From Vulcanisaeta souniana JCM 11219 (GTDB lineage: Archaea; Thermoproteota; Thermoprotei; Thermoproteales; Thermocladiaceae), in contig NZ_AP026830.1 of the NCBI RefSeq assembly GCF_026000775.1, forward strand, positions 1,325,056 through 1,389,055: a stretch of DNA of 64,000 bases. The letters run 5' to 3'. The position numbers and the translations under genes were made by a program. The notes beneath the pieces were generated by a model. That model saw only the letters and a program-made list of their open reading frames with translations. It ran no database searches and had not been told where the DNA came from. Below, piece after piece: positions 1 through 64,000 of this stretch. Numbering within the stretch: the first letter of the stretch is position 1; each line of letters opens with the position of its first letter.

Positions 1-922
1 ACTCAATGTCAAGTGAATAACCTAGGTTTTTCTCTAGTTCAACGCCGATCTTTGCCAGTGCGATAACCTCTTCATCATTAAGTGACGGCTTATCAATAAG
101 TTCCCGTGGTGCATCAACTACCTTGGTAAGTCCATTCTCGTCCCTAATAACCATATAGTTCTTCCTGGAGATCACCCTATCTTTAATGGTCAAGTTGTTC
201 TTGCTTACGACCCACCTATCCGGCGTGACGATGCCGCCGACTATTGCTTCTCCAAGGCCCCAGGAGGCCTCAATAACCACATCATCCCCGTCGCCAGTTA
301 CTGGATTTATTGTAAACATTACACCAGCGGTCCTACTATTAACCAGTTTTTGGATTACAACAGCCATACGGGCAGTATCATGGGGAATCCCCTTCTCATC
401 CCTGTATGCTAGTGCCCTGGCATTATACGTGCTCGCCCACACATGCTTTACATACTTAATAACATTCTCAATCCCCCTAACATTTAGATAGGTGTCCTGT
501 TGACCTGCGAAACTGGCGTTCTTTAGATCCTCTGCAGTGGCGCTGGATCTAATGGCAACCGCAATGGCATTAACACCGAAGTACTTACTCAATTCCTCAT
601 ATGCCCTTGCGATTTCCTCATGAAGTTCCCTTGGTATCTCGGTATTGATTAATAATTCCTTGATCTTCTGTTCAGCTATTTCGTATTCCTCGGGCTTGCC
701 TTCGTTAATTATATCATTGATAATTCCAAGGATCCTATTCCTAAGTCCGTTTACGTTCATGAAGTGGTCAAAGGCCTCTGTGGTTATCACGAAACCTGGG
801 GGTACAGGGACACCCATGGTCATTAATTTATTGAGGTTTGCGCCCTTGCCGCCGAGTATTGACGGGTCCCTGGTTTCTTCGTTAAGCCAGGATATGAATT
901 TATACTTACCCACGTCGGGCAC
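1..922 (-). CDS. ppsA: Phosphoenolpyruvate synthase, N-terminal part (runs off left edge)
   Basis: About 307 residues of the N-terminal nucleotide-binding domain of PEP synthase (pyruvate, water dikinase) are visible; the C-terminal half lies outside the window. Recognisable pieces are the LGGKGANL motif near the start, the PPGFVITTEAF stretch, IRSSATAEDL, SFAGQQDTYLN and the MFTINPVTGD segment. The enzyme makes PEP from pyruvate and ATP for gluconeogenesis, and PEP is also one substrate of the DAHP synthase encoded further on. GTG at 922 is taken as start because the frame closes with TGA at 952-950 just upstream; GTG at 913 is an alternative. Confidence 0.93.
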   Translation of the reverse strand, partial: MPDVGKYKFISWLNEETRDPSILGGKGANLNKLMTMGVPVPPGFVITTEAFDHFMNVNGLRNRILGIINDIINEGKPEEYEIAEQKIKELLINTEIPRELHEEIARAYEELSKYFGVNAIAVAIRSSATAEDLKNASFAGQQDTYLNVRGIENVIKYVKHVWASTYNARALAYRDEKGIPHDTARMAVVIQKLVNSRTAGVMFTINPVTGDGDDVVIEASWGLGEAIVGGIVTPDRWVVSKNNLTIKDRVISRKNYMVIRDENGLTKVVDAPRELIDKPSLNDEEVIALAKIGVELEKNLGYSLDIE

Positions 923-1035
923 GTTAACGCCGCGGCTTAAGTAGTTTAGTCAAAATAGATAATCTATTATAATTTAGAATTTAGTTGATTGTTAATAGGT
1001 CAATTTATAATCAACGATCTAGCTCGGCTGGTTCA

Positions 1036-1605
1036 TCATAGGTTCAGGAAATTCCTCAGTATTCTCTTTCCAGTTGGTGTACCGATGCTTTCTGGGTGGA
1101 ATTGAACACCAAATATTGGGTACTCCCTATGCTGTATTGCCATTACCTCATTGTCATCCTCTGAAATGGCGGTTACGATTAATTCGCTCGGTAAATCATC
1201 AATGACGAGACTATGGTATCTCATGCCCTCAAGCACCTCGGGTAATCCCTGAAATATTGGTGATGGCTTAACGGTCCTAATAATGCTGGTCTTTCCATGC
1301 TTTATCGTCCTAGCCCTCCTGACCCTTGCGCCAAAGTATGCGCCAATTACCTGGTGACCAAGGCACACACCCAGTATTGGTACTTTCCCTCCAAAGTGCT
1401 TAATCACGTCCCTGGAGACACCCACGTCCCTGGGATTAAGCGGGTTGCCAGGGCCTGGAGATATTATAATGCCGTCAGGCCTGAGTCTCTCGATTACCCT
1501 AACTGTAACCTCATCATTCCTAAAAACCAACGGCTTAGCACCAAGTTCACCGGTATACTGGGCTATGTTGTATGTGAAGGAGTCATAATTATCTATGATA
1601 ACCAC
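1036..1605 (-). CDS. trpG: Anthranilate synthase component II (glutamine amidotransferase)
   Basis: Class I glutamine amidotransferase of about 189 residues that releases ammonia from glutamine for TrpE. The IDNYDSFTYN start, the SPGPGNP oxyanion segment, the nucleophile elbow GVCLGHQ and the QFHPES catalytic His-Glu motif are all present. GTG at 1605 is preferred over GTG at 1614 because it gives the usual family N-terminus and has a GGTGGAG ribosome-binding site three bases upstream. It is the last gene of the trpA-B-D-F-E-G operon and overlaps the end of trpE. Confidence 0.95.
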   Translation of the reverse strand: MVIIDNYDSFTYNIAQYTGELGAKPLVFRNDEVTVRVIERLRPDGIIISPGPGNPLNPRDVGVSRDVIKHFGGKVPILGVCLGHQVIGAYFGARVRRARTIKHGKTSIIRTVKPSPIFQGLPEVLEGMRYHSLVIDDLPSELIVTAISEDDNEVMAIQHREYPIFGVQFHPESIGTPTGKRILRNFLNL

Positions 1606-2881
1606 TAGCTCCACCTAGATCACCCCCCATGGCTGACTTCAAACTACCCAGTTTATGCTCGGTTTCCTGGAACTCCAGCTCAGGGATTGAGTCATAAACG
1701 ATGCCAGCCCCAGCCTGTATACGGGCTATGCTGCCCCTGAGGAACAATGTCCTTATCATTATTGCGAATTCACCGCCTCCACCATGCAAAAGCCCTATAA
1801 CACCCGCGTAGGGCCCTCTTGCAGTATCCTCATACTTAGCTATTAACTCCATAGCCCTTGGTTTTGGTGCACCACTAACAGTACCTGCAGGGAATGTGGC
1901 GAATAATGCATCGACGGCATCATTCCCACGCTCAAGAATACCCTCAACCCTGGAAACCAGGTGTTGAACGCTTTGGTACTTCTCAATGGCGTAGAGTTCC
2001 TTAACCCTAACCGTGCCAAACCTACACACCCTGCCTATGTCGTTCCTAGCCAAGTCAACGAGCATCACGTGTTCCGCCCTATCCTTAATGCTACTGATTA
2101 ACTCCTCCTCAAGTCTCAAGTCCTCAAGTGGGTCCTTACCCCTTGGCCTGGTCCCCGCTATTGGGTGGGTCTCGACCCTATCACCATCTATCTTAACCAG
2201 TAGTTCAGGGCTGGTGCCCACGATGTACTTATCGCTGAACTTGGCAATGTACATGTATGGTGATGGGTTTAGATCCGCGAGCCTTGTGTATAGGTTCATC
2301 ACGTCACCCCTCACGGAGTAGTCCTCATACCTAGAGAGCACTATTTGGAACACCTCACCGTTCCTTATATCCTCGAGTGAATTCTCAACCCACCTAACGA
2401 AGTCCTCCCTCCTAGTGCCCTCAATTTTGTCAATGACTTCGAAATTACCCACATCCACAGCATCCTTATTCGGTAACTCGCCCTTAACGTAGCCCCTGCC
2501 TAGGAGATTGTCATAGATAACCACGTTACTTGGTATAAAGAATTCGGCAATGGGCCATTGAGGTCTCTTGACGTAATTCCTTAGGTATGGCTCTATGTGA
2601 ATTACTGCCTCGTATGAGAGATAACCGAGGGCAATGTCGCCGTTCTCGAACTTACCAAGGCCCCCAGTTAATTCCTTCAATTCACCGTATAGGTCATCAT
2701 CCCAATCAACCACTAAATGCCTTGACACGCCCCAGGCAACTATTGTATACCTGGACCTCTCGGGAAAGCCTGGTCCGCTCTCGAGGAGTATTGCAAAGTC
2801 CTCACCGGACTTAAGTAATTGATTAACCAATTCCCTGGGTCTCGGTAGGTATTGAATCGGCACCTTCTTAATACTGGACAC
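1589..2881 (-). CDS. trpE: Anthranilate synthase component I
   Basis: Chorismate-binding enzyme of 430 residues that makes anthranilate from chorismate with ammonia from TrpG. The C-terminal catalytic domain shows PIAGTRPRG, DLARNDIGRV, TFPAGTVSGAPK and the RIQAGAGIVYDS block. The N-terminal half is the regulatory-type domain, so tryptophan feedback is possible, though the inhibitor site cannot be proven by eye. The GTG start at 2881 lies inside the end of trpF and has a GAGGTGG site upstream, indicating coupled translation. Confidence 0.95.
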   Translation of the reverse strand: MSSIKKVPIQYLPRPRELVNQLLKSGEDFAILLESGPGFPERSRYTIVAWGVSRHLVVDWDDDLYGELKELTGGLGKFENGDIALGYLSYEAVIHIEPYLRNYVKRPQWPIAEFFIPSNVVIYDNLLGRGYVKGELPNKDAVDVGNFEVIDKIEGTRREDFVRWVENSLEDIRNGEVFQIVLSRYEDYSVRGDVMNLYTRLADLNPSPYMYIAKFSDKYIVGTSPELLVKIDGDRVETHPIAGTRPRGKDPLEDLRLEEELISSIKDRAEHVMLVDLARNDIGRVCRFGTVRVKELYAIEKYQSVQHLVSRVEGILERGNDAVDALFATFPAGTVSGAPKPRAMELIAKYEDTARGPYAGVIGLLHGGGGEFAIMIRTLFLRGSIARIQAGAGIVYDSIPELEFQETEHKLGSLKSAMGGDLGGASGYHR

Positions 2882-3515
2882 CCTTAACCACCTCTGCGAT
2901 CTTCCTCACCAACTCCTCATCCTTAAGTCCAGGGCCCCTTTCAACGCCAGAACTCACATCCACCAGGTAGGGCCTAAACCTAGCCACAATGGATATGTTG
3001 CCCGTATTTATACCACCGGCAACGCCAACCCTGGGTATACCACCAACCTTCATAACCACGCTAAGCGGTATCTTGAGCCCATGTTCATACGTCCTAAACC
3101 CAACCTTGGGCGCATCTATGAGTACGTACTCAATGTAACTCCTAGAGGTCATCTCAAGGGCCCTATCGATGATGGAGTCATCACCAACATAGGCCACCGC
3201 CGGAGCCAGCCTAGCCCCGAATTGATTGAGTAGGTCAATAATCTCTTTCGTTATGGTGGCATTACCGTGGTACTGAACAACATCAAAACCAAGTTCACCA
3301 ACCAACTTAATGGCGCTAGCCATGTCTAGTCCCTCAACAACACCCACTGTCCTAACACCCCTAACGGCATTAATTATCTCCTTAGCCTTACTGCGATCAA
3401 CCAGCCTAGGCGTTGGCACGGTTGAGTGCACGATCATACCAATGTAATCAGCATACTTACTGGCCATCACGGCATCCCTCTGGTTTGTAACTCCGCAAAT
3501 CTTTAGTAACGTCAT
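2868..3515 (-). CDS. trpF: Phosphoribosylanthranilate isomerase
   Basis: TIM-barrel isomerase of 215 residues acting third in tryptophan synthesis. The N-terminal LLKICGVTNQRDA contains the catalytic Cys region. VQYHGN and the GVAGGINTGN phosphate-binding loop follow, and the C-terminal VDVSSGVERGPGLKD is a family hallmark. The ATG at 3515 overlaps the trpD stop as ATGA, and the end overlaps the trpE start. It is a separate protein, not fused to TrpC as in enteric bacteria; trpC lies divergently at 6624. Confidence 0.95.
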   Translation of the reverse strand: MTLLKICGVTNQRDAVMASKYADYIGMIVHSTVPTPRLVDRSKAKEIINAVRGVRTVGVVEGLDMASAIKLVGELGFDVVQYHGNATITKEIIDLLNQFGARLAPAVAYVGDDSIIDRALEMTSRSYIEYVLIDAPKVGFRTYEHGLKIPLSVVMKVGGIPRVGVAGGINTGNISIVARFRPYLVDVSSGVERGPGLKDEELVRKIAEVVKGVQY

Positions 3516-4516
3516 GATCTGCTCACCCTAGCTAACTCATTAACGTAGTCCCAGAACCCATCATTTAGGTTGGCTTCCACGTACTCAATGCCATCCCTAA
3601 CATCCTTAACAATACCTGCAATGTAAAGCGTGAATGCGGTGTTTGCGTTTATGAAGTCCCTAGCAGCCCTGTCCTTGCCTGAAATGGCTCGTCTCGTCTT
3701 CTCAACGCTCTCCAGCGGGCTTGAGACCCTTACGTCCCCTATATCATGCGTCCTCAACCCAAGGTCCCTAGGTTCGATGAAGTACTTATCGATCCTTCCT
3801 CCCTTGATCTCCACCACCGTTGTTTTCCCGAAAACAGATACCTCATCAATGCCGGGCTCTCCGTGTATTAACACGGCATGTTCATAACCAAGCATTGTTG
3901 CCGCCTCAGCCATCCTATCCATCAGCGTGGTCTCAGCAACGCCAATTAACTGCCTGGTTAGTAATGCGGGGTTTGCCAGCGGACCGACTAAGTTAAATAT
4001 GGTCCTTATGCCCAACTTCTTCCTAACCGACATGATGTTCCTCATGGCTGGATGGTAGGCTGGTGCAAAGGCGAAGGTAAAACGGTGTCTATTAACCATC
4101 TCAGCCGCCTTATCAGGCGGCAGGTTTATGTTGAAACCCAGTGTTTCCAGGAAATCGGCGCTGCCTGAGGTTGAGGACACACTCCTGTTGCCATGCTTGA
4201 TCACGTGGGCGCCCAGGTAAGCCGCAATTAATGCCGCCGCTGTCGATGCATTGAGTGTGCCGAAGCCATCGCCACCAGTACCGGCAGTATCCACATACCT
4301 ATTCCTCTCACTTACCGGTATCTTTACGCAGTAATCCCTCAACGCCCTCGCAAAGCCCGCAATCTCGCTAGACGCTTCACCCCTTACCCTAAGCCCCATG
4401 AGTATTGCGGCAGACAGCGCCTCATCGGTGTTTGTCAGCATGTTCTTGGCGGCATCGTAAGCCTCATCGATACTTAGGGCTAATCCCCTCGCTATCTTCT
4501 CGAGTGCATCCCTCAC
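3512..4516 (-). CDS. trpD: Anthranilate phosphoribosyltransferase
   Basis: Transfers the phosphoribosyl group of PRPP to anthranilate. The 334 residues match the usual length. The glycine-rich PRPP loop DTAGTGGDG, the KHGNRSVSSTSGSAD segment and the FNLVGPLANPA motif are intact. The start is GTG at 4516, preceded by a strong GAGGTGAGG ribosome-binding site, and only six bases separate it from the trpB stop. It is the third gene of the operon. Confidence 0.96.
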   Translation of the reverse strand: MRDALEKIARGLALSIDEAYDAAKNMLTNTDEALSAAILMGLRVRGEASSEIAGFARALRDYCVKIPVSERNRYVDTAGTGGDGFGTLNASTAAALIAAYLGAHVIKHGNRSVSSTSGSADFLETLGFNINLPPDKAAEMVNRHRFTFAFAPAYHPAMRNIMSVRKKLGIRTIFNLVGPLANPALLTRQLIGVAETTLMDRMAEAATMLGYEHAVLIHGEPGIDEVSVFGKTTVVEIKGGRIDKYFIEPRDLGLRTHDIGDVRVSSPLESVEKTRRAISGKDRAARDFINANTAFTLYIAGIVKDVRDGIEYVEANLNDGFWDYVNELARVSRS

Positions 4517-4522
4517 GTCGCC

Positions 4523-5764
4523 TCACCTCGTATTGCCATAGGCGTCAACGTCCAGTAAGCCATGGCCTGACAGATTGAAGAATATAACGGAGCCCTTGGG
4601 CATCCTCCTTGCCTCATCAATTGCGGCCTTTATTGCATGCGCAGATTCCGGTGCAGGTATTATACCCTCTGTCCTTGCAAATAACCTGGCTGCCTCCATA
4701 ACCTCTTCCTGGCCATAAGCCCTGGCTTCCACAACACCCTCCTTAACAAGCATTGAGAGACTTGGCGCGGCGCCGTGGTATCTAAGTCCAGCTGCGTGGG
4801 TTGGTGGTGGTACATAGTCATGGCCCAGGGTGAGCATCTTGACCATTGGCAGTAATCCGCCTGTGTCAGGGAAGTCATACGTGTACCTGCCGCTGGTTAG
4901 TTTTGGCGCAGCCTTGGACTCAACGGCGAGGAATCTCGTTTTCTCAAAACCCTCATTCCTTAGTCTAGCGCCTATCATTGGGAATGAGAAGCCGCTGAAG
5001 TTGCTACCACCGCCGACACAACCAATCACTAGGTCGGGTTCCTCAGGCATTTGCTGCAGCACCTCCTGTCCAATGACTGTTTGGTGAAGGACCACGAAAC
5101 CCAGGACGCTACCTGGTATGTACTTCCTGCCCTCACCCATTAGTGTGAAATCAATGGCCTCGGTGATTGCAAGTCCCAAACTACCTGGATGGTCAGGCCT
5201 GGCCTTAATGGCCTCTCTGCCGTACTTCGTTAATTCGCTTGGGCTTGGATAAACATCTGCACCGTAGGTTCTCATGAAGAGCACCCTCTGTGTCTTGTTT
5301 AGGTATGAGTTCCTCGTCATGAATACCGTAGCCTTAACACCCAGCAGCGCCGCAGCTAATGACACAGCGAGACCCCACTGGCCAGCACCGGTCTCAGTAA
5401 CAACCTCCTTAGCGTTATCCTTTATTGCATAGTAAACCTGGGGTATTGCCGTGTTTAACTTATGAGAGCCCGCCGGCAATGCACCCTCAAATTTATAGTA
5501 AATCCTAACACCATTACCCAACACCCTCTCTAACCCATAAGCCCTCTTGAATGGTGTTGGCCTACCCATCCTCTCATAGAGTTCCCTAATCTCCTCGGGT
5601 ATTGGCACATACCTAAGTGGCGTGAATTCCTGATCAAGTAATTCACTGGGCAGTATCCTCATTAGTAGTGCTATCCTGGAGTCGGCTTCGTAGGGATCAA
5701 TGGGCGGCGGCAATGGCCTTAGTAGGTCCACATTTATGTTATACCAATAATGGGGTACATTCAT
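4523..5764 (-). CDS. trpB: Tryptophan synthase beta chain, TrpB2 type
   Basis: PLP enzyme joining indole and serine. It belongs to the longer TrpB2 group: it has an extended N-terminus and the GRPTPFKRAYGLE segment before the PLP lysine in GSHKLN. The ETGAGQWG and GCVGGGSNFSG loops are present. An upstream ATG at 5803 exists, but ATG at 5764 (413 residues) is chosen because it overlaps the trpA stop as ATGA. It is the only trpB in the window and sits beside trpA, so it is probably the operon-borne TrpB2a form; that subgroup is inferred from context. Confidence 0.94.
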   Translation of the reverse strand: MNVPHYWYNINVDLLRPLPPPIDPYEADSRIALLMRILPSELLDQEFTPLRYVPIPEEIRELYERMGRPTPFKRAYGLERVLGNGVRIYYKFEGALPAGSHKLNTAIPQVYYAIKDNAKEVVTETGAGQWGLAVSLAAALLGVKATVFMTRNSYLNKTQRVLFMRTYGADVYPSPSELTKYGREAIKARPDHPGSLGLAITEAIDFTLMGEGRKYIPGSVLGFVVLHQTVIGQEVLQQMPEEPDLVIGCVGGGSNFSGFSFPMIGARLRNEGFEKTRFLAVESKAAPKLTSGRYTYDFPDTGGLLPMVKMLTLGHDYVPPPTHAAGLRYHGAAPSLSMLVKEGVVEARAYGQEEVMEAARLFARTEGIIPAPESAHAIKAAIDEARRMPKGSVIFFNLSGHGLLDVDAYGNTR

Positions 5765-6480
5765 GGCAAACCACCCCTGAGACTCAGCATGAATTCTGCA
5801 CATGCCATTGGATTGGCTAGTTTATCCACAAGTGCGGTACCCACAACCACAGCGTCAGCACCGGCGCCTATTACCAGCTTAACCATTTCCGGCGTGTTTA
5901 TGGCGAAGCCGGCGATCAACGTGATATTATCAACTAACTTCCTAACCTCCTTGATATTCCTCTCTATGTAGAGTGGTAGTTTTATGCCCGTGGCGGCATA
6001 GAGACCCAGGTATATGAACAACGGCTCGTACCTAACTAGGACGTTCACCAACCTATGCGGTGTATTGCTTGATATGAAGAATGTTGGTCTTAGTGAGTGG
6101 TTCCTCATGGCCATCACGTACTCCTCAAGCTTATCCAAGTGCTCGAATAGCAGGTCCGGGAATAATACTGATGATGCGCCAGCTTCACTGGCTACCTTGG
6201 CAACTAATTCCAGGTTATTCACGTAATCCTCGACATAACCCATGAGGATGGTTGGCACCTTACCATACTTAGCCACGTTCACGGCATCCAAGCCCTTGAG
6301 TTCAGAGGCAAAGTGAGTCTTCCTTATTACCGGCCCGTCGTATTTAGGGTTATTTGTTGGTATACCAACCTCGAGGAAGTCTGAGACCTCCGAGAGGCAC
6401 CTTATGGCGTTCAAAAAGTCATTTTTGTTGGGGTACGTTGCTGTTACATATGCGCCAATGCCCGGTTTCCTTATTTCCAT
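5761..6480 (-). CDS. trpA: Tryptophan synthase alpha chain
   Basis: TIM-barrel lyase that cleaves indole-3-glycerol phosphate and passes indole to TrpB. The catalytic Glu lies in FLEVGIP and the catalytic Asp in KYDGP, and the late phosphate loop shows GADAVVVGTALVD. The frame opens at 6573, but the family N-terminus and a TATA element place the start at ATG 6480. This gives 239 residues, slightly short but normal for archaea. It is the first gene of the trp operon, divergent from trpC. Confidence 0.94.
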   Translation of the reverse strand: MEIRKPGIGAYVTATYPNKNDFLNAIRCLSEVSDFLEVGIPTNNPKYDGPVIRKTHFASELKGLDAVNVAKYGKVPTILMGYVEDYVNNLELVAKVASEAGASSVLFPDLLFEHLDKLEEYVMAMRNHSLRPTFFISSNTPHRLVNVLVRYEPLFIYLGLYAATGIKLPLYIERNIKEVRKLVDNITLIAGFAINTPEMVKLVIGAGADAVVVGTALVDKLANPMACAEFMLSLRGGLP

Positions 6481-6518
6481 TGGGGCACGATATCCACCAA
6501 GGCAACAGCCATTCCTGG

Positions 6519-6532
6519 ATTTAAAAGTTTTA
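6519..6532 (-). promoter_or_regulatory. TATA-box promoter of the trpA-B-D-F-E-G operon
   Basis: On the minus strand the sequence reads TAAAACTTTTAAAT. Its centre is about 45 bases before the trpA ATG, which predicts a leader of roughly 19 bases. A GGTGG ribosome-binding site lies within that leader. No tryptophan-responsive operator could be identified by eye. Confidence 0.6.
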
Positions 6533-6582
6533 TGTATACTTTGTTCGTTGGTAATTATTGCCTTGAGGACCAATAAATATTA

Positions 6583-6595
6583 ATAAATATAATAT
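6583..6595 (+). promoter_or_regulatory. Probable TATA box for trpC
   Basis: An ATAAATATAATAT stretch is centred 35 bases before the trpC ATG, predicting a very short leader. A second TATA-like element, CTTTTATATA at 6609-6618, is too close to the ATG unless translation starts further downstream. The assignment is therefore tentative. Confidence 0.45.
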
Positions 6596-6623
6596 CTATG
6601 CAGGAAACACTTTTATATAATTC

Positions 6624-7382
6624 ATGGCAAGTAAAGCCGTGGACTTCCTTGATGTCATTAACGGGTTAACGAGAAAGCGCGTGGAGGCCATGAGGGCCAG
6701 CGCGAGGGCACCAGGTATGATAAAGGCCATCGAGCAGAGAAACTCAGAGGGTTACCTGGCACTAATAGCCGAGTACAAGAGGGCAAGTCCCAGCGGTGTT
6801 ATTAGGCTTGACATTGACCCCTGGACCTACTTCAACGCGGTCGGTCAATACGCCACTGGGTTCAGCATACTCACCGAGCCCATCTACTTCCTCGGGTCAC
6901 CTATATTCATAAAGATAGCGCTTAGTTACGGTAAGCCAATACTGTATAAGGACTTCGTGATAAGTAGGGAACAGGTAATGGATGCCAGGGAACTGGGCGC
7001 AAGCTCGGTGCTCCTCATTAAGAGACTGCTCGGTGACTCATTGTGGGAGCTCGCGGATTACGCAATTAAACAAGGCCTGGAGCCCTTAATTGAAGTTGAT
7101 AATGAGAAGGATGCGCTGGATGTCATTAATACAAACCCAAACGTTATGCTCGGCATTAATTCAAGGGACCTGAACGATCTATCTATATCGCTGGGAAGGG
7201 CATTATCAATAATTAGGGTAGTTAGGGGAAGGGCCAACATCATCATTGCTGAAAGTGGCATTAAGGGCGTTGAGGACGCACTAAAGCTGGCTAATGAAGG
7301 TGCCAATGCTGTATTGGTGGGCACGGCCCTAATGAGGAACATGAACTTATCAAGGGAGCTTTCGGAAGTTAGGGTTCACTGA
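6624..7382 (+). CDS. trpC: Indole-3-glycerol phosphate synthase
   Basis: TIM-barrel enzyme of 252 residues that closes the indole ring before TrpA/TrpB. Typical motifs are LIAEYKRASPSG (catalytic Lys), the ILTE segment, ILYKDFVIS, LLIKRLL, GINSRDL, IIAESGI and AVLVGTALM. It is divergent from the trp operon and shares its intergenic region, so the two may be co-regulated. Its 3' end overlaps the convergent gene at 7369-7806 by 14 bases. Confidence 0.95.
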   Translation: MASKAVDFLDVINGLTRKRVEAMRASARAPGMIKAIEQRNSEGYLALIAEYKRASPSGVIRLDIDPWTYFNAVGQYATGFSILTEPIYFLGSPIFIKIALSYGKPILYKDFVISREQVMDARELGASSVLLIKRLLGDSLWELADYAIKQGLEPLIEVDNEKDALDVINTNPNVMLGINSRDLNDLSISLGRALSIIRVVRGRANIIIAESGIKGVEDALKLANEGANAVLVGTALMRNMNLSRELSEVRVH

Positions 7383-7806
7383 ATAATGCCTTAAGTACGG
7401 AATCAACTACGTATTGCGGATAGTTACTTCCAGCCCTTCTTAATCCATGAATGTCTATACTTATGACGTGGGCATCGGTGTTACCAAGGTATTTACTAAC
7501 GAGTTCCTTGCTTGGCGCATTTACTATAAGCTTCCCGACGCCAATTGTCTCCCGGTTGTTCTGTAGCAACCTTACATCAAAGAACACGGCGATTTCGGGT
7601 TTGGACACGGGTTCCCGGGCATTTATTGGTTCCTTGGACACCCTTATGTGGACCTTGGCCAGGGTTTCCCTGCGTTCTGGGTCGTACTCTGGGTAGGAAA
7701 TTACGTAGAAACCTCGTTTTATGAGCGTCTGAACTAATTGATCAGCTATCATGTGAATTCCGTCACCGCTCCTACCGTAGAATATTATTTCGTGAACTTC
7801 GGGCAT
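7369..7806 (-). CDS. Stand-alone 2-oxoacid:ferredoxin oxidoreductase gamma-like protein
   Basis: About 145 residues resembling the gamma (POR) domain of pyruvate/ketoacid ferredoxin oxidoreductases. It has the FYGRSGDG nucleotide-type loop (usually GRGGQG), a DPERRE segment (usually GPERRG) and a VNAP block. It is shorter than the usual 180 residues or so, and no alpha, beta or delta subunit gene lies nearby. ATG at 7806 is chosen because the protein then starts at the family N-terminus; the open frame extends back to 7911. It may lend a subunit to a complex encoded elsewhere or have acquired a separate role. Its position beside trpC is suggestive only. Confidence 0.7.
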   Translation of the reverse strand: MPEVHEIIFYGRSGDGIHMIADQLVQTLIKRGFYVISYPEYDPERRETLAKVHIRVSKEPINAREPVSKPEIAVFFDVRLLQNNRETIGVGKLIVNAPSKELVSKYLGNTDAHVISIDIHGLRRAGSNYPQYVVDSVLKALFSEP

Positions 7807-8102
7807 GCGTTTCTTCAATATGCAGGTTTTAATAAAAAGATTTGTTTGAATTCTTAAGGAATTATAATTAAGAATTTCGTCAATAATAAGAATACTCTTG
7901 GGCAGCGGCATGCTGGCTCGGGGGAACCTAAGACAAATACCTAGGTCTGATCATGAGTGACCGGCCTAATTAAGGCATCATTAATCAAGGGCTTACTAGG
8001 GAAGTTAGACATACATATTGAGCCAGAGGCATCATCAATTATGTAAGATCATTATAAGGTAAGCAATTCACTACGGTGATCAACACACAGGGAGAATATG
8101 AC

Positions 8103-9395
8103 TCACTGTATTATTTGGATCTTGGCACCGAGCTTTTCCAATTCCCAGATGAAGGTTGGCCAGGACTTGCTAATCCCCTCCCAATTAACCACTGTGACTG
8201 GCTCCTCAGCCAGTAGGCCACCTATTATGCTCATCATGACGATTCTATGATCATTCACAGCATCAATCACACAACCACCCCTTACCCTATTCACCCCATT
8301 CACCTCAATAACACCATTTCCCTCATCAATCTTAACATCAGCACCTAGGCACTTAAGGATGCCGGCTATTCCCCTAAGCCTATTACTCTCCTTATACACC
8401 AGGTGGCTAACCCCAGTAATCCTTGACCTGCCACTGGACCTGGCCATTAACAGGGCCAGCGGCATAACAATATCCGGTGAATCGCCCAAGTCAGCATCGA
8501 TGGGCTTTAATTCCCTGGTTAGGGAACCCCTAACCAATACTGAGTCCTTGTTTTCCTCAATCTCGACGCCCATGGACACCGCGTACTTAATAAATGAATA
8601 CTCGCTCTCAATTGCCTTATCCCTGTATAGATTAATTATTTTCAAGTCGAAGCCGCCCAGTGCGGAAAGGACTATGTAATACGCGGCTAGGGAGTAATCG
8701 CCCGGGATCATGAATTCATCAATCGTGGCCTTAAACTCCTGTGATCCGCCTACGTAGATGGTATCGCCATTTCTCTCTACGTTAATATTGAAATCCCTTA
8801 GCACGTTTATTGTGGCATCTATGTACGGTCGTGACTTCACGGGAGGCCTAATACTGATTTCAATGCCGCCCTCAGTAAATGGTGCAAGGTATAGAAGCGA
8901 TGATATGTATTGCGAACTAACTGAGCCATTTATCATAATATAGCCGCCAACAACCCTATTGCCAACAACTCTAATAATACTACCAATCCTATCAATTTTC
9001 ACGTTAAGGCTCCTTAACGCACCTATTAATTCATCCATGGGCCTATCAATTAATGAGCCCCTGGGCATTAACAGCGTTACTCCCTCTATACCCGAGTAAG
9101 CCCCGGTCAGGGTTCTAAGGGTGAAACCGCTCTCACCGACATCAACGACCCTAAGTCTCTCAAGGGAAACACCGCGCCTGATCCTCACGCGGTCCCCCCT
9201 GATTTCGATTTCGGAAATTGGCTTGACCCCCCTAATCATGGACCAAGCATCGTCACCCCAATTCAATTTACTAAGTGAGACCCAGGTCCTAGATAACGCC
9301 GAGGCAAGTAAATACCTGAGTGTTAACGCCTTAGATGGTGGGGCTTCGATGACTGTCTCACGGGCCTCAAAACCATTAATAAGCAACCTGCTCAT
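8103..9395 (-). CDS. aroA: 3-phosphoshikimate 1-carboxyvinyltransferase (EPSP synthase)
   Basis: Condenses shikimate 3-phosphate with PEP. The 430 residues form the two-domain inside-out barrel. Recognisable are APPSKALTLRYLL near the N-terminus, the SGFTLRTLTG segment (family GNSGTTMR region), the SSQYISSLLYLAPF block, GDYSLAAYYIV, GDSPDIVMPLA and DHRIVMMS near the end. The ATG at 9395 lies about 28 bases after a TATA box, so the transcript is probably leaderless. It is a single gene flanked by intergenic gaps of 296 and 108 bases. Confidence 0.95.
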   Translation of the reverse strand: MSRLLINGFEARETVIEAPPSKALTLRYLLASALSRTWVSLSKLNWGDDAWSMIRGVKPISEIEIRGDRVRIRRGVSLERLRVVDVGESGFTLRTLTGAYSGIEGVTLLMPRGSLIDRPMDELIGALRSLNVKIDRIGSIIRVVGNRVVGGYIMINGSVSSQYISSLLYLAPFTEGGIEISIRPPVKSRPYIDATINVLRDFNINVERNGDTIYVGGSQEFKATIDEFMIPGDYSLAAYYIVLSALGGFDLKIINLYRDKAIESEYSFIKYAVSMGVEIEENKDSVLVRGSLTRELKPIDADLGDSPDIVMPLALLMARSSGRSRITGVSHLVYKESNRLRGIAGILKCLGADVKIDEGNGVIEVNGVNRVRGGCVIDAVNDHRIVMMSIIGGLLAEEPVTVVNWEGISKSWPTFIWELEKLGAKIQIIQ

Positions 9396-9416
9396 TAATT
9401 AATTGTTTACCAATAT

Positions 9417-9430
9417 AATAAAAGTTTTAT
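9417..9430 (-). promoter_or_regulatory. TATA box of aroA
   Basis: On the minus strand it reads ATAAAACTTTTATT, centred about 28 bases before the aroA ATG. This spacing is the one seen at most promoters in this window and implies a leaderless mRNA. Confidence 0.65.
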
Positions 9431-9503
9431 GGAATAAATTATGGTTCAACTTGAAACAAGTTATTCGGGTAATTATTTAATCGTTAGGGATGGCAGGACT
9501 TCC

Positions 9504-11216
9504 TCACTGGGAATTGACTAATTTAAGTGCGACATCTGTTATTGACTCCTCATCAAGCCCATAAAACCTCAGTAATTCCTCCTCAGACCTACCCCAATGG
9601 CCATAACCATCAACGCCAAGCATCTTCACCCTGGCAATACCACTAACCAACTCTGCAATGGCGGAACCAAGGCCACCCCTTGGTGAGTGCTCCTCAACAA
9701 CGATTATATTACCAACCCTATGGGCAATCCTCTTAACGGTATATTCATTGAGCGGCTTTATTGTGGGCACATTATAAACACCGACTTTAATACCCATTTT
9801 CCTAAGCTCCATGGCTGCCTTAACAGCACCGTACAGTGGAGGTCCATAACCCATTATTGCCGCATCATCTCCATCCACCAACTCATAGACATCACCAAGC
9901 CTAAACTCGTAATCCAAGTCCATTGTTATTGGCGGTGAGTAATCACGGCCAATCCTAACATAGACAGGGCCCCTGTGCTCTATTATCCTTGGTATTATCC
10001 TCTCCACATCCCAGGCATCCGCCGGCGCAACAACGATCATGTTACTAAGGGTCCTCATTAGAGCCACATCCTCAATTGCCTGATGGCTCGGTCCGTCCGC
10101 GAAGTCACTGAGACCTGCGTGTGTTGCTATTAACTTGACATTGAGGTTCATCCTACCCAGGGAATTCCTTATTTGTTCCCAGCCCCTCATCATGAACATT
10201 GCGTATGCCATAGCAATAGGCACATACCCACCCAGCGCAAAGCCCACGGCGACGCCAATGAGGTCCTGCTCAGAAATTCCAATATTGAAGTACCTACCTG
10301 GGAATCTCTCGCCGAAGTACCTGGCCCTGGTTGATTCACCGACATCCGTGGTAATAACCACTAACTTATCATTATCCTCACCAAGCCTTGCCAAGGTAAC
10401 ACCCAGGGCTTCCCTCATTGAGAATTGTGGTCTTTGTGGTGGGTTAAGGGTTTGCTTACCACTATTCTCAAGGTTTTTAATTCCTCTACCCCTAATGGTG
10501 CTTAGGAAAATCACTGACGGTTTTCCCCTGTTTTCACGGGCCTTAATAATGAGATTAATGATTTCCTCATAATCATGACCATTACCATAAAGCACATTCC
10601 AACCGAGGGCCTCGAAGATCCTCACGTAATTAATGGGCTTTATGGTGCTCGTCGGTCCATCAAGTTGATAACCATTTAGGCTAACTATTGCTATTAGGTT
10701 GTCGAGACCATACTTAGTGGCTGTCATTGCTGCCTCCCAGGGCTGGCCCTCATTCAACTCACCATCACCCATTAATACATACACAACCCCATCGCTGCAA
10801 CCCCTGGATCTACTTGTCAATGCCAATCCAACACCCATACTGAGTCCCTGGCCCAATGAGCCCGTTGTGGCGTCTATGTAGGGTAGGTCCATGTTATCGG
10901 CATGTGTGGACACGCTGGAGGTTAATTGATTAATTTCCATGAGTTTCTCGGCAGGTATTGCGCCCTCCACGGTTAGTATTGCATATAGTGCTGGCGCGAC
11001 ATGCCCGATACTGAGTATGAACCAATCCCTACAATCATTATTGCCCTTCCTCATTATTCTAGTAAGTACGTTTATTACATCTAAAGCAGCCAGCGAAGAA
11101 CCCAAGTGAATGTAGGGAAACTCCCTATCCAACTTGATCAATAGGTCCCTTGCCCTATCCCTAACCTCAACAAGCCTATTGAGGTCCAGCGAAATCCCCA
11201 ACTTCTCAATTACCAT
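9504..11216 (-). CDS. Transketolase, both halves in one polypeptide
   Basis: Thiamine-diphosphate enzyme of about 570 residues. The N-terminal half carries the cofactor motif GDGELNEGQPWEA and histidines such as IGHVAP and STHAD. The C-terminal half carries GISEQDLIGVAVG, THAGLSDFADGPSHQA and the VVEEHSPRGGLGSA tail. In many archaea these halves are separate genes; here they are continuous. In this context it probably makes erythrose 4-phosphate for DAHP synthase. GTG at 11252 opens the frame, but a TATA box at 11258-11268 favours ATG at 11216 with a short leader. Confidence 0.93.
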   Translation of the reverse strand: MVIEKLGISLDLNRLVEVRDRARDLLIKLDREFPYIHLGSSLAALDVINVLTRIMRKGNNDCRDWFILSIGHVAPALYAILTVEGAIPAEKLMEINQLTSSVSTHADNMDLPYIDATTGSLGQGLSMGVGLALTSRSRGCSDGVVYVLMGDGELNEGQPWEAAMTATKYGLDNLIAIVSLNGYQLDGPTSTIKPINYVRIFEALGWNVLYGNGHDYEEIINLIIKARENRGKPSVIFLSTIRGRGIKNLENSGKQTLNPPQRPQFSMREALGVTLARLGEDNDKLVVITTDVGESTRARYFGERFPGRYFNIGISEQDLIGVAVGFALGGYVPIAMAYAMFMMRGWEQIRNSLGRMNLNVKLIATHAGLSDFADGPSHQAIEDVALMRTLSNMIVVAPADAWDVERIIPRIIEHRGPVYVRIGRDYSPPITMDLDYEFRLGDVYELVDGDDAAIMGYGPPLYGAVKAAMELRKMGIKVGVYNVPTIKPLNEYTVKRIAHRVGNIIVVEEHSPRGGLGSAIAELVSGIARVKMLGVDGYGHWGRSEEELLRFYGLDEESITDVALKLVNSQ

Positions 11217-11257
11217 TGGAATTCCCGATATTCCATACGCGCCATTCAACACCCAGC

Positions 11258-11268
11258 AAATATTTAAG
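11258..11268 (-). promoter_or_regulatory. TATA box of the transketolase gene
   Basis: The minus strand reads CTTAAATATTT. Initiation about 26 bases downstream (near 11237) would fall after the GTG at 11252. This supports the later ATG at 11216 as the true start. Confidence 0.55.
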
Positions 11269-11321
11269 GATTATCCTAACCTATATTATCTATATTTATT
11301 AGGAAGTCTGCGGTATAGGGA

Positions 11322-12143
11322 TCACACGATATAGCGTGCGCCTACGGGATTAGTAAGCAAGTAATAACCCCAGTTCCTCTCTACATAATCTATAAACGGT
11401 CCCTCCTCCCCAGGTTTAAACATGGCAAATATGGCCGGTCCATTACCACTAACACCGGCGGTTACGGCACCAAGACCTAGCGCGGCGCCTATGGTATCCA
11501 ATGCCCTGTGGTACCTCAGGGACTCCGCGACTAGGATACCGTTTATCGTGGTTGCCCTCCATAGGTCACCATTTAAGGCAATATTGAATAATTCCCTGTA
11601 TATTCCGGACAGTGATTTCAGCCTATCTATGTTGCTCAATTTCTTTTTCTCCTTATATCCAGTGATCAATACCTTGAGTTCACTGATGGGTAGTTGCTTA
11701 ATGATCTTCATTGATTTATTGTCAGTCAAGACAGCACCGCCGAGTATTGCGGCAGATGCATCATCAAAGGCTCCCGTTATTGATGATCCGTGCGCCCTGG
11801 TTATAATGGCAGTTAACCTAGCAGCCTCCACTGGGTTTATGTCCCTATCCATGAACCTCATCATGGCGTAAATAACACCTGCCGCAACGGCACTATTACT
11901 CTTTAAACCACTGGCACTGGGGACCTCACTGTTAACATTAATGCATACGTTGATTTTAGAATTGAATTCTCGCTCCAGGTAGTTAAGGATGAATAGCAGA
12001 AAATCATTCATATTACAGGATCCCTCATTAACAGTTACCTTGACCTTTAGGTCTATGGCAATGGCGCCGCCCAGCCATGCAGGTATTGCGTTTACTATCG
12101 ATACTCCTCCATAGGTTATGTATTCCACGATCTTTGGACTCAT
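11322..12143 (-). CDS. aroK: Shikimate kinase, archaeal GHMP-kinase type
   Basis: Phosphorylates shikimate. It is unrelated to the bacterial P-loop shikimate kinase: the ATP site is the GHMP loop PSASGLKSNSAVAAG, with a later HGSSITGAFDDA segment and a C-terminal TAGVSGNGPAIFAM motif. Length 273 residues is typical. Its 5' region is shared with the divergent aroD, which would keep two consecutive parts of the pathway under related control. Confidence 0.94.
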   Translation of the reverse strand: MSPKIVEYITYGGVSIVNAIPAWLGGAIAIDLKVKVTVNEGSCNMNDFLLFILNYLEREFNSKINVCINVNSEVPSASGLKSNSAVAAGVIYAMMRFMDRDINPVEAARLTAIITRAHGSSITGAFDDASAAILGGAVLTDNKSMKIIKQLPISELKVLITGYKEKKKLSNIDRLKSLSGIYRELFNIALNGDLWRATTINGILVAESLRYHRALDTIGAALGLGAVTAGVSGNGPAIFAMFKPGEEGPFIDYVERNWGYYLLTNPVGARYIV

Positions 12144-12154
12144 GATCTATTTAA

Positions 12155-12192
12155 TATTAGTATTTAGTACCAATATTTTTAAATTTCTAATT
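12155..12192. promoter_or_regulatory. Shared divergent promoter region of aroK and aroD
   Basis: The 63-base gap between the two ATGs is almost entirely A+T. For aroD, a TTTTTAAAT element near 12176-12184 is centred about 26 bases before the ATG, predicting a leaderless transcript. For aroK, either AAAATATT or ACTAAATACTA on the minus strand could serve. A TTAGTA motif occurs in both halves of the gap and might be a regulator site; that is speculative. Confidence 0.55.
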
Positions 12193-12206
12193 ATTAGTAC
12201 CTAGTA

Positions 12207-12899
12207 ATGTCTACATGGGACAAACTGCTTGCGAGTAGGCCCGTACTGGTCTGCGTCGTACCCATGAGGAAGCCATCTTTCTATTACCTACCGGCATCAT
12301 GCGAGGCCGTGGAGCTTAGACTTGATTACCTGGATAGGCTTGATTTTACGCAAGAGATTAAGGAGTTGATAGAGAACTACGTGTCGCACTACCCAACGAT
12401 AATTACGGTGAGGGAGCGTGATGAGGGTGGTAACCACGGTGTTGACCCTGAGATTAAGTACAAGCTATTCGAGTTCGGCAAGGGTATTGGCGCCTTGTTG
12501 GATATAGAGGTGAGCCTATTAATGAGGAAGCCCGATATTTATGGTGATCTTGCGGAGGGTTCCATAGTGTCCAGGCATGTCTTTAGCAAGGATGTTAATT
12601 CCTATGAATTGGCGATTAAGGACCTAGACGTGGCCAGGAAGTTTAGGGCGTTGATATACAAGGTCTTCTCAATAAATGATAACGACTTCATAAACCTACT
12701 AAACCTGCTGAATGCAGGCGATATTTACGTTGCTGTCATACCAAGAAACCCCATGTTTAGGGCCGTATCGATAATGATGGGTTCAGCCCTAATGTTCTGT
12801 TCAACACGTGGAAAGACAGGCCCAGGGCAGTTAAGTATTGGTTTATGTAATAAGGTTAAGATGCTTAAGGCCCCATTGTCAATGTTTGACAGGGAATGA
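12207..12899 (+). CDS. aroD: 3-dehydroquinate dehydratase, type I
   Basis: Schiff-base dehydratase of 230 residues converting 3-dehydroquinate to 3-dehydroshikimate. Visible are EAVELRLDYLDRL (substrate pocket Glu and Arg), ITVRERDEGG, the SRHVF histidine and the YKVFS Schiff-base lysine. The C-terminal AVSIMMGSALMFCSTRG matches the substrate-binding end. It is the only plus-strand member of the aro group here, and its stop directly abuts that of the convergent aroE. Confidence 0.93.
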   Translation: MSTWDKLLASRPVLVCVVPMRKPSFYYLPASCEAVELRLDYLDRLDFTQEIKELIENYVSHYPTIITVRERDEGGNHGVDPEIKYKLFEFGKGIGALLDIEVSLLMRKPDIYGDLAEGSIVSRHVFSKDVNSYELAIKDLDVARKFRALIYKVFSINDNDFINLLNLLNAGDIYVAVIPRNPMFRAVSIMMGSALMFCSTRGKTGPGQLSIGLCNKVKMLKAPLSMFDRE

Positions 12900-13709
12900 T
12901 CACGGGTATTCCCCACGTAACCTCAAAAGAATCTCCTTCCACGTGGGCCTCTCAATATCCCCAAACCAAATCCTATCAGCCTCAAGGGCCTGCCTAACAA
13001 GTATCTCAAGTCCATCCACATGGGGTATTGAGTATTCACGGGCCAACCTAATAAGGTGAGTATCGCCCTTAGGCACATACGCCAAATCAAGCACCAACCC
13101 AACGCCCAGATCCCTGGGGTTCATTGGAAATGGTTCATTGATACCCAGCGGCGTTGCATTAACCAGTAACCAAGCACTAAGTCCCATGTTGGGCTGGAGG
13201 GAAAGGGCTACACAGTCAACACCCCATGATTCGATTAACGAGCACAACTCGCGCCCATGCTCAAGCGTCCTGTTCAACACGTAAACCCTGGAGCAGCCTA
13301 GATCCCTAAGGGCCAGGGCAACAGCCCTCGCAACGCCGCCAGCACCAATAATCAAGGCATCCTCCCCTGAGTAACCCCCCTCGCTCAATGCATGCCTAAT
13401 GGCTATGTAATCGGTGTTGTAACCCAGTAATTCTCCGTCCTTGTTCATCACGGTGTTAACGCTATTGAGCACCTTTGCGGGGCCCACAACGTCGTTGATT
13501 AAATTAACTATGGACACCTTATGGGGCATCGTTACGTTGAAGCCGCCTAACGAGTCCTTAGCCACCTCCACAAAGTAATGTAGTTTCTTTGGCGGTATCC
13601 TCAATGGGACGTAGATGGAATCTACACCTAATACCTTGAATACGTAATTATGAATGTTCGGTGAAAGGGTGTGGTTCAGTGGGTACCCGATTACGGCGTA
13701 GACCTGCAT
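12900..13709 (-). CDS. aroE: Shikimate dehydrogenase
   Basis: NADPH-dependent reductase of 269 residues. The N-terminal YPLNHTLSPNIHN segment binds shikimate, FNVTMPHK carries the catalytic Lys, and the Rossmann loop is IGAGGVARAVA. NRTLEHG follows the second beta strand as in family members that read the NADP phosphate. The start at 13709 lies 19 bases inside aroB, so the two are co-translated. It is the last gene of the operon starting at 16709. Confidence 0.95.
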   Translation of the reverse strand: MQVYAVIGYPLNHTLSPNIHNYVFKVLGVDSIYVPLRIPPKKLHYFVEVAKDSLGGFNVTMPHKVSIVNLINDVVGPAKVLNSVNTVMNKDGELLGYNTDYIAIRHALSEGGYSGEDALIIGAGGVARAVALALRDLGCSRVYVLNRTLEHGRELCSLIESWGVDCVALSLQPNMGLSAWLLVNATPLGINEPFPMNPRDLGVGLVLDLAYVPKGDTHLIRLAREYSIPHVDGLEILVRQALEADRIWFGDIERPTWKEILLRLRGEYP

Positions 13710-14737
13710 TCCTCAGTCACCAGTTTTGTTAAGTCTTCAATTCTCACCCTAACCAAGTCCCACCTACCCACGTCAATCACCACAGGCAACTTAATGAACC
13801 CACCACTCCTCTTCTTATCTCTCATCATGGCATTAACCAACCCATTCGCATCAATAGTAACCCTATTGACTAGGTTAAACCGCGTCAATGCATCCACTAA
13901 TAGGCCGGGTACATCCCTCAACGTATAGCCTAGTTTAACACCAATACGTGCTTCACAGATCATGCCTAGCGCTACCGCCCTGCCATGGCTAATTGAGAAG
14001 TTAGACACGGATTCTATGGCGTGACCCACGGTATGCCCATAATTAAGCACAGCCCTTATAACGCCCCTATCCAACTCATCCTTCTCGACAATACTCGCCT
14101 TATTAATAAGAGATCTGTAAATAATCTCCTCAAGAACCTCATAATCTCTACCTAATAATTTGTCCGGGTTATTCATTACCTGGCTCAGTAACTCCCTATC
14201 CATGGTTATGCCATACTTAATGACCTCAGCAAAACCATCAATGTAACTAGGCATTGGTAGTGATTCCAGGAAGGATAGGTCAATGATTATGTACCTTGGC
14301 TGCCTAATAACACCTATCACGTTCTTAAGGCCAAGAGCATTAACACCAGTCTTACCGCCTAGAGATGCGTCAACCATGGAGAGCATCGTTGTTGGTACAT
14401 TAACATAATCAACGCCCCTTAGGTATATTGATGCTGAGAAACCCACAACATCTAGGACACTACCACCACCAACACCAATGAATAGGCCATCCCTGTCAAT
14501 ACCAATTTCATGGGCATTTCTCACGATACTTAATGCCGTCTCAATACTTTTACCTTCTTCACCATCAATTATTGGAACCACGGGGCATTTCACCTTAACT
14601 CTATTGGCAATACTCCTAGATACAAATGCCACACACCCAGTGTATTTTCCCGAAATTTTTTCCAGGGCATCGCCATGATTAGCATTGATTAAGACCTCGA
14701 CATTACCATCACGTGATTTATAGGTGAATTCCCTCAT
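13691..14737 (-). CDS. aroB: 3-dehydroquinate synthase
   Basis: NAD- and metal-dependent cyclase of 348 residues turning DAHP into 3-dehydroquinate. The GGGSVLDVVGFSAS cofactor loop, the VPTTMLSMVDASLGGKTGVN block and the metal-binding NYGHTVGHAIE histidines are all present. The ATG overlaps the DAHP synthase stop as ATGA. The protein is complete and of ordinary length, so the canonical pathway entry is used rather than the ADH synthase route of some euryarchaea. Confidence 0.95.
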   Translation of the reverse strand: MREFTYKSRDGNVEVLINANHGDALEKISGKYTGCVAFVSRSIANRVKVKCPVVPIIDGEEGKSIETALSIVRNAHEIGIDRDGLFIGVGGGSVLDVVGFSASIYLRGVDYVNVPTTMLSMVDASLGGKTGVNALGLKNVIGVIRQPRYIIIDLSFLESLPMPSYIDGFAEVIKYGITMDRELLSQVMNNPDKLLGRDYEVLEEIIYRSLINKASIVEKDELDRGVIRAVLNYGHTVGHAIESVSNFSISHGRAVALGMICEARIGVKLGYTLRDVPGLLVDALTRFNLVNRVTIDANGLVNAMMRDKKRSGGFIKLPVVIDVGRWDLVRVRIEDLTKLVTEECRSTP

Positions 14738-15729
14738 AACGACCTACCGATTGCCCTGGCAACCTCCCTACCCTTAACCATTAATTCCCTAAACATGTCG
14801 AAGGTTAACTGCTGCTCGGCATCCGAAAGAGCCTCCCAAGGCCTTGGATGAACCTCCACCAGGAGCATATCTGCGCCGGCGGCTATTGCTGCGAGAGCCA
14901 GTGGTATTACTAAGTCCCTCCTACCCGCTGGGTGTGATGGATCAACGCAGATTGGCAGGTGCGTTAGTTTCTTCGCGGCAGCGACGGCACCGAGGTCCAG
15001 GGTAAACCTAGTGGCATGCTCAAAGGTCCTTATGCCCCTCTCGCAGAGTACCACGTTACCATTACCCTCAAGTAGTACATACTCCGCCGCCTGTAACCAC
15101 TCATCAACGGTATTCCCAAGGCCGCGCTTTAGGAGTACGGGCTTACCCAACCTACCGACCTCCTTGAGTAATTCGAAGTTCTGGGCATTCCTAGCACCAA
15201 TCTGAAGCATGTCAACGTACTCAACCATGGTCTTAGCCGTCCTGACGTCCATTATCTCAGAGACCACTGGCATACCAACCTCATCCCTGACCCTCCTAAG
15301 TATCTTAAGACCCTCAACACCAAGCCCCTGGAAGCTGTATGGATTAGTCCTTGGCTTAAACGCACCGCCCCTGAGTAATTTGGCGCCTGCTTCCTTAACG
15401 GCTATTGCCGTATCCCTAACCTGCTCATAACCTTCCACGGCGCATGGACCCGCAGCAACTATTACGTCATTACCACCGATCCTAACACCGTCAACATCAA
15501 CTATTGTCCCATACCTCCAGGCATTACTCACTAATTGATACTTAGTCTTAATTTCAATAACCACTGCATTTGGATCTACCGACTTAACGGCGTTGGCATC
15601 AACCTTTGAGTCAGGCCAGGTAACTATTAATTCCTCATCATATATCCTGACAATGTTTAATTTAACCTTAGCCTTATCCAATAAGCTGGCTATATCATTC
15701 GCCCTATCCTTCGATGCCTTGATTATCAT
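14734..15729 (-). CDS. 3-deoxy-7-phosphoheptulonate (DAHP) synthase, type I-beta
   Basis: Commits PEP and erythrose 4-phosphate to aromatic synthesis. A small ferredoxin-like N-terminal domain (about residues 1-70) precedes the barrel of the KDO8P-synthase-related group. The barrel shows VAAGPCAVEGYEQ, LRGGAFKPRTNPYSFQG, VLLKRGLGNTVDEW, CERGIRTFE and PICVDPSHPAGRRD. In related enzymes the N-terminal domain can carry feedback inhibition; whether it does here is not visible. Its start overlaps the preceding tyrA stop as ATGA. Confidence 0.95.
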   Translation of the reverse strand: MIIKASKDRANDIASLLDKAKVKLNIVRIYDEELIVTWPDSKVDANAVKSVDPNAVVIEIKTKYQLVSNAWRYGTIVDVDGVRIGGNDVIVAAGPCAVEGYEQVRDTAIAVKEAGAKLLRGGAFKPRTNPYSFQGLGVEGLKILRRVRDEVGMPVVSEIMDVRTAKTMVEYVDMLQIGARNAQNFELLKEVGRLGKPVLLKRGLGNTVDEWLQAAEYVLLEGNGNVVLCERGIRTFEHATRFTLDLGAVAAAKKLTHLPICVDPSHPAGRRDLVIPLALAAIAAGADMLLVEVHPRPWEALSDAEQQLTFDMFRELMVKGREVARAIGRSL

Positions 15730-16709
15730 GTACCAACACCCCCAATAACATCGTTTCCATTAAGCCCCTTAACCACCTCCTTTAATAAATCACCCAGTTC
15801 CTCAGCCACACTCCTCGAATATGGGTTAAGCCTAAATAATTCATTACTAACCTCGGGTTGCTCCAAAATCCTCTCCAAGGCCTTAAGTGTGTACTTGAGA
15901 CTATGAGTGGCTAGTGGTGTATCTAGGTCAAGACCAGCCCTCTTCATTGCCCTATAAAGCGTTAGTAATAGTATGTGGTGCGCAACCTGGATGTAAGCCA
16001 TTAACCTATCATGCTCCTCAGGACTGCTTAGAACCACGACTTTAAAGCCTGCATCGGTGAAGAGTTCTCTGGTCATATCGATCCTATCACTACCTGACTT
16101 TGATGGTATTAGGACCACGGTCTCGCCAATTGGATTACCCAGCTCACCAAAGAGAGGGTGTGCACTTATGTAGTGGAATCCTGCCCTTAGGGACTCGCTC
16201 TCGATAAGCCTAAACATGGGCGCCTTAACGGAGAATAGGTCCATGACCACGGAACCCCTGAACCTACCTGAGTATTTAGTAATTATGTCCAGGGAGTCGG
16301 GAGTCGGCCTTGTGGCCAGCATAATGATGTCGCCAGGCACCAACTCCTCGGAACGCCTCTGAAGGGCAACGTTAGTAACCCTACCAAGCACCTTGGCCAG
16401 CGTCCTACCAACCCTACCACTACCAACTATAGTCACTCTAATATCAAGTTTATTCGTTAGTTGAATTCTCGTAGATGCCCCAATTATGGACTGCGCAATC
16501 CCAATTGCAGACTCAAGATCGACACCAAACCTACCCAAACCCTCAACCCACCTGGCAATAACCTCCCTCTCACGATCCCCATCAACAATCGGCAAACCAA
16601 GACTCCTCTTAACCCTACCAACCTCAGCCGCAAGCCTAACCCTCTCCCCAATCAGTCTCATCAACTCTTCATCAACAGCATCAATACCACGCCTCAACTC
16701 AGAGAGCAT
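15726..16709 (-). CDS. tyrA: Chorismate mutase-prephenate dehydrogenase fusion
   Basis: Residues 1 to about 85 are an AroQ-type chorismate mutase (RRGIDAVDEELMRLIGER, then the VGRVKRSLGLP helix). From about residue 92 a Rossmann domain starts with VTIVGSGRVGRTLA and continues through SAHPLFGE to the helical C-terminal part of prephenate dehydrogenase. It makes 4-hydroxyphenylpyruvate for tyrosine. ATG 16709 is chosen over GTG 16718 because GGGTGGTT lies just upstream. It heads the operon with DAHP synthase, aroB and aroE. No prephenate dehydratase gene is in the window. Confidence 0.92.
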   Translation of the reverse strand: MLSELRRGIDAVDEELMRLIGERVRLAAEVGRVKRSLGLPIVDGDREREVIARWVEGLGRFGVDLESAIGIAQSIIGASTRIQLTNKLDIRVTIVGSGRVGRTLAKVLGRVTNVALQRRSEELVPGDIIMLATRPTPDSLDIITKYSGRFRGSVVMDLFSVKAPMFRLIESESLRAGFHYISAHPLFGELGNPIGETVVLIPSKSGSDRIDMTRELFTDAGFKVVVLSSPEEHDRLMAYIQVAHHILLLTLYRAMKRAGLDLDTPLATHSLKYTLKALERILEQPEVSNELFRLNPYSRSVAEELGDLLKEVVKGLNGNDVIGGVGT

Positions 16710-16832
16710 AATAACCACCCGAGTACACTATGATTACTCACGACTAGGTTAGGGCAATAACAGGGTTTAACCCTGGACCTTACGAATCTAGATATTCCAT
16801 AGAGGTCCCAGAGCTATTAAGAAACTATATTT

Positions 16833-17948
16833 TTAAACATTATCACTATTTACCGTATTAACAAAACACCTAAGGCCTACAACAGCATTCCTCATTAACT
16901 TGTCGGGCAGTACGTAGGTATTACCCTCTTTAATGAGTAATCAAGCAACGCCTTAATTAGGGAGTCAACAATGGAGTTATTCAATTCCCTACCCTCCATA
17001 GCCTCAAGGGCCTTTTTAATAATTGACCAGCGACAACCACCAACACAAACCTCGAGTATCCTCAAGTACCCCCTCTCCACCAAGTGCCTACCCTCATTAA
17101 TGAAATTACAAATCTCCCTACGAATCAAATCAATAGCCTCCCTCCTAGTCTCACTTAAAACATCATCAAAACCCACCCTCAAAGCCCTATGGCCGAAGAA
17201 CGTCAGCCAACCAGGATTACCACCAAGCTCCTCATACACCTGCTCAGCCTTGTCAAATTCAATACCCTGCTCCCTAAACCCACGCCTCAGAAACTCAATT
17301 GCTTGATCCTTACTAAAGGGCTTGAGCGTAATGTTAACATAAGCCCTGCCAAGCAATGATGATTCAGGGTCATTCAATTTAAGGAATTTAGTGAAGACCC
17401 TAAACTCAGACCCAGTTATGATGAACGTTATGTTCCTCAAGTTATCATATGCGTAGGCAAGCACGGGTAATACATCGAAGCCCCTCGCTTTAACAAGCTC
17501 TTGAGCCTCATCAAGGACGATAATAACCCTCAACCCCTCATCACTAGCCCAATCATTTAATGAATCAAGGATATCAGCAAACACAGCCCCTATCCCTACC
17601 CCAGGAAAAACTCACCCTAAAACCGCTAATACTCACACCCCTAATCCTCGAGAGAATACTCAATAACCTTCTCGACCTAACCCTAGCATTTATGGAATCC
17701 TCAAGCGCCTTAACAAAATCCCTATAACTCACGTAACCACCCTCCTCAAACCTCCTCAGGTCTATGTAGAAGTAATTACTTGGTGCATATTCATTGAGTA
17801 CGGCCTTAATCAATGAGGACTTACCAACCCTCCTAAAGCCGAAGACCACCACCAACGGCTCATTAAGGCTAGCCCTAAGCCTCTCAGCCTCATCATCCCT
17901 ATCGAAAAAGTCCCTAAGGCTCTCCTTAACCCTAATGTCAAAGAGCAG
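16833..17948 (-). pseudogene. Decayed archaeal AAA ATPase (P-loop, MoxR/Orc-like STAND-type)
   Basis: Three pieces in different frames make one archaeal ATPase of about 370 residues. The first reads FDIRVKESLRDFF, then Walker A FGFRRVGKSS. The second contains Walker B VIIVLDEAQEL, the sensor TGSEF and the GGNPGWL helix. The third reads IKEGNTYVLPDK and ends at the TAA at 16835-16833. Lesions: the expected initiator codon is CTG (17948, right after an in-frame stop); one shift lies in the G-rich run near 17586-17602; and one base is missing near 16930-16934. It sits between aroC and the aro operon. A sequencing error could explain one lesion but hardly all three. Confidence 0.85.
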
Positions 17949-17992
17949 TTAACCCCCACCCAACTAGGTTACCCCCTCCCAACCTTTTAGGC

Positions 17993-19093
17993 CTACTTCC
18001 TGATGGCCCTCGGTATTAGGCCGGCCCTCATTGCGTGGTCCACGAGGACTATAGCCGTCATCGCCTCAGCCGCCAGTATCGCCTTTGGCGCCGTGGACAC
18101 GTCATAACGACCCCTAAAGGTTATCACCGCCTCAGTCATCCTCTCCAAATCCACTGTCCTTTGGGGCTTCCTGATGCTGGGCGTTGGCCTAAAGGCAACC
18201 CTAAACCTAATGGGCTCACCAATACTCATGCCGCCGAGTGTCCCACCAACCCTGTTGGTCTCAAGTCTCGGCCTGCCGTTCCTAAGCACTATCTGGTCAT
18301 TGGCCTCACTACCCTTCATCCTAGCAAGCCTAAAGCCAAGCCCGAACTCAACACCGACTGTACTACCTATTGACATGACTGCCTTCGCTAAATCAGCCTT
18401 TAACTTGTCGAAGACGGGTTCGCCAAGTCCCGGCGGGACCTCCGTAGTGAGCACCTCACCAATACCACCAACGCTGTCGCCCTCCTTAACAGTATTTACT
18501 AAAACATCTATTGTTCTTCTCACTGCATCATCATCAACCATGGGAAGCGGCTTCTCCCAGGACTTAACCACATCCTCAAACGTATAATCCTCCCTGGATA
18601 TGGCCACGCCGCCAAGCTCAACCAGGTGGCTGGCAACATCGACATTTATTGTTTGCTTGAGCACGGTCTTCGCAATGGCCCCAGCTACTATCCTAGCCAC
18701 TGTCTCCCTACCACTGGCCCTACCACCACCCCTATGGTCATAAAACCTACCAAACTTTAGGTAATAGGCGAGGTCCGCGTGGCCAGGCCTAGGCTTCATC
18801 CAAAGTTCATTGTAGTAATCAGAGATGGCCCTCTTATTCCAAACAACAACCGCTATTGGCGTACCCTCGGTAAACCCATCCTTAACACCAGACAGTATTT
18901 GAAACTCCTCATCCTCACACCTAGGATTAAGAATCGGTAGCTGACAAAAGCGTCTCCTACCAAGTTCCCTCCCAATGAAGGACTCATCAATAACCACACC
19001 GGCTGGAACGCCATCAACCACAACGCCAACAGCAGGACCATGGGACTCCCCAAAGGACATAACCCTAAACATGCGCCCAAAGACACTACCCAT
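17993..19093 (-). CDS. aroC: Chorismate synthase
   Basis: FMN-dependent lyase of 366 residues making chorismate from EPSP. The family signatures [14 protein letters not shown] near the start, the [13 protein letters not shown] segment, [14 protein letters not shown] and [10 protein letters not shown] are intact. ATG at 19093 is used instead of the in-frame TTG at 19096; it lies 26 bases after a TATA box. It is transcribed toward the aro operon but separated from it by the ATPase pseudogene. Confidence 0.96.
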
Positions 19094-19112
19094 CAAAACA
19101 ACGCACTATTTA

Positions 19113-19124
19113 ACCTATATAAGC
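19113..19124 (-). promoter_or_regulatory. TATA box of aroC
   Basis: The minus strand reads GCTTATATAGGT, centred 26 bases before the aroC ATG. A leaderless transcript is predicted. Confidence 0.65.
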
Positions 19125-19163
19125 ATTAAAAACGCCACAAACCACGAGAAACAACAACCAAAA

Positions 19164-19173
19164 GCTTAAAACC
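19164..19173 (+). promoter_or_regulatory. TATA box of the tRNA-Gly gene
   Basis: GCTTAAAACC is centred about 26 bases before the first base of the tRNA (19194). This predicts transcription starting at or next to the mature 5' end. Confidence 0.6.
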
Positions 19174-19193
19174 TCAATAAACGCTATTAACCT

Positions 19194-19272
19194 GCGGCCG
19201 TGGTCTAGGCTGGTCTAGGATGGCGGCCCCCCGAGCCGCAGAACCCGGGTTCAAATCCCGGCGGCCGCACCA
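19194..19272 (+). tRNA. tRNA-Gly (anticodon CCC), CCA end encoded
   Basis: A full cloverleaf can be folded by hand. The acceptor pairs GCGGCCG with CGGCCGC, the D stem is GTCT/GGAT, and the anticodon stem GCGGC/GCCGC closes a seven-base loop CCCCCGA. The T arm is CCGGG/CCCGG with loop TTCAAAT. The discriminator is A, followed by an encoded CCA. The loop places CCC at 34-36, which reads GGG glycine codons, and the acceptor and T arm are of the usual archaeal glycine type. Position 33 is C rather than the near-universal U. There is no intron. Confidence 0.82.
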
Positions 19273-19679
19273 AACAACGTTCAATCTAACCCAGATTCGT
19301 CACCATAATTATCATTACCCACAGGATTATGAGTACTTATTTATTGAATCGTTGCATAGTTACCCGTAGATAGTACCCATGGATTACGTGCGGTCATAGG
19401 TTTACTAACATTATTATGTCCGTGCTTCTCACGGTCTTTAAACGATGAGTTTATGATTTTTGCGTTGGTATTAAATCACGGGAAATTACGAAATACTTGG
19501 TAGTGGTGTCATTACAAGGGTTTGAATGCGCCATGCCTAAACAGGTCTGGATCCAGGGATTGTCATTAAGTGCGTGCAATCTCCGCTTCATTGGTCCCGA
19601 TGATGTGCTAATCTAAAGGTTAAATGCCGTATTGTTGAGGCCATGACGATGGCAATTGCATTAAATTATTTATACGCCT
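19273..19679. other. Intergenic stretch without a recognisable gene
   Basis: About 400 bases between the tRNA gene and the small gene at 19680. Frames are short and broken on both strands. I found no convincing tRNA, C/D box RNA or transposon end. Confidence 0.5.
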
Positions 19680-19955
19680 TTATTTTGCGAAGCCGTTCAT
19701 ACCTACCTTTTTCTCGAGAACTTTCATATCATAATCAATATTAACCAAGTACTCCCAGAGCGCGTCAAGTGCCTCGTCCTTATTAATAAAGCCCAGCCTA
19801 GCCTTGACTATAGTATCAAAGGCGCAGCCAAGTATCTTTTCCCCACATCGCCTTATACCCTTTCCCACATTTTTAATTTCTTCGTTTTGCCATTTTAATT
19901 TTTTGCCTATATTGAATAATAAGATAAAATTGAAAATATGAAGGTTATAATACAC
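19680..19955 (-). CDS. Small hypothetical protein
   Basis: An open frame of up to 91 residues in an A+T-rich patch. The C-terminal 60 residues (from about GKGIRRCGEKILG through YLVNIDYDMKVLEKK) look like a real amphipathic helical protein, whereas the N-terminal part is low-complexity and hydrophobic. The true start may therefore be internal. No family is recognised. It could be a remnant of a larger gene. It faces away from the structured RNA locus at 20040. Confidence 0.4.
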   Translation of the reverse strand: MYYNLHIFNFILLFNIGKKLKWQNEEIKNVGKGIRRCGEKILGCAFDTIVKARLGFINKDEALDALWEYLVNIDYDMKVLEKKVGMNGFAK

Positions 19956-20010
19956 AAATGCTATACATATAACTTATATGTATTTTTTGTTCTATCGATA
20001 AGGATAAATA

Positions 20011-20023
20011 ATATAAATATAAG
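20011..20023 (+). promoter_or_regulatory. TATA box of the putative structured RNA
   Basis: ATATAAATATAAG is centred about 25 bases before 20040-20042, the exact base of the long hairpin that follows. The placement supports plus-strand transcription of that RNA. Confidence 0.55.
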
Positions 20024-20039
20024 TTAAATAGGTAATAAC

Positions 20040-20153
20040 GAAGCCCATACCTGCTCTGCATTCACTACATTGATGCGAACCCAACGACCCGGCCAAAACT
20101 GGGCCGCTGGGCCCCGTGTCAATGGCGTGGGTGCATGCAGGGGGCAATTTCCT
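20040..20153 (+). ncRNA. Putative rod-like structured RNA of unknown family
   Basis: A G+C-rich island in an A+T-rich region folds into one long hairpin. Pairings are 20043-20046/20142-20145, 20050-20054/20137-20141, 20057-20065/20127-20135, 20068-20073/20119-20124 and 20074-20077/20115-20118. These continue with 20080-20083/20108-20111 and 20090-20094/20102-20106, capped by a seven-base loop. Four pairs are G-U only if the plus strand is transcribed (they become A-C on the other), which fixes the strand. A TATA box sits at the right distance. I do not recognise SRP RNA, 5S rRNA, RNase P RNA or a guide RNA in it. It ends about 80 bases before the next gene, which has its own promoter. Confidence 0.6.
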
Positions 20154-20200
20154 CCTGTTTAATTCTTTGTTGCAATTATAGCCGTTAATTGTAGGGAAAG

Positions 20201-20210
20201 CCTTTTAATG
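20201..20210 (+). promoter_or_regulatory. TATA box of the phosphoribosyltransferase gene
   Basis: CCTTTTAATG is centred 27 bases before the ATG at 20233. This gives a leaderless transcript separate from the structured RNA upstream. Confidence 0.6.
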
Positions 20211-20232
20211 AATTGTTTAATTGGTTGTTTTG

Positions 20233-20796
20233 ATGAAGTTCCTGGTCCTTAATTGGCAGAGGCTTGTGGATTTGTCGCTGGATCTGTCGCTTATGATTAA
20301 GGACACTGGTTATAGACCTAACTCGGTTGTAGCCATACTCAGGGGTGGCTATATCGTGGGTAAGTTGGTGTCTGACTTTCTTGGTGTTGATGAACTTGTT
20401 GTCCTTGGTTTAACCAGTTATGGGGCTAGGGTTGGTCAAGGCGATGAACCCGTAGTTACGTACCCAATATTTCATGACCTAAGGGGCAAGAGCGTGCTCG
20501 TTGTGGATGATGTTGCGGACACAGGCAGGACGCTGGCCATGGCTAGGGACATACTAAGGTTTTATGGGGCTAGGGAAGTCAAGACAGCCACACTATATGT
20601 TAAGCCCTGGTCCAGTATAAAGCCCGACTACTACCTGGACATTGTTGATAGGTGGATCCTATTCCCCTGGGAGGTTGGGGAGGTGGTTAGGGATCAACTC
20701 CGTAATTCTAACGTAGACTCAGTGATCAGAGACCTAAATCTAGTGGAGTACTTCGGTGAGGACTTTGTTCGTAAGCTCATGAGGTTACTTCGTTGA
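20233..20796 (+). CDS. Purine phosphoribosyltransferase (hypoxanthine/xanthine-guanine type)
   Basis: Type I phosphoribosyltransferase of 187 residues. VAILRGGYIVGKL forms the pyrophosphate loop and VLVVDDVADTGRTL is the PRPP-binding motif. Such enzymes salvage hypoxanthine, guanine or xanthine to nucleotides. Its 3' end is 3 bases from that of the convergent GMP synthase gene, a purine context in agreement with this role. ATG 20233 is preferred over the upstream TTG 20221 because of the TATA spacing. Base preference cannot be told from sequence. Confidence 0.85.
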   Translation: MKFLVLNWQRLVDLSLDLSLMIKDTGYRPNSVVAILRGGYIVGKLVSDFLGVDELVVLGLTSYGARVGQGDEPVVTYPIFHDLRGKSVLVVDDVADTGRTLAMARDILRFYGAREVKTATLYVKPWSSIKPDYYLDIVDRWILFPWEVGEVVRDQLRNSNVDSVIRDLNLVEYFGEDFVRKLMRLLR

Positions 20797-20799
20797 TTC

Positions 20800-21921
20800 C
20801 TACTCGTACTCAATGGTTGCCGGTGGCTTGGGCGTCACGTCGAAGCCAACTGCCGCAATCCTGTTATCACTCATGATCTCTCTAGCCACGTTAACCAAAG
20901 TGTTGCGGTCCAGTCTCGGTACATCGGCGGTCATAAAGTCCTCGGTAAGCACGGCTCTTATGGACACGAAGTACTTGCCTGAGTCTCCTTCGGTTAAACC
21001 ATAGATAACGTGAGTCACATCACCTATGGTTAAGTACCTGTGCAGCTCATAGGCATCATCCCACTTTGTTAGGCGGCCCTTAACCAATGCCACGTGTCCA
21101 TAGGACCTCGAATCGCCCTTAACGCCAGTCGCCCTAACCTTGAACAAATTCACATGTAGATCGCCTAGGTTAACCACGTTCCTTGATAATTCGTCACTGG
21201 GCATGGTGCTGTATTCCCAAGCGGCCGCGAACCACTGACTAAGTCCCATGTCGCCTAGTCTTCTTTCAACTATTTCGGTAGACCTCCTAACAATATCGAG
21301 TTTCTCAAGGGTTAACTCACCCACGGCCCTAATGCTAAGTCCAGGCCCTGGGAAGGGTTGTCTATTGATTATCTCGCTTGGTACACCGAGTGCCCTGGCC
21401 ACCTCCCTAACTTGGTCCTTGTATAATTCCCTTAGCGGTTCTATTAGTTTGAAGCCGTACTTCGTTGATGTATCGATACCGATCTGCTCAAGAACGTTAT
21501 GCTGCGTCTTAATGCCACCCTTTGTTTCGATCCAGTCAGGGGCTATTGTGCCCTGAACCAGCCAGTCACAGCCGTACTTTTTCGCGATGCCCGAGAGGAC
21601 GGTGTAGAAAACCTCCCTAAACCTTATTCTCTTTTCCTCCGCATTGCTTAGTCCAAGCACTGCTCCATAGAATTGCTCATGGGCGTCCACAACCTCAATT
21701 GGTAAAATACCCTTGAGTAACTCCTTAACGTGTGTGGGCTCGTTAAGTCTCATGAAGCCCGTATCAATGAAGACCGCCCTCAGCCTATCGCCAAGGGCCT
21801 TCCTGGCTAGGACCGCCGCCGTGGTGCTATCCACACCACCACTAATTGCAGCCAGGGCGCAGTTAATGGGTAAGGACCTCATGCCCTCCACAGCCCTATT
21901 AATGATTTCAATCGTACTCAT
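20800..21921 (-). CDS. guaAB: GMP synthase, ATP-pyrophosphatase subunit B
   Basis: Adenylates XMP and uses ammonia from the separate amidotransferase subunit to make GMP. The 373 residues start with the PP-loop AISGGVDSTTAAVLA. Later come DTGFMRLNE, the LVQGTIAPDWIE segment, RQPFPGPGLSIR and the C-terminal dimerisation domain ending in PKPPATIEYE. As in other archaea, it is a two-subunit enzyme. The partner lies 184 bases upstream in the same direction but under its own promoter. Its TATA box (21939-21952) gives a leaderless mRNA. Confidence 0.95.
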   Translation of the reverse strand: MSTIEIINRAVEGMRSLPINCALAAISGGVDSTTAAVLARKALGDRLRAVFIDTGFMRLNEPTHVKELLKGILPIEVVDAHEQFYGAVLGLSNAEEKRIRFREVFYTVLSGIAKKYGCDWLVQGTIAPDWIETKGGIKTQHNVLEQIGIDTSTKYGFKLIEPLRELYKDQVREVARALGVPSEIINRQPFPGPGLSIRAVGELTLEKLDIVRRSTEIVERRLGDMGLSQWFAAAWEYSTMPSDELSRNVVNLGDLHVNLFKVRATGVKGDSRSYGHVALVKGRLTKWDDAYELHRYLTIGDVTHVIYGLTEGDSGKYFVSIRAVLTEDFMTADVPRLDRNTLVNVAREIMSDNRIAAVGFDVTPKPPATIEYE

Positions 21922-21938
21922 CGGTAATCAATTTAATT

Positions 21939-21952
21939 AATTATTTAAATAC
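21939..21952 (-). promoter_or_regulatory. TATA box of GMP synthase subunit B
   Basis: The minus strand reads GTATTTAAATAATT, 18 bases from the ATG at its near edge. The same 14 bases occur at nearly the same distance before the partner subunit gene (22685-22698). Confidence 0.7.
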
Positions 21953-22104
21953 CTTGCCCCTAAATAACCAGGGGACCTACACGGTATTATTTAATTAAAC
22001 ATAATAAGATGATCAATAATGTAATTGATGGCCTTACTCCGAAGAACACCTGCTCATGCCGTGATTAGTTACAGGGGCGGAATTATGGTGCATACCGAGT
22101 GGAT

Positions 22105-22668
22105 TTAGCGGCATAATTCAAGGAAGTTCCTCATTATCACTAGTCCGTGTTCCGTGTGCCTAACCTCCGGGTGGAACTGCACGCCGAATCGCTTGAGGGC
22201 CTCATTGGACATAGCCTCAATCGGGACCTTCTCACTGTGTGCCAATATTTCAAAGCCCCTCGGTGGTTTAACCACACTTATGTTGTGGCTTTCCCAGGCA
22301 GTGAAGGAATTGGGAGTACCCCTGAGTATTGTGTCTTCTCTATCGACATGTACCCTAACGCCACCGAACTCTGGATAACCCGCCGCCAACTCGCCCCCGT
22401 ATGCATATGCCATTAATTGATGACCAAGGCATATGCCCAGAATAGGGCCGGGGAATTCAAGGATGTAGTTAATAGCGTTTCCTGTCTTTGGTAGGTCCCC
22501 TGGTATGTTCCATGGACCACCACTGATTATGAGACACTTGAAGGATTGCCTAATCCTATCAACTGGTTCATTCGGGTCTAGGAAGCTACCCCTGAACCCC
22601 AGCTCAAGCACGCGCCTAAGTATTAGGTGGTTGTATTGTCCGCCGAAATCAAGAATTCCAACCGCCAC
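22105..22668 (-). CDS. guaAA: GMP synthase, glutamine amidotransferase subunit A
   Basis: Class I amidotransferase of 187 residues supplying ammonia to the subunit encoded at 20800-21921. The ILDFGGQYNHL start, ISGGPWN, the nucleophile elbow GICLGHQLMA and the QFHPEVRHTEHG tail with catalytic His and Glu are clear. GTG at 22668 is chosen since it lies the normal 25-26 bases after the TATA box. The ATG two bases upstream (22670) is out of frame. Confidence 0.94.
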   Translation of the reverse strand: MAVGILDFGGQYNHLILRRVLELGFRGSFLDPNEPVDRIRQSFKCLIISGGPWNIPGDLPKTGNAINYILEFPGPILGICLGHQLMAYAYGGELAAGYPEFGGVRVHVDREDTILRGTPNSFTAWESHNISVVKPPRGFEILAHSEKVPIEAMSNEALKRFGVQFHPEVRHTEHGLVIMRNFLELCR

Positions 22669-22684
22669 ATTGATGCGGAGCGGG

Positions 22685-22698
22685 AATTATTTAAATAC
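22685..22698 (-). promoter_or_regulatory. TATA box of GMP synthase subunit A
   Basis: GTATTTAAATAATT on the minus strand, identical over 14 bases to the promoter of the other subunit and 17 bases from the GTG start. The match suggests equal basal output of the two subunits. Confidence 0.7.
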
Positions 22699-22810
22699 TT
22701 TATTATTAGGACCAGCACGTTAACGGCATATTTATGGGCTCTTTATTTAATGAGTTAATTAAATAAATTAAACAATTCATTAAATGGAAATCCCGTGCTT
22801 GGTACGCAAA

Positions 22811-22822
22811 AGATTTTTAAAT
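22811..22822 (+). promoter_or_regulatory. TATA box of the permease gene
   Basis: AGATTTTTAAAT is centred 27 bases before ATG 22844. It lies downstream of the first in-frame ATG at 22784, so the longer reading is unlikely. Confidence 0.65.
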
Positions 22823-22843
22823 GTTTCATTTCTCGATGGAATA

Positions 22844-24364
22844 ATGGAGACCAAACAGGGTGTATTCCTTAGGGAGTCCACGGGTTTAGTCAAGGAGGCT
22901 GGTTTTTGGGATGCTGTTTCAATAAATATTGCTAACATGTCCATAGGAGCTGCGCTGGGTACTGTGGGGTTCACTCTGGCGGTGCTACCCAGCGTTACTG
23001 GTGTAAACCTGGTCTATGCATCGTTAATTGCATTTTTGCTTTCAGTGCCTCAAATAATAGTCTACACACTACTAACCACGTTAATACCGCGCACCGGTGG
23101 TGACTATGTCTGGCTAACCAGGGCATTCGGACCAAGGGCTGCCTGGCTCGTTAATGGCTTGGTCATGGCATTCGTAATACAGGCCCTGGCCTACTACGCA
23201 CTTGTTGCCATAGCTGGCGTCTTTCAGCTTGAGTCTGTACTACCGATATTGGGTATAAATGCGTCTTTCAATACCTTGTCCATGATATCCATAGCCATCG
23301 CCCTTTTCGCCGTTATAGTCATAACAAACATATTGGGTACTAAGTACGGCATTAGGTTAATGACCGTACTAACCACCATATCGCTCATTGGGTTAATAAT
23401 TACAGTGGTAATATTATTTATAACACCCAGGTCCATGGCCATTGCGGCAATTAATAAGTTACTACCCAGTGGCTACACATACTCATCACTCGCCAGTAGT
23501 TACAAGGGCCCTGAATTCACATTGAGCGGCGCGTTCATGGTGATACCATTCTTCGCGCTCTATGTTTATCCATGGTTAATGGCAGGACCAGCAATAGCAT
23601 CTGAGATAAGGGGTAGGGGTGCCATTAAGTATAACGTGCCTGCGGCGGCCTTAATAACGATGGTAATGGCAACAATAGGCTTCGAAGCCCTTTACCGCTC
23701 GCTGGGTTTTAACTTCGTGACCGCCGCATTGTCCAACCCCAACATTAATGGTATCCTGAATTACTGGACCATTGCCATGGCCGTGTCAAGCAATAACGTG
23801 CTCAGTTGGATTATTGGTATATCATCAGTCACCTGGTACCTGGCAATACTGGCCTACGGCGCCATTGTGATTGTTAGGTATTGGTTTGCCCTTGCCCTTG
23901 ATAGGGTTTGGCCGAGTTTCTTTGCGTATGTAAGTCCTAGGTTTGGAACGCCAATATACGCACATGCATTTGACCTGGCAATAACGGCAATGCTCATTGC
24001 GCTAACGGGCATATTCTACGGAACATTCACAGCACTATACGGAACTGAGGTTGGCCCACTGACATACTTAGCGTTGGTCGGCGTCGCCGCAGTCTTGATA
24101 GCCCTAAGGAAGAACAGGGAATTGAGTGGTGGGGTTAGGACCGCCCTTATTGTTTCTGGTATTCTTCAATTCCTCGTATTCATATTCCTCGACTATGAAT
24201 TCCTAGCCTATCCACAGATTTGGGGCGGTAATTGGCTGGCCTACGGCGTTGAACTCGGCGCAGTAGTACTCGGTATTGCAGCCTATGTAATCGCAAGATC
24301 AATCTACCTAAAGAGGTATGGCATAGACATATCAGTAGCCTACGTGGAAATACCACCAGAGTGA
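22844..24364 (+). CDS. APC-family amino acid/nucleobase permease
   Basis: Integral membrane protein of about 506 residues with some 12 hydrophobic segments. The first helix, SINIANMSIGAALGTVGF, resembles the substrate-binding unwound helix of amino acid-polyamine-organocation transporters, and IPRTGGDYVWLTRAFG is a family signature. The next gene, an amidohydrolase, starts 6 bases after its stop. The pair probably imports and hydrolyses the same nitrogenous compound, whose identity is not visible. Confidence 0.88.
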   Translation: METKQGVFLRESTGLVKEAGFWDAVSINIANMSIGAALGTVGFTLAVLPSVTGVNLVYASLIAFLLSVPQIIVYTLLTTLIPRTGGDYVWLTRAFGPRAAWLVNGLVMAFVIQALAYYALVAIAGVFQLESVLPILGINASFNTLSMISIAIALFAVIVITNILGTKYGIRLMTVLTTISLIGLIITVVILFITPRSMAIAAINKLLPSGYTYSSLASSYKGPEFTLSGAFMVIPFFALYVYPWLMAGPAIASEIRGRGAIKYNVPAAALITMVMATIGFEALYRSLGFNFVTAALSNPNINGILNYWTIAMAVSSNNVLSWIIGISSVTWYLAILAYGAIVIVRYWFALALDRVWPSFFAYVSPRFGTPIYAHAFDLAITAMLIALTGIFYGTFTALYGTEVGPLTYLALVGVAAVLIALRKNRELSGGVRTALIVSGILQFLVFIFLDYEFLAYPQIWGGNWLAYGVELGAVVLGIAAYVIARSIYLKRYGIDISVAYVEIPPE

Positions 24365-24370
24365 TTAGTG

Positions 24371-25726
24371 ATGGATAAGGCCGACCTAATTATAAGGGCT
24401 AAGTACGTAATAACAATGGCAAATCCATTAATTATAGAGGATGGCGCCGTGGCCATAGATAATGGCCTAGTTAAGGCGGTGGGTAGGGCAAGCGACGTAC
24501 TCAGCCAGTATAGGGGTGAGGGGGTCATTAATAGGGACAGGCACATCCTAATGCCGGGCCTCATTGACACCCACACACATACACAGCAGGTATTGCTCAG
24601 GTCTTTCATTAATGATGAGAGGCTTGCGCTACCGCCATTATGGACAAAGCTCCTAATACCATTCGAGGAATTACTCAATGATGACTTGACATACCTGTCA
24701 TCACTTATGAGCGTCACTGCCATGGCCAAGAACGGCATCACATACTTCATTGAGGCTGGCGCACCGAGACCTAGGGAGTTGGTTAAGGCGATTAATGAGG
24801 TCGGTATTAGGGGTGTGGTTACGCCGTCGACCTTTAATGTACGTGGAGATGAAATCATCGATGCTGATGATGTCATACGTGGAATTGAGGAATTACTGCC
24901 GGAGGTTAATGATAAGGTTAGGGTGTGGTGTTCAATTAGGCAGGTAATGATGGTTACTGAAGACCTACTCCTCAAGGCAAAGGATTTCTGCCTAAATAGG
25001 GGATTGGGCATAACCTATCACTTGGGTGAGTACCAGGGCGAGGTCGATTACGCGCTCACTAAGTACGGTATTAGGCCCCTCGAAGTCTTCGATAAACTTG
25101 GCTTAACGCTAATAAGGCCTACGGTGATAGCACATGCCATTTATCTATCCAGTAGAGAAAGAACCATTATTAGGGATAGGGGGTTAGGCATTGCCTGGTG
25201 CCCAACGGTTGACTCAATAGCCATGGGTCCTCATTGGCTACCCATGTTTAATGACGTGTTGTTTGGCTTTGGAAGTGATGGCGGTGCATTCACAAGTCTC
25301 GATCTGTTGCACGAAACCAAGATCGCTAAAGCCGTGGGCAAGGCATTAACTGTGGGTATTACCTATGATAAGTCCTCCTTCAACTCCATTACAATGCTTA
25401 GGGCACTCACAGGCTGGGGTGGCCTATTAGTTGGGGATAATGTTGGGGCAATTAAGGAGGGATTTAAGGCTGATTTAATAACGCTTAGGCTTAATGATAC
25501 CAGGGCATTACCTGCGTATGACCCTGTGGAGTCTGTGGTATCGTTTTTGGGTGGTCATGATGTTAATGATACGTTGGTAGGTGGTAGGTTTGTTGTTAGG
25601 GATGGTAAATTAATAAGTACTAATGAGGATGATATTATTGAGAAATTGTATGCGGTGATGCCTAGTGTTAATGAGAAATTGAACAACATGAAACACGGGC
25701 TTTTTAATCCCATTTTACATACATAA
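24371..25726 (+). CDS. Metal-dependent amidohydrolase (deaminase-like)
   Basis: About 451 residues of the amidohydrolase superfamily, closest in layout to cytosine/adenosine-type deaminases of the SsnA/MtaD group. The HxH metal motif is DTHTHT (H68 and H70). Further candidate metal ligands are the His in ITYHLGEY, the His in VIAHAIYLS and the Asp in GFGSDGGAF. ATG 24371 is preferred to GTG 24368. It is co-transcribed with the permease, suggesting use of a purine, pyrimidine or related compound as nitrogen source; the substrate is inferred only from context. Confidence 0.85.
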   Translation: MDKADLIIRAKYVITMANPLIIEDGAVAIDNGLVKAVGRASDVLSQYRGEGVINRDRHILMPGLIDTHTHTQQVLLRSFINDERLALPPLWTKLLIPFEELLNDDLTYLSSLMSVTAMAKNGITYFIEAGAPRPRELVKAINEVGIRGVVTPSTFNVRGDEIIDADDVIRGIEELLPEVNDKVRVWCSIRQVMMVTEDLLLKAKDFCLNRGLGITYHLGEYQGEVDYALTKYGIRPLEVFDKLGLTLIRPTVIAHAIYLSSRERTIIRDRGLGIAWCPTVDSIAMGPHWLPMFNDVLFGFGSDGGAFTSLDLLHETKIAKAVGKALTVGITYDKSSFNSITMLRALTGWGGLLVGDNVGAIKEGFKADLITLRLNDTRALPAYDPVESVVSFLGGHDVNDTLVGGRFVVRDGKLISTNEDDIIEKLYAVMPSVNEKLNNMKHGLFNPILHT

Positions 25727-25847
25727 AATGTAAAGTATGATGAGGATTTAAAATTAAAATTAATAGGAATAATTAGTCCATGCATATGGTTTAGGTTTGC
25801 ATTAATAACTGACGTAGAGCACATGACATGCTCTTCGTAGTAAGTTA

Positions 25848-25858
25848 GTTTTTTAAGG
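25848..25858 (+). promoter_or_regulatory. TATA box of the TauE-DUF1634 operon
   Basis: GTTTTTTAAGG is centred about 31 bases before ATG 25884. The leader would be only a few bases. Confidence 0.55.
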
Positions 25859-25883
25859 TCATTCTAACCAAACAGGCATAAGT

Positions 25884-26891
25884 ATGGTATTGCTTAGAAC
25901 AATACTATGTTGCATAGAGTTACTTATATTCAGTATCATAGCTGGATTACTTGGGTCACTAACAGGTTTGGGGGGTGGTACGGTATTAGTACCCCTACTT
26001 ACATTGTTCCTGGGAATACCAATAGCCTATGCCGCTGGTGCATCGCTAATATCCACAATAGCCACCTCGAGCGGCGCAGCCAGTGCGTACATTAGGGATA
26101 AGATAACTAATGTCAGGATTGGCATGGGTCTCGAGATAGCCACTACGACAGGGTCAATAGTTGGTTCATTAACGGCAGCCTACATATATAGCCACAGCCT
26201 TGCGTGGATCGTCTACGTGGTCTTCGGCATAGTAATACTGACATCAATAATACCAACAGCCCAAAGGGGTAAGTATGAAATACCTGATCCGAGGAGGCCT
26301 GATCGAACCACGAAGATCTTTAAGCTGTACGGTAGTTACTACGATGACGCACTAAAGAGGGAGGTTAAGTATTGGGGTGTTCGTTGGTGGCTCGGCGAAT
26401 TAATAATGTTCTTCGCAGGTTTCATCAGTGGGTTGTTGGGTATTGGTAGTGGTGCCCTTAAGGTCCTCGGGATGGACTGGGCCATGAATCTACCCATGAA
26501 GGTGAGCACAACAACGAGCAACTTCATGATAGGGGTAACGGCTGCCACGGGCAGTGCCCTGTACTGGTACTTCGGTTATATACAGCCGATGATGGCTGCC
26601 GTGACTGCCATCGGCGTCCTGATAGGGGCTATGAGTGGTACGAAGATACTGGTGAGGATTACGAATAAGCAGGTTAGGTGGGTCTTCCTGGCAATACTGG
26701 CTTTCCTAGGCATGGAGATGCTGCTTAAGGGCCTATATATGGACCACGTAATAACGATAGCCGTGACAACCCAATACCTATTGAGCGTAATCTTCACGGT
26801 CATAGTGATGACGATCCTCTATTACCGCTACGGCATATTAATGGCGAGAAAGGAGAGAAGGACCGCAATTAGGGGTGGTGGAAATGCCTAG
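25884..26891 (+). CDS. TauE/SafE-family anion exporter
   Basis: Membrane protein of 335 residues with the two repeated family motifs, GSLTGLGGGTVLVPLL near the N-terminus and GFISGLLGIGSGALK in the second half. Each is followed by a bundle of hydrophobic helices. Members export sulfite, sulfoacetate or other organosulfur anions. An unusually long polar loop (about residues 130-170) separates the repeats. It is translationally coupled to a DUF1634 gene, a frequent partner. Confidence 0.88.
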   Translation: MVLLRTILCCIELLIFSIIAGLLGSLTGLGGGTVLVPLLTLFLGIPIAYAAGASLISTIATSSGAASAYIRDKITNVRIGMGLEIATTTGSIVGSLTAAYIYSHSLAWIVYVVFGIVILTSIIPTAQRGKYEIPDPRRPDRTTKIFKLYGSYYDDALKREVKYWGVRWWLGELIMFFAGFISGLLGIGSGALKVLGMDWAMNLPMKVSTTTSNFMIGVTAATGSALYWYFGYIQPMMAAVTAIGVLIGAMSGTKILVRITNKQVRWVFLAILAFLGMEMLLKGLYMDHVITIAVTTQYLLSVIFTVIVMTILYYRYGILMARKERRTAIRGGGNA

Positions 26892-27318
26892 GCAAGACAT
26901 GGACTATGTGATTGGGCTTGCCCTTAGGTACGGTGTTATAATCAGCATAGCCCTAATACTAATTGGTGTTATACTCTTCCATGTTAAGGGTGAGGCCCTT
27001 GGGTGCAGCGAGACACTGATCATGAACCCAACATCCCCGGTAAACACCACAGTCATACCACCAATGTACGCATTATCCAGGCTACCTAACCTAGACCCTC
27101 TCTCGTTCATAATACTTGGGCTCATGGTCCTCATAGCGACCCCAGTGCTTAGGGTTGCCCTGGGTATTGCCTCCTTCGCAATGGAGAGGGATTGGCTCTA
27201 CGTGTTCATAACCGTGGTGGTATTCATAAACCTAATGCTCGCCATATTCGTACTACCATCAATAATGCACCTACATGCAAATCCACAGTTACTCAAGTTA
27301 CTCTGCCCATCCTCATAA
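26884..27318 (+). CDS. DUF1634-type membrane protein, partner of the TauE exporter
   Basis: About 144 residues with three hydrophobic helices (near 11-30, 72-100 and 105-130) and a hydrophilic extracytoplasmic loop after the first. This is the usual layout of DUF1634 proteins encoded next to TauE/SafE exporters. ATG 26884 is used because GGGGTGG lies five bases upstream; the gene overlaps the exporter by eight bases. The role in transport is unknown. The gene ends 7 bases before the convergent EamA gene's stop. Confidence 0.75.
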   Translation: MPRQDMDYVIGLALRYGVIISIALILIGVILFHVKGEALGCSETLIMNPTSPVNTTVIPPMYALSRLPNLDPLSFIILGLMVLIATPVLRVALGIASFAMERDWLYVFITVVVFINLMLAIFVLPSIMHLHANPQLLKLLCPSS

Positions 27319-27325
27319 AACCCCA

Positions 27326-28159
27326 TCAAACTCTCTCAAAGGATACTATTATTGACGCCGTTATTATTAGGGCATAGGCTATTAACGTCAATGCCGTAGG
27401 CACTTGCCTAAAGAATAGGAGGCCCCAAATAGCTGCCAGTACAGGCTCCACCGTGGCTATAACCGAGGCCGTGGAAGCCCTCAACCTCGAAACCCCCATA
27501 GCGAAGAGCCTATAGGGTATCACCGTGGTAACTATACCCAAGTAAACACCCCACAAGGCCGGCCTAACTATTGGTCTCCAGTAACTCGTCATTATTGAGT
27601 AAGCAATTGCGGTTGGTGCAGTTATTATTAATGTATACGGCATTGCACCCAAGGAAACATCAGCCCCATCGCCCGCCTTGGCGAACCTCCTGGCAAGGGC
27701 TATGTATGAGCCGTAGGAAATTCCCGAGAGCAGACCCAGGAACACGCCGATAAGGCTTATTGAACCCCTAATTGTTTGAGCGCCAATTAATACAATCGCT
27801 ATTATCACCAGGGAAACACCAATGACACCACGCCTACTGGGCCTCTCACCCATGCCGAGAGCCACCAGTGTTGCCCATAGCGGTGCCGTGTAAAGTAGGA
27901 AGGCTGCAAGGCCCACGCCGGCCGTTACAGCTGCCAGCGGGTACACCGAGAACAATACGCCGAGGGCTATGCCCGTTAATACGGAGGCCTTGTTAAAGAC
28001 CCTCCGTATAAATAATGAGACCAGGGACGCGAATAAGGACCTAAATAACCCAAGCATAATTGGGTTCCTGCTATACACACTGGCCACGCCAATTGTTGAC
28101 CAAAGCGCCGCGGCGGCCATTATGTAAAGTCCAGGCCACAAACCACCCCTACTGCTCAC
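27326..28159 (-). CDS. EamA-family (DMT superfamily) transporter
   Basis: 277 residues with ten hydrophobic helices in two EamA repeats. The second repeat shows YRLFAMGVSRLRASTAS followed by VEPVLAAIWGLLFF, a classic DMT signature. Members export amino acids or other metabolites. The GTG start at 28159 lies 33 bases after the stop of the MFS gene upstream, so the two may be co-transcribed. The substrate is unknown. Confidence 0.85.
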   Translation of the reverse strand: MSSRGGLWPGLYIMAAAALWSTIGVASVYSRNPIMLGLFRSLFASLVSLFIRRVFNKASVLTGIALGVLFSVYPLAAVTAGVGLAAFLLYTAPLWATLVALGMGERPSRRGVIGVSLVIIAIVLIGAQTIRGSISLIGVFLGLLSGISYGSYIALARRFAKAGDGADVSLGAMPYTLIITAPTAIAYSIMTSYWRPIVRPALWGVYLGIVTTVIPYRLFAMGVSRLRASTASVIATVEPVLAAIWGLLFFRQVPTALTLIAYALIITASIIVSFERV

Positions 28160-28191
28160 GGTACAGTGGGTGTAGGCATTCTTAATGAGTG

Positions 28192-29334
28192 TTACGCCCT
28201 CCGAGAAAGCACTAAGGCATCCCTAATAATGATTGAGTAAAGCCCAGATGATGATATGGCCACCGCGAATACGAAGCCCCACATCGCGAATGGTTGCTTA
28301 ATCGCGTAGCTCAGGAGTACGCCTGAGATCGAGGATGCCATGGTCCTGCCCAGGCCAGTAATAAGTGAGTATAGGCCCATGTACCTACCCCTGGACCTTG
28401 GATCGGCTAGGGCGTTGGCTATGCTCTGCGATAACGGTGAAACAACCATCTCAGCCAGCGTTATGAAGAACATGCCCACAACGGCCCAGGCAAAGCCCGG
28501 TATGAAGGCCACCGCCAGGTAACTCACCCCGTAAATAACCATACCAAGTGAGATCAAGCTCGGCCTCCTTAAGTACCTGCCGATTATGTCCTGGAGGAAG
28601 ACCACCAGTAACCCATTCTCCATGTAAAGCAGACCAACCTGAAAGGTGGTTAGGCCAACATGCATGTTGTAGTACGTTAACAGTGGAAAACCCAATTGGC
28701 CCATCACGAGGAATGTTAGGAAGGACGGTATTAGGAACAGCGCGAACGCCCTATTCACGTGGAACGTCAGCCCAGCCTCAGCCACATAATTGGGCTCTGG
28801 CAGGGTCATTAGTAATGGTAGGGCCATCAGTGGTATCACCGAGCCAAGGAGTATGAGTATTCTAAAGCCGTAAATCTCATAAAGCAGGCCGCCAATGGCC
28901 GGCCCTATCGCCCACCCGGCGTTAATCCCCACCCTAAGCCTACTGAAGTACTTAACAAGTGATGTGAATTCCCTGGCGTAGTCACCGACGATTGATGTGT
29001 TGGCCACTCCGTAGGTGTTGTTGAAGAATGATTGAATGAGGACCATCAAAACCACGGCAAGTGGTTTATTAATTACGTAGGCTATGATTAGGGCTATTGA
29101 CGACACCACCGCCGAAATGGTCATTGTCCTGACCCTGCCGAGGAAGTCCGCCAGGTAGCCTCCAATTATGAAGGCTATTGAACTAATCACGGCCTGGGTT
29201 ACGTAAAATAGGGAGACTAGGATTAGAGGTAGTTTGTAGTATTGGAATAGTGCGAATCCCGTGAATGACCAAAGCAGTGAACTGCCCAGGGATCGGACGG
29301 CGCCAATCAGAGCCAATCTATTGCTGAGCTCCAT
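28192..29334 (-). CDS. Major facilitator superfamily transporter
   Basis: 380 residues with twelve hydrophobic segments. The loop between helices 2 and 3, GGYLADFLGRVRTM, is the MFS signature. RSRGRYMGLYSLITGLGRT in the second half is typical of drug/sugar exporters of the MDR type. ATG 29334 follows a TATA-like TTTAATAAG. It forms a likely operon with the downstream EamA gene; both look like efflux carriers. Confidence 0.87.
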   Translation of the reverse strand: MELSNRLALIGAVRSLGSSLLWSFTGFALFQYYKLPLILVSLFYVTQAVISSIAFIIGGYLADFLGRVRTMTISAVVSSIALIIAYVINKPLAVVLMVLIQSFFNNTYGVANTSIVGDYAREFTSLVKYFSRLRVGINAGWAIGPAIGGLLYEIYGFRILILLGSVIPLMALPLLMTLPEPNYVAEAGLTFHVNRAFALFLIPSFLTFLVMGQLGFPLLTYYNMHVGLTTFQVGLLYMENGLLVVFLQDIIGRYLRRPSLISLGMVIYGVSYLAVAFIPGFAWAVVGMFFITLAEMVVSPLSQSIANALADPRSRGRYMGLYSLITGLGRTMASSISGVLLSYAIKQPFAMWGFVFAVAISSSGLYSIIIRDALVLSRRA

Positions 29335-29387
29335 TTAGTTGGCATGCCTGTTGGTGTTCTCTTATTAAATTATTCCACAAAACGCTC

Positions 29388-29398
29388 ACTTTTTAAGC
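29388..29398 (+). promoter_or_regulatory. TATA box of the thermopsin gene
   Basis: ACTTTTTAAGC is centred 27 bases before the GTG at 29420. This supports that GTG as a leaderless start over the out-of-frame ATG at 29413. Confidence 0.6.
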
Positions 29399-29419
29399 TC
29401 GCATGTTAATTAATGCGTT

Positions 29420-31600
29420 GTGCCTGGTTTATTACCAGTGCTTTTGGCGATACTCGTGGCAATTTCTAACAGCACCACTTATCAAGAGGTGAATCCATTG
29501 ATTAATAATTATGGCATAGTCACTTATCCCATGGATTACGCGGTCATTTACGATCACGTGATTGGGGCGGGAACCTACATGATGATGATAACGCCAGAAA
29601 ACTACTACTCAGTGGGTATCTATGGTCCTGGACCTGTGGGTCTTTACTTGATGTCAAGTGCCAAGGTGCTTCTCCTGGTGCTTAATACCCAGGAGTATGG
29701 GGAGTTAAGGACTGGTAATATCACGGGTTCATTGTTTGGGTATTATGGGTCACTGCTTAATGAGACCATTGAACTACCGGAGGGCCCGTACTACATTGTC
29801 GTTATTAATAATGGGTCATCTACAGTCCAGGCAGAGCTCGCTGTAATCCAGCAATACCCAACACCGCTCATCAATGCGCCAATAGGCATTGTTGATTACG
29901 GGCTAATGCCAGCGCAGATGGGTTACGTACCATACTCCTACGTAACCAATGAATTCCTAGGCAGGGTTCAGATGATGAATGCCAAGGTTGAACCATTAAC
30001 CAATTGCTCATTACTACCGCCCAACATATTCTCTGTTCAGTTAAATACCGTGCTGGAACTAAAAACAAATAACGGGATGCAGTATTACTGGGTCCAGGAT
30101 GTCCTCCTAATTGATCCTCAGAATGAAACTTTGGCGCCATTAGTTAATGTTTGGAATATGAGTAGTGCCAGGATGGTCATGGATCCACTGTACGTAGTTG
30201 GGCATGGTCTTCTCATCAACAACGAGACATACGCCTACATGGGTAACTGGACGCCATTTCAAATGCCCCTATCAATAAACCTGTCAATAATAACCAATAG
30301 GACTATCAATGGGTTTCCCGAGGTGCTTCTTGGTTACTCAATGGATGGTGTGAATTTCCTCATTGATAATGTAACGCTATTGCTAAGTCCCTCCTGGGGA
30401 CCCTACCTTGTGGTTAATGGATCCAGCTACTCACCGTTGGGCTACTTGGTGGATGCAGAGCTTGTGATCGGTGGACCTGGCTGTGGCGCCACGGTCATTG
30501 CAAGGGAATTGAATTTGTCAATGTCCCTGTATTATCGAGACAGGGTTGGTGATTTAATCCCGGTCCCAAGCGCCTGGAGTTTTGGCAGCGATACCGGAGA
30601 GACTGTGGTGAATGCCAGGGATACCGTGGTTTCCCCTGGGTATGTTCACATAACCACTGGTTATGAGTACCTCGGTCCATTGGTAAACTCTGACTATCTG
30701 GCGTTCCTTATACTTAATGATTACCTAGTCGGCAACAAAAGCTTTGTGTCAGTATCATTACCATTACCAATAGGGTCCAGGGCTTTATTGACTTCATTAA
30801 CTGAGGTTTACCTGGACAATAATACATTGCTTAGGTTCGCTGGTTTATTAGTTAATAATGAGTATGTTAATTCCACAGAGTTATCTTTGACCATTAATCA
30901 AACGTATGTAGTTAACTACGTATGGGTCAGGTATTATCGGCTTCAGGTCATTGATGAAGCCAATCTATTGACTAACCTAAGTGGTTGGTACAATGAGGAT
31001 AGTATTGTGAGCATCACAGTACCCAGGCCAGTGATTTACCTGGGCAATGATACTAGGCTTGTCTTCGCGGGATTCATCACAAACGCTACCCATTACGTGG
31101 TCACGAACGATACCTTGATCCTGCTTGTGGATAGGCCAATAACCGTGATAATTAACTGGTCCAGGGAGTACAACGCATCCCTAAGTCTATACACGGTAAA
31201 TGGTGTTTACGTAACCACGAAGCACCTCGGCTGGATCATGAGCAGTGAGGAGTTGACCAATGTAAGCATTGGCAGTGCCACGTACACATTAAGGACACCA
31301 TTATTAATAACAGGAGTCAGTAATACGGCGGTACTTAACGCCAAATACGGATCACTCACAGTAAGGGACGCCCTGGGTTTACCCATACCCTTTGTCCAGG
31401 TTGTCATTAAATGCGATGACCAGGAGATAACAGGGGTGACAAATGCCTACGGGGCCACGCAGGAATTATTGATTCCAACAAACGCCAGTTGCGTCGTTAA
31501 GGCGCCACCAATTGGTTACTACAGCATTGCCCTAATACTTACGTTCATTTTATTAGTGGTGATCATTTATTACGCTCTCCACCATTCAAAGGCCACGTAA
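29420..31600 (+). CDS. Thermopsin-like acid protease, membrane-anchored
   Basis: 726 residues with an N-terminal signal peptide (LLPVLLAILVA) and the peptidase A5 core. Recognised parts are YGIVTYPMDY, the FLGRVQMMNAKV block, the WVQDVLLID segment and VNGSSYSPLGYLVDAELVIGGPG. A C-terminal helix (about 700-720) followed by a short basic tail should anchor it in the membrane. Many N-x-S/T sequons imply heavy surface glycosylation. Thermopsins work outside the cell in hot acid, fitting an acidophile. The 3' end overlaps the convergent endA by 31 bases. Confidence 0.85.
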   Translation: MPGLLPVLLAILVAISNSTTYQEVNPLINNYGIVTYPMDYAVIYDHVIGAGTYMMMITPENYYSVGIYGPGPVGLYLMSSAKVLLLVLNTQEYGELRTGNITGSLFGYYGSLLNETIELPEGPYYIVVINNGSSTVQAELAVIQQYPTPLINAPIGIVDYGLMPAQMGYVPYSYVTNEFLGRVQMMNAKVEPLTNCSLLPPNIFSVQLNTVLELKTNNGMQYYWVQDVLLIDPQNETLAPLVNVWNMSSARMVMDPLYVVGHGLLINNETYAYMGNWTPFQMPLSINLSIITNRTINGFPEVLLGYSMDGVNFLIDNVTLLLSPSWGPYLVVNGSSYSPLGYLVDAELVIGGPGCGATVIARELNLSMSLYYRDRVGDLIPVPSAWSFGSDTGETVVNARDTVVSPGYVHITTGYEYLGPLVNSDYLAFLILNDYLVGNKSFVSVSLPLPIGSRALLTSLTEVYLDNNTLLRFAGLLVNNEYVNSTELSLTINQTYVVNYVWVRYYRLQVIDEANLLTNLSGWYNEDSIVSITVPRPVIYLGNDTRLVFAGFITNATHYVVTNDTLILLVDRPITVIINWSREYNASLSLYTVNGVYVTTKHLGWIMSSEELTNVSIGSATYTLRTPLLITGVSNTAVLNAKYGSLTVRDALGLPIPFVQVVIKCDDQEITGVTNAYGATQELLIPTNASCVVKAPPIGYYSIALILTFILLVVIIYYALHHSKAT

Positions 31601-32184
31601 TGTATTTTGCCATCAACCTCGCTCTGAGTGGCCAGGACAAACCTCTTATTAACGCTGTGGCTGAGCCTCGCAGCCCTCGTTATGTCCAGGGCGCTCACGG
31701 CCCTCCTAGGCTCGATGAAGTGCAGTAGGACTGGTGCATGGTCAATGCCCGGCCCCCGCTCGTAAACGGCGAATAATGAACCGAATTTAAGCCCGCTCTT
31801 GACCACGAAGCCCCCCTCCTTAAGCTCCCTGTAAATGGCGTAGACTTGGTCGAAGTTCGTAACAGTATTGCGACCAGCCCTAAGCAGGTCATCCCTACTG
31901 AGTTTATTACCGTTGGGATCAAGTATCTCGAGAAGCCCTTTATCCATTAGGTATAGGGCCTCGACAATTGATAGCTGTAGTGGTGTGGTCACGCCCTCAA
32001 CCTCATTAAGCTTCACCTTATCCTCATTAACGAACTTGCCGTAAAACCCCATTGAGTACAATTTCCTGGCCTCATTGATGTCCGTAACAACCACAGCACC
32101 ACCTATTAAGTAACCCCTAAACACGGTATTTGGCGTATTATAGTTGTTAAAAACCAAACTCCTCTTGCCTACGAATAGCCTCAT
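31570..32184 (-). CDS. endA: tRNA-splicing endonuclease, catalytic subunit
   Basis: Cuts bulge-helix-bulge motifs in tRNA and rRNA precursors. The 204 residues have the N-terminal fold (LVFNNYNT, then LSIVEALYLMDKG) and the catalytic C-terminal domain. The Tyr lies in FAVYERGPGIDHAP, the His in IDHAPVLLHF and the Lys in VNKRFVLAT. In Crenarchaeota it pairs with a second non-catalytic subunit encoded elsewhere. The next gene upstream (32205) is 20 bases away in the same direction. Confidence 0.93.
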   Translation of the reverse strand: MRLFVGKRSLVFNNYNTPNTVFRGYLIGGAVVVTDINEARKLYSMGFYGKFVNEDKVKLNEVEGVTTPLQLSIVEALYLMDKGLLEILDPNGNKLSRDDLLRAGRNTVTNFDQVYAIYRELKEGGFVVKSGLKFGSLFAVYERGPGIDHAPVLLHFIEPRRAVSALDITRAARLSHSVNKRFVLATQSEVDGKIHYVAFEWWRA

Positions 32185-32204
32185 GATGTTTCATGGATGT
32201 TTGC

Positions 32205-32573
32205 TCACTCCCTTGAAGCCCTAATTGTCGCTATGCTCATGTCGGCAACGCCCAACCTCCTCATCTCCTCCTCATTGCACCAAACCTCATTCTTTGGTAC
32301 GTCATCACTGGGTATTACTGTGAACACGTACTTCCTCTCCCTAGAACCACCACCAACGAGGACTACCTCTGCCTTGTCCCTTATCTCCAACTCCCGCATT
32401 ACCTCTGGGTGCATTTTGACCTTACCTTCGTCAACGTCACCCCTACGCCTAATCCTCAACCTCCTTTCACGTCTCTCCTTCTTCTCCTCGGGCTTAATAC
32501 CACTTGGTGTTAGGAAGCCCGGTATTAACAGTCTCCTCGCCGGTTTACTCTCGCTTGGCTTACTCTCGCTCAT
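32205..32573 (-). CDS. Conserved-looking hypothetical protein, basic N-terminus
   Basis: 122 residues. The first 50 are highly charged (KPEEKKERRERRLRIRRR). The rest looks like a compact beta-rich domain (KVKMHPEVMRELEIRDKAEVVLVGGG to the end), faintly reminiscent of double-psi or AbrB-like folds. Nucleic-acid binding is plausible given the basic stretch and the neighbour endA, but this is a guess. ATG 32573 is used in place of TTG 32576. Confidence 0.65.
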   Translation of the reverse strand: MSESKPSESKPARRLLIPGFLTPSGIKPEEKKERRERRLRIRRRGDVDEGKVKMHPEVMRELEIRDKAEVVLVGGGSRERKYVFTVIPSDDVPKNEVWCNEEEMRRLGVADMSIATIRASRE

Positions 32574-32596
32574 CAATTAACCATGGCTGGACACCT

Positions 32597-32878
32597 TTAT
32601 TTATGTTTAGCTTCATTGATTATACCCAACTCCCTGGCGCAATCATTGCAATACCTACTAAGGCCAACCCTAACACTATCCCTCCTACAAACCAACCTAC
32701 CACACCTGGTGCAATGCCCAATGGCAAGCCTTGAGCGGCAGACCTGGCATAGGGTTGCTGAGCAGGCCTTGCATACGTTCATTGAGTGGTCAAAGTCATC
32801 ATTACACACGTACCTACCGCAAACACGGCACCTAATCGTTGCCGGTTTCTCCTCACAAATTTCACAAAACCTAACCAA
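32597..32878 (-). CDS. Small multi-zinc-finger protein
   Basis: 93 residues with at least twelve Cys arranged as repeated CxxC units: CEIC, CRVC, CKAC, CQVC, CTRC, then CNDC at the end, with interspersed His and Asp. It resembles tandem B-box or RING-like knuckles and could bind three or four zinc ions. The start is TTG at 32878, about five bases after the expected transcription start from a TATA-like TATTTAAAAC on the minus strand. Function unknown; protein or RNA binding is likely. It may head an operon with 32205 and endA. Confidence 0.75.
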   Translation of the reverse strand: MVRFCEICEEKPATIRCRVCGRYVCNDDFDHSMNVCKACSATLCQVCRSRLAIGHCTRCGRLVCRRDSVRVGLSRYCNDCARELGIINEAKHK

Positions 32879-32915
32879 CCTAATGTCTGTGTTGTTTTTA
32901 CTTCGTTTTAAATAC

Positions 32916-33809
32916 TTAATCGAGTGATGCCAGGTACTGGAGTATGTCGGTCCTTGTTATTATTCCAACGGGCTTAGCGCCACTAACCACTATTAATCTG
33001 CCTATCTTGTTGACGGTCATGAGTTTCATGGCGTCATATAGATCGGCTTCCTTATCGATGGTGGGTACGTCCCTCCTCATGTAATCCCCAACCTTAGCGT
33101 TTAGGTTGCCCTCATAGTAAGCCCTAGCTATTTCGCTCGTGGTTATTAAACCAGCTATCCTATCATCATCATCTACCACCGGTAATGCCCTAATCTTCTT
33201 CTCGGCGAAAACCCTGGCTGCATCCCTTAATGGCGAGCCATGTCCTATGGTTGTCACGTTCTTGCTCATTAGCGTCTCGACCTTGACCTTGGGTATTGCT
33301 ATTAACTTGTTTATGGAAATTACGAGTTCCCTGAGTCCCTCGTTCTTCTCCGTAATAATGCCTTCAATAATCACCCTACTGTTTGCCGTGGGTCCAATCT
33401 TGACATTATCACCAATCCTAATGTTCTTCAGGTCACCAATGACCCTAACAAGGGCCCTATTGCTGAATGGGTTAATGACATCGAGTAGTTCGATACCCGT
33501 CACGTAGAGGTTCGTGGGTAATTTATTAATTGTTATTGGGGCTATGTCCAGGGCGAAGACCGCGTTCGTGGGCATCTTAATGTACTCAAGGGCCTTCTGG
33601 GTAGGTACGTAACCACCGTAGGGCCCCGTCTTAGACTCAATGTACCCCATGGCCCTTAGGGCTACCATGGAGTTCCTGACGGTTCCCTCATTAATGCCGA
33701 GTTTCTCGGCAATATCTCTCGACTTAATGGGTCTCTTGGTCATCATGTAAAGCTCAACGAGTGCGTTGAGTATTGACGTGTATGTGGATGGTAATTTCTC
33801 AACCATCAT
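32916..33809 (-). CDS. HTH-CBS domain transcriptional regulator
   Basis: 297 residues. An N-terminal winged helix (SRDIAEKLGINEGTVRNSMVALRAMGYIE, about residues 23-60) has a glycine-rich wing. It is followed by a middle segment, then two CBS domains (about 178-297: LMSKNVTTIGHG, DDDDRIAGLITTSEIA, then YMRRDVPTID, GIITRTDILQ). CBS pairs usually sense adenine nucleotides or SAM, so this is probably an energy- or metabolite-responsive regulator. A 7-base inverted repeat lies 54 bases upstream. Confidence 0.85.
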   Translation of the reverse strand: MMVEKLPSTYTSILNALVELYMMTKRPIKSRDIAEKLGINEGTVRNSMVALRAMGYIESKTGPYGGYVPTQKALEYIKMPTNAVFALDIAPITINKLPTNLYVTGIELLDVINPFSNRALVRVIGDLKNIRIGDNVKIGPTANSRVIIEGIITEKNEGLRELVISINKLIAIPKVKVETLMSKNVTTIGHGSPLRDAARVFAEKKIRALPVVDDDDRIAGLITTSEIARAYYEGNLNAKVGDYMRRDVPTIDKEADLYDAMKLMTVNKIGRLIVVSGAKPVGIITRTDILQYLASLD

Positions 33810-33862
33810 ATTTATTACTTAAACTACTACTAGTATTTAGTAATTTATAATTTTTATTGCGT

Positions 33863-33886
33863 CGTGAAGTCACGTATGCCTTCACG
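33863..33886. repeat. Inverted repeat upstream of the HTH-CBS regulator
   Basis: CGTGAAG (33863-33869) and CTTCACG (33880-33886) are perfect inverted copies with a ten-base spacer, itself starting TCACG. The site lies between the end of the threonine-synthase-like gene and the start of the regulator gene. It could be an operator for autoregulation or a terminator hairpin, although no T tract follows. Confidence 0.4.
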
Positions 33887-33909
33887 GGTTAGTCCCTAAT
33901 TATCCTTAA

Positions 33910-35058
33910 TTATTTATAATTCTGTGACGCGCGGAAAACCCTAACCTTTTTACCACCATAAACCTCGTAACTAAAAGTCACTAAACCACGCCTGGCAAGT
34001 GAATTCAACGCCTTATAAACACCCTGGAGAGTCGCAGTACCACTAAGTCTCTCCCACACTTGGTAAGCCGTCAATGGGCTTGAACCCTCCAAAACCCTTA
34101 GTATTGCCCCCTGTAGCCTCGTTAAGCCACCCAGTCCTCTACCAACCCTGTACTCCTTCAGCCCTGTGCCCGTTATGACGACCACGTAGTCCCTACCCAG
34201 GGAAACCGCGGCTGCGTAAGCCATGGCGGACACGGGCTTAACGTAAAGGCCATTTCTGGCCAATTCAATCATTGACTTAACGGTTTCCTCATCCCCAACA
34301 TCAACAACCTCAGCTTCGGCCCCTTCAATCAACCAATTAGCCACATCACTGAGAAGACCATTCCTGTGCTTAACAAGGACCAGCCTTGGTAACTCATCAA
34401 TGAATCCCCAATCACGTAACTCCCTAAATCCCTCATAAATAGCCAGGGCCAGGTAGCCCCTCTCCATGGGCAATACAACGCCCTCTACCTTCCCGACCTG
34501 CTCATACAACTCGTATGCAATAGTCTTGATCCCATCCAAAAACAGGGGCTCCCCATAACGCGCACTCAGGTCTTGACCTCCCTCCCTAAACTCGATGTTT
34601 ACACTCTTCATTGTAGATAACCTAAGTAATTCGGGATAGGCACCAGCCGTGTCTGGATTTACGTAAACCCTAACCCTAACACCGACGGTGCTTGCGTATG
34701 TGGCTATCGATAGTGCGAAGTCCTCTTCGAAGGAGATCCTGATCTCGTTACTAGTTACGTTACTGATGAGCACCGATGAGCCTCTGTCCATGAAGGAGCC
34801 CGTGGGATTCCTGGACTCATCCTTAATTAACACGCCATTGATCCTCCTGATCCTCGTGAAGCCCTCCCCAAGGGTTACAGCCCTATTGCCGTAGTTCAAC
34901 GCCGATGCGTACCTTAGGATACTTGGTTTCTCCCTATCGATCCTAAGTGCGTCCCTTGGTTCGGTAATTAATGGAAAACCACACCTGGGGCAAAACAGGT
35001 AATCCCCGGCGCCCGTGTATCCACACCTTAGGCACCTCAACCTTATGTTTACTGGCAC
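33910..35058 (-). CDS. Threonine-synthase-like pseudoenzyme with C-terminal winged helix
   Basis: 382 residues. The N-terminal zinc ribbon (CLRC and CPRC) and the fold-type II PLP domain follow threonine synthase. However, the PLP-binding Lys of NPTGSFKDRG is Met here (M90, codon ATG at 34791-34789), and the SSGN phosphate loop that should follow is absent. From about residue 305 a winged helix follows (TRLQGAILRVLE, TAYQVWERL, LQGVYKALNSLARRGLV). It should bind no PLP and may bind DNA. GTG 35058 lies 28 bases after a TATA box. It is divergent from herA and upstream of the HTH-CBS regulator. Confidence 0.82.
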   Translation of the reverse strand: MPVNIRLRCLRCGYTGAGDYLFCPRCGFPLITEPRDALRIDREKPSILRYASALNYGNRAVTLGEGFTRIRRINGVLIKDESRNPTGSFMDRGSSVLISNVTSNEIRISFEEDFALSIATYASTVGVRVRVYVNPDTAGAYPELLRLSTMKSVNIEFREGGQDLSARYGEPLFLDGIKTIAYELYEQVGKVEGVVLPMERGYLALAIYEGFRELRDWGFIDELPRLVLVKHRNGLLSDVANWLIEGAEAEVVDVGDEETVKSMIELARNGLYVKPVSAMAYAAAVSLGRDYVVVITGTGLKEYRVGRGLGGLTRLQGAILRVLEGSSPLTAYQVWERLSGTATLQGVYKALNSLARRGLVTFSYEVYGGKKVRVFRASQNYK

Positions 35059-35080
35059 CGTTTAATTATTTGCCTCACTG

Positions 35081-35091
35081 TGTTTTAATGG
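35081..35091 (-). promoter_or_regulatory. TATA box of the threonine-synthase-like gene
   Basis: CCATTAAAACA on the minus strand, centred 28 bases before GTG 35058. It shares the 121-base divergent region with the herA promoter. Confidence 0.55.
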
Positions 35092-35149
35092 TTATTGCGT
35101 GATTAAATCAAAAGTTTCACCATAGCCTACTTCAACCTAGTCACCATCA

Positions 35150-35159
35150 TGTTAAATAC
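35150..35159 (+). promoter_or_regulatory. TATA box of the herA-mre11-rad50 operon
   Basis: TGTTAAATAC is centred 26 bases before ATG 35180. The mRNA should be leaderless; downstream genes are reached by overlap. Confidence 0.6.
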
Positions 35160-35179
35160 CCACCGGATCGAGAAGTTTA

Positions 35180-37108
35180 ATGCCTGTCATGACTAATGAG
35201 GTTGGCTTCATAGTCAATGTGGAGAACCCATTGATCTACATAGCCTCCATAAAGAGGAACAGCGGTGTTAATAGGTATGACTACGTCTACATGCCCATGA
35301 GGGACTACGTAAATGACAGGGAGGTTAACGTAAACGTCCTTGGCCAAGTACTATGGGTTAGGCGAGAACCCTATAGGATTGGTGCTGATGGTTATGTGGC
35401 CGACGTACTCGAGGACATGCCCAGGGACAGCATTGTTGAGGTTGTGCAGGCCAGGGTCATGGTACTCGGCTATAAGTACGGTGATAGGATATACATGCCA
35501 AGGACAACGCCGGCCGTGGGCACCCCGGTTTACCTAGCCGACACGGGCATGGTCAGTGAGTTCGTGAATGTGGACCCAGAGAGGGCTCTGTGTATTGGTA
35601 GGTTGTCCCTCAGGTCCACCGTGCCCTACTGCATAGACATGAATGGCCTCAGGAGGCACCTGGCCATAATAGCGTCCACGGGTTCGGGAAAGACCTGGTC
35701 ATCAATAATACTCATTGAGGAACTACTAAGGAAGGGCGCAACAGTACTCGTCATTGACCCACACGGCGAGTACACACACATAAGGAACAGTGTCTCCAGA
35801 CTCGGCCCTCAATTCGTCGATAGGGTGACCATAATCAGTGCATCGGAGGGAGGCACGGGTGATCTTAGGTACAGGATAAACCTCCTTAGGGTACAACCCG
35901 ATGTGTTGGCTGACGTGGCAGGCGTGCCAAGGGGGGCCTCGAAGATTAGGTACGCAACATACCTACTGCACTCCCTGGTTAGGGCCATGGTTAAGTACAG
36001 TGGTGTTAGGCAATTGGGCACGCTGGACACAATGATCAGGGTAATCAATGAGTTTCTTGAGCATAACGGCAACATCAACATAGAGCGACTAATCAAGCAA
36101 TACAACGCATCCCTCAGTGAGGAGGGTAGGAGGAAGGTCGATAAAATACTCAATGAGATCAGGGACCTCGTGGACAACAAGCCCAATAGGGCGTTACTGG
36201 TTAGCACAAGGGTTTACCTAAGGAAGTTAAGGAGGATCGGCCTCTACACGTATTGGTCACTGCCGTTGAACGATATACTAAGGCCAAGCTCCGTAACAAT
36301 AATTAACCTAGCTGGTTTGAACGACGAGGTTCAGGACCACGTGGTATACCACGTACTTACCAGGGTGTTTAGGGCCAGGGTGAACCATGTGAGGAACCTG
36401 CCGGGCCCCAAGTACCCATTCCCCGTGGTGGTCATCCTCGAGGAGGCCCATAGGTTTGCCCAACCCAGGGCCATTAAGTCAACACTTAGTCTAGGCATTA
36501 TCTCCAGGATTGCCGGTGAGGGACGTAAGTTCGGCGCCTACCTAGTTGTAATAACCCAGAGGCCGTCTAAGGTTGACCCAGACGTACTCAGCCAATGCAA
36601 TAGCCAAATAATACTTAGGCTCGTTAATCAAAGGGATATAATGGCCGTACTCAGCGCCAGTGAGGTGCTTAATGAGGAGCTCGGGCGCTTAATACCAATG
36701 TTAGACGTTGGTGAGGGTATCGTCGTAGGCCCAATCACGCCACTACCACTCGTGATTAGGCTCAGGGATAGGGTCCTTGATTATGGAGGTTCAGACATAG
36801 ACCTAAGCAAGGCCTGGGGTGTTGTTGGCGCTGGCGTCGATGACGTAAGAAGGGGTGTTGAGAAGGCCCTGGGCACCAGGGTTGGTGTTAATGGCGTCCT
36901 TGAAGCGCTACCATTAATTAATGAGGTTAGTGACGTGAGCATGGAGTTGGGGATTATCAGGGGTAGGGTTGGTGGTTCTTACGTGGAGGTTAGGGTTAAT
37001 GACAATTCCTGGAGTTGCGAGGCGTGTGGTTCTCCTTACGATCCCTGCCCCCACGTCATAGCATTAACAGCAAAAGCAATTAAGGATGGATTACTGAAGG
37101 TTGGTTAG
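35180..37108 (+). CDS. herA: HerA-type DNA translocase/helicase with C-terminal SWIM-like zinc motif
   Basis: Hexameric ATPase that works with Mre11-Rad50 (and normally NurA) in DNA end resection. 642 residues: an N-terminal HAS barrel, Walker A ASTGSGKT (K171), LVIDPHGEYTH, Walker B VVILEEAHRF and the Arg-finger region GRKFGAYLVVITQRPSKV. About 100 extra residues follow the usual end. They finish with C613, C616, C623 and H625 in CEACGSPYDPCPHVIALT, very like a SWIM zinc finger. No nurA gene lies in the cluster. The stop overlaps the possible TTG start of mre11; ATG 37110 follows it directly. Confidence 0.9.
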   Translation: MPVMTNEVGFIVNVENPLIYIASIKRNSGVNRYDYVYMPMRDYVNDREVNVNVLGQVLWVRREPYRIGADGYVADVLEDMPRDSIVEVVQARVMVLGYKYGDRIYMPRTTPAVGTPVYLADTGMVSEFVNVDPERALCIGRLSLRSTVPYCIDMNGLRRHLAIIASTGSGKTWSSIILIEELLRKGATVLVIDPHGEYTHIRNSVSRLGPQFVDRVTIISASEGGTGDLRYRINLLRVQPDVLADVAGVPRGASKIRYATYLLHSLVRAMVKYSGVRQLGTLDTMIRVINEFLEHNGNINIERLIKQYNASLSEEGRRKVDKILNEIRDLVDNKPNRALLVSTRVYLRKLRRIGLYTYWSLPLNDILRPSSVTIINLAGLNDEVQDHVVYHVLTRVFRARVNHVRNLPGPKYPFPVVVILEEAHRFAQPRAIKSTLSLGIISRIAGEGRKFGAYLVVITQRPSKVDPDVLSQCNSQIILRLVNQRDIMAVLSASEVLNEELGRLIPMLDVGEGIVVGPITPLPLVIRLRDRVLDYGGSDIDLSKAWGVVGAGVDDVRRGVEKALGTRVGVNGVLEALPLINEVSDVSMELGIIRGRVGGSYVEVRVNDNSWSCEACGSPYDPCPHVIALTAKAIKDGLLKVG

Positions 37109-37109
37109 A

Positions 37110-38345
37110 ATGCTGATCGCGCAATTAGCCGATATACACCTTGGGCATAGGCAGTATGGACTTGATGAGAGGCTTGAGGATTATAATAGGGCGTTCCTAA
37201 GTGCCGTTAACGAGGTACTTAGACTTAGGGAGAAGGGCGGGTTGGACACTGTGATAATTAGTGGGGACTTCTTCGATACGCAGAGGCCACCGCCTAGTAT
37301 TTACGTGACAGCAATAAGGGGCTTAACTAGGCTTAGGGAGGCGGGTATCAGGGTCGTAGTAATCAGGGGTAATCATGATGCGTCCATAATTAACCCAGTG
37401 GAGAATCCATTAACCGTGCTTCATCAAATGGGCCTAATTGACTACCTTGATGGTAATTATATTGACTTGGGTGGCGTTAGGGTTATTGGTGCTGGCACTG
37501 TTTATACTGATATACAGAATAGGCTCATTAATGAGTTAAGTACGTTGAGGGGCAATGGAGTGAATATTGCCGTGATACACCAGTACATTGAGGGAGCTCC
37601 ATACATATACCCAATGCCCAACGTGGATGTCTTCATGGTTAATGAGAAACCCCTGGCTCAGCTGGGTCTTGATTACATTGCCGTGGGCCACATACATGAA
37701 CACGGGCTTAAGCACCCAAGGATAAACGCGGTCTACCCGGGTTCACTGGAGGTTTGGGATGCCAGGGAATTCGAGATTTATGAATATACTGACGACAGAT
37801 TGAGAAAGATTAAGGACATTGATCCCAAGGGTTTCCTGCTCCTCGATGTTGGTAATAACGGCGTTAGGGTAAGTAGTGTCAAGATAGGGCCATCCAGGAG
37901 GCTGGTCAGGGTTAGGATTAAGTATGATGATGCTAAACCAAGCACTGTTAAGAGGGATGTCTCCTACATAGCCAGTAACATGGATCAGAGGGGTTCATTG
38001 GTGATACTGGAGATTGAGGGTAGGGTGGCCGGTGGTTACTCAACGAGGGACTTCAACACCACCGAACTAAGGAGGCTATTTAGCAAGGCATGGGTTGACG
38101 TAAGGCTCGTCCTTGAGAGACAGAGCGCCGAGAGAAGCCCTAGGGTGTTTGGTGGAATTGGCGAAATAATTAGGCAGGCATTGAGGTCTAGGTTGGGCGA
38201 TGAGGAGGTAGGTGTGGTAATGGATGTAATAGAGAGGGTTAAGGCTGATGATGAGGATGGCGCCCTCAAAACCCTGGAGAGGTTCATTGGTGTGCCACTG
38301 AGCGGTAGTAAGTCGATAAAGGATTGGTTGGGTGCGTCGGAATGA
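37110..38345 (+). CDS. mre11: DNA double-strand break repair nuclease Mre11
   Basis: Metallophosphoesterase of about 411 residues. All nuclease motifs are present: DIHLGH, GDFFD, RGNHD, IHQY and GHIHEHG, followed by the capping domain and a C-terminal Rad50-binding region. It trims DNA ends as part of the Mre11-Rad50 complex. ATG 37110 begins one base after the herA stop, and its own stop overlaps the rad50 start as ATGA, so the three proteins are co-translated. Confidence 0.95.
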   Translation: MLIAQLADIHLGHRQYGLDERLEDYNRAFLSAVNEVLRLREKGGLDTVIISGDFFDTQRPPPSIYVTAIRGLTRLREAGIRVVVIRGNHDASIINPVENPLTVLHQMGLIDYLDGNYIDLGGVRVIGAGTVYTDIQNRLINELSTLRGNGVNIAVIHQYIEGAPYIYPMPNVDVFMVNEKPLAQLGLDYIAVGHIHEHGLKHPRINAVYPGSLEVWDAREFEIYEYTDDRLRKIKDIDPKGFLLLDVGNNGVRVSSVKIGPSRRLVRVRIKYDDAKPSTVKRDVSYIASNMDQRGSLVILEIEGRVAGGYSTRDFNTTELRRLFSKAWVDVRLVLERQSAERSPRVFGGIGEIIRQALRSRLGDEEVGVVMDVIERVKADDEDGALKTLERFIGVPLSGSKSIKDWLGASE

Positions 38346-40753
38346 TTACGAGGATTGAGATTGAGAACTTCAAGTCGATAGTGAGGGGTAAGGCGGTCAT
38401 TAGTGAGGGCATTAACTTCATTCATGGGCCCAATGGCTCGGGCAAGACAAGCATCCTCGAGGCAATGGCTATAGCCCTATACGGAACCGAGTGGGTCAGG
38501 GGCAGGTACAAGCTAGGCGACTTGGTTAGGCGCGGTGCCTCCAGCGCCATTATCCGCCTCGAGTACTTGGGCGTTGATGGTCGTAGGTACCTGATCCAGA
38601 GATCCTTTAGCGTGGAGAAGACCCTTGAGTCCCAGACCTACGTCATCGACGAGGGTGGTAAGAGGGTTGCGGCCAGGGATAGGGAGGTCACTCAGTTCAT
38701 TGTTAAGACCACGGGTATTGACCTGGAGACCTTCTCAGAGCTTCTCTACGTTAGGCAGGGGGAGATTAGGGAGATACTAAGGGGTGGGAGGAAGGGGGAG
38801 TTTAGGCTTGATACGTTGCTTAGGCTTGATGCGATTGAGAGGGCTAGGCAGGACGTGGTTAGGGAGGGGTTTAGGGTGGTGGCTAATACCGTGGAGGGCC
38901 TGAGGGGGAGGATTGAGGTGCTCGAACGTGAACTGAAGAACAGAAGAGAAGAGCTGAGTAGACTCGAGAGGGAGGTTTCCGAGGTTACCAGGATACTTGA
39001 GGGTAAGGAGAAGGAACTTGGGGCTGTTGAGGGTGAATTAAATGACTTAATGACTAGGGAGCAGGAACTTGAAAAACTCGAGAAGGAGTATGGAGAACTC
39101 AAACAAAGGCTTAATGCACTTACTGAGGAGGAATCAGCCCTAGTTAATGAGTTGAATACGTTGAAGAATAGCCTAAGGCAGTTGGATAAGTTGAGGGGGA
39201 GGATTAGTGAACTCGAGCGTGTGGTCTCAAGGGAGGAAGAACTGAGAGGGAGGATCGAGGAGTTAATGAGGAAGCGTGATGAGGTCAAGGGCAAGTTGGC
39301 GCTGGCCCAGGGCGCAAGGCGGAGGATCGAGGCAATAAGCAGGGAGTTAACCGGTATTGATGCAAGCATTAAGGAGTTGAATAATGCGTTGGACAGGGTT
39401 AATCAACTTAGGGCGAAGGCTGAGGAGTTAAGAAGGAGGTTGGCCAGGAAGGCGTCGATTGAGGTTGAGGTGGGTAATGCCAAGGATGAGTTGGCCAGGG
39501 TAAACGCTGAGATGGAGCACCTGGAGCTTGAACTGAACCTACTCAGGGAAGGCCCGGTTGAGAAATGTCCATTGTGCGGTAGGCCCCTGGGTAGGGACTT
39601 GGCCCAGGAATTGGTCTTGAGTAGGAATGCGAGGCTAATGGAATTGAGGAAGAGGAGGGAGGATTTAATGACTAGGTTGGGTGGGTTGAGCCGTGAAATG
39701 GAGGAATTGGGTAGGTTGGAGGAGGAATTGAGGGATGTTGAGGGCAGTATCAGTAGGGAGGATGTAATAAGGTCTTCATTGAGTGATTTACGTAGGAGGA
39801 GGGAGCAATTGATTGAGGAGTTGACGAAACTCAATGAGTACAATGAGGAGTCCTTACTGGGCGAACTGAGAGCACTAGAGTCAGAGCTGAGTGGGTTGAA
39901 TAGGAATATTGAGGAATTGAATAAGGCCAAGGTAGAGCTTGCCGAACTCAGGGGAAGACTGGCCGGCGCGGATGAGCTGGAGAGGAGAATTAGGGATGAT
40001 GAGTCTAGGCTTGTTAACCTACGTAGTATCAGGGCAGGTATTGAGGTTAGACTAAGGGAACTGGAGGATAGTGTTGAAAAGCTTGGGGTTGTTAGGTCTA
40101 GGATTAAGGACCTGAGTTCCAGGAGGGATTCATTGATGAGAGAGGTTGGGGAGTTGAGGGGTAGGATTGAGGCGCTGAGGGATAGGATTGAGAGGTTAAG
40201 GGGTGAGTTGAAGAGCAGGGACTCGGAGGTAGGTGGCGTTAGGGCTGAGCTCGATAGGTATGTGAAAGCCATGGATGCACTTAGTAGGCTTCAGCAGGCT
40301 CTTGATGATGTTAAGCCAGTGGTTAGGAGGCTGTTCTTGGATTCTGTTAATGAGGAATTGAATGTAATGATGAAGGAACTAATGCATAAAACCTCATACT
40401 CCCTCCTGGAGGTCAGTGAGGATTACGATGTAATGGTTAGGAGGAATGACGGCATTACATTACCCATTGAGGCATTATCAATTGGAGAGAGAAACCTAGT
40501 ATCGCTAATGCTTAGGTATGCAATTGCCAGGGTGGTCATGGGGTTAATACCAATACTCATACTAGATGAACCCACAGAACACCTTGATGAGGAGCATAGG
40601 CGTAGGGTCGGTGACTGGATAAGGAGTCTCAGTAATGGCGTTAGGACCGTGATAATAACTTCGCACGTGGATGCCCTGGAGACCATTGCAGATAACGTGG
40701 TGAGGGTTGGCTTCATAAATGAGAGGGGTGAGTCGATGTTCGCGAACTCTTGA
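38342..40753 (+). CDS. rad50: DNA double-strand break repair ATPase Rad50
   Basis: SMC-like ATPase of 803 residues. The Walker A motif GPNGSGKTS lies near residue 35. Long heptad-rich coiled coils flank the zinc hook CPLCGRP (C409 and C412). The C-terminal lobe has the signature LSIGERNLVS and Walker B ILILDEPTEHLDEE. It is somewhat shorter than the roughly 880 residues of well-known archaeal Rad50, which implies shorter arms. ATG 38342 is chosen for the ATGA overlap with mre11. Confidence 0.95.
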   Translation: MITRIEIENFKSIVRGKAVISEGINFIHGPNGSGKTSILEAMAIALYGTEWVRGRYKLGDLVRRGASSAIIRLEYLGVDGRRYLIQRSFSVEKTLESQTYVIDEGGKRVAARDREVTQFIVKTTGIDLETFSELLYVRQGEIREILRGGRKGEFRLDTLLRLDAIERARQDVVREGFRVVANTVEGLRGRIEVLERELKNRREELSRLEREVSEVTRILEGKEKELGAVEGELNDLMTREQELEKLEKEYGELKQRLNALTEEESALVNELNTLKNSLRQLDKLRGRISELERVVSREEELRGRIEELMRKRDEVKGKLALAQGARRRIEAISRELTGIDASIKELNNALDRVNQLRAKAEELRRRLARKASIEVEVGNAKDELARVNAEMEHLELELNLLREGPVEKCPLCGRPLGRDLAQELVLSRNARLMELRKRREDLMTRLGGLSREMEELGRLEEELRDVEGSISREDVIRSSLSDLRRRREQLIEELTKLNEYNEESLLGELRALESELSGLNRNIEELNKAKVELAELRGRLAGADELERRIRDDESRLVNLRSIRAGIEVRLRELEDSVEKLGVVRSRIKDLSSRRDSLMREVGELRGRIEALRDRIERLRGELKSRDSEVGGVRAELDRYVKAMDALSRLQQALDDVKPVVRRLFLDSVNEELNVMMKELMHKTSYSLLEVSEDYDVMVRRNDGITLPIEALSIGERNLVSLMLRYAIARVVMGLIPILILDEPTEHLDEEHRRRVGDWIRSLSNGVRTVIITSHVDALETIADNVVRVGFINERGESMFANS

Positions 40754-40793
40754 TGCAAGAAGCAGTTAAATAATGATTCCAGAGCCTTAACTA

Positions 40794-41663
40794 GTGCCTA
40801 TGAGGAGGGGAGTGCCTGCGTATGTGCTTGGTGGACTAATAATACTCATGGGGTTCCTATTATCGATATCGCTAATACTCTCAATACCGTCACCCCTAAC
40901 CGCAGTCACCGGGTACCTAAACCTAACGGCCAATGCCTACCTAGGCCTGGGGAACAACCTTCTGGTGATTGTTGGGGTTAATAACTTCAATTTCCCAATA
41001 ACAGAGCTAAACCTATACATACCCAGTACTGGGACTAACATAACAATAAGCACGAAGATACCAAGCAGCTCATACTTCCTAGTAATGATTTACCAGGGGG
41101 TCAACTCCACGGTGATCACGGCCCCGGGACTCACGATAACCGGCAACCCAGGAAACCTGGCAAACCTAACAAGGTCTAATTCGGCCTATGGGCTTAATGC
41201 CACGACTATCGTGTATGACGTAACAAAGAAAAGCACATTCCAACTGACAACCCAGGACTCAGGCATAATCTACGCAGTGCCACTCATAACAAACCTAACC
41301 AAGCCCGCACTGGGCATTTACGTATTCCAAATGACGCCAATGGGAAACACGGAAATCACAGGATTCAACATGGTATCCATCAGCCAACAATTCATAGGCG
41401 AAGTCAAGTGCAACATCAGCGAACCAATAACAATAACGCCCAACACGCCAATCCACTTCACAATAAACATAACCACCACAAACGGCACACTGAAGCCACT
41501 GGGTATTTGGTACACCTGCAATGCAACACCAACCTCATCACTACCATCACTACTCTACCTAAACCTAGCCCTTAAGTATGACTATACATATAACAGCATA
41601 GTGATTAATAGAGAGGATTGGTTTTCAGTATATATAGTACCCATGCAAATGAGTAATACGTAA
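40794..41663 (+). CDS. Secreted or surface-anchored glycoprotein-like hypothetical
   Basis: About 289 residues with one N-terminal hydrophobic helix (YVLGGLIILMGFLLSISLIL) and a long extracytoplasmic part. The latter is rich in Asn, Thr, Ser and Ile, with many N-x-S/T sequons and beta-strand propensity. No family is recognised. A TATA element (40765-40774, GTTAAATAAT) precedes GTG 40794 at leaderless distance; ATG 40800 is an alternative start. It probably is a pilin-like, S-layer-associated or substrate-binding surface protein. It follows rad50 but has its own promoter. Confidence 0.7.
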   Translation: MPMRRGVPAYVLGGLIILMGFLLSISLILSIPSPLTAVTGYLNLTANAYLGLGNNLLVIVGVNNFNFPITELNLYIPSTGTNITISTKIPSSSYFLVMIYQGVNSTVITAPGLTITGNPGNLANLTRSNSAYGLNATTIVYDVTKKSTFQLTTQDSGIIYAVPLITNLTKPALGIYVFQMTPMGNTEITGFNMVSISQQFIGEVKCNISEPITITPNTPIHFTINITTTNGTLKPLGIWYTCNATPTSSLPSLLYLNLALKYDYTYNSIVINREDWFSVYIVPMQMSNT

Positions 41664-41687
41664 TAAGCCCAATCGCGTTACCAATCC

Positions 41688-43082
41688 GTGAGTGTGAGCC
41701 TCAACTACTTACTTAATCCTAGGTCAATAGCCATAATAGGCGCCACGGCTAGGGAGGGGAGCGTTGGTGGTGTCATAACCAGGAACCTACTGACGAAGTT
41801 CAGGGGTAGGGTCTACCTGGTCAACCCAGGTTATAATGAGTTACTCGGTCATAGGGTTTACAGGTCAGTGCTTGAGGTTCCCGATGAGGTTGACTTGGCC
41901 GTGATAGTTACGCCAGCGCCCACAGTACCCAAAATAATGAGTGAATGCGTTGCTAAGGGTGTTAGGGTTGCCGTAATAATTAGTGGTGGTTTTAGTGAGG
42001 TTGGTGAGGACGGGGCAAAACTCGAGAGGGAGGTTAAGGAAGCGGCACAGGGTAGGGTCAGGATACTCGGTCCCAACTGCATTGGTGTTTACAACGCCTT
42101 TAATGGCCTAGACACATTCTTCATACCACAGGGCAGGATGGAGAGACCTAGGGCGGGGCCAATAGCCCTCATAAGCCAGAGCGGTGCCGTTGCTGCTGCG
42201 ATCCTCGATTGGGCGGCTAGGAAGGGTATTGGCGTTGGCATTGCTGTGAACTACGGAAATAAGCTCGACATTAGTGAGGTGGAGTTGCTCGAGGCCTTGG
42301 TGGGTAATGAGGATCTGAGGGTCGTGGTCATGTACGTGGAGGGGTTGAAGTACCCTGGGGAGGGCAGGAGGTTACTTGAGGTTATGAGGCAGGTGACTAA
42401 GGTTAAGCCCGTGATTGTCTACAAGGCAGGTAGGTCGAAGTCCTCGGGTAGGGCCGTTAAGTCCCACACGGCCGCCCTGGCGGGTAATTACGAGATCTAC
42501 AGGGCAATGCTAAGGCAGACAGGTGCCATAGAGGTTAATAACTTGATGGATGCGCTCGAGGTCGCTAAGGCATTAGCCACACAGCCGTTGCCAAGGGGCA
42601 ACAGGGTCTTAATAATCACCGATAGTGGCGGGGCTGGTGTTCAGGCTGTTGATAATGTGGAGTCCGTTGGATTGGTAGTGCCCGAGCTGCCTCAGGAGGT
42701 TCGGAGCACCCTGGCCAAGTCATTACCACCCTTCGTAAGCACTGCAAACCCGATTGACTTGACGGGTAGTGCCACGGACGCCATGTACAAGTTCGTCCTA
42801 GACACCGTACTACCGACTGGCCACATCGACATGGCGCTGGTACTAGCCCAAATGCAGTTGCCTGGCATGACGCCTAAGCTTGCGGATTACGTAATCGAGG
42901 CCAGGAGGTTCGGTAAGCCAATAGTCGTTTATGGAATCAGCGCGAATGAGGATGCGAGGGCCTTTAAGGCGAGGCTTGAGGAGGGTGGTGTGCCGACGTA
43001 CGAGAGGTTGGAGACCGCGGCTAACGCCCTGAGGGCTCTGTACGAATACGCGGTCACCAGGGGGTTAGTCCGTCCTCGTTAG
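41688..43082 (+). CDS. acdA: ADP-forming acyl-CoA (acetyl-CoA) synthetase, alpha subunit
   Basis: Catalyses acyl-CoA + ADP + Pi to acid + ATP + CoA, an archaeal energy-conserving step. 464 residues: CoA-binding domain with IAIIGATAREGSVG, succinyl-CoA-synthetase-like domains with LGPNCIGVYN and LISQSGAVAAA, and the phosphohistidine in KSHTAALAG. The beta (ATP-grasp) subunit is not encoded next to it, so it must come from elsewhere in the genome. The start is GTG at 41688. The 3' end overlaps the convergent antiporter gene. Confidence 0.92.
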   Translation: MSVSLNYLLNPRSIAIIGATAREGSVGGVITRNLLTKFRGRVYLVNPGYNELLGHRVYRSVLEVPDEVDLAVIVTPAPTVPKIMSECVAKGVRVAVIISGGFSEVGEDGAKLEREVKEAAQGRVRILGPNCIGVYNAFNGLDTFFIPQGRMERPRAGPIALISQSGAVAAAILDWAARKGIGVGIAVNYGNKLDISEVELLEALVGNEDLRVVVMYVEGLKYPGEGRRLLEVMRQVTKVKPVIVYKAGRSKSSGRAVKSHTAALAGNYEIYRAMLRQTGAIEVNNLMDALEVAKALATQPLPRGNRVLIITDSGGAGVQAVDNVESVGLVVPELPQEVRSTLAKSLPPFVSTANPIDLTGSATDAMYKFVLDTVLPTGHIDMALVLAQMQLPGMTPKLADYVIEARRFGKPIVVYGISANEDARAFKARLEEGGVPTYERLETAANALRALYEYAVTRGLVRPR

Positions 43083-44264
43083 TCGTACCCTACAGGCCTC
43101 GCGCCTGTACACTACGGCGCCGACTATGGTTGTTATCAACACCATGAGTATTATGATGCCGAACTCACCCATGTTAATTAAGCCACTGCTCAACCCTATG
43201 GATGCGATTACGAGTCCCATCTCACCCCTGGGTATCATGCCGTAGCTGACGACCATTGAGTCACGGCGATTACGAAGCCTTAGGTAGGCGAATGGGTATA
43301 TACCAACGACCTTACCAACCACCGCTGCTAATGAAACCACGAGTGCCACCACCAGTACCTCAGTATTGAGTATATACCTGAAGTTTAGTTGTAGGCCCAT
43401 GGCTATGAAGAATATGGAGCCGAATATTGCCAGTAACACGTTCACAGTCTCCCTAACCCTCTGCGAGGACCTGCTCTCGGCAACGGCCACGCCGGCTATG
43501 AACGCGGCAATGACCTCGGAGAAGCCCAGCGTAGTCATTATGAGGACTATGCCGAAGAGGACCACTAGGGATGCGTAGGTAATCACCTCCTCACCAACCC
43601 TATTCAGGGCCCTGGGTATGAATAGCACGGACAGTATGAATACCAGGACCCAAAGGGCCACGGTCTTGACAGCCGCGGTTATGGCGCCATACGTAAGGCC
43701 GCCGGCGCCCACGGTGGTTATGACCATGGAAAGGAGTATTAGAGCCACGACATCGTCTATCGACGCCGCCGTGATCAAAACCCTAGTGCTTGGTAGGCCC
43801 GTCAAGCCCTCACGCTCGATGATCCCGGCGACCACGGCTAGGCTCGTGGGTGCCGTCGATAGGGCAATTATTGCGGATTCCGTGGGTTGCAACCCAACGG
43901 TTGTTAAGGCCCAGTAGACCAGGGCGAAGGGGGTTATGGCCCCGAAGACGGCGGCTAATACGCCGTATATGCCGCCTTCCCTGAGTGTGGATAGGCCGTG
44001 CTCAAGGCCCGAGGCGAAGAGTAGGAGTATTATTGAGAGGTTTGTTAGGAATAGTAGGTAATCATTGATTGTGAATAACTCCAGGTGCATGAACGCGTTC
44101 AGTAGTGAGCCCAGTGCGTATGGGCTTAGGGCAAGTCCTATCAGGAGTTCGGCGACTACCCTGGGAAAGCCATACCTAGAGAGGACACCACCGGCCAAGT
44201 CAGCTAGTAGGATTAGTATGCTAACCTCAAGGAGCGTGAGGAAGATAGTCTCGCCAGTAGGCAC
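43065..44264 (-). CDS. Cation/proton antiporter, CPA2 (Kef/NapA) type
   Basis: 399 residues with about twelve membrane helices. The ion-binding pair of acidic residues lies in the helix containing AASIDDVVALILLS. LLFASGLEH and the broken-helix segments agree with the NapA/Kef fold, and SYGMIPRGEMGLVIA is typical of the C-terminal part. There is no cytoplasmic regulatory domain. It would exchange Na+ or K+ for protons, useful for pH homeostasis. The start is GTG at 44264. Confidence 0.87.
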   Translation of the reverse strand: MPTGETIFLTLLEVSILILLADLAGGVLSRYGFPRVVAELLIGLALSPYALGSLLNAFMHLELFTINDYLLFLTNLSIILLLFASGLEHGLSTLREGGIYGVLAAVFGAITPFALVYWALTTVGLQPTESAIIALSTAPTSLAVVAGIIEREGLTGLPSTRVLITAASIDDVVALILLSMVITTVGAGGLTYGAITAAVKTVALWVLVFILSVLFIPRALNRVGEEVITYASLVVLFGIVLIMTTLGFSEVIAAFIAGVAVAESRSSQRVRETVNVLLAIFGSIFFIAMGLQLNFRYILNTEVLVVALVVSLAAVVGKVVGIYPFAYLRLRNRRDSMVVSYGMIPRGEMGLVIASIGLSSGLINMGEFGIIILMVLITTIVGAVVYRREACRVRLTRTD

Positions 44265-44379
44265 AGGCTGCGTTGGGTGTTCGCCTTAATAAACAATACT
44301 TCGGGCCCCCCTTTAATGATAAGGAATAGAAAATAAAACCATTTTTTAACACTATGCAATAATATAATGCCATTACACA

Positions 44380-45047
44380 TTACGTACTTGAACTAATTAC
44401 CGTTACCTGGTTAGTAAATACATCAACGGTAACCGTTATTGGCGATGAACCATTGAAACGACCTAGATAGTTCCCGAAGGTTGACGTGAAGTTTATAGTC
44501 TCATAAAGCGGTGAATAGCCACCGGGCCTGCTTGGGTCGAGCATGAATATGTCGCTGAGCATCACGACATACGTATAACCAACCACCGGGTTGTTGAGGT
44601 TCCAGGTCCACTTATCCTGACCCAGGATTGGATTGCCTGAGTAGCCCCAGCCAATCGCTCCCTGGGTAACAGTCTAAGATACCTGCACGTAGACGTTGAA
44701 TGGACCAGCACTAATTGTGTAGGATATTGCTTGCTGATTAGATGATGAACCCGTCGGCGCAGCACCCCAGAATACCTGACCTAGATAGATATTGGAATAC
44801 GCATTACGCCCTCACCTGCGTAGCACATTAACAGTGCTCAAACCCTTAACAATGCTTGCTACGTATGGGTTGCCCAGGGAGCCGACAATGCATACCGTGG
44901 GCTTAGTAACACCATTGAGTAGGGCATAGAGTGCATTGCCATTATTATCACAGATCCATGAGGCATGTGAAGCTGCATTAGGGATATGGCGGCGATCACC
45001 ACCACAACGCTAACTAGGGCATAGATTACCCACCTCATAAACATCAT
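44380..45047 (-). pseudogene. Degraded gene for a secreted or membrane-anchored protein
   Basis: The first 25 codons encode a signal/anchor helix (MRWVIYALVSVVVVIAAISL). The remainder continues in another frame (shift near 44960-44985) as ASHASWICDNNGNALYAL and onward. That second frame is interrupted by TGA at 44814-44812 and TAG at 44676-44674, but is otherwise coherent to TAA at 44382-44380, passing NIYLGQVFWGAAPTG and TFGNYLGRFNGSS. Three lesions in one reading path indicate a pseudogene. The family is unrecognised; the style resembles the surface protein at 40794. Confidence 0.75.
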
Positions 45048-45080
45048 TAAGCCACCCTAAGACTTTTTTCACTTGTGTGT

Positions 45081-45875
45081 TCAGTTAAAATGCGCCCTGT
45101 GGATTACGTAATTGAGCGCCCTAAAACCAATGATGAAGATGAACGCCGATAATGAAACCACGGAGGTGAAGTAGACCGTGGATAGGGGCATTATTAGTGA
45201 TGAGTTGATGATGGCGAGGGCAACCGCGTTGTCCATGTACCAGGTAAATGAATCCATGTAGGCATGGGCCAATACCATGAGAATCAACCCCCTGAAGCCC
45301 TTATTTAAGGCTTGATAGGTTTTAAGGACCATTGATGAGCCTAGGTGGAATAGGATGGAAACGATGGGTTGAACGGCAATGCCTATCAGGCCTATGGTGG
45401 ATATTACGTTGGTGTACTCAATACCAGGATTCACGGATGCGGGTATCAACAGTGGCAATACCAAACCCATCATTGCAAATGCCAAGTCCACCAGGGCAAA
45501 GCCATAACCAATGTATGGGGCTGACTTGGGTTCACGGTCCCTAATCGCCAAGTACTTAAAGGCTTCCTGAAATATGCCGGCCATGAGGCCTATGTATATC
45601 GCCAGCCAATAAATATTTGACTTGGTAAAGCCCTGGACCAAATCCACAACTGATGCGCCGTTAGCCGTAATCTCACCAATATGGGTCAACACGACCACCA
45701 GTATTGGTATTCCCTGGATAACGGATTGAGGAGCCACGGAGAGGAGCATGAAACTAATGCCAATTAAGACCCACATGGCCCTGCCGCGCCAAACTAACCT
45801 GCTAAATATGACGTAGGCAATTACGGAGACGGTGATTAAGTATGTAATTGAGAATAATGCCGTGACCGCTAGCAT
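45081..45875 (-). CDS. YhfC-like polytopic membrane protein (possible intramembrane protease)
   Basis: 264 residues with seven or eight hydrophobic helices. Conserved-looking polar residues sit inside helices: Glu and Lys in GIFQEAFKYLAIRD, His in SILFHLGSS, and His-Asp in LAHAYMDSFTW. This pattern is that of YhfC/CPBP-type membrane proteins proposed to be metal-dependent proteases; activity is not proven. ATG 45875 is used instead of TTG 45881; a GGTGGTG site lies about 11 bases upstream. The next gene downstream on this strand is the decayed secreted-protein gene. Confidence 0.65.
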   Translation of the reverse strand: MLAVTALFSITYLITVSVIAYVIFSRLVWRGRAMWVLIGISFMLLSVAPQSVIQGIPILVVVLTHIGEITANGASVVDLVQGFTKSNIYWLAIYIGLMAGIFQEAFKYLAIRDREPKSAPYIGYGFALVDLAFAMMGLVLPLLIPASVNPGIEYTNVISTIGLIGIAVQPIVSILFHLGSSMVLKTYQALNKGFRGLILMVLAHAYMDSFTWYMDNAVALAIINSSLIMPLSTVYFTSVVSLSAFIFIIGFRALNYVIHRAHFN

Positions 45876-45948
45876 GATCAAAGCACCACCATATAAACCA
45901 CTATATAATTATATAATTTTAATTCCTAAATGCCAGTAATGAAGTAAG

Positions 45949-45958
45949 GCTTTTAAGG
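45949..45958 (+). promoter_or_regulatory. TATA box of the CLC channel gene
   Basis: GCTTTTAAGG is centred 28 bases before ATG 45982. This favours that ATG over the TTG at 45967. Confidence 0.6.
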
Positions 45959-45981
45959 AGTAAGGCTTGTCCTTCATCGTC

Positions 45982-47733
45982 ATGAGGATTAGAGAACTTC
46001 CTTACTTCGTTAAGTGGTTTATATTGGGTACCGTGATTGGCGTTGTGGCAGGGCTCTCGGCGTTGACGTTCTACTTCGCGCTTAAGCTCATGGAGTACCT
46101 ATTCATACTGAAGCTTGTTGGTTATGAAATACCCGAGCCATTGGGTGAGGGCGGTTCGCTGAACTACGTATTCCACGCAGAACGTATTTGGTTAATACCA
46201 CTATCAACCGCGCTCGGCGGTCTATTATCGGGTCTCATAGTTTACACCTGGGCCCCTGAGGCCGAGGGTCACGGGACTGACGCCGCCATAAACGCCTTCC
46301 ACAGACTCCAGGGTAGGATTAGGAGGAGGATACCGCCGATTAAGCTCATTGCCTCGGCGATAACCATTGGGTCTGGCGGCAGTGCCGGTAGGGAGGGGCC
46401 CACGGCCCAGCTTAGTGCAGGGATTGGGTCAATCCTTGCAGACCTATTCTCATTGCCACCCGAGGATAGGAGAATCGCGGTTGCGGTGGGTATTGGGGCA
46501 GGCATCGGCTCAATATTCAAGGCGCCAATAGGCGGCGCGATACTGGCCGCCGAGGTACTCTATAAGAGGGACTTTGAGTCTGAGGTCCTCTTTCCAGCCC
46601 TTGTGGCCTCTGCCATTGGTTACGTAATATTCAGCTCCGTCACGGGATTCACACCGATATTCGGCTATTACATGGGCACATTCAACCCACTGAGGCTACC
46701 GCTCTACGCCGTGCTTGGCGTGATCGACGGGTTAATGGCGATACTCTACGTTAAGACCTTCTACTCAGTACATGACGCATTCAAGAGGTGGAGGGTTAGT
46801 AACTACATAAAGCCCGTGGTGGGTGGGGCCGTGACTGGGTTAATTGGGCTGCTATTTCCCGAGGTTTTGGGCACAGGTTATGGTTGGTTAAACCTGGCGG
46901 AATTCAACGTTGCCAACGCCTTCATATCACCGGTAATCGCGCTACCACTGTTGATAATCCTCGCATTGCTACCCTTCCTCAAGATAGTGGCCACGTCATT
47001 CTCAATAGGCTCTGGGGGTAGTGGCGGCGTTTATGCCCCAGGCCTAGTCATTGGGGCGTTCACGGGGTTCGACGCTTGGTTAATCTTCCACTACCTGGTG
47101 CCGGGTCTAGCCCCAGACCCAGCCCCATTCGTGATAATAAGCATGTTAGCCCTCTTCGGCGCCGCGGCTAAGGCGCCGTTGGCGGTGATGTTCATGGTCG
47201 TTGAAATGACGGGTAGCTACCAACTACTGCCAGGCGCGATGATTGCCGTGGCAATAGCCTACCTAATCTCGGGTGACTACACGATTTATAGGGCCCAGGT
47301 ACCCACAAGGAGGGATTCGCCGGCCCATGCCGATGAGTACAGGGTGCCGTTGTTAATGGAGATTAGGGTTAATGAGTGCGAATTGATTAAGGAGCCCATC
47401 GCCCACGCCGATGAGGATGTAGCCACCGCACTAAACAGGATGCTTAGGTATAGGTACACGGCACTACCCGTCATTGATCCCGAGGGCAGGTTCATGGGTG
47501 TGGTAAGTCTCTACGACATGGGCAGGGGTAGGGGTAGGGTGCGTGATTACGTGAGGCCCATGCGCTACGTAACTCCGGAGTCAACACTTTACGATGCATT
47601 GGGCGTGATGAGTGAGGCAGGCACCACGTGGGCGCCCGTGGTAAATAACGGTGAATTCCTGGGGATACTAACCATGGAGGGCATGAATAGGGCCTACTCA
47701 GAGAGGTTAAGGGGGTTAAGGGCTAACGCCTAA
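45982..47733 (+). CDS. CLC-type chloride channel/transporter with CBS domains
   Basis: 583 residues. The CLC fold shows the anion-pore motifs GSGGSAGREGPTAQL (with the gating Glu of GREGP), GIGAGIGSIFKAPIGGA and GSGGSGGVYAPGL. The gating Glu suggests either a gated channel or an H+/Cl- exchanger. After about residue 455, a cytoplasmic pair of CBS domains follows (YRYTALPVIDPEGRFMGVVSL and the WAPVVNNGEFLGILT half), likely sensing nucleotides. Chloride movement could balance charge during acid stress. Confidence 0.92.
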   Translation: MRIRELPYFVKWFILGTVIGVVAGLSALTFYFALKLMEYLFILKLVGYEIPEPLGEGGSLNYVFHAERIWLIPLSTALGGLLSGLIVYTWAPEAEGHGTDAAINAFHRLQGRIRRRIPPIKLIASAITIGSGGSAGREGPTAQLSAGIGSILADLFSLPPEDRRIAVAVGIGAGIGSIFKAPIGGAILAAEVLYKRDFESEVLFPALVASAIGYVIFSSVTGFTPIFGYYMGTFNPLRLPLYAVLGVIDGLMAILYVKTFYSVHDAFKRWRVSNYIKPVVGGAVTGLIGLLFPEVLGTGYGWLNLAEFNVANAFISPVIALPLLIILALLPFLKIVATSFSIGSGGSGGVYAPGLVIGAFTGFDAWLIFHYLVPGLAPDPAPFVIISMLALFGAAAKAPLAVMFMVVEMTGSYQLLPGAMIAVAIAYLISGDYTIYRAQVPTRRDSPAHADEYRVPLLMEIRVNECELIKEPIAHADEDVATALNRMLRYRYTALPVIDPEGRFMGVVSLYDMGRGRGRVRDYVRPMRYVTPESTLYDALGVMSEAGTTWAPVVNNGEFLGILTMEGMNRAYSERLRGLRANA

Positions 47734-47848
47734 TTAAGGAGGCTGCTGGGGCGGGTTAGGTTCACGCCGCAGGGCTAGCGCCTTTATCTAAATCCGGAAT
47801 TACGCCGTACCTTCAATGCCGCCAATACCATACTATTGAGTGGGACAC

Positions 47849-47859
47849 CCTTTTATACT
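47849..47859 (+). promoter_or_regulatory. TATA box of the MFS gene at 47881
   Basis: CCTTTTATACT is centred 27 bases before ATG 47881 and lies within the longer open frame. This argues against the TTG at 47836. Confidence 0.6.
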
Positions 47860-47880
47860 TGGCTTATCTATGGTGCCTTG

Positions 47881-49029
47881 ATGAGGAATCGTGGTGAGGT
47901 TCTTAAGATATCATTCTCCGCATTCTTCGCGGACCTTGGGTATCAAACTGCCGTGGTCATGTTCCCACTGGTATTCGTCATAATCCTAGGCGCCCCCGTG
48001 TGGCTTTACGGCGTTGCCGAGGCCGTTAATTATGGCCTCGGGAGCCTCATTGGATTCCTAGGTGGGTTGCTCGGTGATGTCTACGGCAGGAAGAGGATTG
48101 CCGTGATTGGCAATGCTGTGATAACGGTAGTCGCACTACTTGGCTTCTCCAGGTATTGGTGGGAGGCCTGGCTAATATTCCTAGTTGGTTGGTGGACGAG
48201 AAATCTCAGGACACCGCCAAGGAGGGCCATGCTCAGTGAGGTCACGGAGCCTGGGGAAAGGAGTGAGGCCTTTGGGATTCTCCACGCACTCGACATAGCG
48301 GGTGCCGTGCTGGCCATAACGTACACCGCCGTACTACTCTACCTCAGGTTCCCCATTGAGTACTTGCTCGCAGTCACGGCAATACCACTGGTAATATCGA
48401 CATTAATACTATCAATGGTCAACGCGGGCAGGGCAAGGGCTGGCGCGGGGCTCGGAGCCACGGGCCTGAGGGCGACACATAGGTTTGTGTGGTTAATCGT
48501 ACTATCCACATTCTTCTTCGGGTTCTCACAGTATAGTTTTGGGTTCCCAGTCATAACAACCGCCGAGTTCACGCATGAGGACTACCTAGCCGTGGTGACG
48601 TACGGGATGTTCCTAACTGCCTCGGCGGTGTTCGGCTACGTCTTCGGTAGGTTGAGGATAAATGAATACGGCGGCCTGGCATTCCTCGGCTACCTACTTG
48701 GCTCCCTAGCCTCACTGGGCTTTGCCTTACTGGCTCCCCTGGGCGTCCTGGGCCTATACCCAATGGCATTCATGCTGGGCATGGCCGTGGCGGCCACCGA
48801 GGTCTTCGAACCAACGATAATATCGAAACTAATGCCCAGTGAGTCGGTGGGCTCCGGCATGGGACTACTGACCTTTGGCAGGAGTGTGGGGGTATTCCTT
48901 GGGAATGTAATCATGGGTGCACTATACCAATTACACTACGCCTACGCCTACTACTTCGCATCAGCCTCATCACTGGTGGCCTTCACAATAGTCCTAGCGG
49001 TGATTATGAGGGGGTCATTAACGCGTTGA
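47881..49029 (+). CDS. Major facilitator superfamily transporter
   Basis: 382 residues with twelve hydrophobic segments. GGLLGDVYGRKRIA is the loop 2-3 MFS signature. The segment after it, WWTRNLRTPPRRAMLSEVT, resembles the exporter subgroup whose members move drugs, sugars or metal chelates. ATG 47881 is preferred from the TATA position. The substrate is unknown. Confidence 0.86.
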   Translation: MRNRGEVLKISFSAFFADLGYQTAVVMFPLVFVIILGAPVWLYGVAEAVNYGLGSLIGFLGGLLGDVYGRKRIAVIGNAVITVVALLGFSRYWWEAWLIFLVGWWTRNLRTPPRRAMLSEVTEPGERSEAFGILHALDIAGAVLAITYTAVLLYLRFPIEYLLAVTAIPLVISTLILSMVNAGRARAGAGLGATGLRATHRFVWLIVLSTFFFGFSQYSFGFPVITTAEFTHEDYLAVVTYGMFLTASAVFGYVFGRLRINEYGGLAFLGYLLGSLASLGFALLAPLGVLGLYPMAFMLGMAVAATEVFEPTIISKLMPSESVGSGMGLLTFGRSVGVFLGNVIMGALYQLHYAYAYYFASASSLVAFTIVLAVIMRGSLTR

Positions 49030-49042
49030 TGCATTTACGCGA

Positions 49043-49297
49043 TTAGGTGATCCAGACCCTGGCCCTCCTGAGTATGTCCACTAAATCCTCAAGGTTGAGG
49101 CCGGATAGTCTTTGCGCCAGCCTTAAGTCCCCAGTCTCTATAAACAATACCACGGCACTCCTAACCCTGGGTGGTAATGAATTAATGAAATCCCAATCAG
49201 CCTCAGCCCTCCTAATCCTCCTGGCCTCCTCCCTATACCTCAACTCCCTAATCACATCCCCAGAACCCATTACCAAACCACTAACTACGCACTGCAT
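49043..49297 (-). CDS. Small hypothetical protein
   Basis: 84 residues (or 75 from ATG 49270). The sequence is mostly helical and strongly charged, with ADWDFINSLPPRVRSAV and LNLEDLVDILRRARVWI. Translation appears coupled to the methyltransferase upstream through a TAATG overlap. No family is recognised. The next gene on the other strand ends 13 bases away. Confidence 0.6.
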   Translation of the reverse strand: MQCVVSGLVMGSGDVIRELRYREEARRIRRAEADWDFINSLPPRVRSAVVLFIETGDLRLAQRLSGLNLEDLVDILRRARVWIT

Positions 49298-49755
49298 TAA
49301 AAACCTAAGGAAATTAGTCGCCTAATTAACTCATTATCCACAGCCCTGGGCGACTCGGCATAAACCCTCGCGCCGAGGCCCAGGGCCTCCCTAACCACCT
49401 GCTCCCCATCTGCCTCGGCATTAACGACGTTGATGAGCAGGGCGTAGTCAATGGAGCCAGGCCTAATGGGTAGTAGGGCCGCGTCGGCACAGATCACGTC
49501 AACGTTGGGCAGGTAATTGGGGTACCTAAGCACGCCGCAGGCCATGTCCAGGCACACGTACTGCCTAGCCGAGCCAGACAACAGGCCCGCCCCAACACCA
49601 ACACCACAGCCAATGTCGAGAACCCTCAAACCCCTGACCCCCAACCCCTCGGCGGCCCTGAGGTAGCTAAGCACGCTATCCCTCAGGTAAAGCTCTAGGT
49701 ATCTCGTGTCCAATGCCTCGTAGTAATTACGTACATAGAGCTTATACCCAAGCAT
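49297..49755 (-). CDS. Short SAM-dependent methyltransferase
   Basis: 152 residues, short for a class I methyltransferase. SAM motif I is VLDIGCGVGVGAGLL. Motif II corresponds to YVCLDMACG, motif III to the VDVICADAALLPI region, and IDYALLINVVNA to motif IV. The C-terminal strands seem minimal. ATG 49755 is used in preference to TTG 49767. The target is unknown. It is co-translated with the 84-residue gene that follows. Confidence 0.75.
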   Translation of the reverse strand: MLGYKLYVRNYYEALDTRYLELYLRDSVLSYLRAAEGLGVRGLRVLDIGCGVGVGAGLLSGSARQYVCLDMACGVLRYPNYLPNVDVICADAALLPIRPGSIDYALLINVVNAEADGEQVVREALGLGARVYAESPRAVDNELIRRLISLGF

Positions 49756-49819
49756 AGCCACTTCCAACCACCCACCACGGCTTTTAACCCTTTAAGCCCT
49801 CAGCCCCCTTAGTGCGGCC

Positions 49820-50989
49820 CTACCTCACGACCCTACCCCTGTACATGAGGTATATCGTCAGGTCATACGCCATCTTCATAAACCCACTTATTATGAATGG
49901 TAGGGAGTAGAGCCCCTGGGATATTAAGTCACCAACTATTAACGGCCCCGGTAGGGAACCAATGCTCCTCGCGGTGTTCGTAATGGCATTCGCCGGAACC
50001 CTCTCCTCATCACTAAATACCTGAGCCATGAATGCCTGCCTAGTCGGGACATCCATCTGGGAAACACCCTGCCTAAGTAGGAGGAGTGTGAGGCTTCCCG
50101 TGAATGAACCAGCGAGTGGTATGAGAATTAGGAATACGTTGGACACTATGTGTGTGTAGACCATGGTCCTCAAATTACCAATCCTCTCCGCAATCAACGG
50201 TGCGATCACCAGCGAGGCCGCCGTAACCACATTAACAACCATGAAAACAAGCCCCAACTTCCCCAGGGATACGCCGTAACGAATGTAAAACCAGTAGGAT
50301 AGTAGGGACTGCGTAACCAACCCACCGCCAAAGGCATCCGCAGAGAATAGTATTGATAAATTCCTAATGTCGGCAATGGCGGCCCTACCCAAACCCCTCA
50401 GTCCCGGTCTCCTCCTGCCAGCCTCAATATTGCCCAGGGCGCCGTAGGCGATAACCATGACTAAACCGGCCATGGCGTATATGAGGTACATCGACCTAAC
50501 AAACACCAGTTTATCCCCCAGGTAGGCTGGTAATGATGAGGCAAGGGCGCCCAGTGATGAGGCTGAGTAGCCAAGGAGGTTGTAAATACCCAAGGCCCTA
50601 CCCAACCCATTGCCCGTGAACCTAGGTAGCACGCCAACCTCAACGGACTGGAAGGGACCTGCCTCAGTACCCGTCGTACTTATGTTACCCATAAACAACG
50701 CCAGGGCTAATACTGGGTATAGTGATGATGAAAATAGCAGTAGGCCTGATGTGAACATGAGGATACTAAAAACAATCAATAACCTCCTCCTACCAATCAC
50801 ATCACCAAACCACGTCAGTAATAAATTCGAGAAAACATTACCGAGGACCATCAGGAATAGGGAGACGCCAACGTAGGTTGGTGGGAAACCCAGCATTGCC
50901 AGGTAAATAGGCGTCAACACACTGACCATGCCAAAGACAAAGGTCCTCAACCCCTTGATCATTAAAATCAAGTAAACACTCCTATGCAT
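49820..50989 (-). CDS. Major facilitator superfamily transporter
   Basis: 389 residues with twelve hydrophobic segments. LTWFGDVIGRRRLL is the MFS loop motif, and the RQGVSQMDVPTRQAFMAQ segment is found in the multidrug-exporter-like group. The start at ATG 50989 sits 28 bases after TATA TTTAAATCA on the minus strand. It diverges from the ABC exporter operon across 99 bases. The substrate is unknown. Confidence 0.86.
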   Translation of the reverse strand: MHRSVYLILMIKGLRTFVFGMVSVLTPIYLAMLGFPPTYVGVSLFLMVLGNVFSNLLLTWFGDVIGRRRLLIVFSILMFTSGLLLFSSSLYPVLALALFMGNISTTGTEAGPFQSVEVGVLPRFTGNGLGRALGIYNLLGYSASSLGALASSLPAYLGDKLVFVRSMYLIYAMAGLVMVIAYGALGNIEAGRRRPGLRGLGRAAIADIRNLSILFSADAFGGGLVTQSLLSYWFYIRYGVSLGKLGLVFMVVNVVTAASLVIAPLIAERIGNLRTMVYTHIVSNVFLILIPLAGSFTGSLTLLLLRQGVSQMDVPTRQAFMAQVFSDEERVPANAITNTARSIGSLPGPLIVGDLISQGLYSLPFIISGFMKMAYDLTIYLMYRGRVVR

Positions 50990-51012
50990 CTCACTAGGTA
51001 ATGGAAAATTAT

Positions 51013-51022
51013 TGATTTAAAC
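51013..51022 (-). promoter_or_regulatory. TATA box of the MFS gene at 49820
   Basis: GTTTAAATCA on the minus strand, centred 28 bases before ATG 50989. It predicts a leaderless transcript. Confidence 0.55.
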
Positions 51023-51056
51023 ATAATCAGTAAGTTAGTTAATGGCCCGAGTAAAG

Positions 51057-51067
51057 TAATAAAAGCG
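51057..51067 (+). promoter_or_regulatory. TATA box of the ABC exporter operon
   Basis: TAATAAAAGCG is centred 27 bases before ATG 51089. It predicts a leaderless mRNA for the ATPase gene. Confidence 0.6.
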
Positions 51068-51088
51068 AGTGGGTTAGTGCTTAATTGA

Positions 51089-51829
51089 ATGGGTTGTGCA
51101 TTGAGAATTGAAAAACTAACCGTCAAGTACGGGAGTAAGGCCGCCGTCGACGGCCTAAACACCTGCGTAAGGTCCGGGGAGACCTACTGCCTCCTCGGTC
51201 CCAATGGCGCTGGTAAGACATCTACGATTAAGGCGGTGCTCGGCCTCGTGAGGTATGATGGCGTCATAGACATACTTAGTATGGGGCCGCCGAGGCCCGA
51301 GGTCATGAACAACGTCGGCGCCGTCCTCGAGACACCGCTTGTCCTGGAGACCCTGAGCCCGAGGGACTTCCTGGAATTCGTGGGCTCCGTGAGGGGTGTT
51401 GGGGATTCGAGGTACGTGGAGGCCTTGGTTAGGGCCCTGGGCCTTGAGGAGTTCATTGATAGGCCAATAATGTCTCTCTCGGCGGGCAATAGGCAGAAGG
51501 TGGCCATAGTGGCGGCCCTAATGCATAGGCCTAGGCTCCTACTCATGGATGAGCCCTTCAACTACCTTGATGCCAAGTCCGTCAGGGTTGTCAAGGAGTT
51601 GATGCAGAGGCACCTTGAGTCTGGGGGCTCAATACTCTTCACGACGCACATAATGGAGGTTGCGGAGAGGGTTTGTACGAGGATTGGTATTGTGAGTAGT
51701 GGTAGGTTAATGATGGAGGGGACGCCCAGGGAGATCATGAGTGCCGCAAATGCAGGCAATCTAGAGGATGCCTTCCTAAGGGCCATAAGGGCTGAGGAGG
51801 AGATTAGGGAGTTAATGGAGGGACTTTAA
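51089..51829 (+). CDS. ABC transporter ATP-binding protein
   Basis: 246 residues of the DrrA/CcmA-like exporter ATPases. Walker A is LLGPNGAGKTS, Walker B LLLMDEPF, and the H-loop His is in FTTHIMEV. The signature motif reads LSAGNRQK instead of the common LSGGQ, a variation seen in this exporter group. It is coupled to the permease gene by a TAATG overlap at 51827-51831. Confidence 0.92.
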   Translation: MGCALRIEKLTVKYGSKAAVDGLNTCVRSGETYCLLGPNGAGKTSTIKAVLGLVRYDGVIDILSMGPPRPEVMNNVGAVLETPLVLETLSPRDFLEFVGSVRGVGDSRYVEALVRALGLEEFIDRPIMSLSAGNRQKVAIVAALMHRPRLLLMDEPFNYLDAKSVRVVKELMQRHLESGGSILFTTHIMEVAERVCTRIGIVSSGRLMMEGTPREIMSAANAGNLEDAFLRAIRAEEEIRELMEGL

Positions 51830-53388
51830 TGAGGGATTACTGGAGGCTTGGTGGGCTTATCTATAGGGAGTTGGTGGTGCAAGCGATAACCCAGTCCAGG
51901 AGGACCGGAGCTAGGCCCACTAGGATTGAGAGGGTTGTTGACGGTTATAGGGTCATTAAGGTGGTGGCGTCAATAATGATGATCATGTACCTCGCCTCAC
52001 CAGCAATTACAAGCGCATTACTGCGCTGGAGGGACCCGGCCTCAATATTCGTGTTCCCACCCTATGACTACCTAACCATGTACTTCACGATACTACTAAT
52101 ATACATGCTCCTCTCACCACTGGCGATCTCTGTAATGGGAAACACGACAACGGGGGAGCTACTGAGGATACTCGGCTTCAGTGAAAGACGCATTAGACTT
52201 GTTTCCATAATCGCCGTGGTTAGGGCTGTGGATGCGCCACTGCTCACGGCAATGGTCCTCGCCATAACGGCATCCATAATACTACGCACACCAACACCAA
52301 TAATAATCACAACACAGGCTGTGTTACTTGGGTTAATGGGCCCGCTACTCAGCGTCCTAGCCCTGGACACGGTGATCAGTAGGGGAGGCTCAGCGAGTGG
52401 GCTCTGGACTAGGGCGTTCATGGTGATCACGAACACCGCAACCTGGGTGATAGCCCTAGCCCTACTCATGCTTAGTGAGGCATCGCCGCAATTAATAAAC
52501 CCAGGGATCGCCCAGTACATACCGTTGGTGGGGGACCCATTGATCGGTAGATACGCCGCGGCCCTTGTTAACTCAGTGGTGACTATGACGATCCTCCTAA
52601 TCATCGACGCCTACCTAATGGGTAGTGCTGGCACGCGTCTACTCATGCCGAGAACGCCAGGCGGCCCTGAGTCACTCATTACCAAGAGGAAACCACTGGG
52701 TGGGTTTAGGTTTAGGGGCCAGTTCCTCGGCATGGTGAGGTACTACATGAAGCATGTACTCAGTGCCAGGGGTTCCCTGGGCATGGTTATTGGCGGCTTA
52801 ATAATGGCCCTGTTCCTCTACGCATCTATGGCAATGACGATACGCAACGCCCAATTAAACCCCGTGGAGGCAATGATCGGCATAATGACATACATATCCC
52901 CAATGGCATTCATAGTATCCTTCCTACCCGTGATTATGTACAACGCCGAGTACTCCGCACTGCCCATAATACTCACGACGCCCGTGACGCCCATCAAGAG
53001 GGTGCTGGCTAAGATACCCATGGTGGCCACCACGTACTACATACTCACCACGCCAATAATAATCATGCTCCTCCTAATGAGGAATGCCTACGCGGTACCC
53101 GCCGCGGCCTCGACCGTGTTATCCCCAGTGGCCTCAACAATAATGTCGGCAATAATCTTCGAACTGGAGGTCAGGGACTACCTAAACGGCTCCCAGGCCC
53201 TCGCCATACTAAACCTCATCAACACCCTACTGATAATGACCACATCGGCAATACCCATAATAGCCTTCATAACAACCCAGATAATAACAATGAACTACAC
53301 AACCTCAACCACAGCCCTACTAATCACTGGGGTATTGGAAATCACAATACTAACCCTAGCCCTAACCAAGTTGATTAGACGGGAATAA
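51829..53388 (+). CDS. ABC transporter permease, ABC-2-like
   Basis: 519 residues with about ten to twelve hydrophobic helices in two halves, separated by a basic loop near residues 270-305. It is large enough to form the transport channel alone with the ATPase encoded upstream. Sequence motifs are weak and no substrate can be named; drugs, lipids or peptides are common cargos of this class. The ATG shares bases with the ATPase stop. Confidence 0.82.
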   Translation: MRDYWRLGGLIYRELVVQAITQSRRTGARPTRIERVVDGYRVIKVVASIMMIMYLASPAITSALLRWRDPASIFVFPPYDYLTMYFTILLIYMLLSPLAISVMGNTTTGELLRILGFSERRIRLVSIIAVVRAVDAPLLTAMVLAITASIILRTPTPIIITTQAVLLGLMGPLLSVLALDTVISRGGSASGLWTRAFMVITNTATWVIALALLMLSEASPQLINPGIAQYIPLVGDPLIGRYAAALVNSVVTMTILLIIDAYLMGSAGTRLLMPRTPGGPESLITKRKPLGGFRFRGQFLGMVRYYMKHVLSARGSLGMVIGGLIMALFLYASMAMTIRNAQLNPVEAMIGIMTYISPMAFIVSFLPVIMYNAEYSALPIILTTPVTPIKRVLAKIPMVATTYYILTTPIIIMLLLMRNAYAVPAAASTVLSPVASTIMSAIIFELEVRDYLNGSQALAILNLINTLLIMTTSAIPIIAFITTQIITMNYTTSTTALLITGVLEITILTLALTKLIRRE

Positions 53389-53405
53389 TAATGGCCAATA
53401 CAGCC

Positions 53406-53999
53406 CTATTGCTTTTGCTGAGCCTTTGTCTGCGCCCTCTTCTTGGCGCCGCTGAGTTCCTCCTCAATCCACTCAAGCTTACCAAGCATTGGCTGCCTAA
53501 GGGTTAGGCTAACCCTAACCACGTCCCTGTTACCCGCCGTCACGTAGCTAACCCCCACGACCCTAGCCCTAACCACATCACCCCTACCAAGCCTACGCCT
53601 ACTGCGCTCGCCCACGAAGGCCCCACTCTGCTTGTCGTAGAGGACCACGTTATCCTCCATCATCTGAGTCCTATGTATCAACGCATCAATGGGCCCAATC
53701 CTAACGAACGCCCCAAAGTCCTCGGTCCTAACCACCTCACCCTCAACAACCTCATTAACAAGCGGTGTGTAGACCAGGGCCTTGAACCGGACCCTATTGT
53801 ACGTGGCCCCATCGCCGAATATTACCACGCCCCTCCTACTGGTCTCAACGTCGAAGATAGCCACGTAAACACCCACATCCCTCTCAACCCTACCCACATA
53901 CTGGTTCCACAAAACCTCGAAGGCAACCCTCTCCAGGGGTTCACCAAACCTGCTGGGCGGAATCCTAATGTAGTCCTCAAGGGTCAAAACCCTGAACAT
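53406..53999 (-). CDS. rpo7: RNA polymerase subunit Rpo7 (RpoE')
   Basis: Stalk subunit of the archaeal RNA polymerase, homologous to Rpb7. The N-terminal tip-associated domain (VLTLEDYIRIPPSRF) is followed by an S1 OB fold (EGEVVRTEDFGAFVRIGPIDALIH). The roughly 15-residue C-terminal tail is rich in Lys, Gln and Ala. It pairs with Rpo4 and binds nascent RNA. 197 residues is normal. It is the last gene of an operon with aIF1 and an unknown protein. Confidence 0.94.
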   Translation of the reverse strand: MFRVLTLEDYIRIPPSRFGEPLERVAFEVLWNQYVGRVERDVGVYVAIFDVETSRRGVVIFGDGATYNRVRFKALVYTPLVNEVVEGEVVRTEDFGAFVRIGPIDALIHRTQMMEDNVVLYDKQSGAFVGERSRRRLGRGDVVRARVVGVSYVTAGNRDVVRVSLTLRQPMLGKLEWIEEELSGAKKRAQTKAQQKQ

Positions 54000-54032
54000 G
54001 CAGGGTTCGTTTTAAGGGGAGGATTTAAAAAC

Positions 54033-54446
54033 CTAATCACCCAACCCATAGGCCTCCCTCCACGACTTACCCATCTCAACCATCTTAAGGACTATCACCC
54101 TAACCTTCTCTAGGCACGTGAGCAAGTCCCTACTGAGCATGCTTATGATCACTGGGCTAGCCCTGGACGCAATGAATTCGGAACCAACAACAACCGCCAT
54201 GTACCTAGCAAGGACAAACTCGCCGCTTAACTCAATGACCCTCTCAATGACCCTCCAGGCATTACTAGCCTCATCACCGCTGCACTCAATGCCAAGGGCA
54301 TTGCAGGACTTATTCAATGTCTCCATGCATAGCCCCGCCAGGTCCCTGATAATCGTCCTTTCATCACCAGAAAGCACCTCACCTATCCTAACCGGTAACT
54401 CACTCCCTAGGTATTTGATTAGGGCTTCATCCCTGTTGATACTCAT
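54033..54446 (-). CDS. Hypothetical helical protein between aIF1 and rpo7
   Basis: 137 residues, all-helical by composition, with two short Cys-containing stretches (DLAGLCMETLNKSCNALGIEC). Its start is two bases after the aIF1 stop and its stop is 33 bases before rpo7. It is thus embedded in an information-processing operon. Rpo4, the usual partner of Rpo7, is a small helical protein, but I cannot see its signature here, so I leave the function open. Confidence 0.7.
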   Translation of the reverse strand: MSINRDEALIKYLGSELPVRIGEVLSGDERTIIRDLAGLCMETLNKSCNALGIECSGDEASNAWRVIERVIELSGEFVLARYMAVVVGSEFIASRASPVIISMLSRDLLTCLEKVRVIVLKMVEMGKSWREAYGLGD

Positions 54447-54448
54447 CC

Positions 54449-54802
54449 CTAGGTCTCCGTAATGGTCTCGTCAATAAGAATGTTCTCCTCCCTAAACCCC
54501 ATCTCAACGAGTAACTTCTTAACCCTCTGCCTCTGGTCACCCTGAACCTCAATTGAATTCTCCCTAACAGTACCACCAGCTGCAAGCCTACGCTTAAGCT
54601 CCTTGGCAATACCATCAATGTCCAGGGCCTTAACATCGGAACTATCAAACTCAATTACAGTCACCAAGTGCCTCCTCCTCCTTTCAACCCTAACCCTAAC
54701 AAGGGCCTGTTCCTTCGCGATCTCCGCCTCACTACCACTCTCACCACCAAGCACCGACGAAAGCAACTCATCAACTATATCTCCCTGACCTTCTCCGCTC
54801 AT
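54449..54802 (-). CDS. Translation initiation factor aIF1 (SUI1 family)
   Basis: 117 residues. The C-terminal 80 are the SUI1 fold with [32 protein letters not shown] and the LLVEMGF end, typical of aIF1/eIF1, which checks start-codon selection on the small ribosomal subunit. A charged N-terminal tail of about 35 residues precedes it. ATG 54802 is chosen over GTG 54829 because the TATA box at 54827-54840 would lie inside the longer reading. Confidence 0.9.
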
Positions 54803-54826
54803 GGACCAAATACCTAACACAACGCC

Positions 54827-54840
54827 CATATTTATATCTT
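54827..54840 (-). promoter_or_regulatory. TATA box of the aIF1-unknown-rpo7 operon
   Basis: AAGATATAAATATG on the minus strand is centred about 31 bases before ATG 54802, giving a leader of a few bases. The A-rich stretch upstream may serve as BRE. Confidence 0.6.
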
Positions 54841-54996
54841 TTGCGTTTCAAAAACACGGAGGCCACTGACCAGGAACAAACAAGGAACCTAACCAACCCA
54901 AACCATAACCCGACCCAGGAATGATTAGGGAGGCCATATGAATCCGTAAGGAAGAAAGCTCCATTTCAAGGGGAAGCCTTGCACCCAGGAAGGACC

Positions 54997-55578
54997 CTAG
55001 GTACTTAGCGAGGAATTGCTGAGGTCAATGAATATCCTACTACCAACGCTCACAAGCCCCGTGTAGACGAGGAGGAAGCGGGTTGATTGATTGGGATTAA
55101 GGCCGAGAGCCCCAAGACAGTTCATTGGAGCGGAGACATCGATGGACCCACCATTAACCTCATTAACAACCGCAGTGAGCCTGGGGAACGCCAACCCCCT
55201 CGGTAGGTCCCAAAGATCGAGGGGTGGATTAAGCGGGAATGACCTGCAGCCCATTGCCCTACGGCCAACAACCGAGACCCCAAGCACGTAATCACCGGCC
55301 AGGAGACCAAGGACAACGCTGAACCAGGGCTTGTTAAGAGGTCCGTCAATGACGACACCCTTAATTACGAGGCCGTTAATTGGGTACTCACGGCCAAGAT
55401 CAATTAGTGTGAACCACGGAACCGCCTGGATAGGCAGTAGGTACTGATCACCAACCCTACGGGCCCCAAACCTCCTACCCAACTCAACACTGGAGGCCTT
55501 GAATAAGGCCTCCAAATCCTCAAGGGAAATCACGGGAAACTTCGTTAAACCCCTCCTACCCAACTCAATCACAACCAT
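54997..55578 (-). CDS. Hypothetical protein
   Basis: 193 residues with mixed alpha/beta character and no signal peptide. Notable segments are FPVISLEDLEALFKAS, LLPIQAVPWFTLIDLG, NGLVIKGVVIDGPLNKPWF and a Cys in APMNCLGALGL. I recognise no family. A TATA element (GGTTAAATAA, 55601-55610) lies 28 bases before ATG 55578 and would lie too close to the upstream frame start at 55596, so the shorter form is preferred. It is a monocistronic gene between aIF1 and mtnP. Confidence 0.65.
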   Translation of the reverse strand: MVVIELGRRGLTKFPVISLEDLEALFKASSVELGRRFGARRVGDQYLLPIQAVPWFTLIDLGREYPINGLVIKGVVIDGPLNKPWFSVVLGLLAGDYVLGVSVVGRRAMGCRSFPLNPPLDLWDLPRGLAFPRLTAVVNEVNGGSIDVSAPMNCLGALGLNPNQSTRFLLVYTGLVSVGSRIFIDLSNSSLST

Positions 55579-55668
55579 ACATGTGGATCCCCCCAACCTG
55601 GGTTAAATAAATAACCCAAGTCAACAACCTGAATAAAAACCGGTTAGTTAAAGTGCGCAAACCCACGA

Positions 55669-56526
55669 TCAAACACAGGCATTCCCAAGAACCTCCTCAC
55701 ACTTAACATGAACATCCCTGGGCATCCTCGGTATTACATTCAGCAGGACCTTACGCGCAAGCTCCAGCTTCTCACCCATAACCCTCTCCACCAAGTCAGC
55801 CGTAACAGGCTGATGCGGAACCCAAATGTCGTAGTCAGTCACCAGGGCAAGCAGTGAGTAACACATGCCGAGCTCACGCACAAGGTTAATCTCCGGCACG
55901 AGCGTCATCCCAATTATGTCACAGCCATAAACATCCCTCCAAACCCTAGACTCAGCCTTAGTACTAAACCTCGGGCCCTCAATACACACATAGCACCCGC
56001 CAAGGTGGGTCCTATTAACCCTGGAGGCCTCCTCATAGAGCAGTTGATTAATTACGGGGTTAAAAGGCTCAAGACCAATCTGTATATGGCAGGTCCTAGG
56101 CCCATCAAAGAACGTGTACTCCCTACCCTTAGTCGCATCAAAGAATTGATCGGGAATAACGAAGTCACCAGGCGCAAAGTCCTGCCTAAGACTACCCACA
56201 GCACTAACACTAATCACAGCCCTAACACCCAACGCCCACAAAGCCCATGCATTCGCCCTATACGGTATCCTATGCGGCGGGTACCTATGCCCACGACCAT
56301 GCCTAGGCAGGAACGCAACCCACTCACCACCAACCCTACCAATCACCACATTATCACTGGGCAACCCATAAGGCGTGTGAAGCTGAACCTCAAAATACTC
56401 ACTAAAGAACCCAGCCTCATAAAGTCCACTACCACCAATAACACCGACATAAGGCAACGAATCAACACCCAACTCACTTGGACTCACAGGCGCCCTAGTA
56501 ACCGTCAACTTCCTAACCCCAACCAC
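55669..56526 (-). CDS. mtnP: 5'-methylthioadenosine phosphorylase
   Basis: Cleaves methylthioadenosine (from polyamine synthesis) with phosphate to adenine and methylthioribose 1-phosphate. 285 residues; [10 protein letters not shown] and the [21 protein letters not shown] block are diagnostic. [21 protein letters not shown], the [14 protein letters not shown] substrate loop, [13 protein letters not shown] and LVTDYDIW follow. It starts with GTG 56526, 26 bases after the TATA box at 56547-56558. Its coding strand is conspicuously rich in G and T. Confidence 0.95.
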
Positions 56527-56546
56527 GGTAAAGCTGAGGAAAAGAA

Positions 56547-56558
56547 ACTATAAAAGCG
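56547..56558 (-). promoter_or_regulatory. TATA box of mtnP
   Basis: CGCTTTTATAGT on the minus strand, centred 26 bases before GTG 56526. It predicts a leaderless transcript. Confidence 0.65.
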
Positions 56559-56941
56559 TTACCCACACGACACAACCAATTCACACCAACGGCCGTGATC
56601 CCCCACGGCAGTACTGATTATGACAACCACCCCCATCACTCGGCTTGAGACGCTGTCGGTTGGAGGAAGCCTGGTTGAAGCTGTGAGACATACCCAATTC
56701 TAAATGCCTTCCTCAGCGTCTTTATACAGTGTCCTGCGTTGTTTCGTAATAGACCCATAAAGCAATTACCCCCACTAATCACCAGCAGGATTACACACGA
56801 AACCCAACGATTACAAAGCCACACCAAACACAAAGCAACAACCACCCAAACCCATAAGCACTAAAGCCAGGTCAATCCTCACCCCACGGCTAAACCTAAA
56901 ACATTAACTAGGAACTGGAGAGAATAGTTTTCGTAAAGGGA
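56559..56941. other. Intergenic stretch between mtnP and the rRNA trailer
   Basis: Nearly 400 bases with no credible gene; a 69-codon frame on the minus strand has implausible composition. A perfect six-base stem (GCCGTG/CACGGC, loop ATCCCC) occurs near 56592-56609. The plus strand is strikingly rich in A and C. The 3' end of the rRNA transcript must lie here, but no clear terminator is visible. Confidence 0.5.
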
Positions 56942-56958
56942 CCAACCCCAACCACACC
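56942..56958. repeat. Operon-flanking inverted repeat, trailer copy
   Basis: 17 bases that are the exact reverse complement of 61650-61666 in the 5' leader of the rRNA transcript. In the minus-strand RNA this copy reads GGTGTGGTTGGGGTTGG. The two could pair and enclose both rRNAs. Confidence 0.8.
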
Positions 56959-56975
56959 CTAGGCACCCACCCATT

Positions 56976-56994
56976 AAACCCCACCACCCACACC
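56976..56994. repeat. 3' side of the 23S rRNA terminal/processing stem
   Basis: In the RNA it is GGTGTGGGTGGTGGGGTTT, which pairs imperfectly with AAACTACCACCCGCACC just before the 23S 5' end (60056-60040). This delimits the mature 23S. Confidence 0.6.
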
Positions 56995-59900
56995 TGGGGC
57001 GATTGGGAGTGGCGGGCTCCCCCCTCGGGAAAACCCTCGGAGGTTACACCCCCACCCCATCAACCCCGTCTTCTACGGGGACCCTCACCCGGCACCCGGT
57101 AGGGAAACCCACCGGGCACCGAGCGGCCGCCTCTTTTCGGGGAGGGCTTCCCGCTTAGATGCCTTCAGCGGTTATCCCCTACGGCGTGGCTGCCCGGCTC
57201 TGCCCTGTAGGACAACCGGTAGACTAGAGGCCGCGGCGCCCCGTTCCTCTCGTACTGAGGGCACCTTCCCCTCAGGCGGCCAGCACCCCCGACAGGTAGA
57301 GTCCGACCTGTCTCACGACGGTCTGAACCCATCTCACGTTCCCCTTTAATGGGCGGGCAGCCCCACCCTTGGGGGCTGCTGCACCCCCAGGATGGGAAGA
57401 GACGACGTCTGGGTACCAAACCGCGGGGTCGATGGGAACTCTCACCCGCGACGAGCCGGTTACTCCTGGGGTAACTTTTCTGTCATGCCCGGCCCCCACT
57501 GGTGGGGGCACGAGCGTTCGCTAAGCCCGGGTTTCCCCCCTGCGCCCCTTGCGTTCAAGGGCGCAGTCAGCCCGGCATTTGGCCTTGCCCTCTACGGCGG
57601 AGTTCTGACCCGCCTGAGCCGAGCATTGGGCACCCCTGATATCCTTTCAGGGGTGTGCCGCCCCAGCCGAACTGCCCACCCGCCGCTGTCCCCCGGGTAC
57701 TACCCGGAGTTAGGGGTGCGGGAGAGAGTGGGTGGTGTTTCATTGGCGCATCCACGCGGCCCAGAGGCCGCGTTTCATCGCTCCCACCTACGCTATGCAC
57801 CCCCTCCCGCACCCCAACGACGGGCTGCAGTAAAGCTCCACAGGGTCTTCTCGCCCCGTCGGGGGTCCCAGGACTCTGCACCCGGAGGTGGGTTCGCCGG
57901 GCCCCGGGCCGGGACAGTGGGGACCTCGTTGATCCATTCATGCACGCCGGAACTTACCCGGCAAGGCATTTGGCTACCTTAAGAGGGTCAGAGTTACCCC
58001 CGGCCTTCAGCGGCGCTTCGCCCGGTTGGACCCGGGTTTCACGTACCGCCAGTGGCCAGGATTCAGCCCCCGTACACACCCTTACGGGCTAGCGGGGACC
58101 TATGTTTTTGTTAAACAGTCAGGTCCCCCTTGCCACTGCGACCCGCGGTTCCAGTGGGGTAACCACCAAAACCGCGGGCACCCCTTCTCCCGAAGTTACA
58201 GGGCTAATTTGCCGAGTTCCCTGGCCCGGGGTCACCCGAGCCGCCTTGGGCTTTTCACCCAGGAACACCTGCGTCGGTTCTCGGTACGGTCGTGGGGGCT
58301 CGTTCCCCATCCCCTTTTCATGGACCCCAGGAGTCAGGTGGACCAGGCTCAAGGCCCGGCTATTCCCGCCTTCAGCCGGTTCTCGCCATTACGGCACTCC
58401 CCGGCCTTCAGCGGTTAAACGGAGTATTCCCCCGCCCACCCTATCCCGAGGCGTCGGGAATGGGGCCTGCGTTACCGCGAGACCTACCCCCACGGCACGG
58501 GAATATTAACCCGTTTCCCCTTCGGCGGGTACCAATTAGGCCCCGCCTTAGGACCGGCTAACCCATGGCTGATTATCGTTGCCATGGAACCCTTGTCCTT
58601 TCCGGCGGAGGGGATTCCCACCCCTCTTCGCTGCTACTACCACCGGGATCTGCATCGACCACGGGTCCACCGAACCTCACGGCTCGGCTTCTACCCCATG
58701 GCCGCGCCCCCCTACCCCACGCGGACCAACGATCCGCGGGCTGGGGTCTCGGCGGCGGGCTTGAGTCCCTAGACATCTTCGGGGCCCCCCGCCTCAGCGG
58801 GTAAGGTGTTACCCACTTCTTAGCCGATGGCTGCTTCTAGGCCCACGGCCCCGCTGTCTTGGGCGGGGGACACCCTTCTAGGTTGACACTTAGCCCGCAC
58901 TTAGGGGCCTTAACCCCAGTCTGGGTTGTTTCCCTCTCGGCCCTCAGGCTTACCCCGAGGAACCCGCCTCCCCCCTTCTTCGGAGCCCACGGGTTCGGAG
59001 TTTGACCGGGGACCGGGGCCTTTCGGCCCCTGCATCCCCGATCAGTGCTCTACCCCGTAAGCTTCCTCCAGGGAGACCGGGCTGGGACCCGCTTCGGGGG
59101 GAACCAGCTATCACCGGGCTTGATTGGTCTTTTGCCCCTAGCCCCAGGTCATGGGAACGAATTGCACATCAGAACCCTTTCGGGCCTCCACGGGGCTTTC
59201 GCCCCGCTTCACCCTGCCCAGGGCTAGATCGCCCGGTTTCGGGTCTCCCGCCCGTGACTACGGGCCCATTAAGACCCAGCCCCTCACGGAGTCACCCCCG
59301 CTACGGGCTTTTCGGTTTCCCTACACCTTCGGGGCTCAACCCCCTTAGGCTCGCCACGGACGGGAACTCCCCGGCCCGTGTTTCTAGACGGAAGGGGCGA
59401 CCCTGGACCCTCCCCTCGTACTCCCGGGTTCACCCCGGTTTCCTTCAGGGGAGGGCACCCTTTCAAGCCGCCCCTCCTTTAGCCACCCGGTTTCAGGCTC
59501 TTTTCACTCCCCTTTCGGGGTTCTTTTCAGCGTTCCCTCACGGTACTAGTGCACTATCGGTCTCGGGACATACTTAGCCTTAGGGGCCAGTGGCCCCCAG
59601 CTTCCCACGCCAAAACCAAGGCGTGGTACTCCGGGACACCGGGACTCCGCTAGGCAACCTTTGGCCTACGGGGCTATCACCCTCTACGGCGGGGCTTTCC
59701 AGCCCACTTCGGCTAGGCTGCCCCAGCGGTACCCGAGCCCTCAACCCCACATCCCCCCACGGTTATCCCGCGAGGGTTTGGTTTGGGCTAACCCCCTTTC
59801 GGTCGCCCCTACTCGGGGGGTCCCTGTTGGTTTCCCTTCCTCCCCCTACTAAGATGTTTCCGTTCGGGGGGTTCCCGCTCCGAGGGAAACCCCGGAGCGC

Positions 59901-60039
59901 CCGAGCCTATTCGGCCCGAGCAGGAAGCCCTATTCAGGGATCCCGGGTTCAAAGGCTGCCTGCGCCTACCCCGGGCTTATCGCAGCTTGCCACGCCCTTC
60001 CTCGGCGCCCGAGCCGAGCCATCCACCGGGTGGCTTGCT
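56995..60039 (-). rRNA. 23S ribosomal RNA
   Basis: About 3.05 kb; the ends are approximate, set by the flanking stem. Landmarks include the GAAGCCACCC-type start (AAGCCACCCGGTGGATGGCT on the RNA strand), the sarcin-ricin loop AGTACGAGAGGA near 57245-57258 and the peptidyl-transferase loop region near 57290-57345. The length is that of an intron-free archaeal 23S, although members of the Thermoproteales often carry introns. High G+C content agrees with a hyperthermophile. All open frames across it are artefacts. Confidence 0.95.
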
Positions 60040-60102
60040 GGTGCGGGTGGTAGTTTGGTCAAGGTGAGCACCACCCCAATCCCTTTGAACAACCCATCCC
60101 CA
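60040..60102 (-). other. 16S-23S internal transcribed spacer, no tRNA
   Basis: Only about 60 bases lie between the two rRNAs. It holds the 3' arm of the 16S stem (60091-60101) and the 5' arm of the 23S stem (60040-60056). No spacer tRNA-Ala is present, as usual in Crenarchaeota. Confidence 0.85.
60091..60101. repeat. 3' arm of the 16S processing stem
   Basis: Eleven bases directly after the 16S 3' end that are the exact reverse complement of 61620-61630, just before the 16S 5' end. In the RNA, GGGGATGGGTT pairs with AACCCATCCCC to loop out the 16S for cutting, probably by the splicing endonuclease encoded at 31570. Confidence 0.75.
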
Positions 60103-61616
<1,514 letters not shown>

Positions 61617-61619
61617 CTT

Positions 61620-61630
61620 GGGGATGGGTT
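61620..61630. repeat. 5' arm of the 16S processing stem
   Basis: Reverse complement of 60091-60101, four bases before the mature 16S 5' end. It forms the helix enclosing the 16S precursor. Confidence 0.75.
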
Positions 61631-61649
61631 TTGTTCGGGATTGGGGTTA

Positions 61650-61666
61650 GGTGTGGTTGGGGTTGG
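61650..61666. repeat. Operon-flanking inverted repeat, leader copy
   Basis: Exact reverse complement (17 of 17) of 56942-56958, 4.7 kb away beyond the 23S 3' end. In the RNA leader it reads CCAACCCCAACCACACC. Confidence 0.8.
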
Positions 61667-61670
61667 ATCA

Positions 61671-61716
61671 TCCCCAAGCTTCCGTCCGGGCGGTCCCCGG
61701 GTGGTTTGCTTGGGGA
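61671..61716 (-). other. rRNA leader hairpin
   Basis: Nine-base arms (61671-61679 and 61708-61716) are perfect inverted copies around a G+C-rich loop that contains a smaller CCG/CGG stem. It lies near the predicted transcription start. It may stabilise the leader or act in anti-termination or ribosome assembly. Confidence 0.6.
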
Positions 61717-61747
61717 CTCATTGTGCGGAGGTGTCATTGTTTTTGTA

Positions 61748-61756
61748 CTTTATAAG
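61748..61756 (-). promoter_or_regulatory. TATA box of the rRNA operon
   Basis: CTTATAAAG on the minus strand, preceded by an A-rich BRE-like tract. Transcription should start near 61726, giving a leader of about 110 bases before the 16S. Confidence 0.65.
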
Positions 61757-61832
61757 TTTTTTCCTCGTGTTTTTCGTGGTTGTTTTGCCGGTGTGTTGGT
61801 TGGGTTTGTTTTGTTGTTTAACCTGGGATGTG

Positions 61833-64000
61833 TTATTCGTTCCAGAAGGGTTTTGTTTTTTGGTATTGTCGTTCTGCCTCTAGTATTTGTTGGTAGAGCT
61901 CTTGTTCTGTCTTTGCCTTTGGTAGGACTTTCCTGATTGCTGTTGTTGGTCCTACTCCGTGTGCTGCTAGGGCTATTATGGCTTTTTTGCCGTATTGTAG
62001 GACTGCCAGGGCTGTTTGTGTTAGTTCCTGCCATTTTTCCTGCTCCTCCCTTGTTAGTCTTTGGTTTCTTCTTGCCTTCCTGGTTATCTCGTAGGTTTTA
62101 GCTGGGTTTTCTCCGTACTTTAGTACGGCTATTTGTCTCATTCTGCATCTTGGGCATTTGACTTGTTCTGGTATGTATTTGACCTTCATTGTTGTGTGCC
62201 ATCCGCAGTTTAGGCATAGTAGTGTTACTTCCCTTTCCTCGATTCTTTTCTTTAGTAGTTGTAGTATTGTGGTTGTTGGTATCCCCTGGACTGCTGCGTC
62301 TATTTTGCTGGCTTGGTTTATGATGTGTTGGGCTATTGGTGTGTATTGTTCTGCCTTGATGATCCTTATTGTTGTTTTTCCCTTCTTAATGCTATTTATG
62401 AGTTGCCTGAGTGGTGTTGGGTTTATTTTTTCGGTGAGTATTTCCCTGGTGATTTCTTTGTCTACCACGGTGTCCCTGAGCGCCGCTGCCAGCCTTTCGA
62501 TGTTTACGTCAACAGACTCCTTGGGTAGTATCCCGAATCTCCTGGCGACGTGTATGAATCTGTACTTGTAGAGTCTTGTGCCTCTTACGGCCTCCCTTAA
62601 CTCCTCCTCTACGTAGTCTGGGCTTTGGTTTAGGGCTTCGGTTATTGCCTGGGGTGGTATGCTTATTGGTGTTGTTATGAGTACCCTGTATGGGTCTGTC
62701 ACGTAGGTTGCGACTACCCTGTATCTCTGGCTTATGTATCTGGCTAGGTATATGGCTAGTGCTTGGTTTCCCTTTGTGCCTAGGCAGGCGTGGATTACGG
62801 CGTCTCTTCCTCTCCACTCTATTGTTACTGTGTCAGTGAATTTCGTTACTTCTGTCTTGGCTTGTTGTCCTAGTTCCTCGATTACGTCTGTTGGTGTTTG
62901 GTTCGCTGGGTAATTAATGAATATTCCCGTTGTTTCCTGCCCGTTATTTACGGCGCTTATTAGTTCCTGTCTTAATTGGCAGGTTTCCTGCGCCACCTCT
63001 GTGGGTACTGGTATTTCCTCGCCGACCCACGTGGGTACTGCGTTTAGGACTTGGTTCAGTGGTTCTAGCACGACCTCGCCCTTTTCGTGGTCTGTGCTTA
63101 TTATTCTCCAGGGTCTGCCTGCCAGTATTACCTGTGTGCCTGTCTCGGTGGTTTCCACGAACTCTTCGTCTAATTCGCCGATCACTCTATTTGTCACCAT
63201 GTCCCTGGCCCTGTAGTGTTTTTGGTCTGGTATCATGGATATGTTCTCGAAGTAGTATCTGTGGAGTCCTCTCCTTGGTGTTATGGTACCGTCCTCGTTG
63301 ATCCTAATGAACCTACTGCTTTCCATGAATTTTAGGACCTCGAGTAACTCCTCGGGTGTTAACTCCCTGTATGGGTGTGCTTTCCTCACTGTGTTTAGGA
63401 TCTCGTTTATCGTCAATGCCCTGCCCTCTATCTTGGTCTCAATGACTATGCCGGCGATTTGGTGGTGGAGTACGTCGAGCGCCTTCTTGTGGTACTCAAC
63501 TTCCCGCTCTAGTTCGTTGTTTAGGGCCCTCCTGGCTATTACGAGGGATTCTAGGTAGTCGTCGGTGTCCCTTGTTATTACGTAGCCAACGGCCCTTCTA
63601 CCAAGCCTGTGCCCACTCCTGCCGACTCTCTGGATTAGCTTTGTGACCTGTCTGGGGCTTGAGTATTGGATTACGGCGTCTATGTGGCCTATGTCTATGC
63701 CTAGTTCGAGGCTTGACGTGGTCACTACTGCCCTGATCCTGCCGTTTCTCAGGCCCTCCTCGAGCTCCTCCCTTTCCTCCCTGTCCAGTGAGCCGTGGTA
63801 GACGCCCACGGCGTTGTCGCCGAGCACTCTACCTAGTCTATGCCCTAGTAGTTCGGCTTCCTCCCTGGTGTTTGTGAATACGAGGGTTGTCCTGTGGTTG
63901 TTTATTATTTCCGTGATCCTCCTGAGCCTTGCCGCAGTCTCTGGCAAGGTGTTTAATTCCTCGGCTAGTCCCACGTCCTCCTCAGTGGTTTCTGGGTATT
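61833..64000 (-). CDS. lhr: Lhr-type superfamily 2 helicase, C-terminal part (runs off right edge)
   Basis: 722 residues are visible; the N-terminal RecA domain with Walker A lies beyond the window. The second RecA domain is clear: TLVFTNTREEAELLGHRL, VYHGSLDREEREE, motif V SSLELGIDIGHIDAVIQY and motif VI LIQRVGRSGHRLG. Then follow a winged-helix part and the Lhr-core barrel. A four-Cys zinc ribbon (CLNC and CPRC) lies near the end, as in archaeal aLhr2-like proteins. Lhr helicases unwind DNA/RNA hybrids and act in repair. The coding strand is unusually rich in A and C. Confidence 0.88.
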   Translation of the reverse strand, partial: YPETTEEDVGLAEELNTLPETAARLRRITEIINNHRTTLVFTNTREEAELLGHRLGRVLGDNAVGVYHGSLDREEREELEEGLRNGRIRAVVTTSSLELGIDIGHIDAVIQYSSPRQVTKLIQRVGRSGHRLGRRAVGYVITRDTDDYLESLVIARRALNNELEREVEYHKKALDVLHHQIAGIVIETKIEGRALTINEILNTVRKAHPYRELTPEELLEVLKFMESSRFIRINEDGTITPRRGLHRYYFENISMIPDQKHYRARDMVTNRVIGELDEEFVETTETGTQVILAGRPWRIISTDHEKGEVVLEPLNQVLNAVPTWVGEEIPVPTEVAQETCQLRQELISAVNNGQETTGIFINYPANQTPTDVIEELGQQAKTEVTKFTDTVTIEWRGRDAVIHACLGTKGNQALAIYLARYISQRYRVVATYVTDPYRVLITTPISIPPQAITEALNQSPDYVEEELREAVRGTRLYKYRFIHVARRFGILPKESVDVNIERLAAALRDTVVDKEITREILTEKINPTPLRQLINSIKKGKTTIRIIKAEQYTPIAQHIINQASKIDAAVQGIPTTTILQLLKKRIEEREVTLLCLNCGWHTTMKVKYIPEQVKCPRCRMRQIAVLKYGENPAKTYEITRKARRNQRLTREEQEKWQELTQTALAVLQYGKKAIIALAAHGVGPTTAIRKVLPKAKTEQELYQQILEAERQYQKTKPFWNE

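Follow-up and report, generated by a model that had tools for sequence, protein, structure and literature searches.

What does a threonine-synthase-like protein do when it lacks the catalytic lysine and ends in a winged helix? This question is raised by a gene of Vulcanisaeta souniana located at 33910..35058 on the (-) strand of the window, which is the whole 64,000-nucleotide stretch of DNA analysed here; the protein features described below are on the same strand. The gene has a GTG start and encodes a 382-amino-acid-residue protein, called the regulator here after its proposed role, with which orthologues could be aligned. Elsewhere the same V. souniana genome encodes two paralogues that bear the Lys, along with SSGN and STGN loops, so the cell has other candidates for threonine synthase besides this gene.

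The N-terminal part of the protein (34981..35034) has a zinc ribbon of the CxxC..CxxC pattern. Its four cysteines (C9, C12, C23 and C26) are invariant in the orthologue alignment, and the Pfam zinc-ribbon matches were weak. It is followed by a threonine-synthase or fold-type II PLP domain (about residues 44-300, 34159..34929), presumed to be the ligand-sensing domain, which matched Pfam PALP with E=2.4e-27. The AlphaFold model of the protein had a mean pLDDT of 89.6, and the best PDB matches of the predicted fold, found with Foldseek, were threonine synthases (E ~1e-16). Met90 (codon 34789..34791) lies in the stretch NPTGSF-M-DRG, as against NPTGSF-K-DRG, and aligns, in threonine synthases of known structure, with the catalytic Lys; the Schiff-base lysine of a catalytic threonine synthase is thus missing. 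The S/T-G-N loop is missing too, its SSGN/STGN stretch being replaced by FEEDF within the altered loop SFEEDFALS (residues 109-117, 34708..34734), where Asp113 stands at the former Asn. The Gly-rich phosphate loop is altered to P-M-E-R-G. An earlier note on this DNA, made from the letters of the window, had described the open reading frame, the Met and the missing SSGN loop correctly. It had also called that loop phosphate-binding, which does not hold: in fold-type II enzymes the S/T-G-N loop mainly binds the substrate carboxylate and PLP O3', and the PLP phosphate is held by a later Gly-rich loop.

The C-terminal winged helix that the same note had read from the sequence (residues 311-377, 33928..34128) is present in the AlphaFold model as three helices (H314-323, H331-337 and H344-356) and a two-stranded wing (E360-367 and E370-377). 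When scanned alone, it stayed under the Pfam cut-offs (TrmB 0.027) and gave no direct Pfam PadR match. In a profile-profile comparison it matched the winged helix of the sister group of the family (98%, E=1.9e-13). We call the regulator's orthologues group I and the sister group group II. The group II winged helix matches PadR structures and was over the Pfam PadR cut-off in six scanned members. Judged by these profiles, the winged helix of group I is homologous to that of group II, and the C-terminal domain of the regulator appears, indirectly through the group II domain, to be homologous to PadR.

Relatives were retrieved by an alignment-based scan of genome contigs, a scan with a single-protein query having given no matches. 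The 19 orthologues, from Vulcanisaeta, Thermoproteus, Caldivirga, Thermocladium and one further family, have Met (12), Tyr (4), Ala (2) or Ser (1) at the Lys position; none of them has an S/T-G-N loop and all have kept the winged helix. Further group I members, with mostly Ala at this position, were found in Desulfurococcales, Sulfolobales and Acidilobaceae MAGs. Group II proteins are mostly 440-500 aa long and come from other Thermoproteota and Nitrososphaerota; they keep an x-G-N or similar loop and have R, M, L, T or A at the Lys position. In a sample of 139 threonine-synthase-like proteins, the Lys was present in none of the 84 with a winged helix, and the winged helix in none of the 38 with the Lys; these counts are not frequencies, since part of the set was collected with a Lys-excluding pattern, a bias of which the profile and protein searches are free. 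Lysine absence and winged helix are therefore conserved together, as the earlier note had asked of its homologues, while Met itself varies. Close homologues keeping Lys and the SSGN loop, which would have spoken for a recent change, were not seen, and a recent mutation at Met90 is ruled out by the family-wide loss.

In a tree of the threonine-synthase core, with the winged helix omitted, a branch (SH-aLRT 94, by a quick method) separates all winged-helix proteins from all Lys-bearing and haloarchaeal ones. This tree, whose root is not fixed, fits a single loss of Lys and a single gain of the winged helix.

Some smaller observations concern the same set of proteins. The haloarchaeal threonine-synthase-like proteins, from eleven loci, have Ala or Tyr in place of Lys (NPTGSIADR) and no winged helix. 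Lys-less forms without a winged helix were also seen in planctomycetes (three loci) and Thermogemmatispora (two loci). The regulator gene is split by frameshifts in three draft Vulcanisaeta genomes of JCM strains, and the other target genes are broken in the same three genomes, which suggests sequencing error.

Part of group II bears an enzyme name. The NCBIfam equivalog NF004170 (PRK05638), "threonine synthase", was over its cut-off in 12 genomes, all with group II proteins. In all 12 members Arg takes the place of the Schiff-base Lys, and the PadR-type winged helix is present. Judging from these residues, the name probably labels regulators and would be a systematic mis-annotation of them as enzymes. 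The V. souniana regulator scored 146 bits against a cut-off of 421 and does not belong to PRK05638. Both have a Lys-less threonine-synthase domain and a PadR-type winged helix, but PRK05638 proteins retain the x-G-N loop and more of the glycine-rich loop, which the regulator has lost.

Apart from the Lys, many residues of the pocket region are invariant in the group I alignment. The TGxG stretch near the C-terminal end of fold-type II enzymes has a Thr or Ser that faces the PLP pyridine nitrogen, and the corresponding residue is Thr or Ser in every aligned group I member. Gly201 is invariant despite the altered Gly-rich phosphate loop, and Asp is usual in group I where the O3'-binding Asn was. 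This conservation suits a retained ligand site rather than decay, and is no proof of PLP; with both the phosphate loop and the O3' ligand altered, PLP binding is not assured.

Outside Thermoproteales, neighbour clustering placed PdxS and/or PdxT next to the regulator gene at 14 loci of group I. The two dominate the group I neighbourhoods, and Pfam and NCBIfam matches confirmed the identity of representatives. In most of these 14 loci pdxS is preceded by a palindrome, TTRAACGTTYAA, which thus recurs upstream of pdxS in pdxST-regulator loci of distant orders. The pdxS upstream region was readable in 12 adjacent-pdxS loci (L070 and L083, where the pdxS start is unclear or cut, were left out of the count), and the palindrome is exact in nine of these, with one mismatch in L078 and two in L069 and L072. 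The form found in Thermoproteus and in the adjacent-pdxS loci is TTGAACGTTCAA. In V. souniana, pdxS lies about 41 kb from the regulator (G000:C1:1316931-1317944) and has a perfect palindrome, TTAAACGTTTAA, directly upstream. The exact palindrome occurs three times in this 2.43 Mb genome, compared with 0.15 expected from composition, and each copy is located 38-47 bp before a start codon: that of pdxS, that of an APC-type permease and that of a class-V aminotransferase. In many cases a TATA-like stretch starts a few bases after the palindrome, so a bound protein could either prevent the pre-initiation complex from assembling or help it to do so.

The earlier note had named two neighbours, the downstream HTH-CBS gene and herA, as possible targets. 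The window contains no palindrome with 0-1 mismatch and four sites with two mismatches (2.1 expected), and the palindrome stands upstream of B6 genes elsewhere in the genome, which does not favour either neighbour. No such palindrome was found upstream of the regulator gene itself in Vulcanisaeta, and autoregulation through it is ruled out there.

The palindrome also goes with the regulator across genomes. The 14-mer ATTGAACGTTCAAT was found in 11 of 398 genomes of the phylum; nine of the 11 have a group I regulator, and most of these have the site within 3 kb of it. Among testable genomes, a palindrome upstream of pdxS was seen in 10/10 that have the regulator and in 1/19 that lack it (Fisher p ~5e-7, ignoring kinship, the genomes compared being related and not phylogenetically independent). 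Of the 19 genomes in which the permease has the site (0-1 mismatch), 18 have the regulator, and the one permease relative without the site comes from a Pyrobaculum-like genome without the regulator. No palindrome was found anywhere in the Pyrobaculum-like genomes (g5) or in g3, both without regulator. Five genomes (G004, G015, G018, G034 and G055) have the regulator and no detected pdxS; here the site precedes a transporter, as expected if these organisms import B6, and in G055 this transporter gene encodes an ECF S component. G004 and G017, which have the regulator and no exact site, have the site before the permease in its usual position, with one mismatch. G033 has the regulator, no pdxS match and no exact palindrome. 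The palindrome is present and the regulator was not detected in the incomplete Vulcanisaeta MAGs G001, G006 and G007 (84, 87 and 54% complete).

Like pdxS, the other two V. souniana targets may be connected with vitamin B6. The APC-type permease belongs to an amino-acid permease family and is a candidate B6 importer. The best solved relative of the aminotransferase is 2z9u (E=1.3e-52), named aspartate aminotransferase as a PDB molecule but known as the Mesorhizobium loti pyridoxamine-pyruvate aminotransferase. Among NCBIfam models the aminotransferase best matches pyridoxamine--pyruvate transaminase, with 262 bits against a cut-off of 600. By these matches the protein is a relative of pyridoxamine-pyruvate aminotransferase, not a proven member; its gene also occurs without the regulator and without the site. 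In group II the next gene often encodes an ECF transporter S component, accompanied in some loci by an ABC ATPase and another membrane gene. Both regulator groups are linked to S components of Pfam PF07155, which are candidate archaeal vitamin B6 transporters; that of G055 (L271) showed 46% identity over 102 aa in a comparison with group II neighbours such as L180. In 26 group II upstream regions no shared operator of the palindrome kind was seen.

Taken together, these data make it likely that the gene encodes a one-component vitamin B6 transcription factor, in which a Lys-less threonine-synthase-type domain is combined with a PadR-type winged helix and acts at the palindrome. The earlier suggestion that an enzyme has become a ligand-sensing transcription factor is strongly supported, judging from the joint occurrence of lysine loss and winged helix and from the linked operator in many genomes. 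We infer that the protein itself binds the palindrome: its winged helix would contact TTRAACGTTYAA just upstream of the TATA-like element and control, in V. souniana, pdxS (PLP synthase), the APC-type permease and the class-V aminotransferase. The disabled PLP-enzyme domain would read PLP or another B6 vitamer, presumably bound without a covalent link in the former cofactor pocket, and plentiful PLP would lower expression. A PLP-dependent repressor is slightly favoured over an apo-activator like bacterial PdxR.

The ligand proposed earlier was phosphohomoserine, threonine or a related amino acid, in which case the protein would be a sensor of the threonine pathway controlling amino-acid genes. 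Its descent from threonine synthase and the amino-acid permease family of the target permease would agree with this, as would the Lys-bearing threonine synthase that adjoins a few group II genes (four loci) and two group I genes. However, the V. souniana palindrome is on pdxS and not on threonine genes, the S/T-G-N loop that binds the substrate is gone, and pdxS/pdxT dominate the group I neighbourhoods. The palindrome upstream of vitamin B6 genes does not support such a ligand, and we consider this sensor unlikely.

The palindrome might instead be bound by another B6 regulator, the threonine-synthase-like protein being its cofactor-sensing partner or having another job. The HTH-CBS protein may be named as an example: in Vulcanisaeta its gene (32916-33809) comes after that of the regulator, and two Acidilobaceae MAGs (L080 and L081) have a relative in divergent orientation next to regulator-pdxS-pdxT. 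The presence of palindromes in G001 and G006, where the regulator was not detected, points the same way. Yet the regulator is the gene common to the palindrome-bearing loci of the Thermoproteus, Caldivirga, Thermocladium and Desulfurococcales types, whereas the HTH-CBS cluster occurs in only ten loci, from Vulcanisaeta and the two Acidilobaceae MAGs. Another binder is therefore improbable, and the HTH-CBS protein is a possible functional partner of the regulator. That the protein is a PLP enzyme, active or altered, working through another residue and carrying the winged helix as a mere appendage, is very hard to credit, in spite of the many invariant pocket-region residues and the database name of group II, since M, A, Y, S, R, L and T all occur at the Lys position, group I has lost the substrate loop, the same genome has Lys-bearing synthases, and neither the conserved operator nor the pdxST linkage is expected of an enzyme.

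Like bacterial PdxR of the MocR family, the proposed vitamin B6 regulator has a PLP-enzyme-like domain fused to a winged helix. PdxR regulons in bacteria comprise pdxST, B6 transport and PLP-dependent aminotransferases, and MocR is stated to be absent from Archaea (PMC5320631); the gene classes of the candidate archaeal regulon, as predicted from its sites, are the same. MocR proteins have an N-terminal GntR-type winged helix and a fold-type I aminotransferase domain. The archaeal regulator has neither of these, but a fold-type II threonine-synthase domain without Schiff-base Lys and a C-terminal PadR-type winged helix; by this comparison we infer that it may work like PdxR, yet it is not a MocR protein and has another fold. 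With threonine synthase (ThrC) it shares the fold, the zinc ribbon as in archaeal paralogues and much of the pocket, and differs in the loss of the catalytic Lys and the S/T-G-N loop, two shortened segments and the added winged helix. RbkR is listed as both regulator and enzyme, and the ThiN domain is found in both repressors and enzymes (PMC8305020). Like RbkR (B2) and the ThiN-domain regulators (B1), the present protein would be an archaeal one-component vitamin regulator with a biosynthetic-enzyme-type domain and an HTH, though with another fold and another vitamin, as compared by description only. No regulator of such architecture was found described in the open-access literature, to which the search was confined.

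On balance, and with less assurance than for the gene itself, we favour a widespread archaeal family of PLP-sensing transcription factors, group II included, built on a dead fold-type II PLP domain. It would be a counterpart of PdxR whose regulon exposes new B6 transporters (the APC permease and the ECF S component), and vitamin B6 regulators would then have arisen from PLP-enzyme domains a second time, independently and on another fold. For most species the B6 transporters are said to be unknown (PMC9997740). The family supplies a concrete candidate regulator, operator and regulon for Archaea, together with candidate B6 importers.

Two further observations concern the neighbours of the regulator gene. 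In Vulcanisaeta a small protein (32597-32878) is kept beside the regulator and gave matches to the B-box zinc finger (PF00643, 4e-07), which is known chiefly from eukaryotes. In five Thermoproteus loci, two cytochrome bd oxidase-like genes follow the regulator on the same strand.
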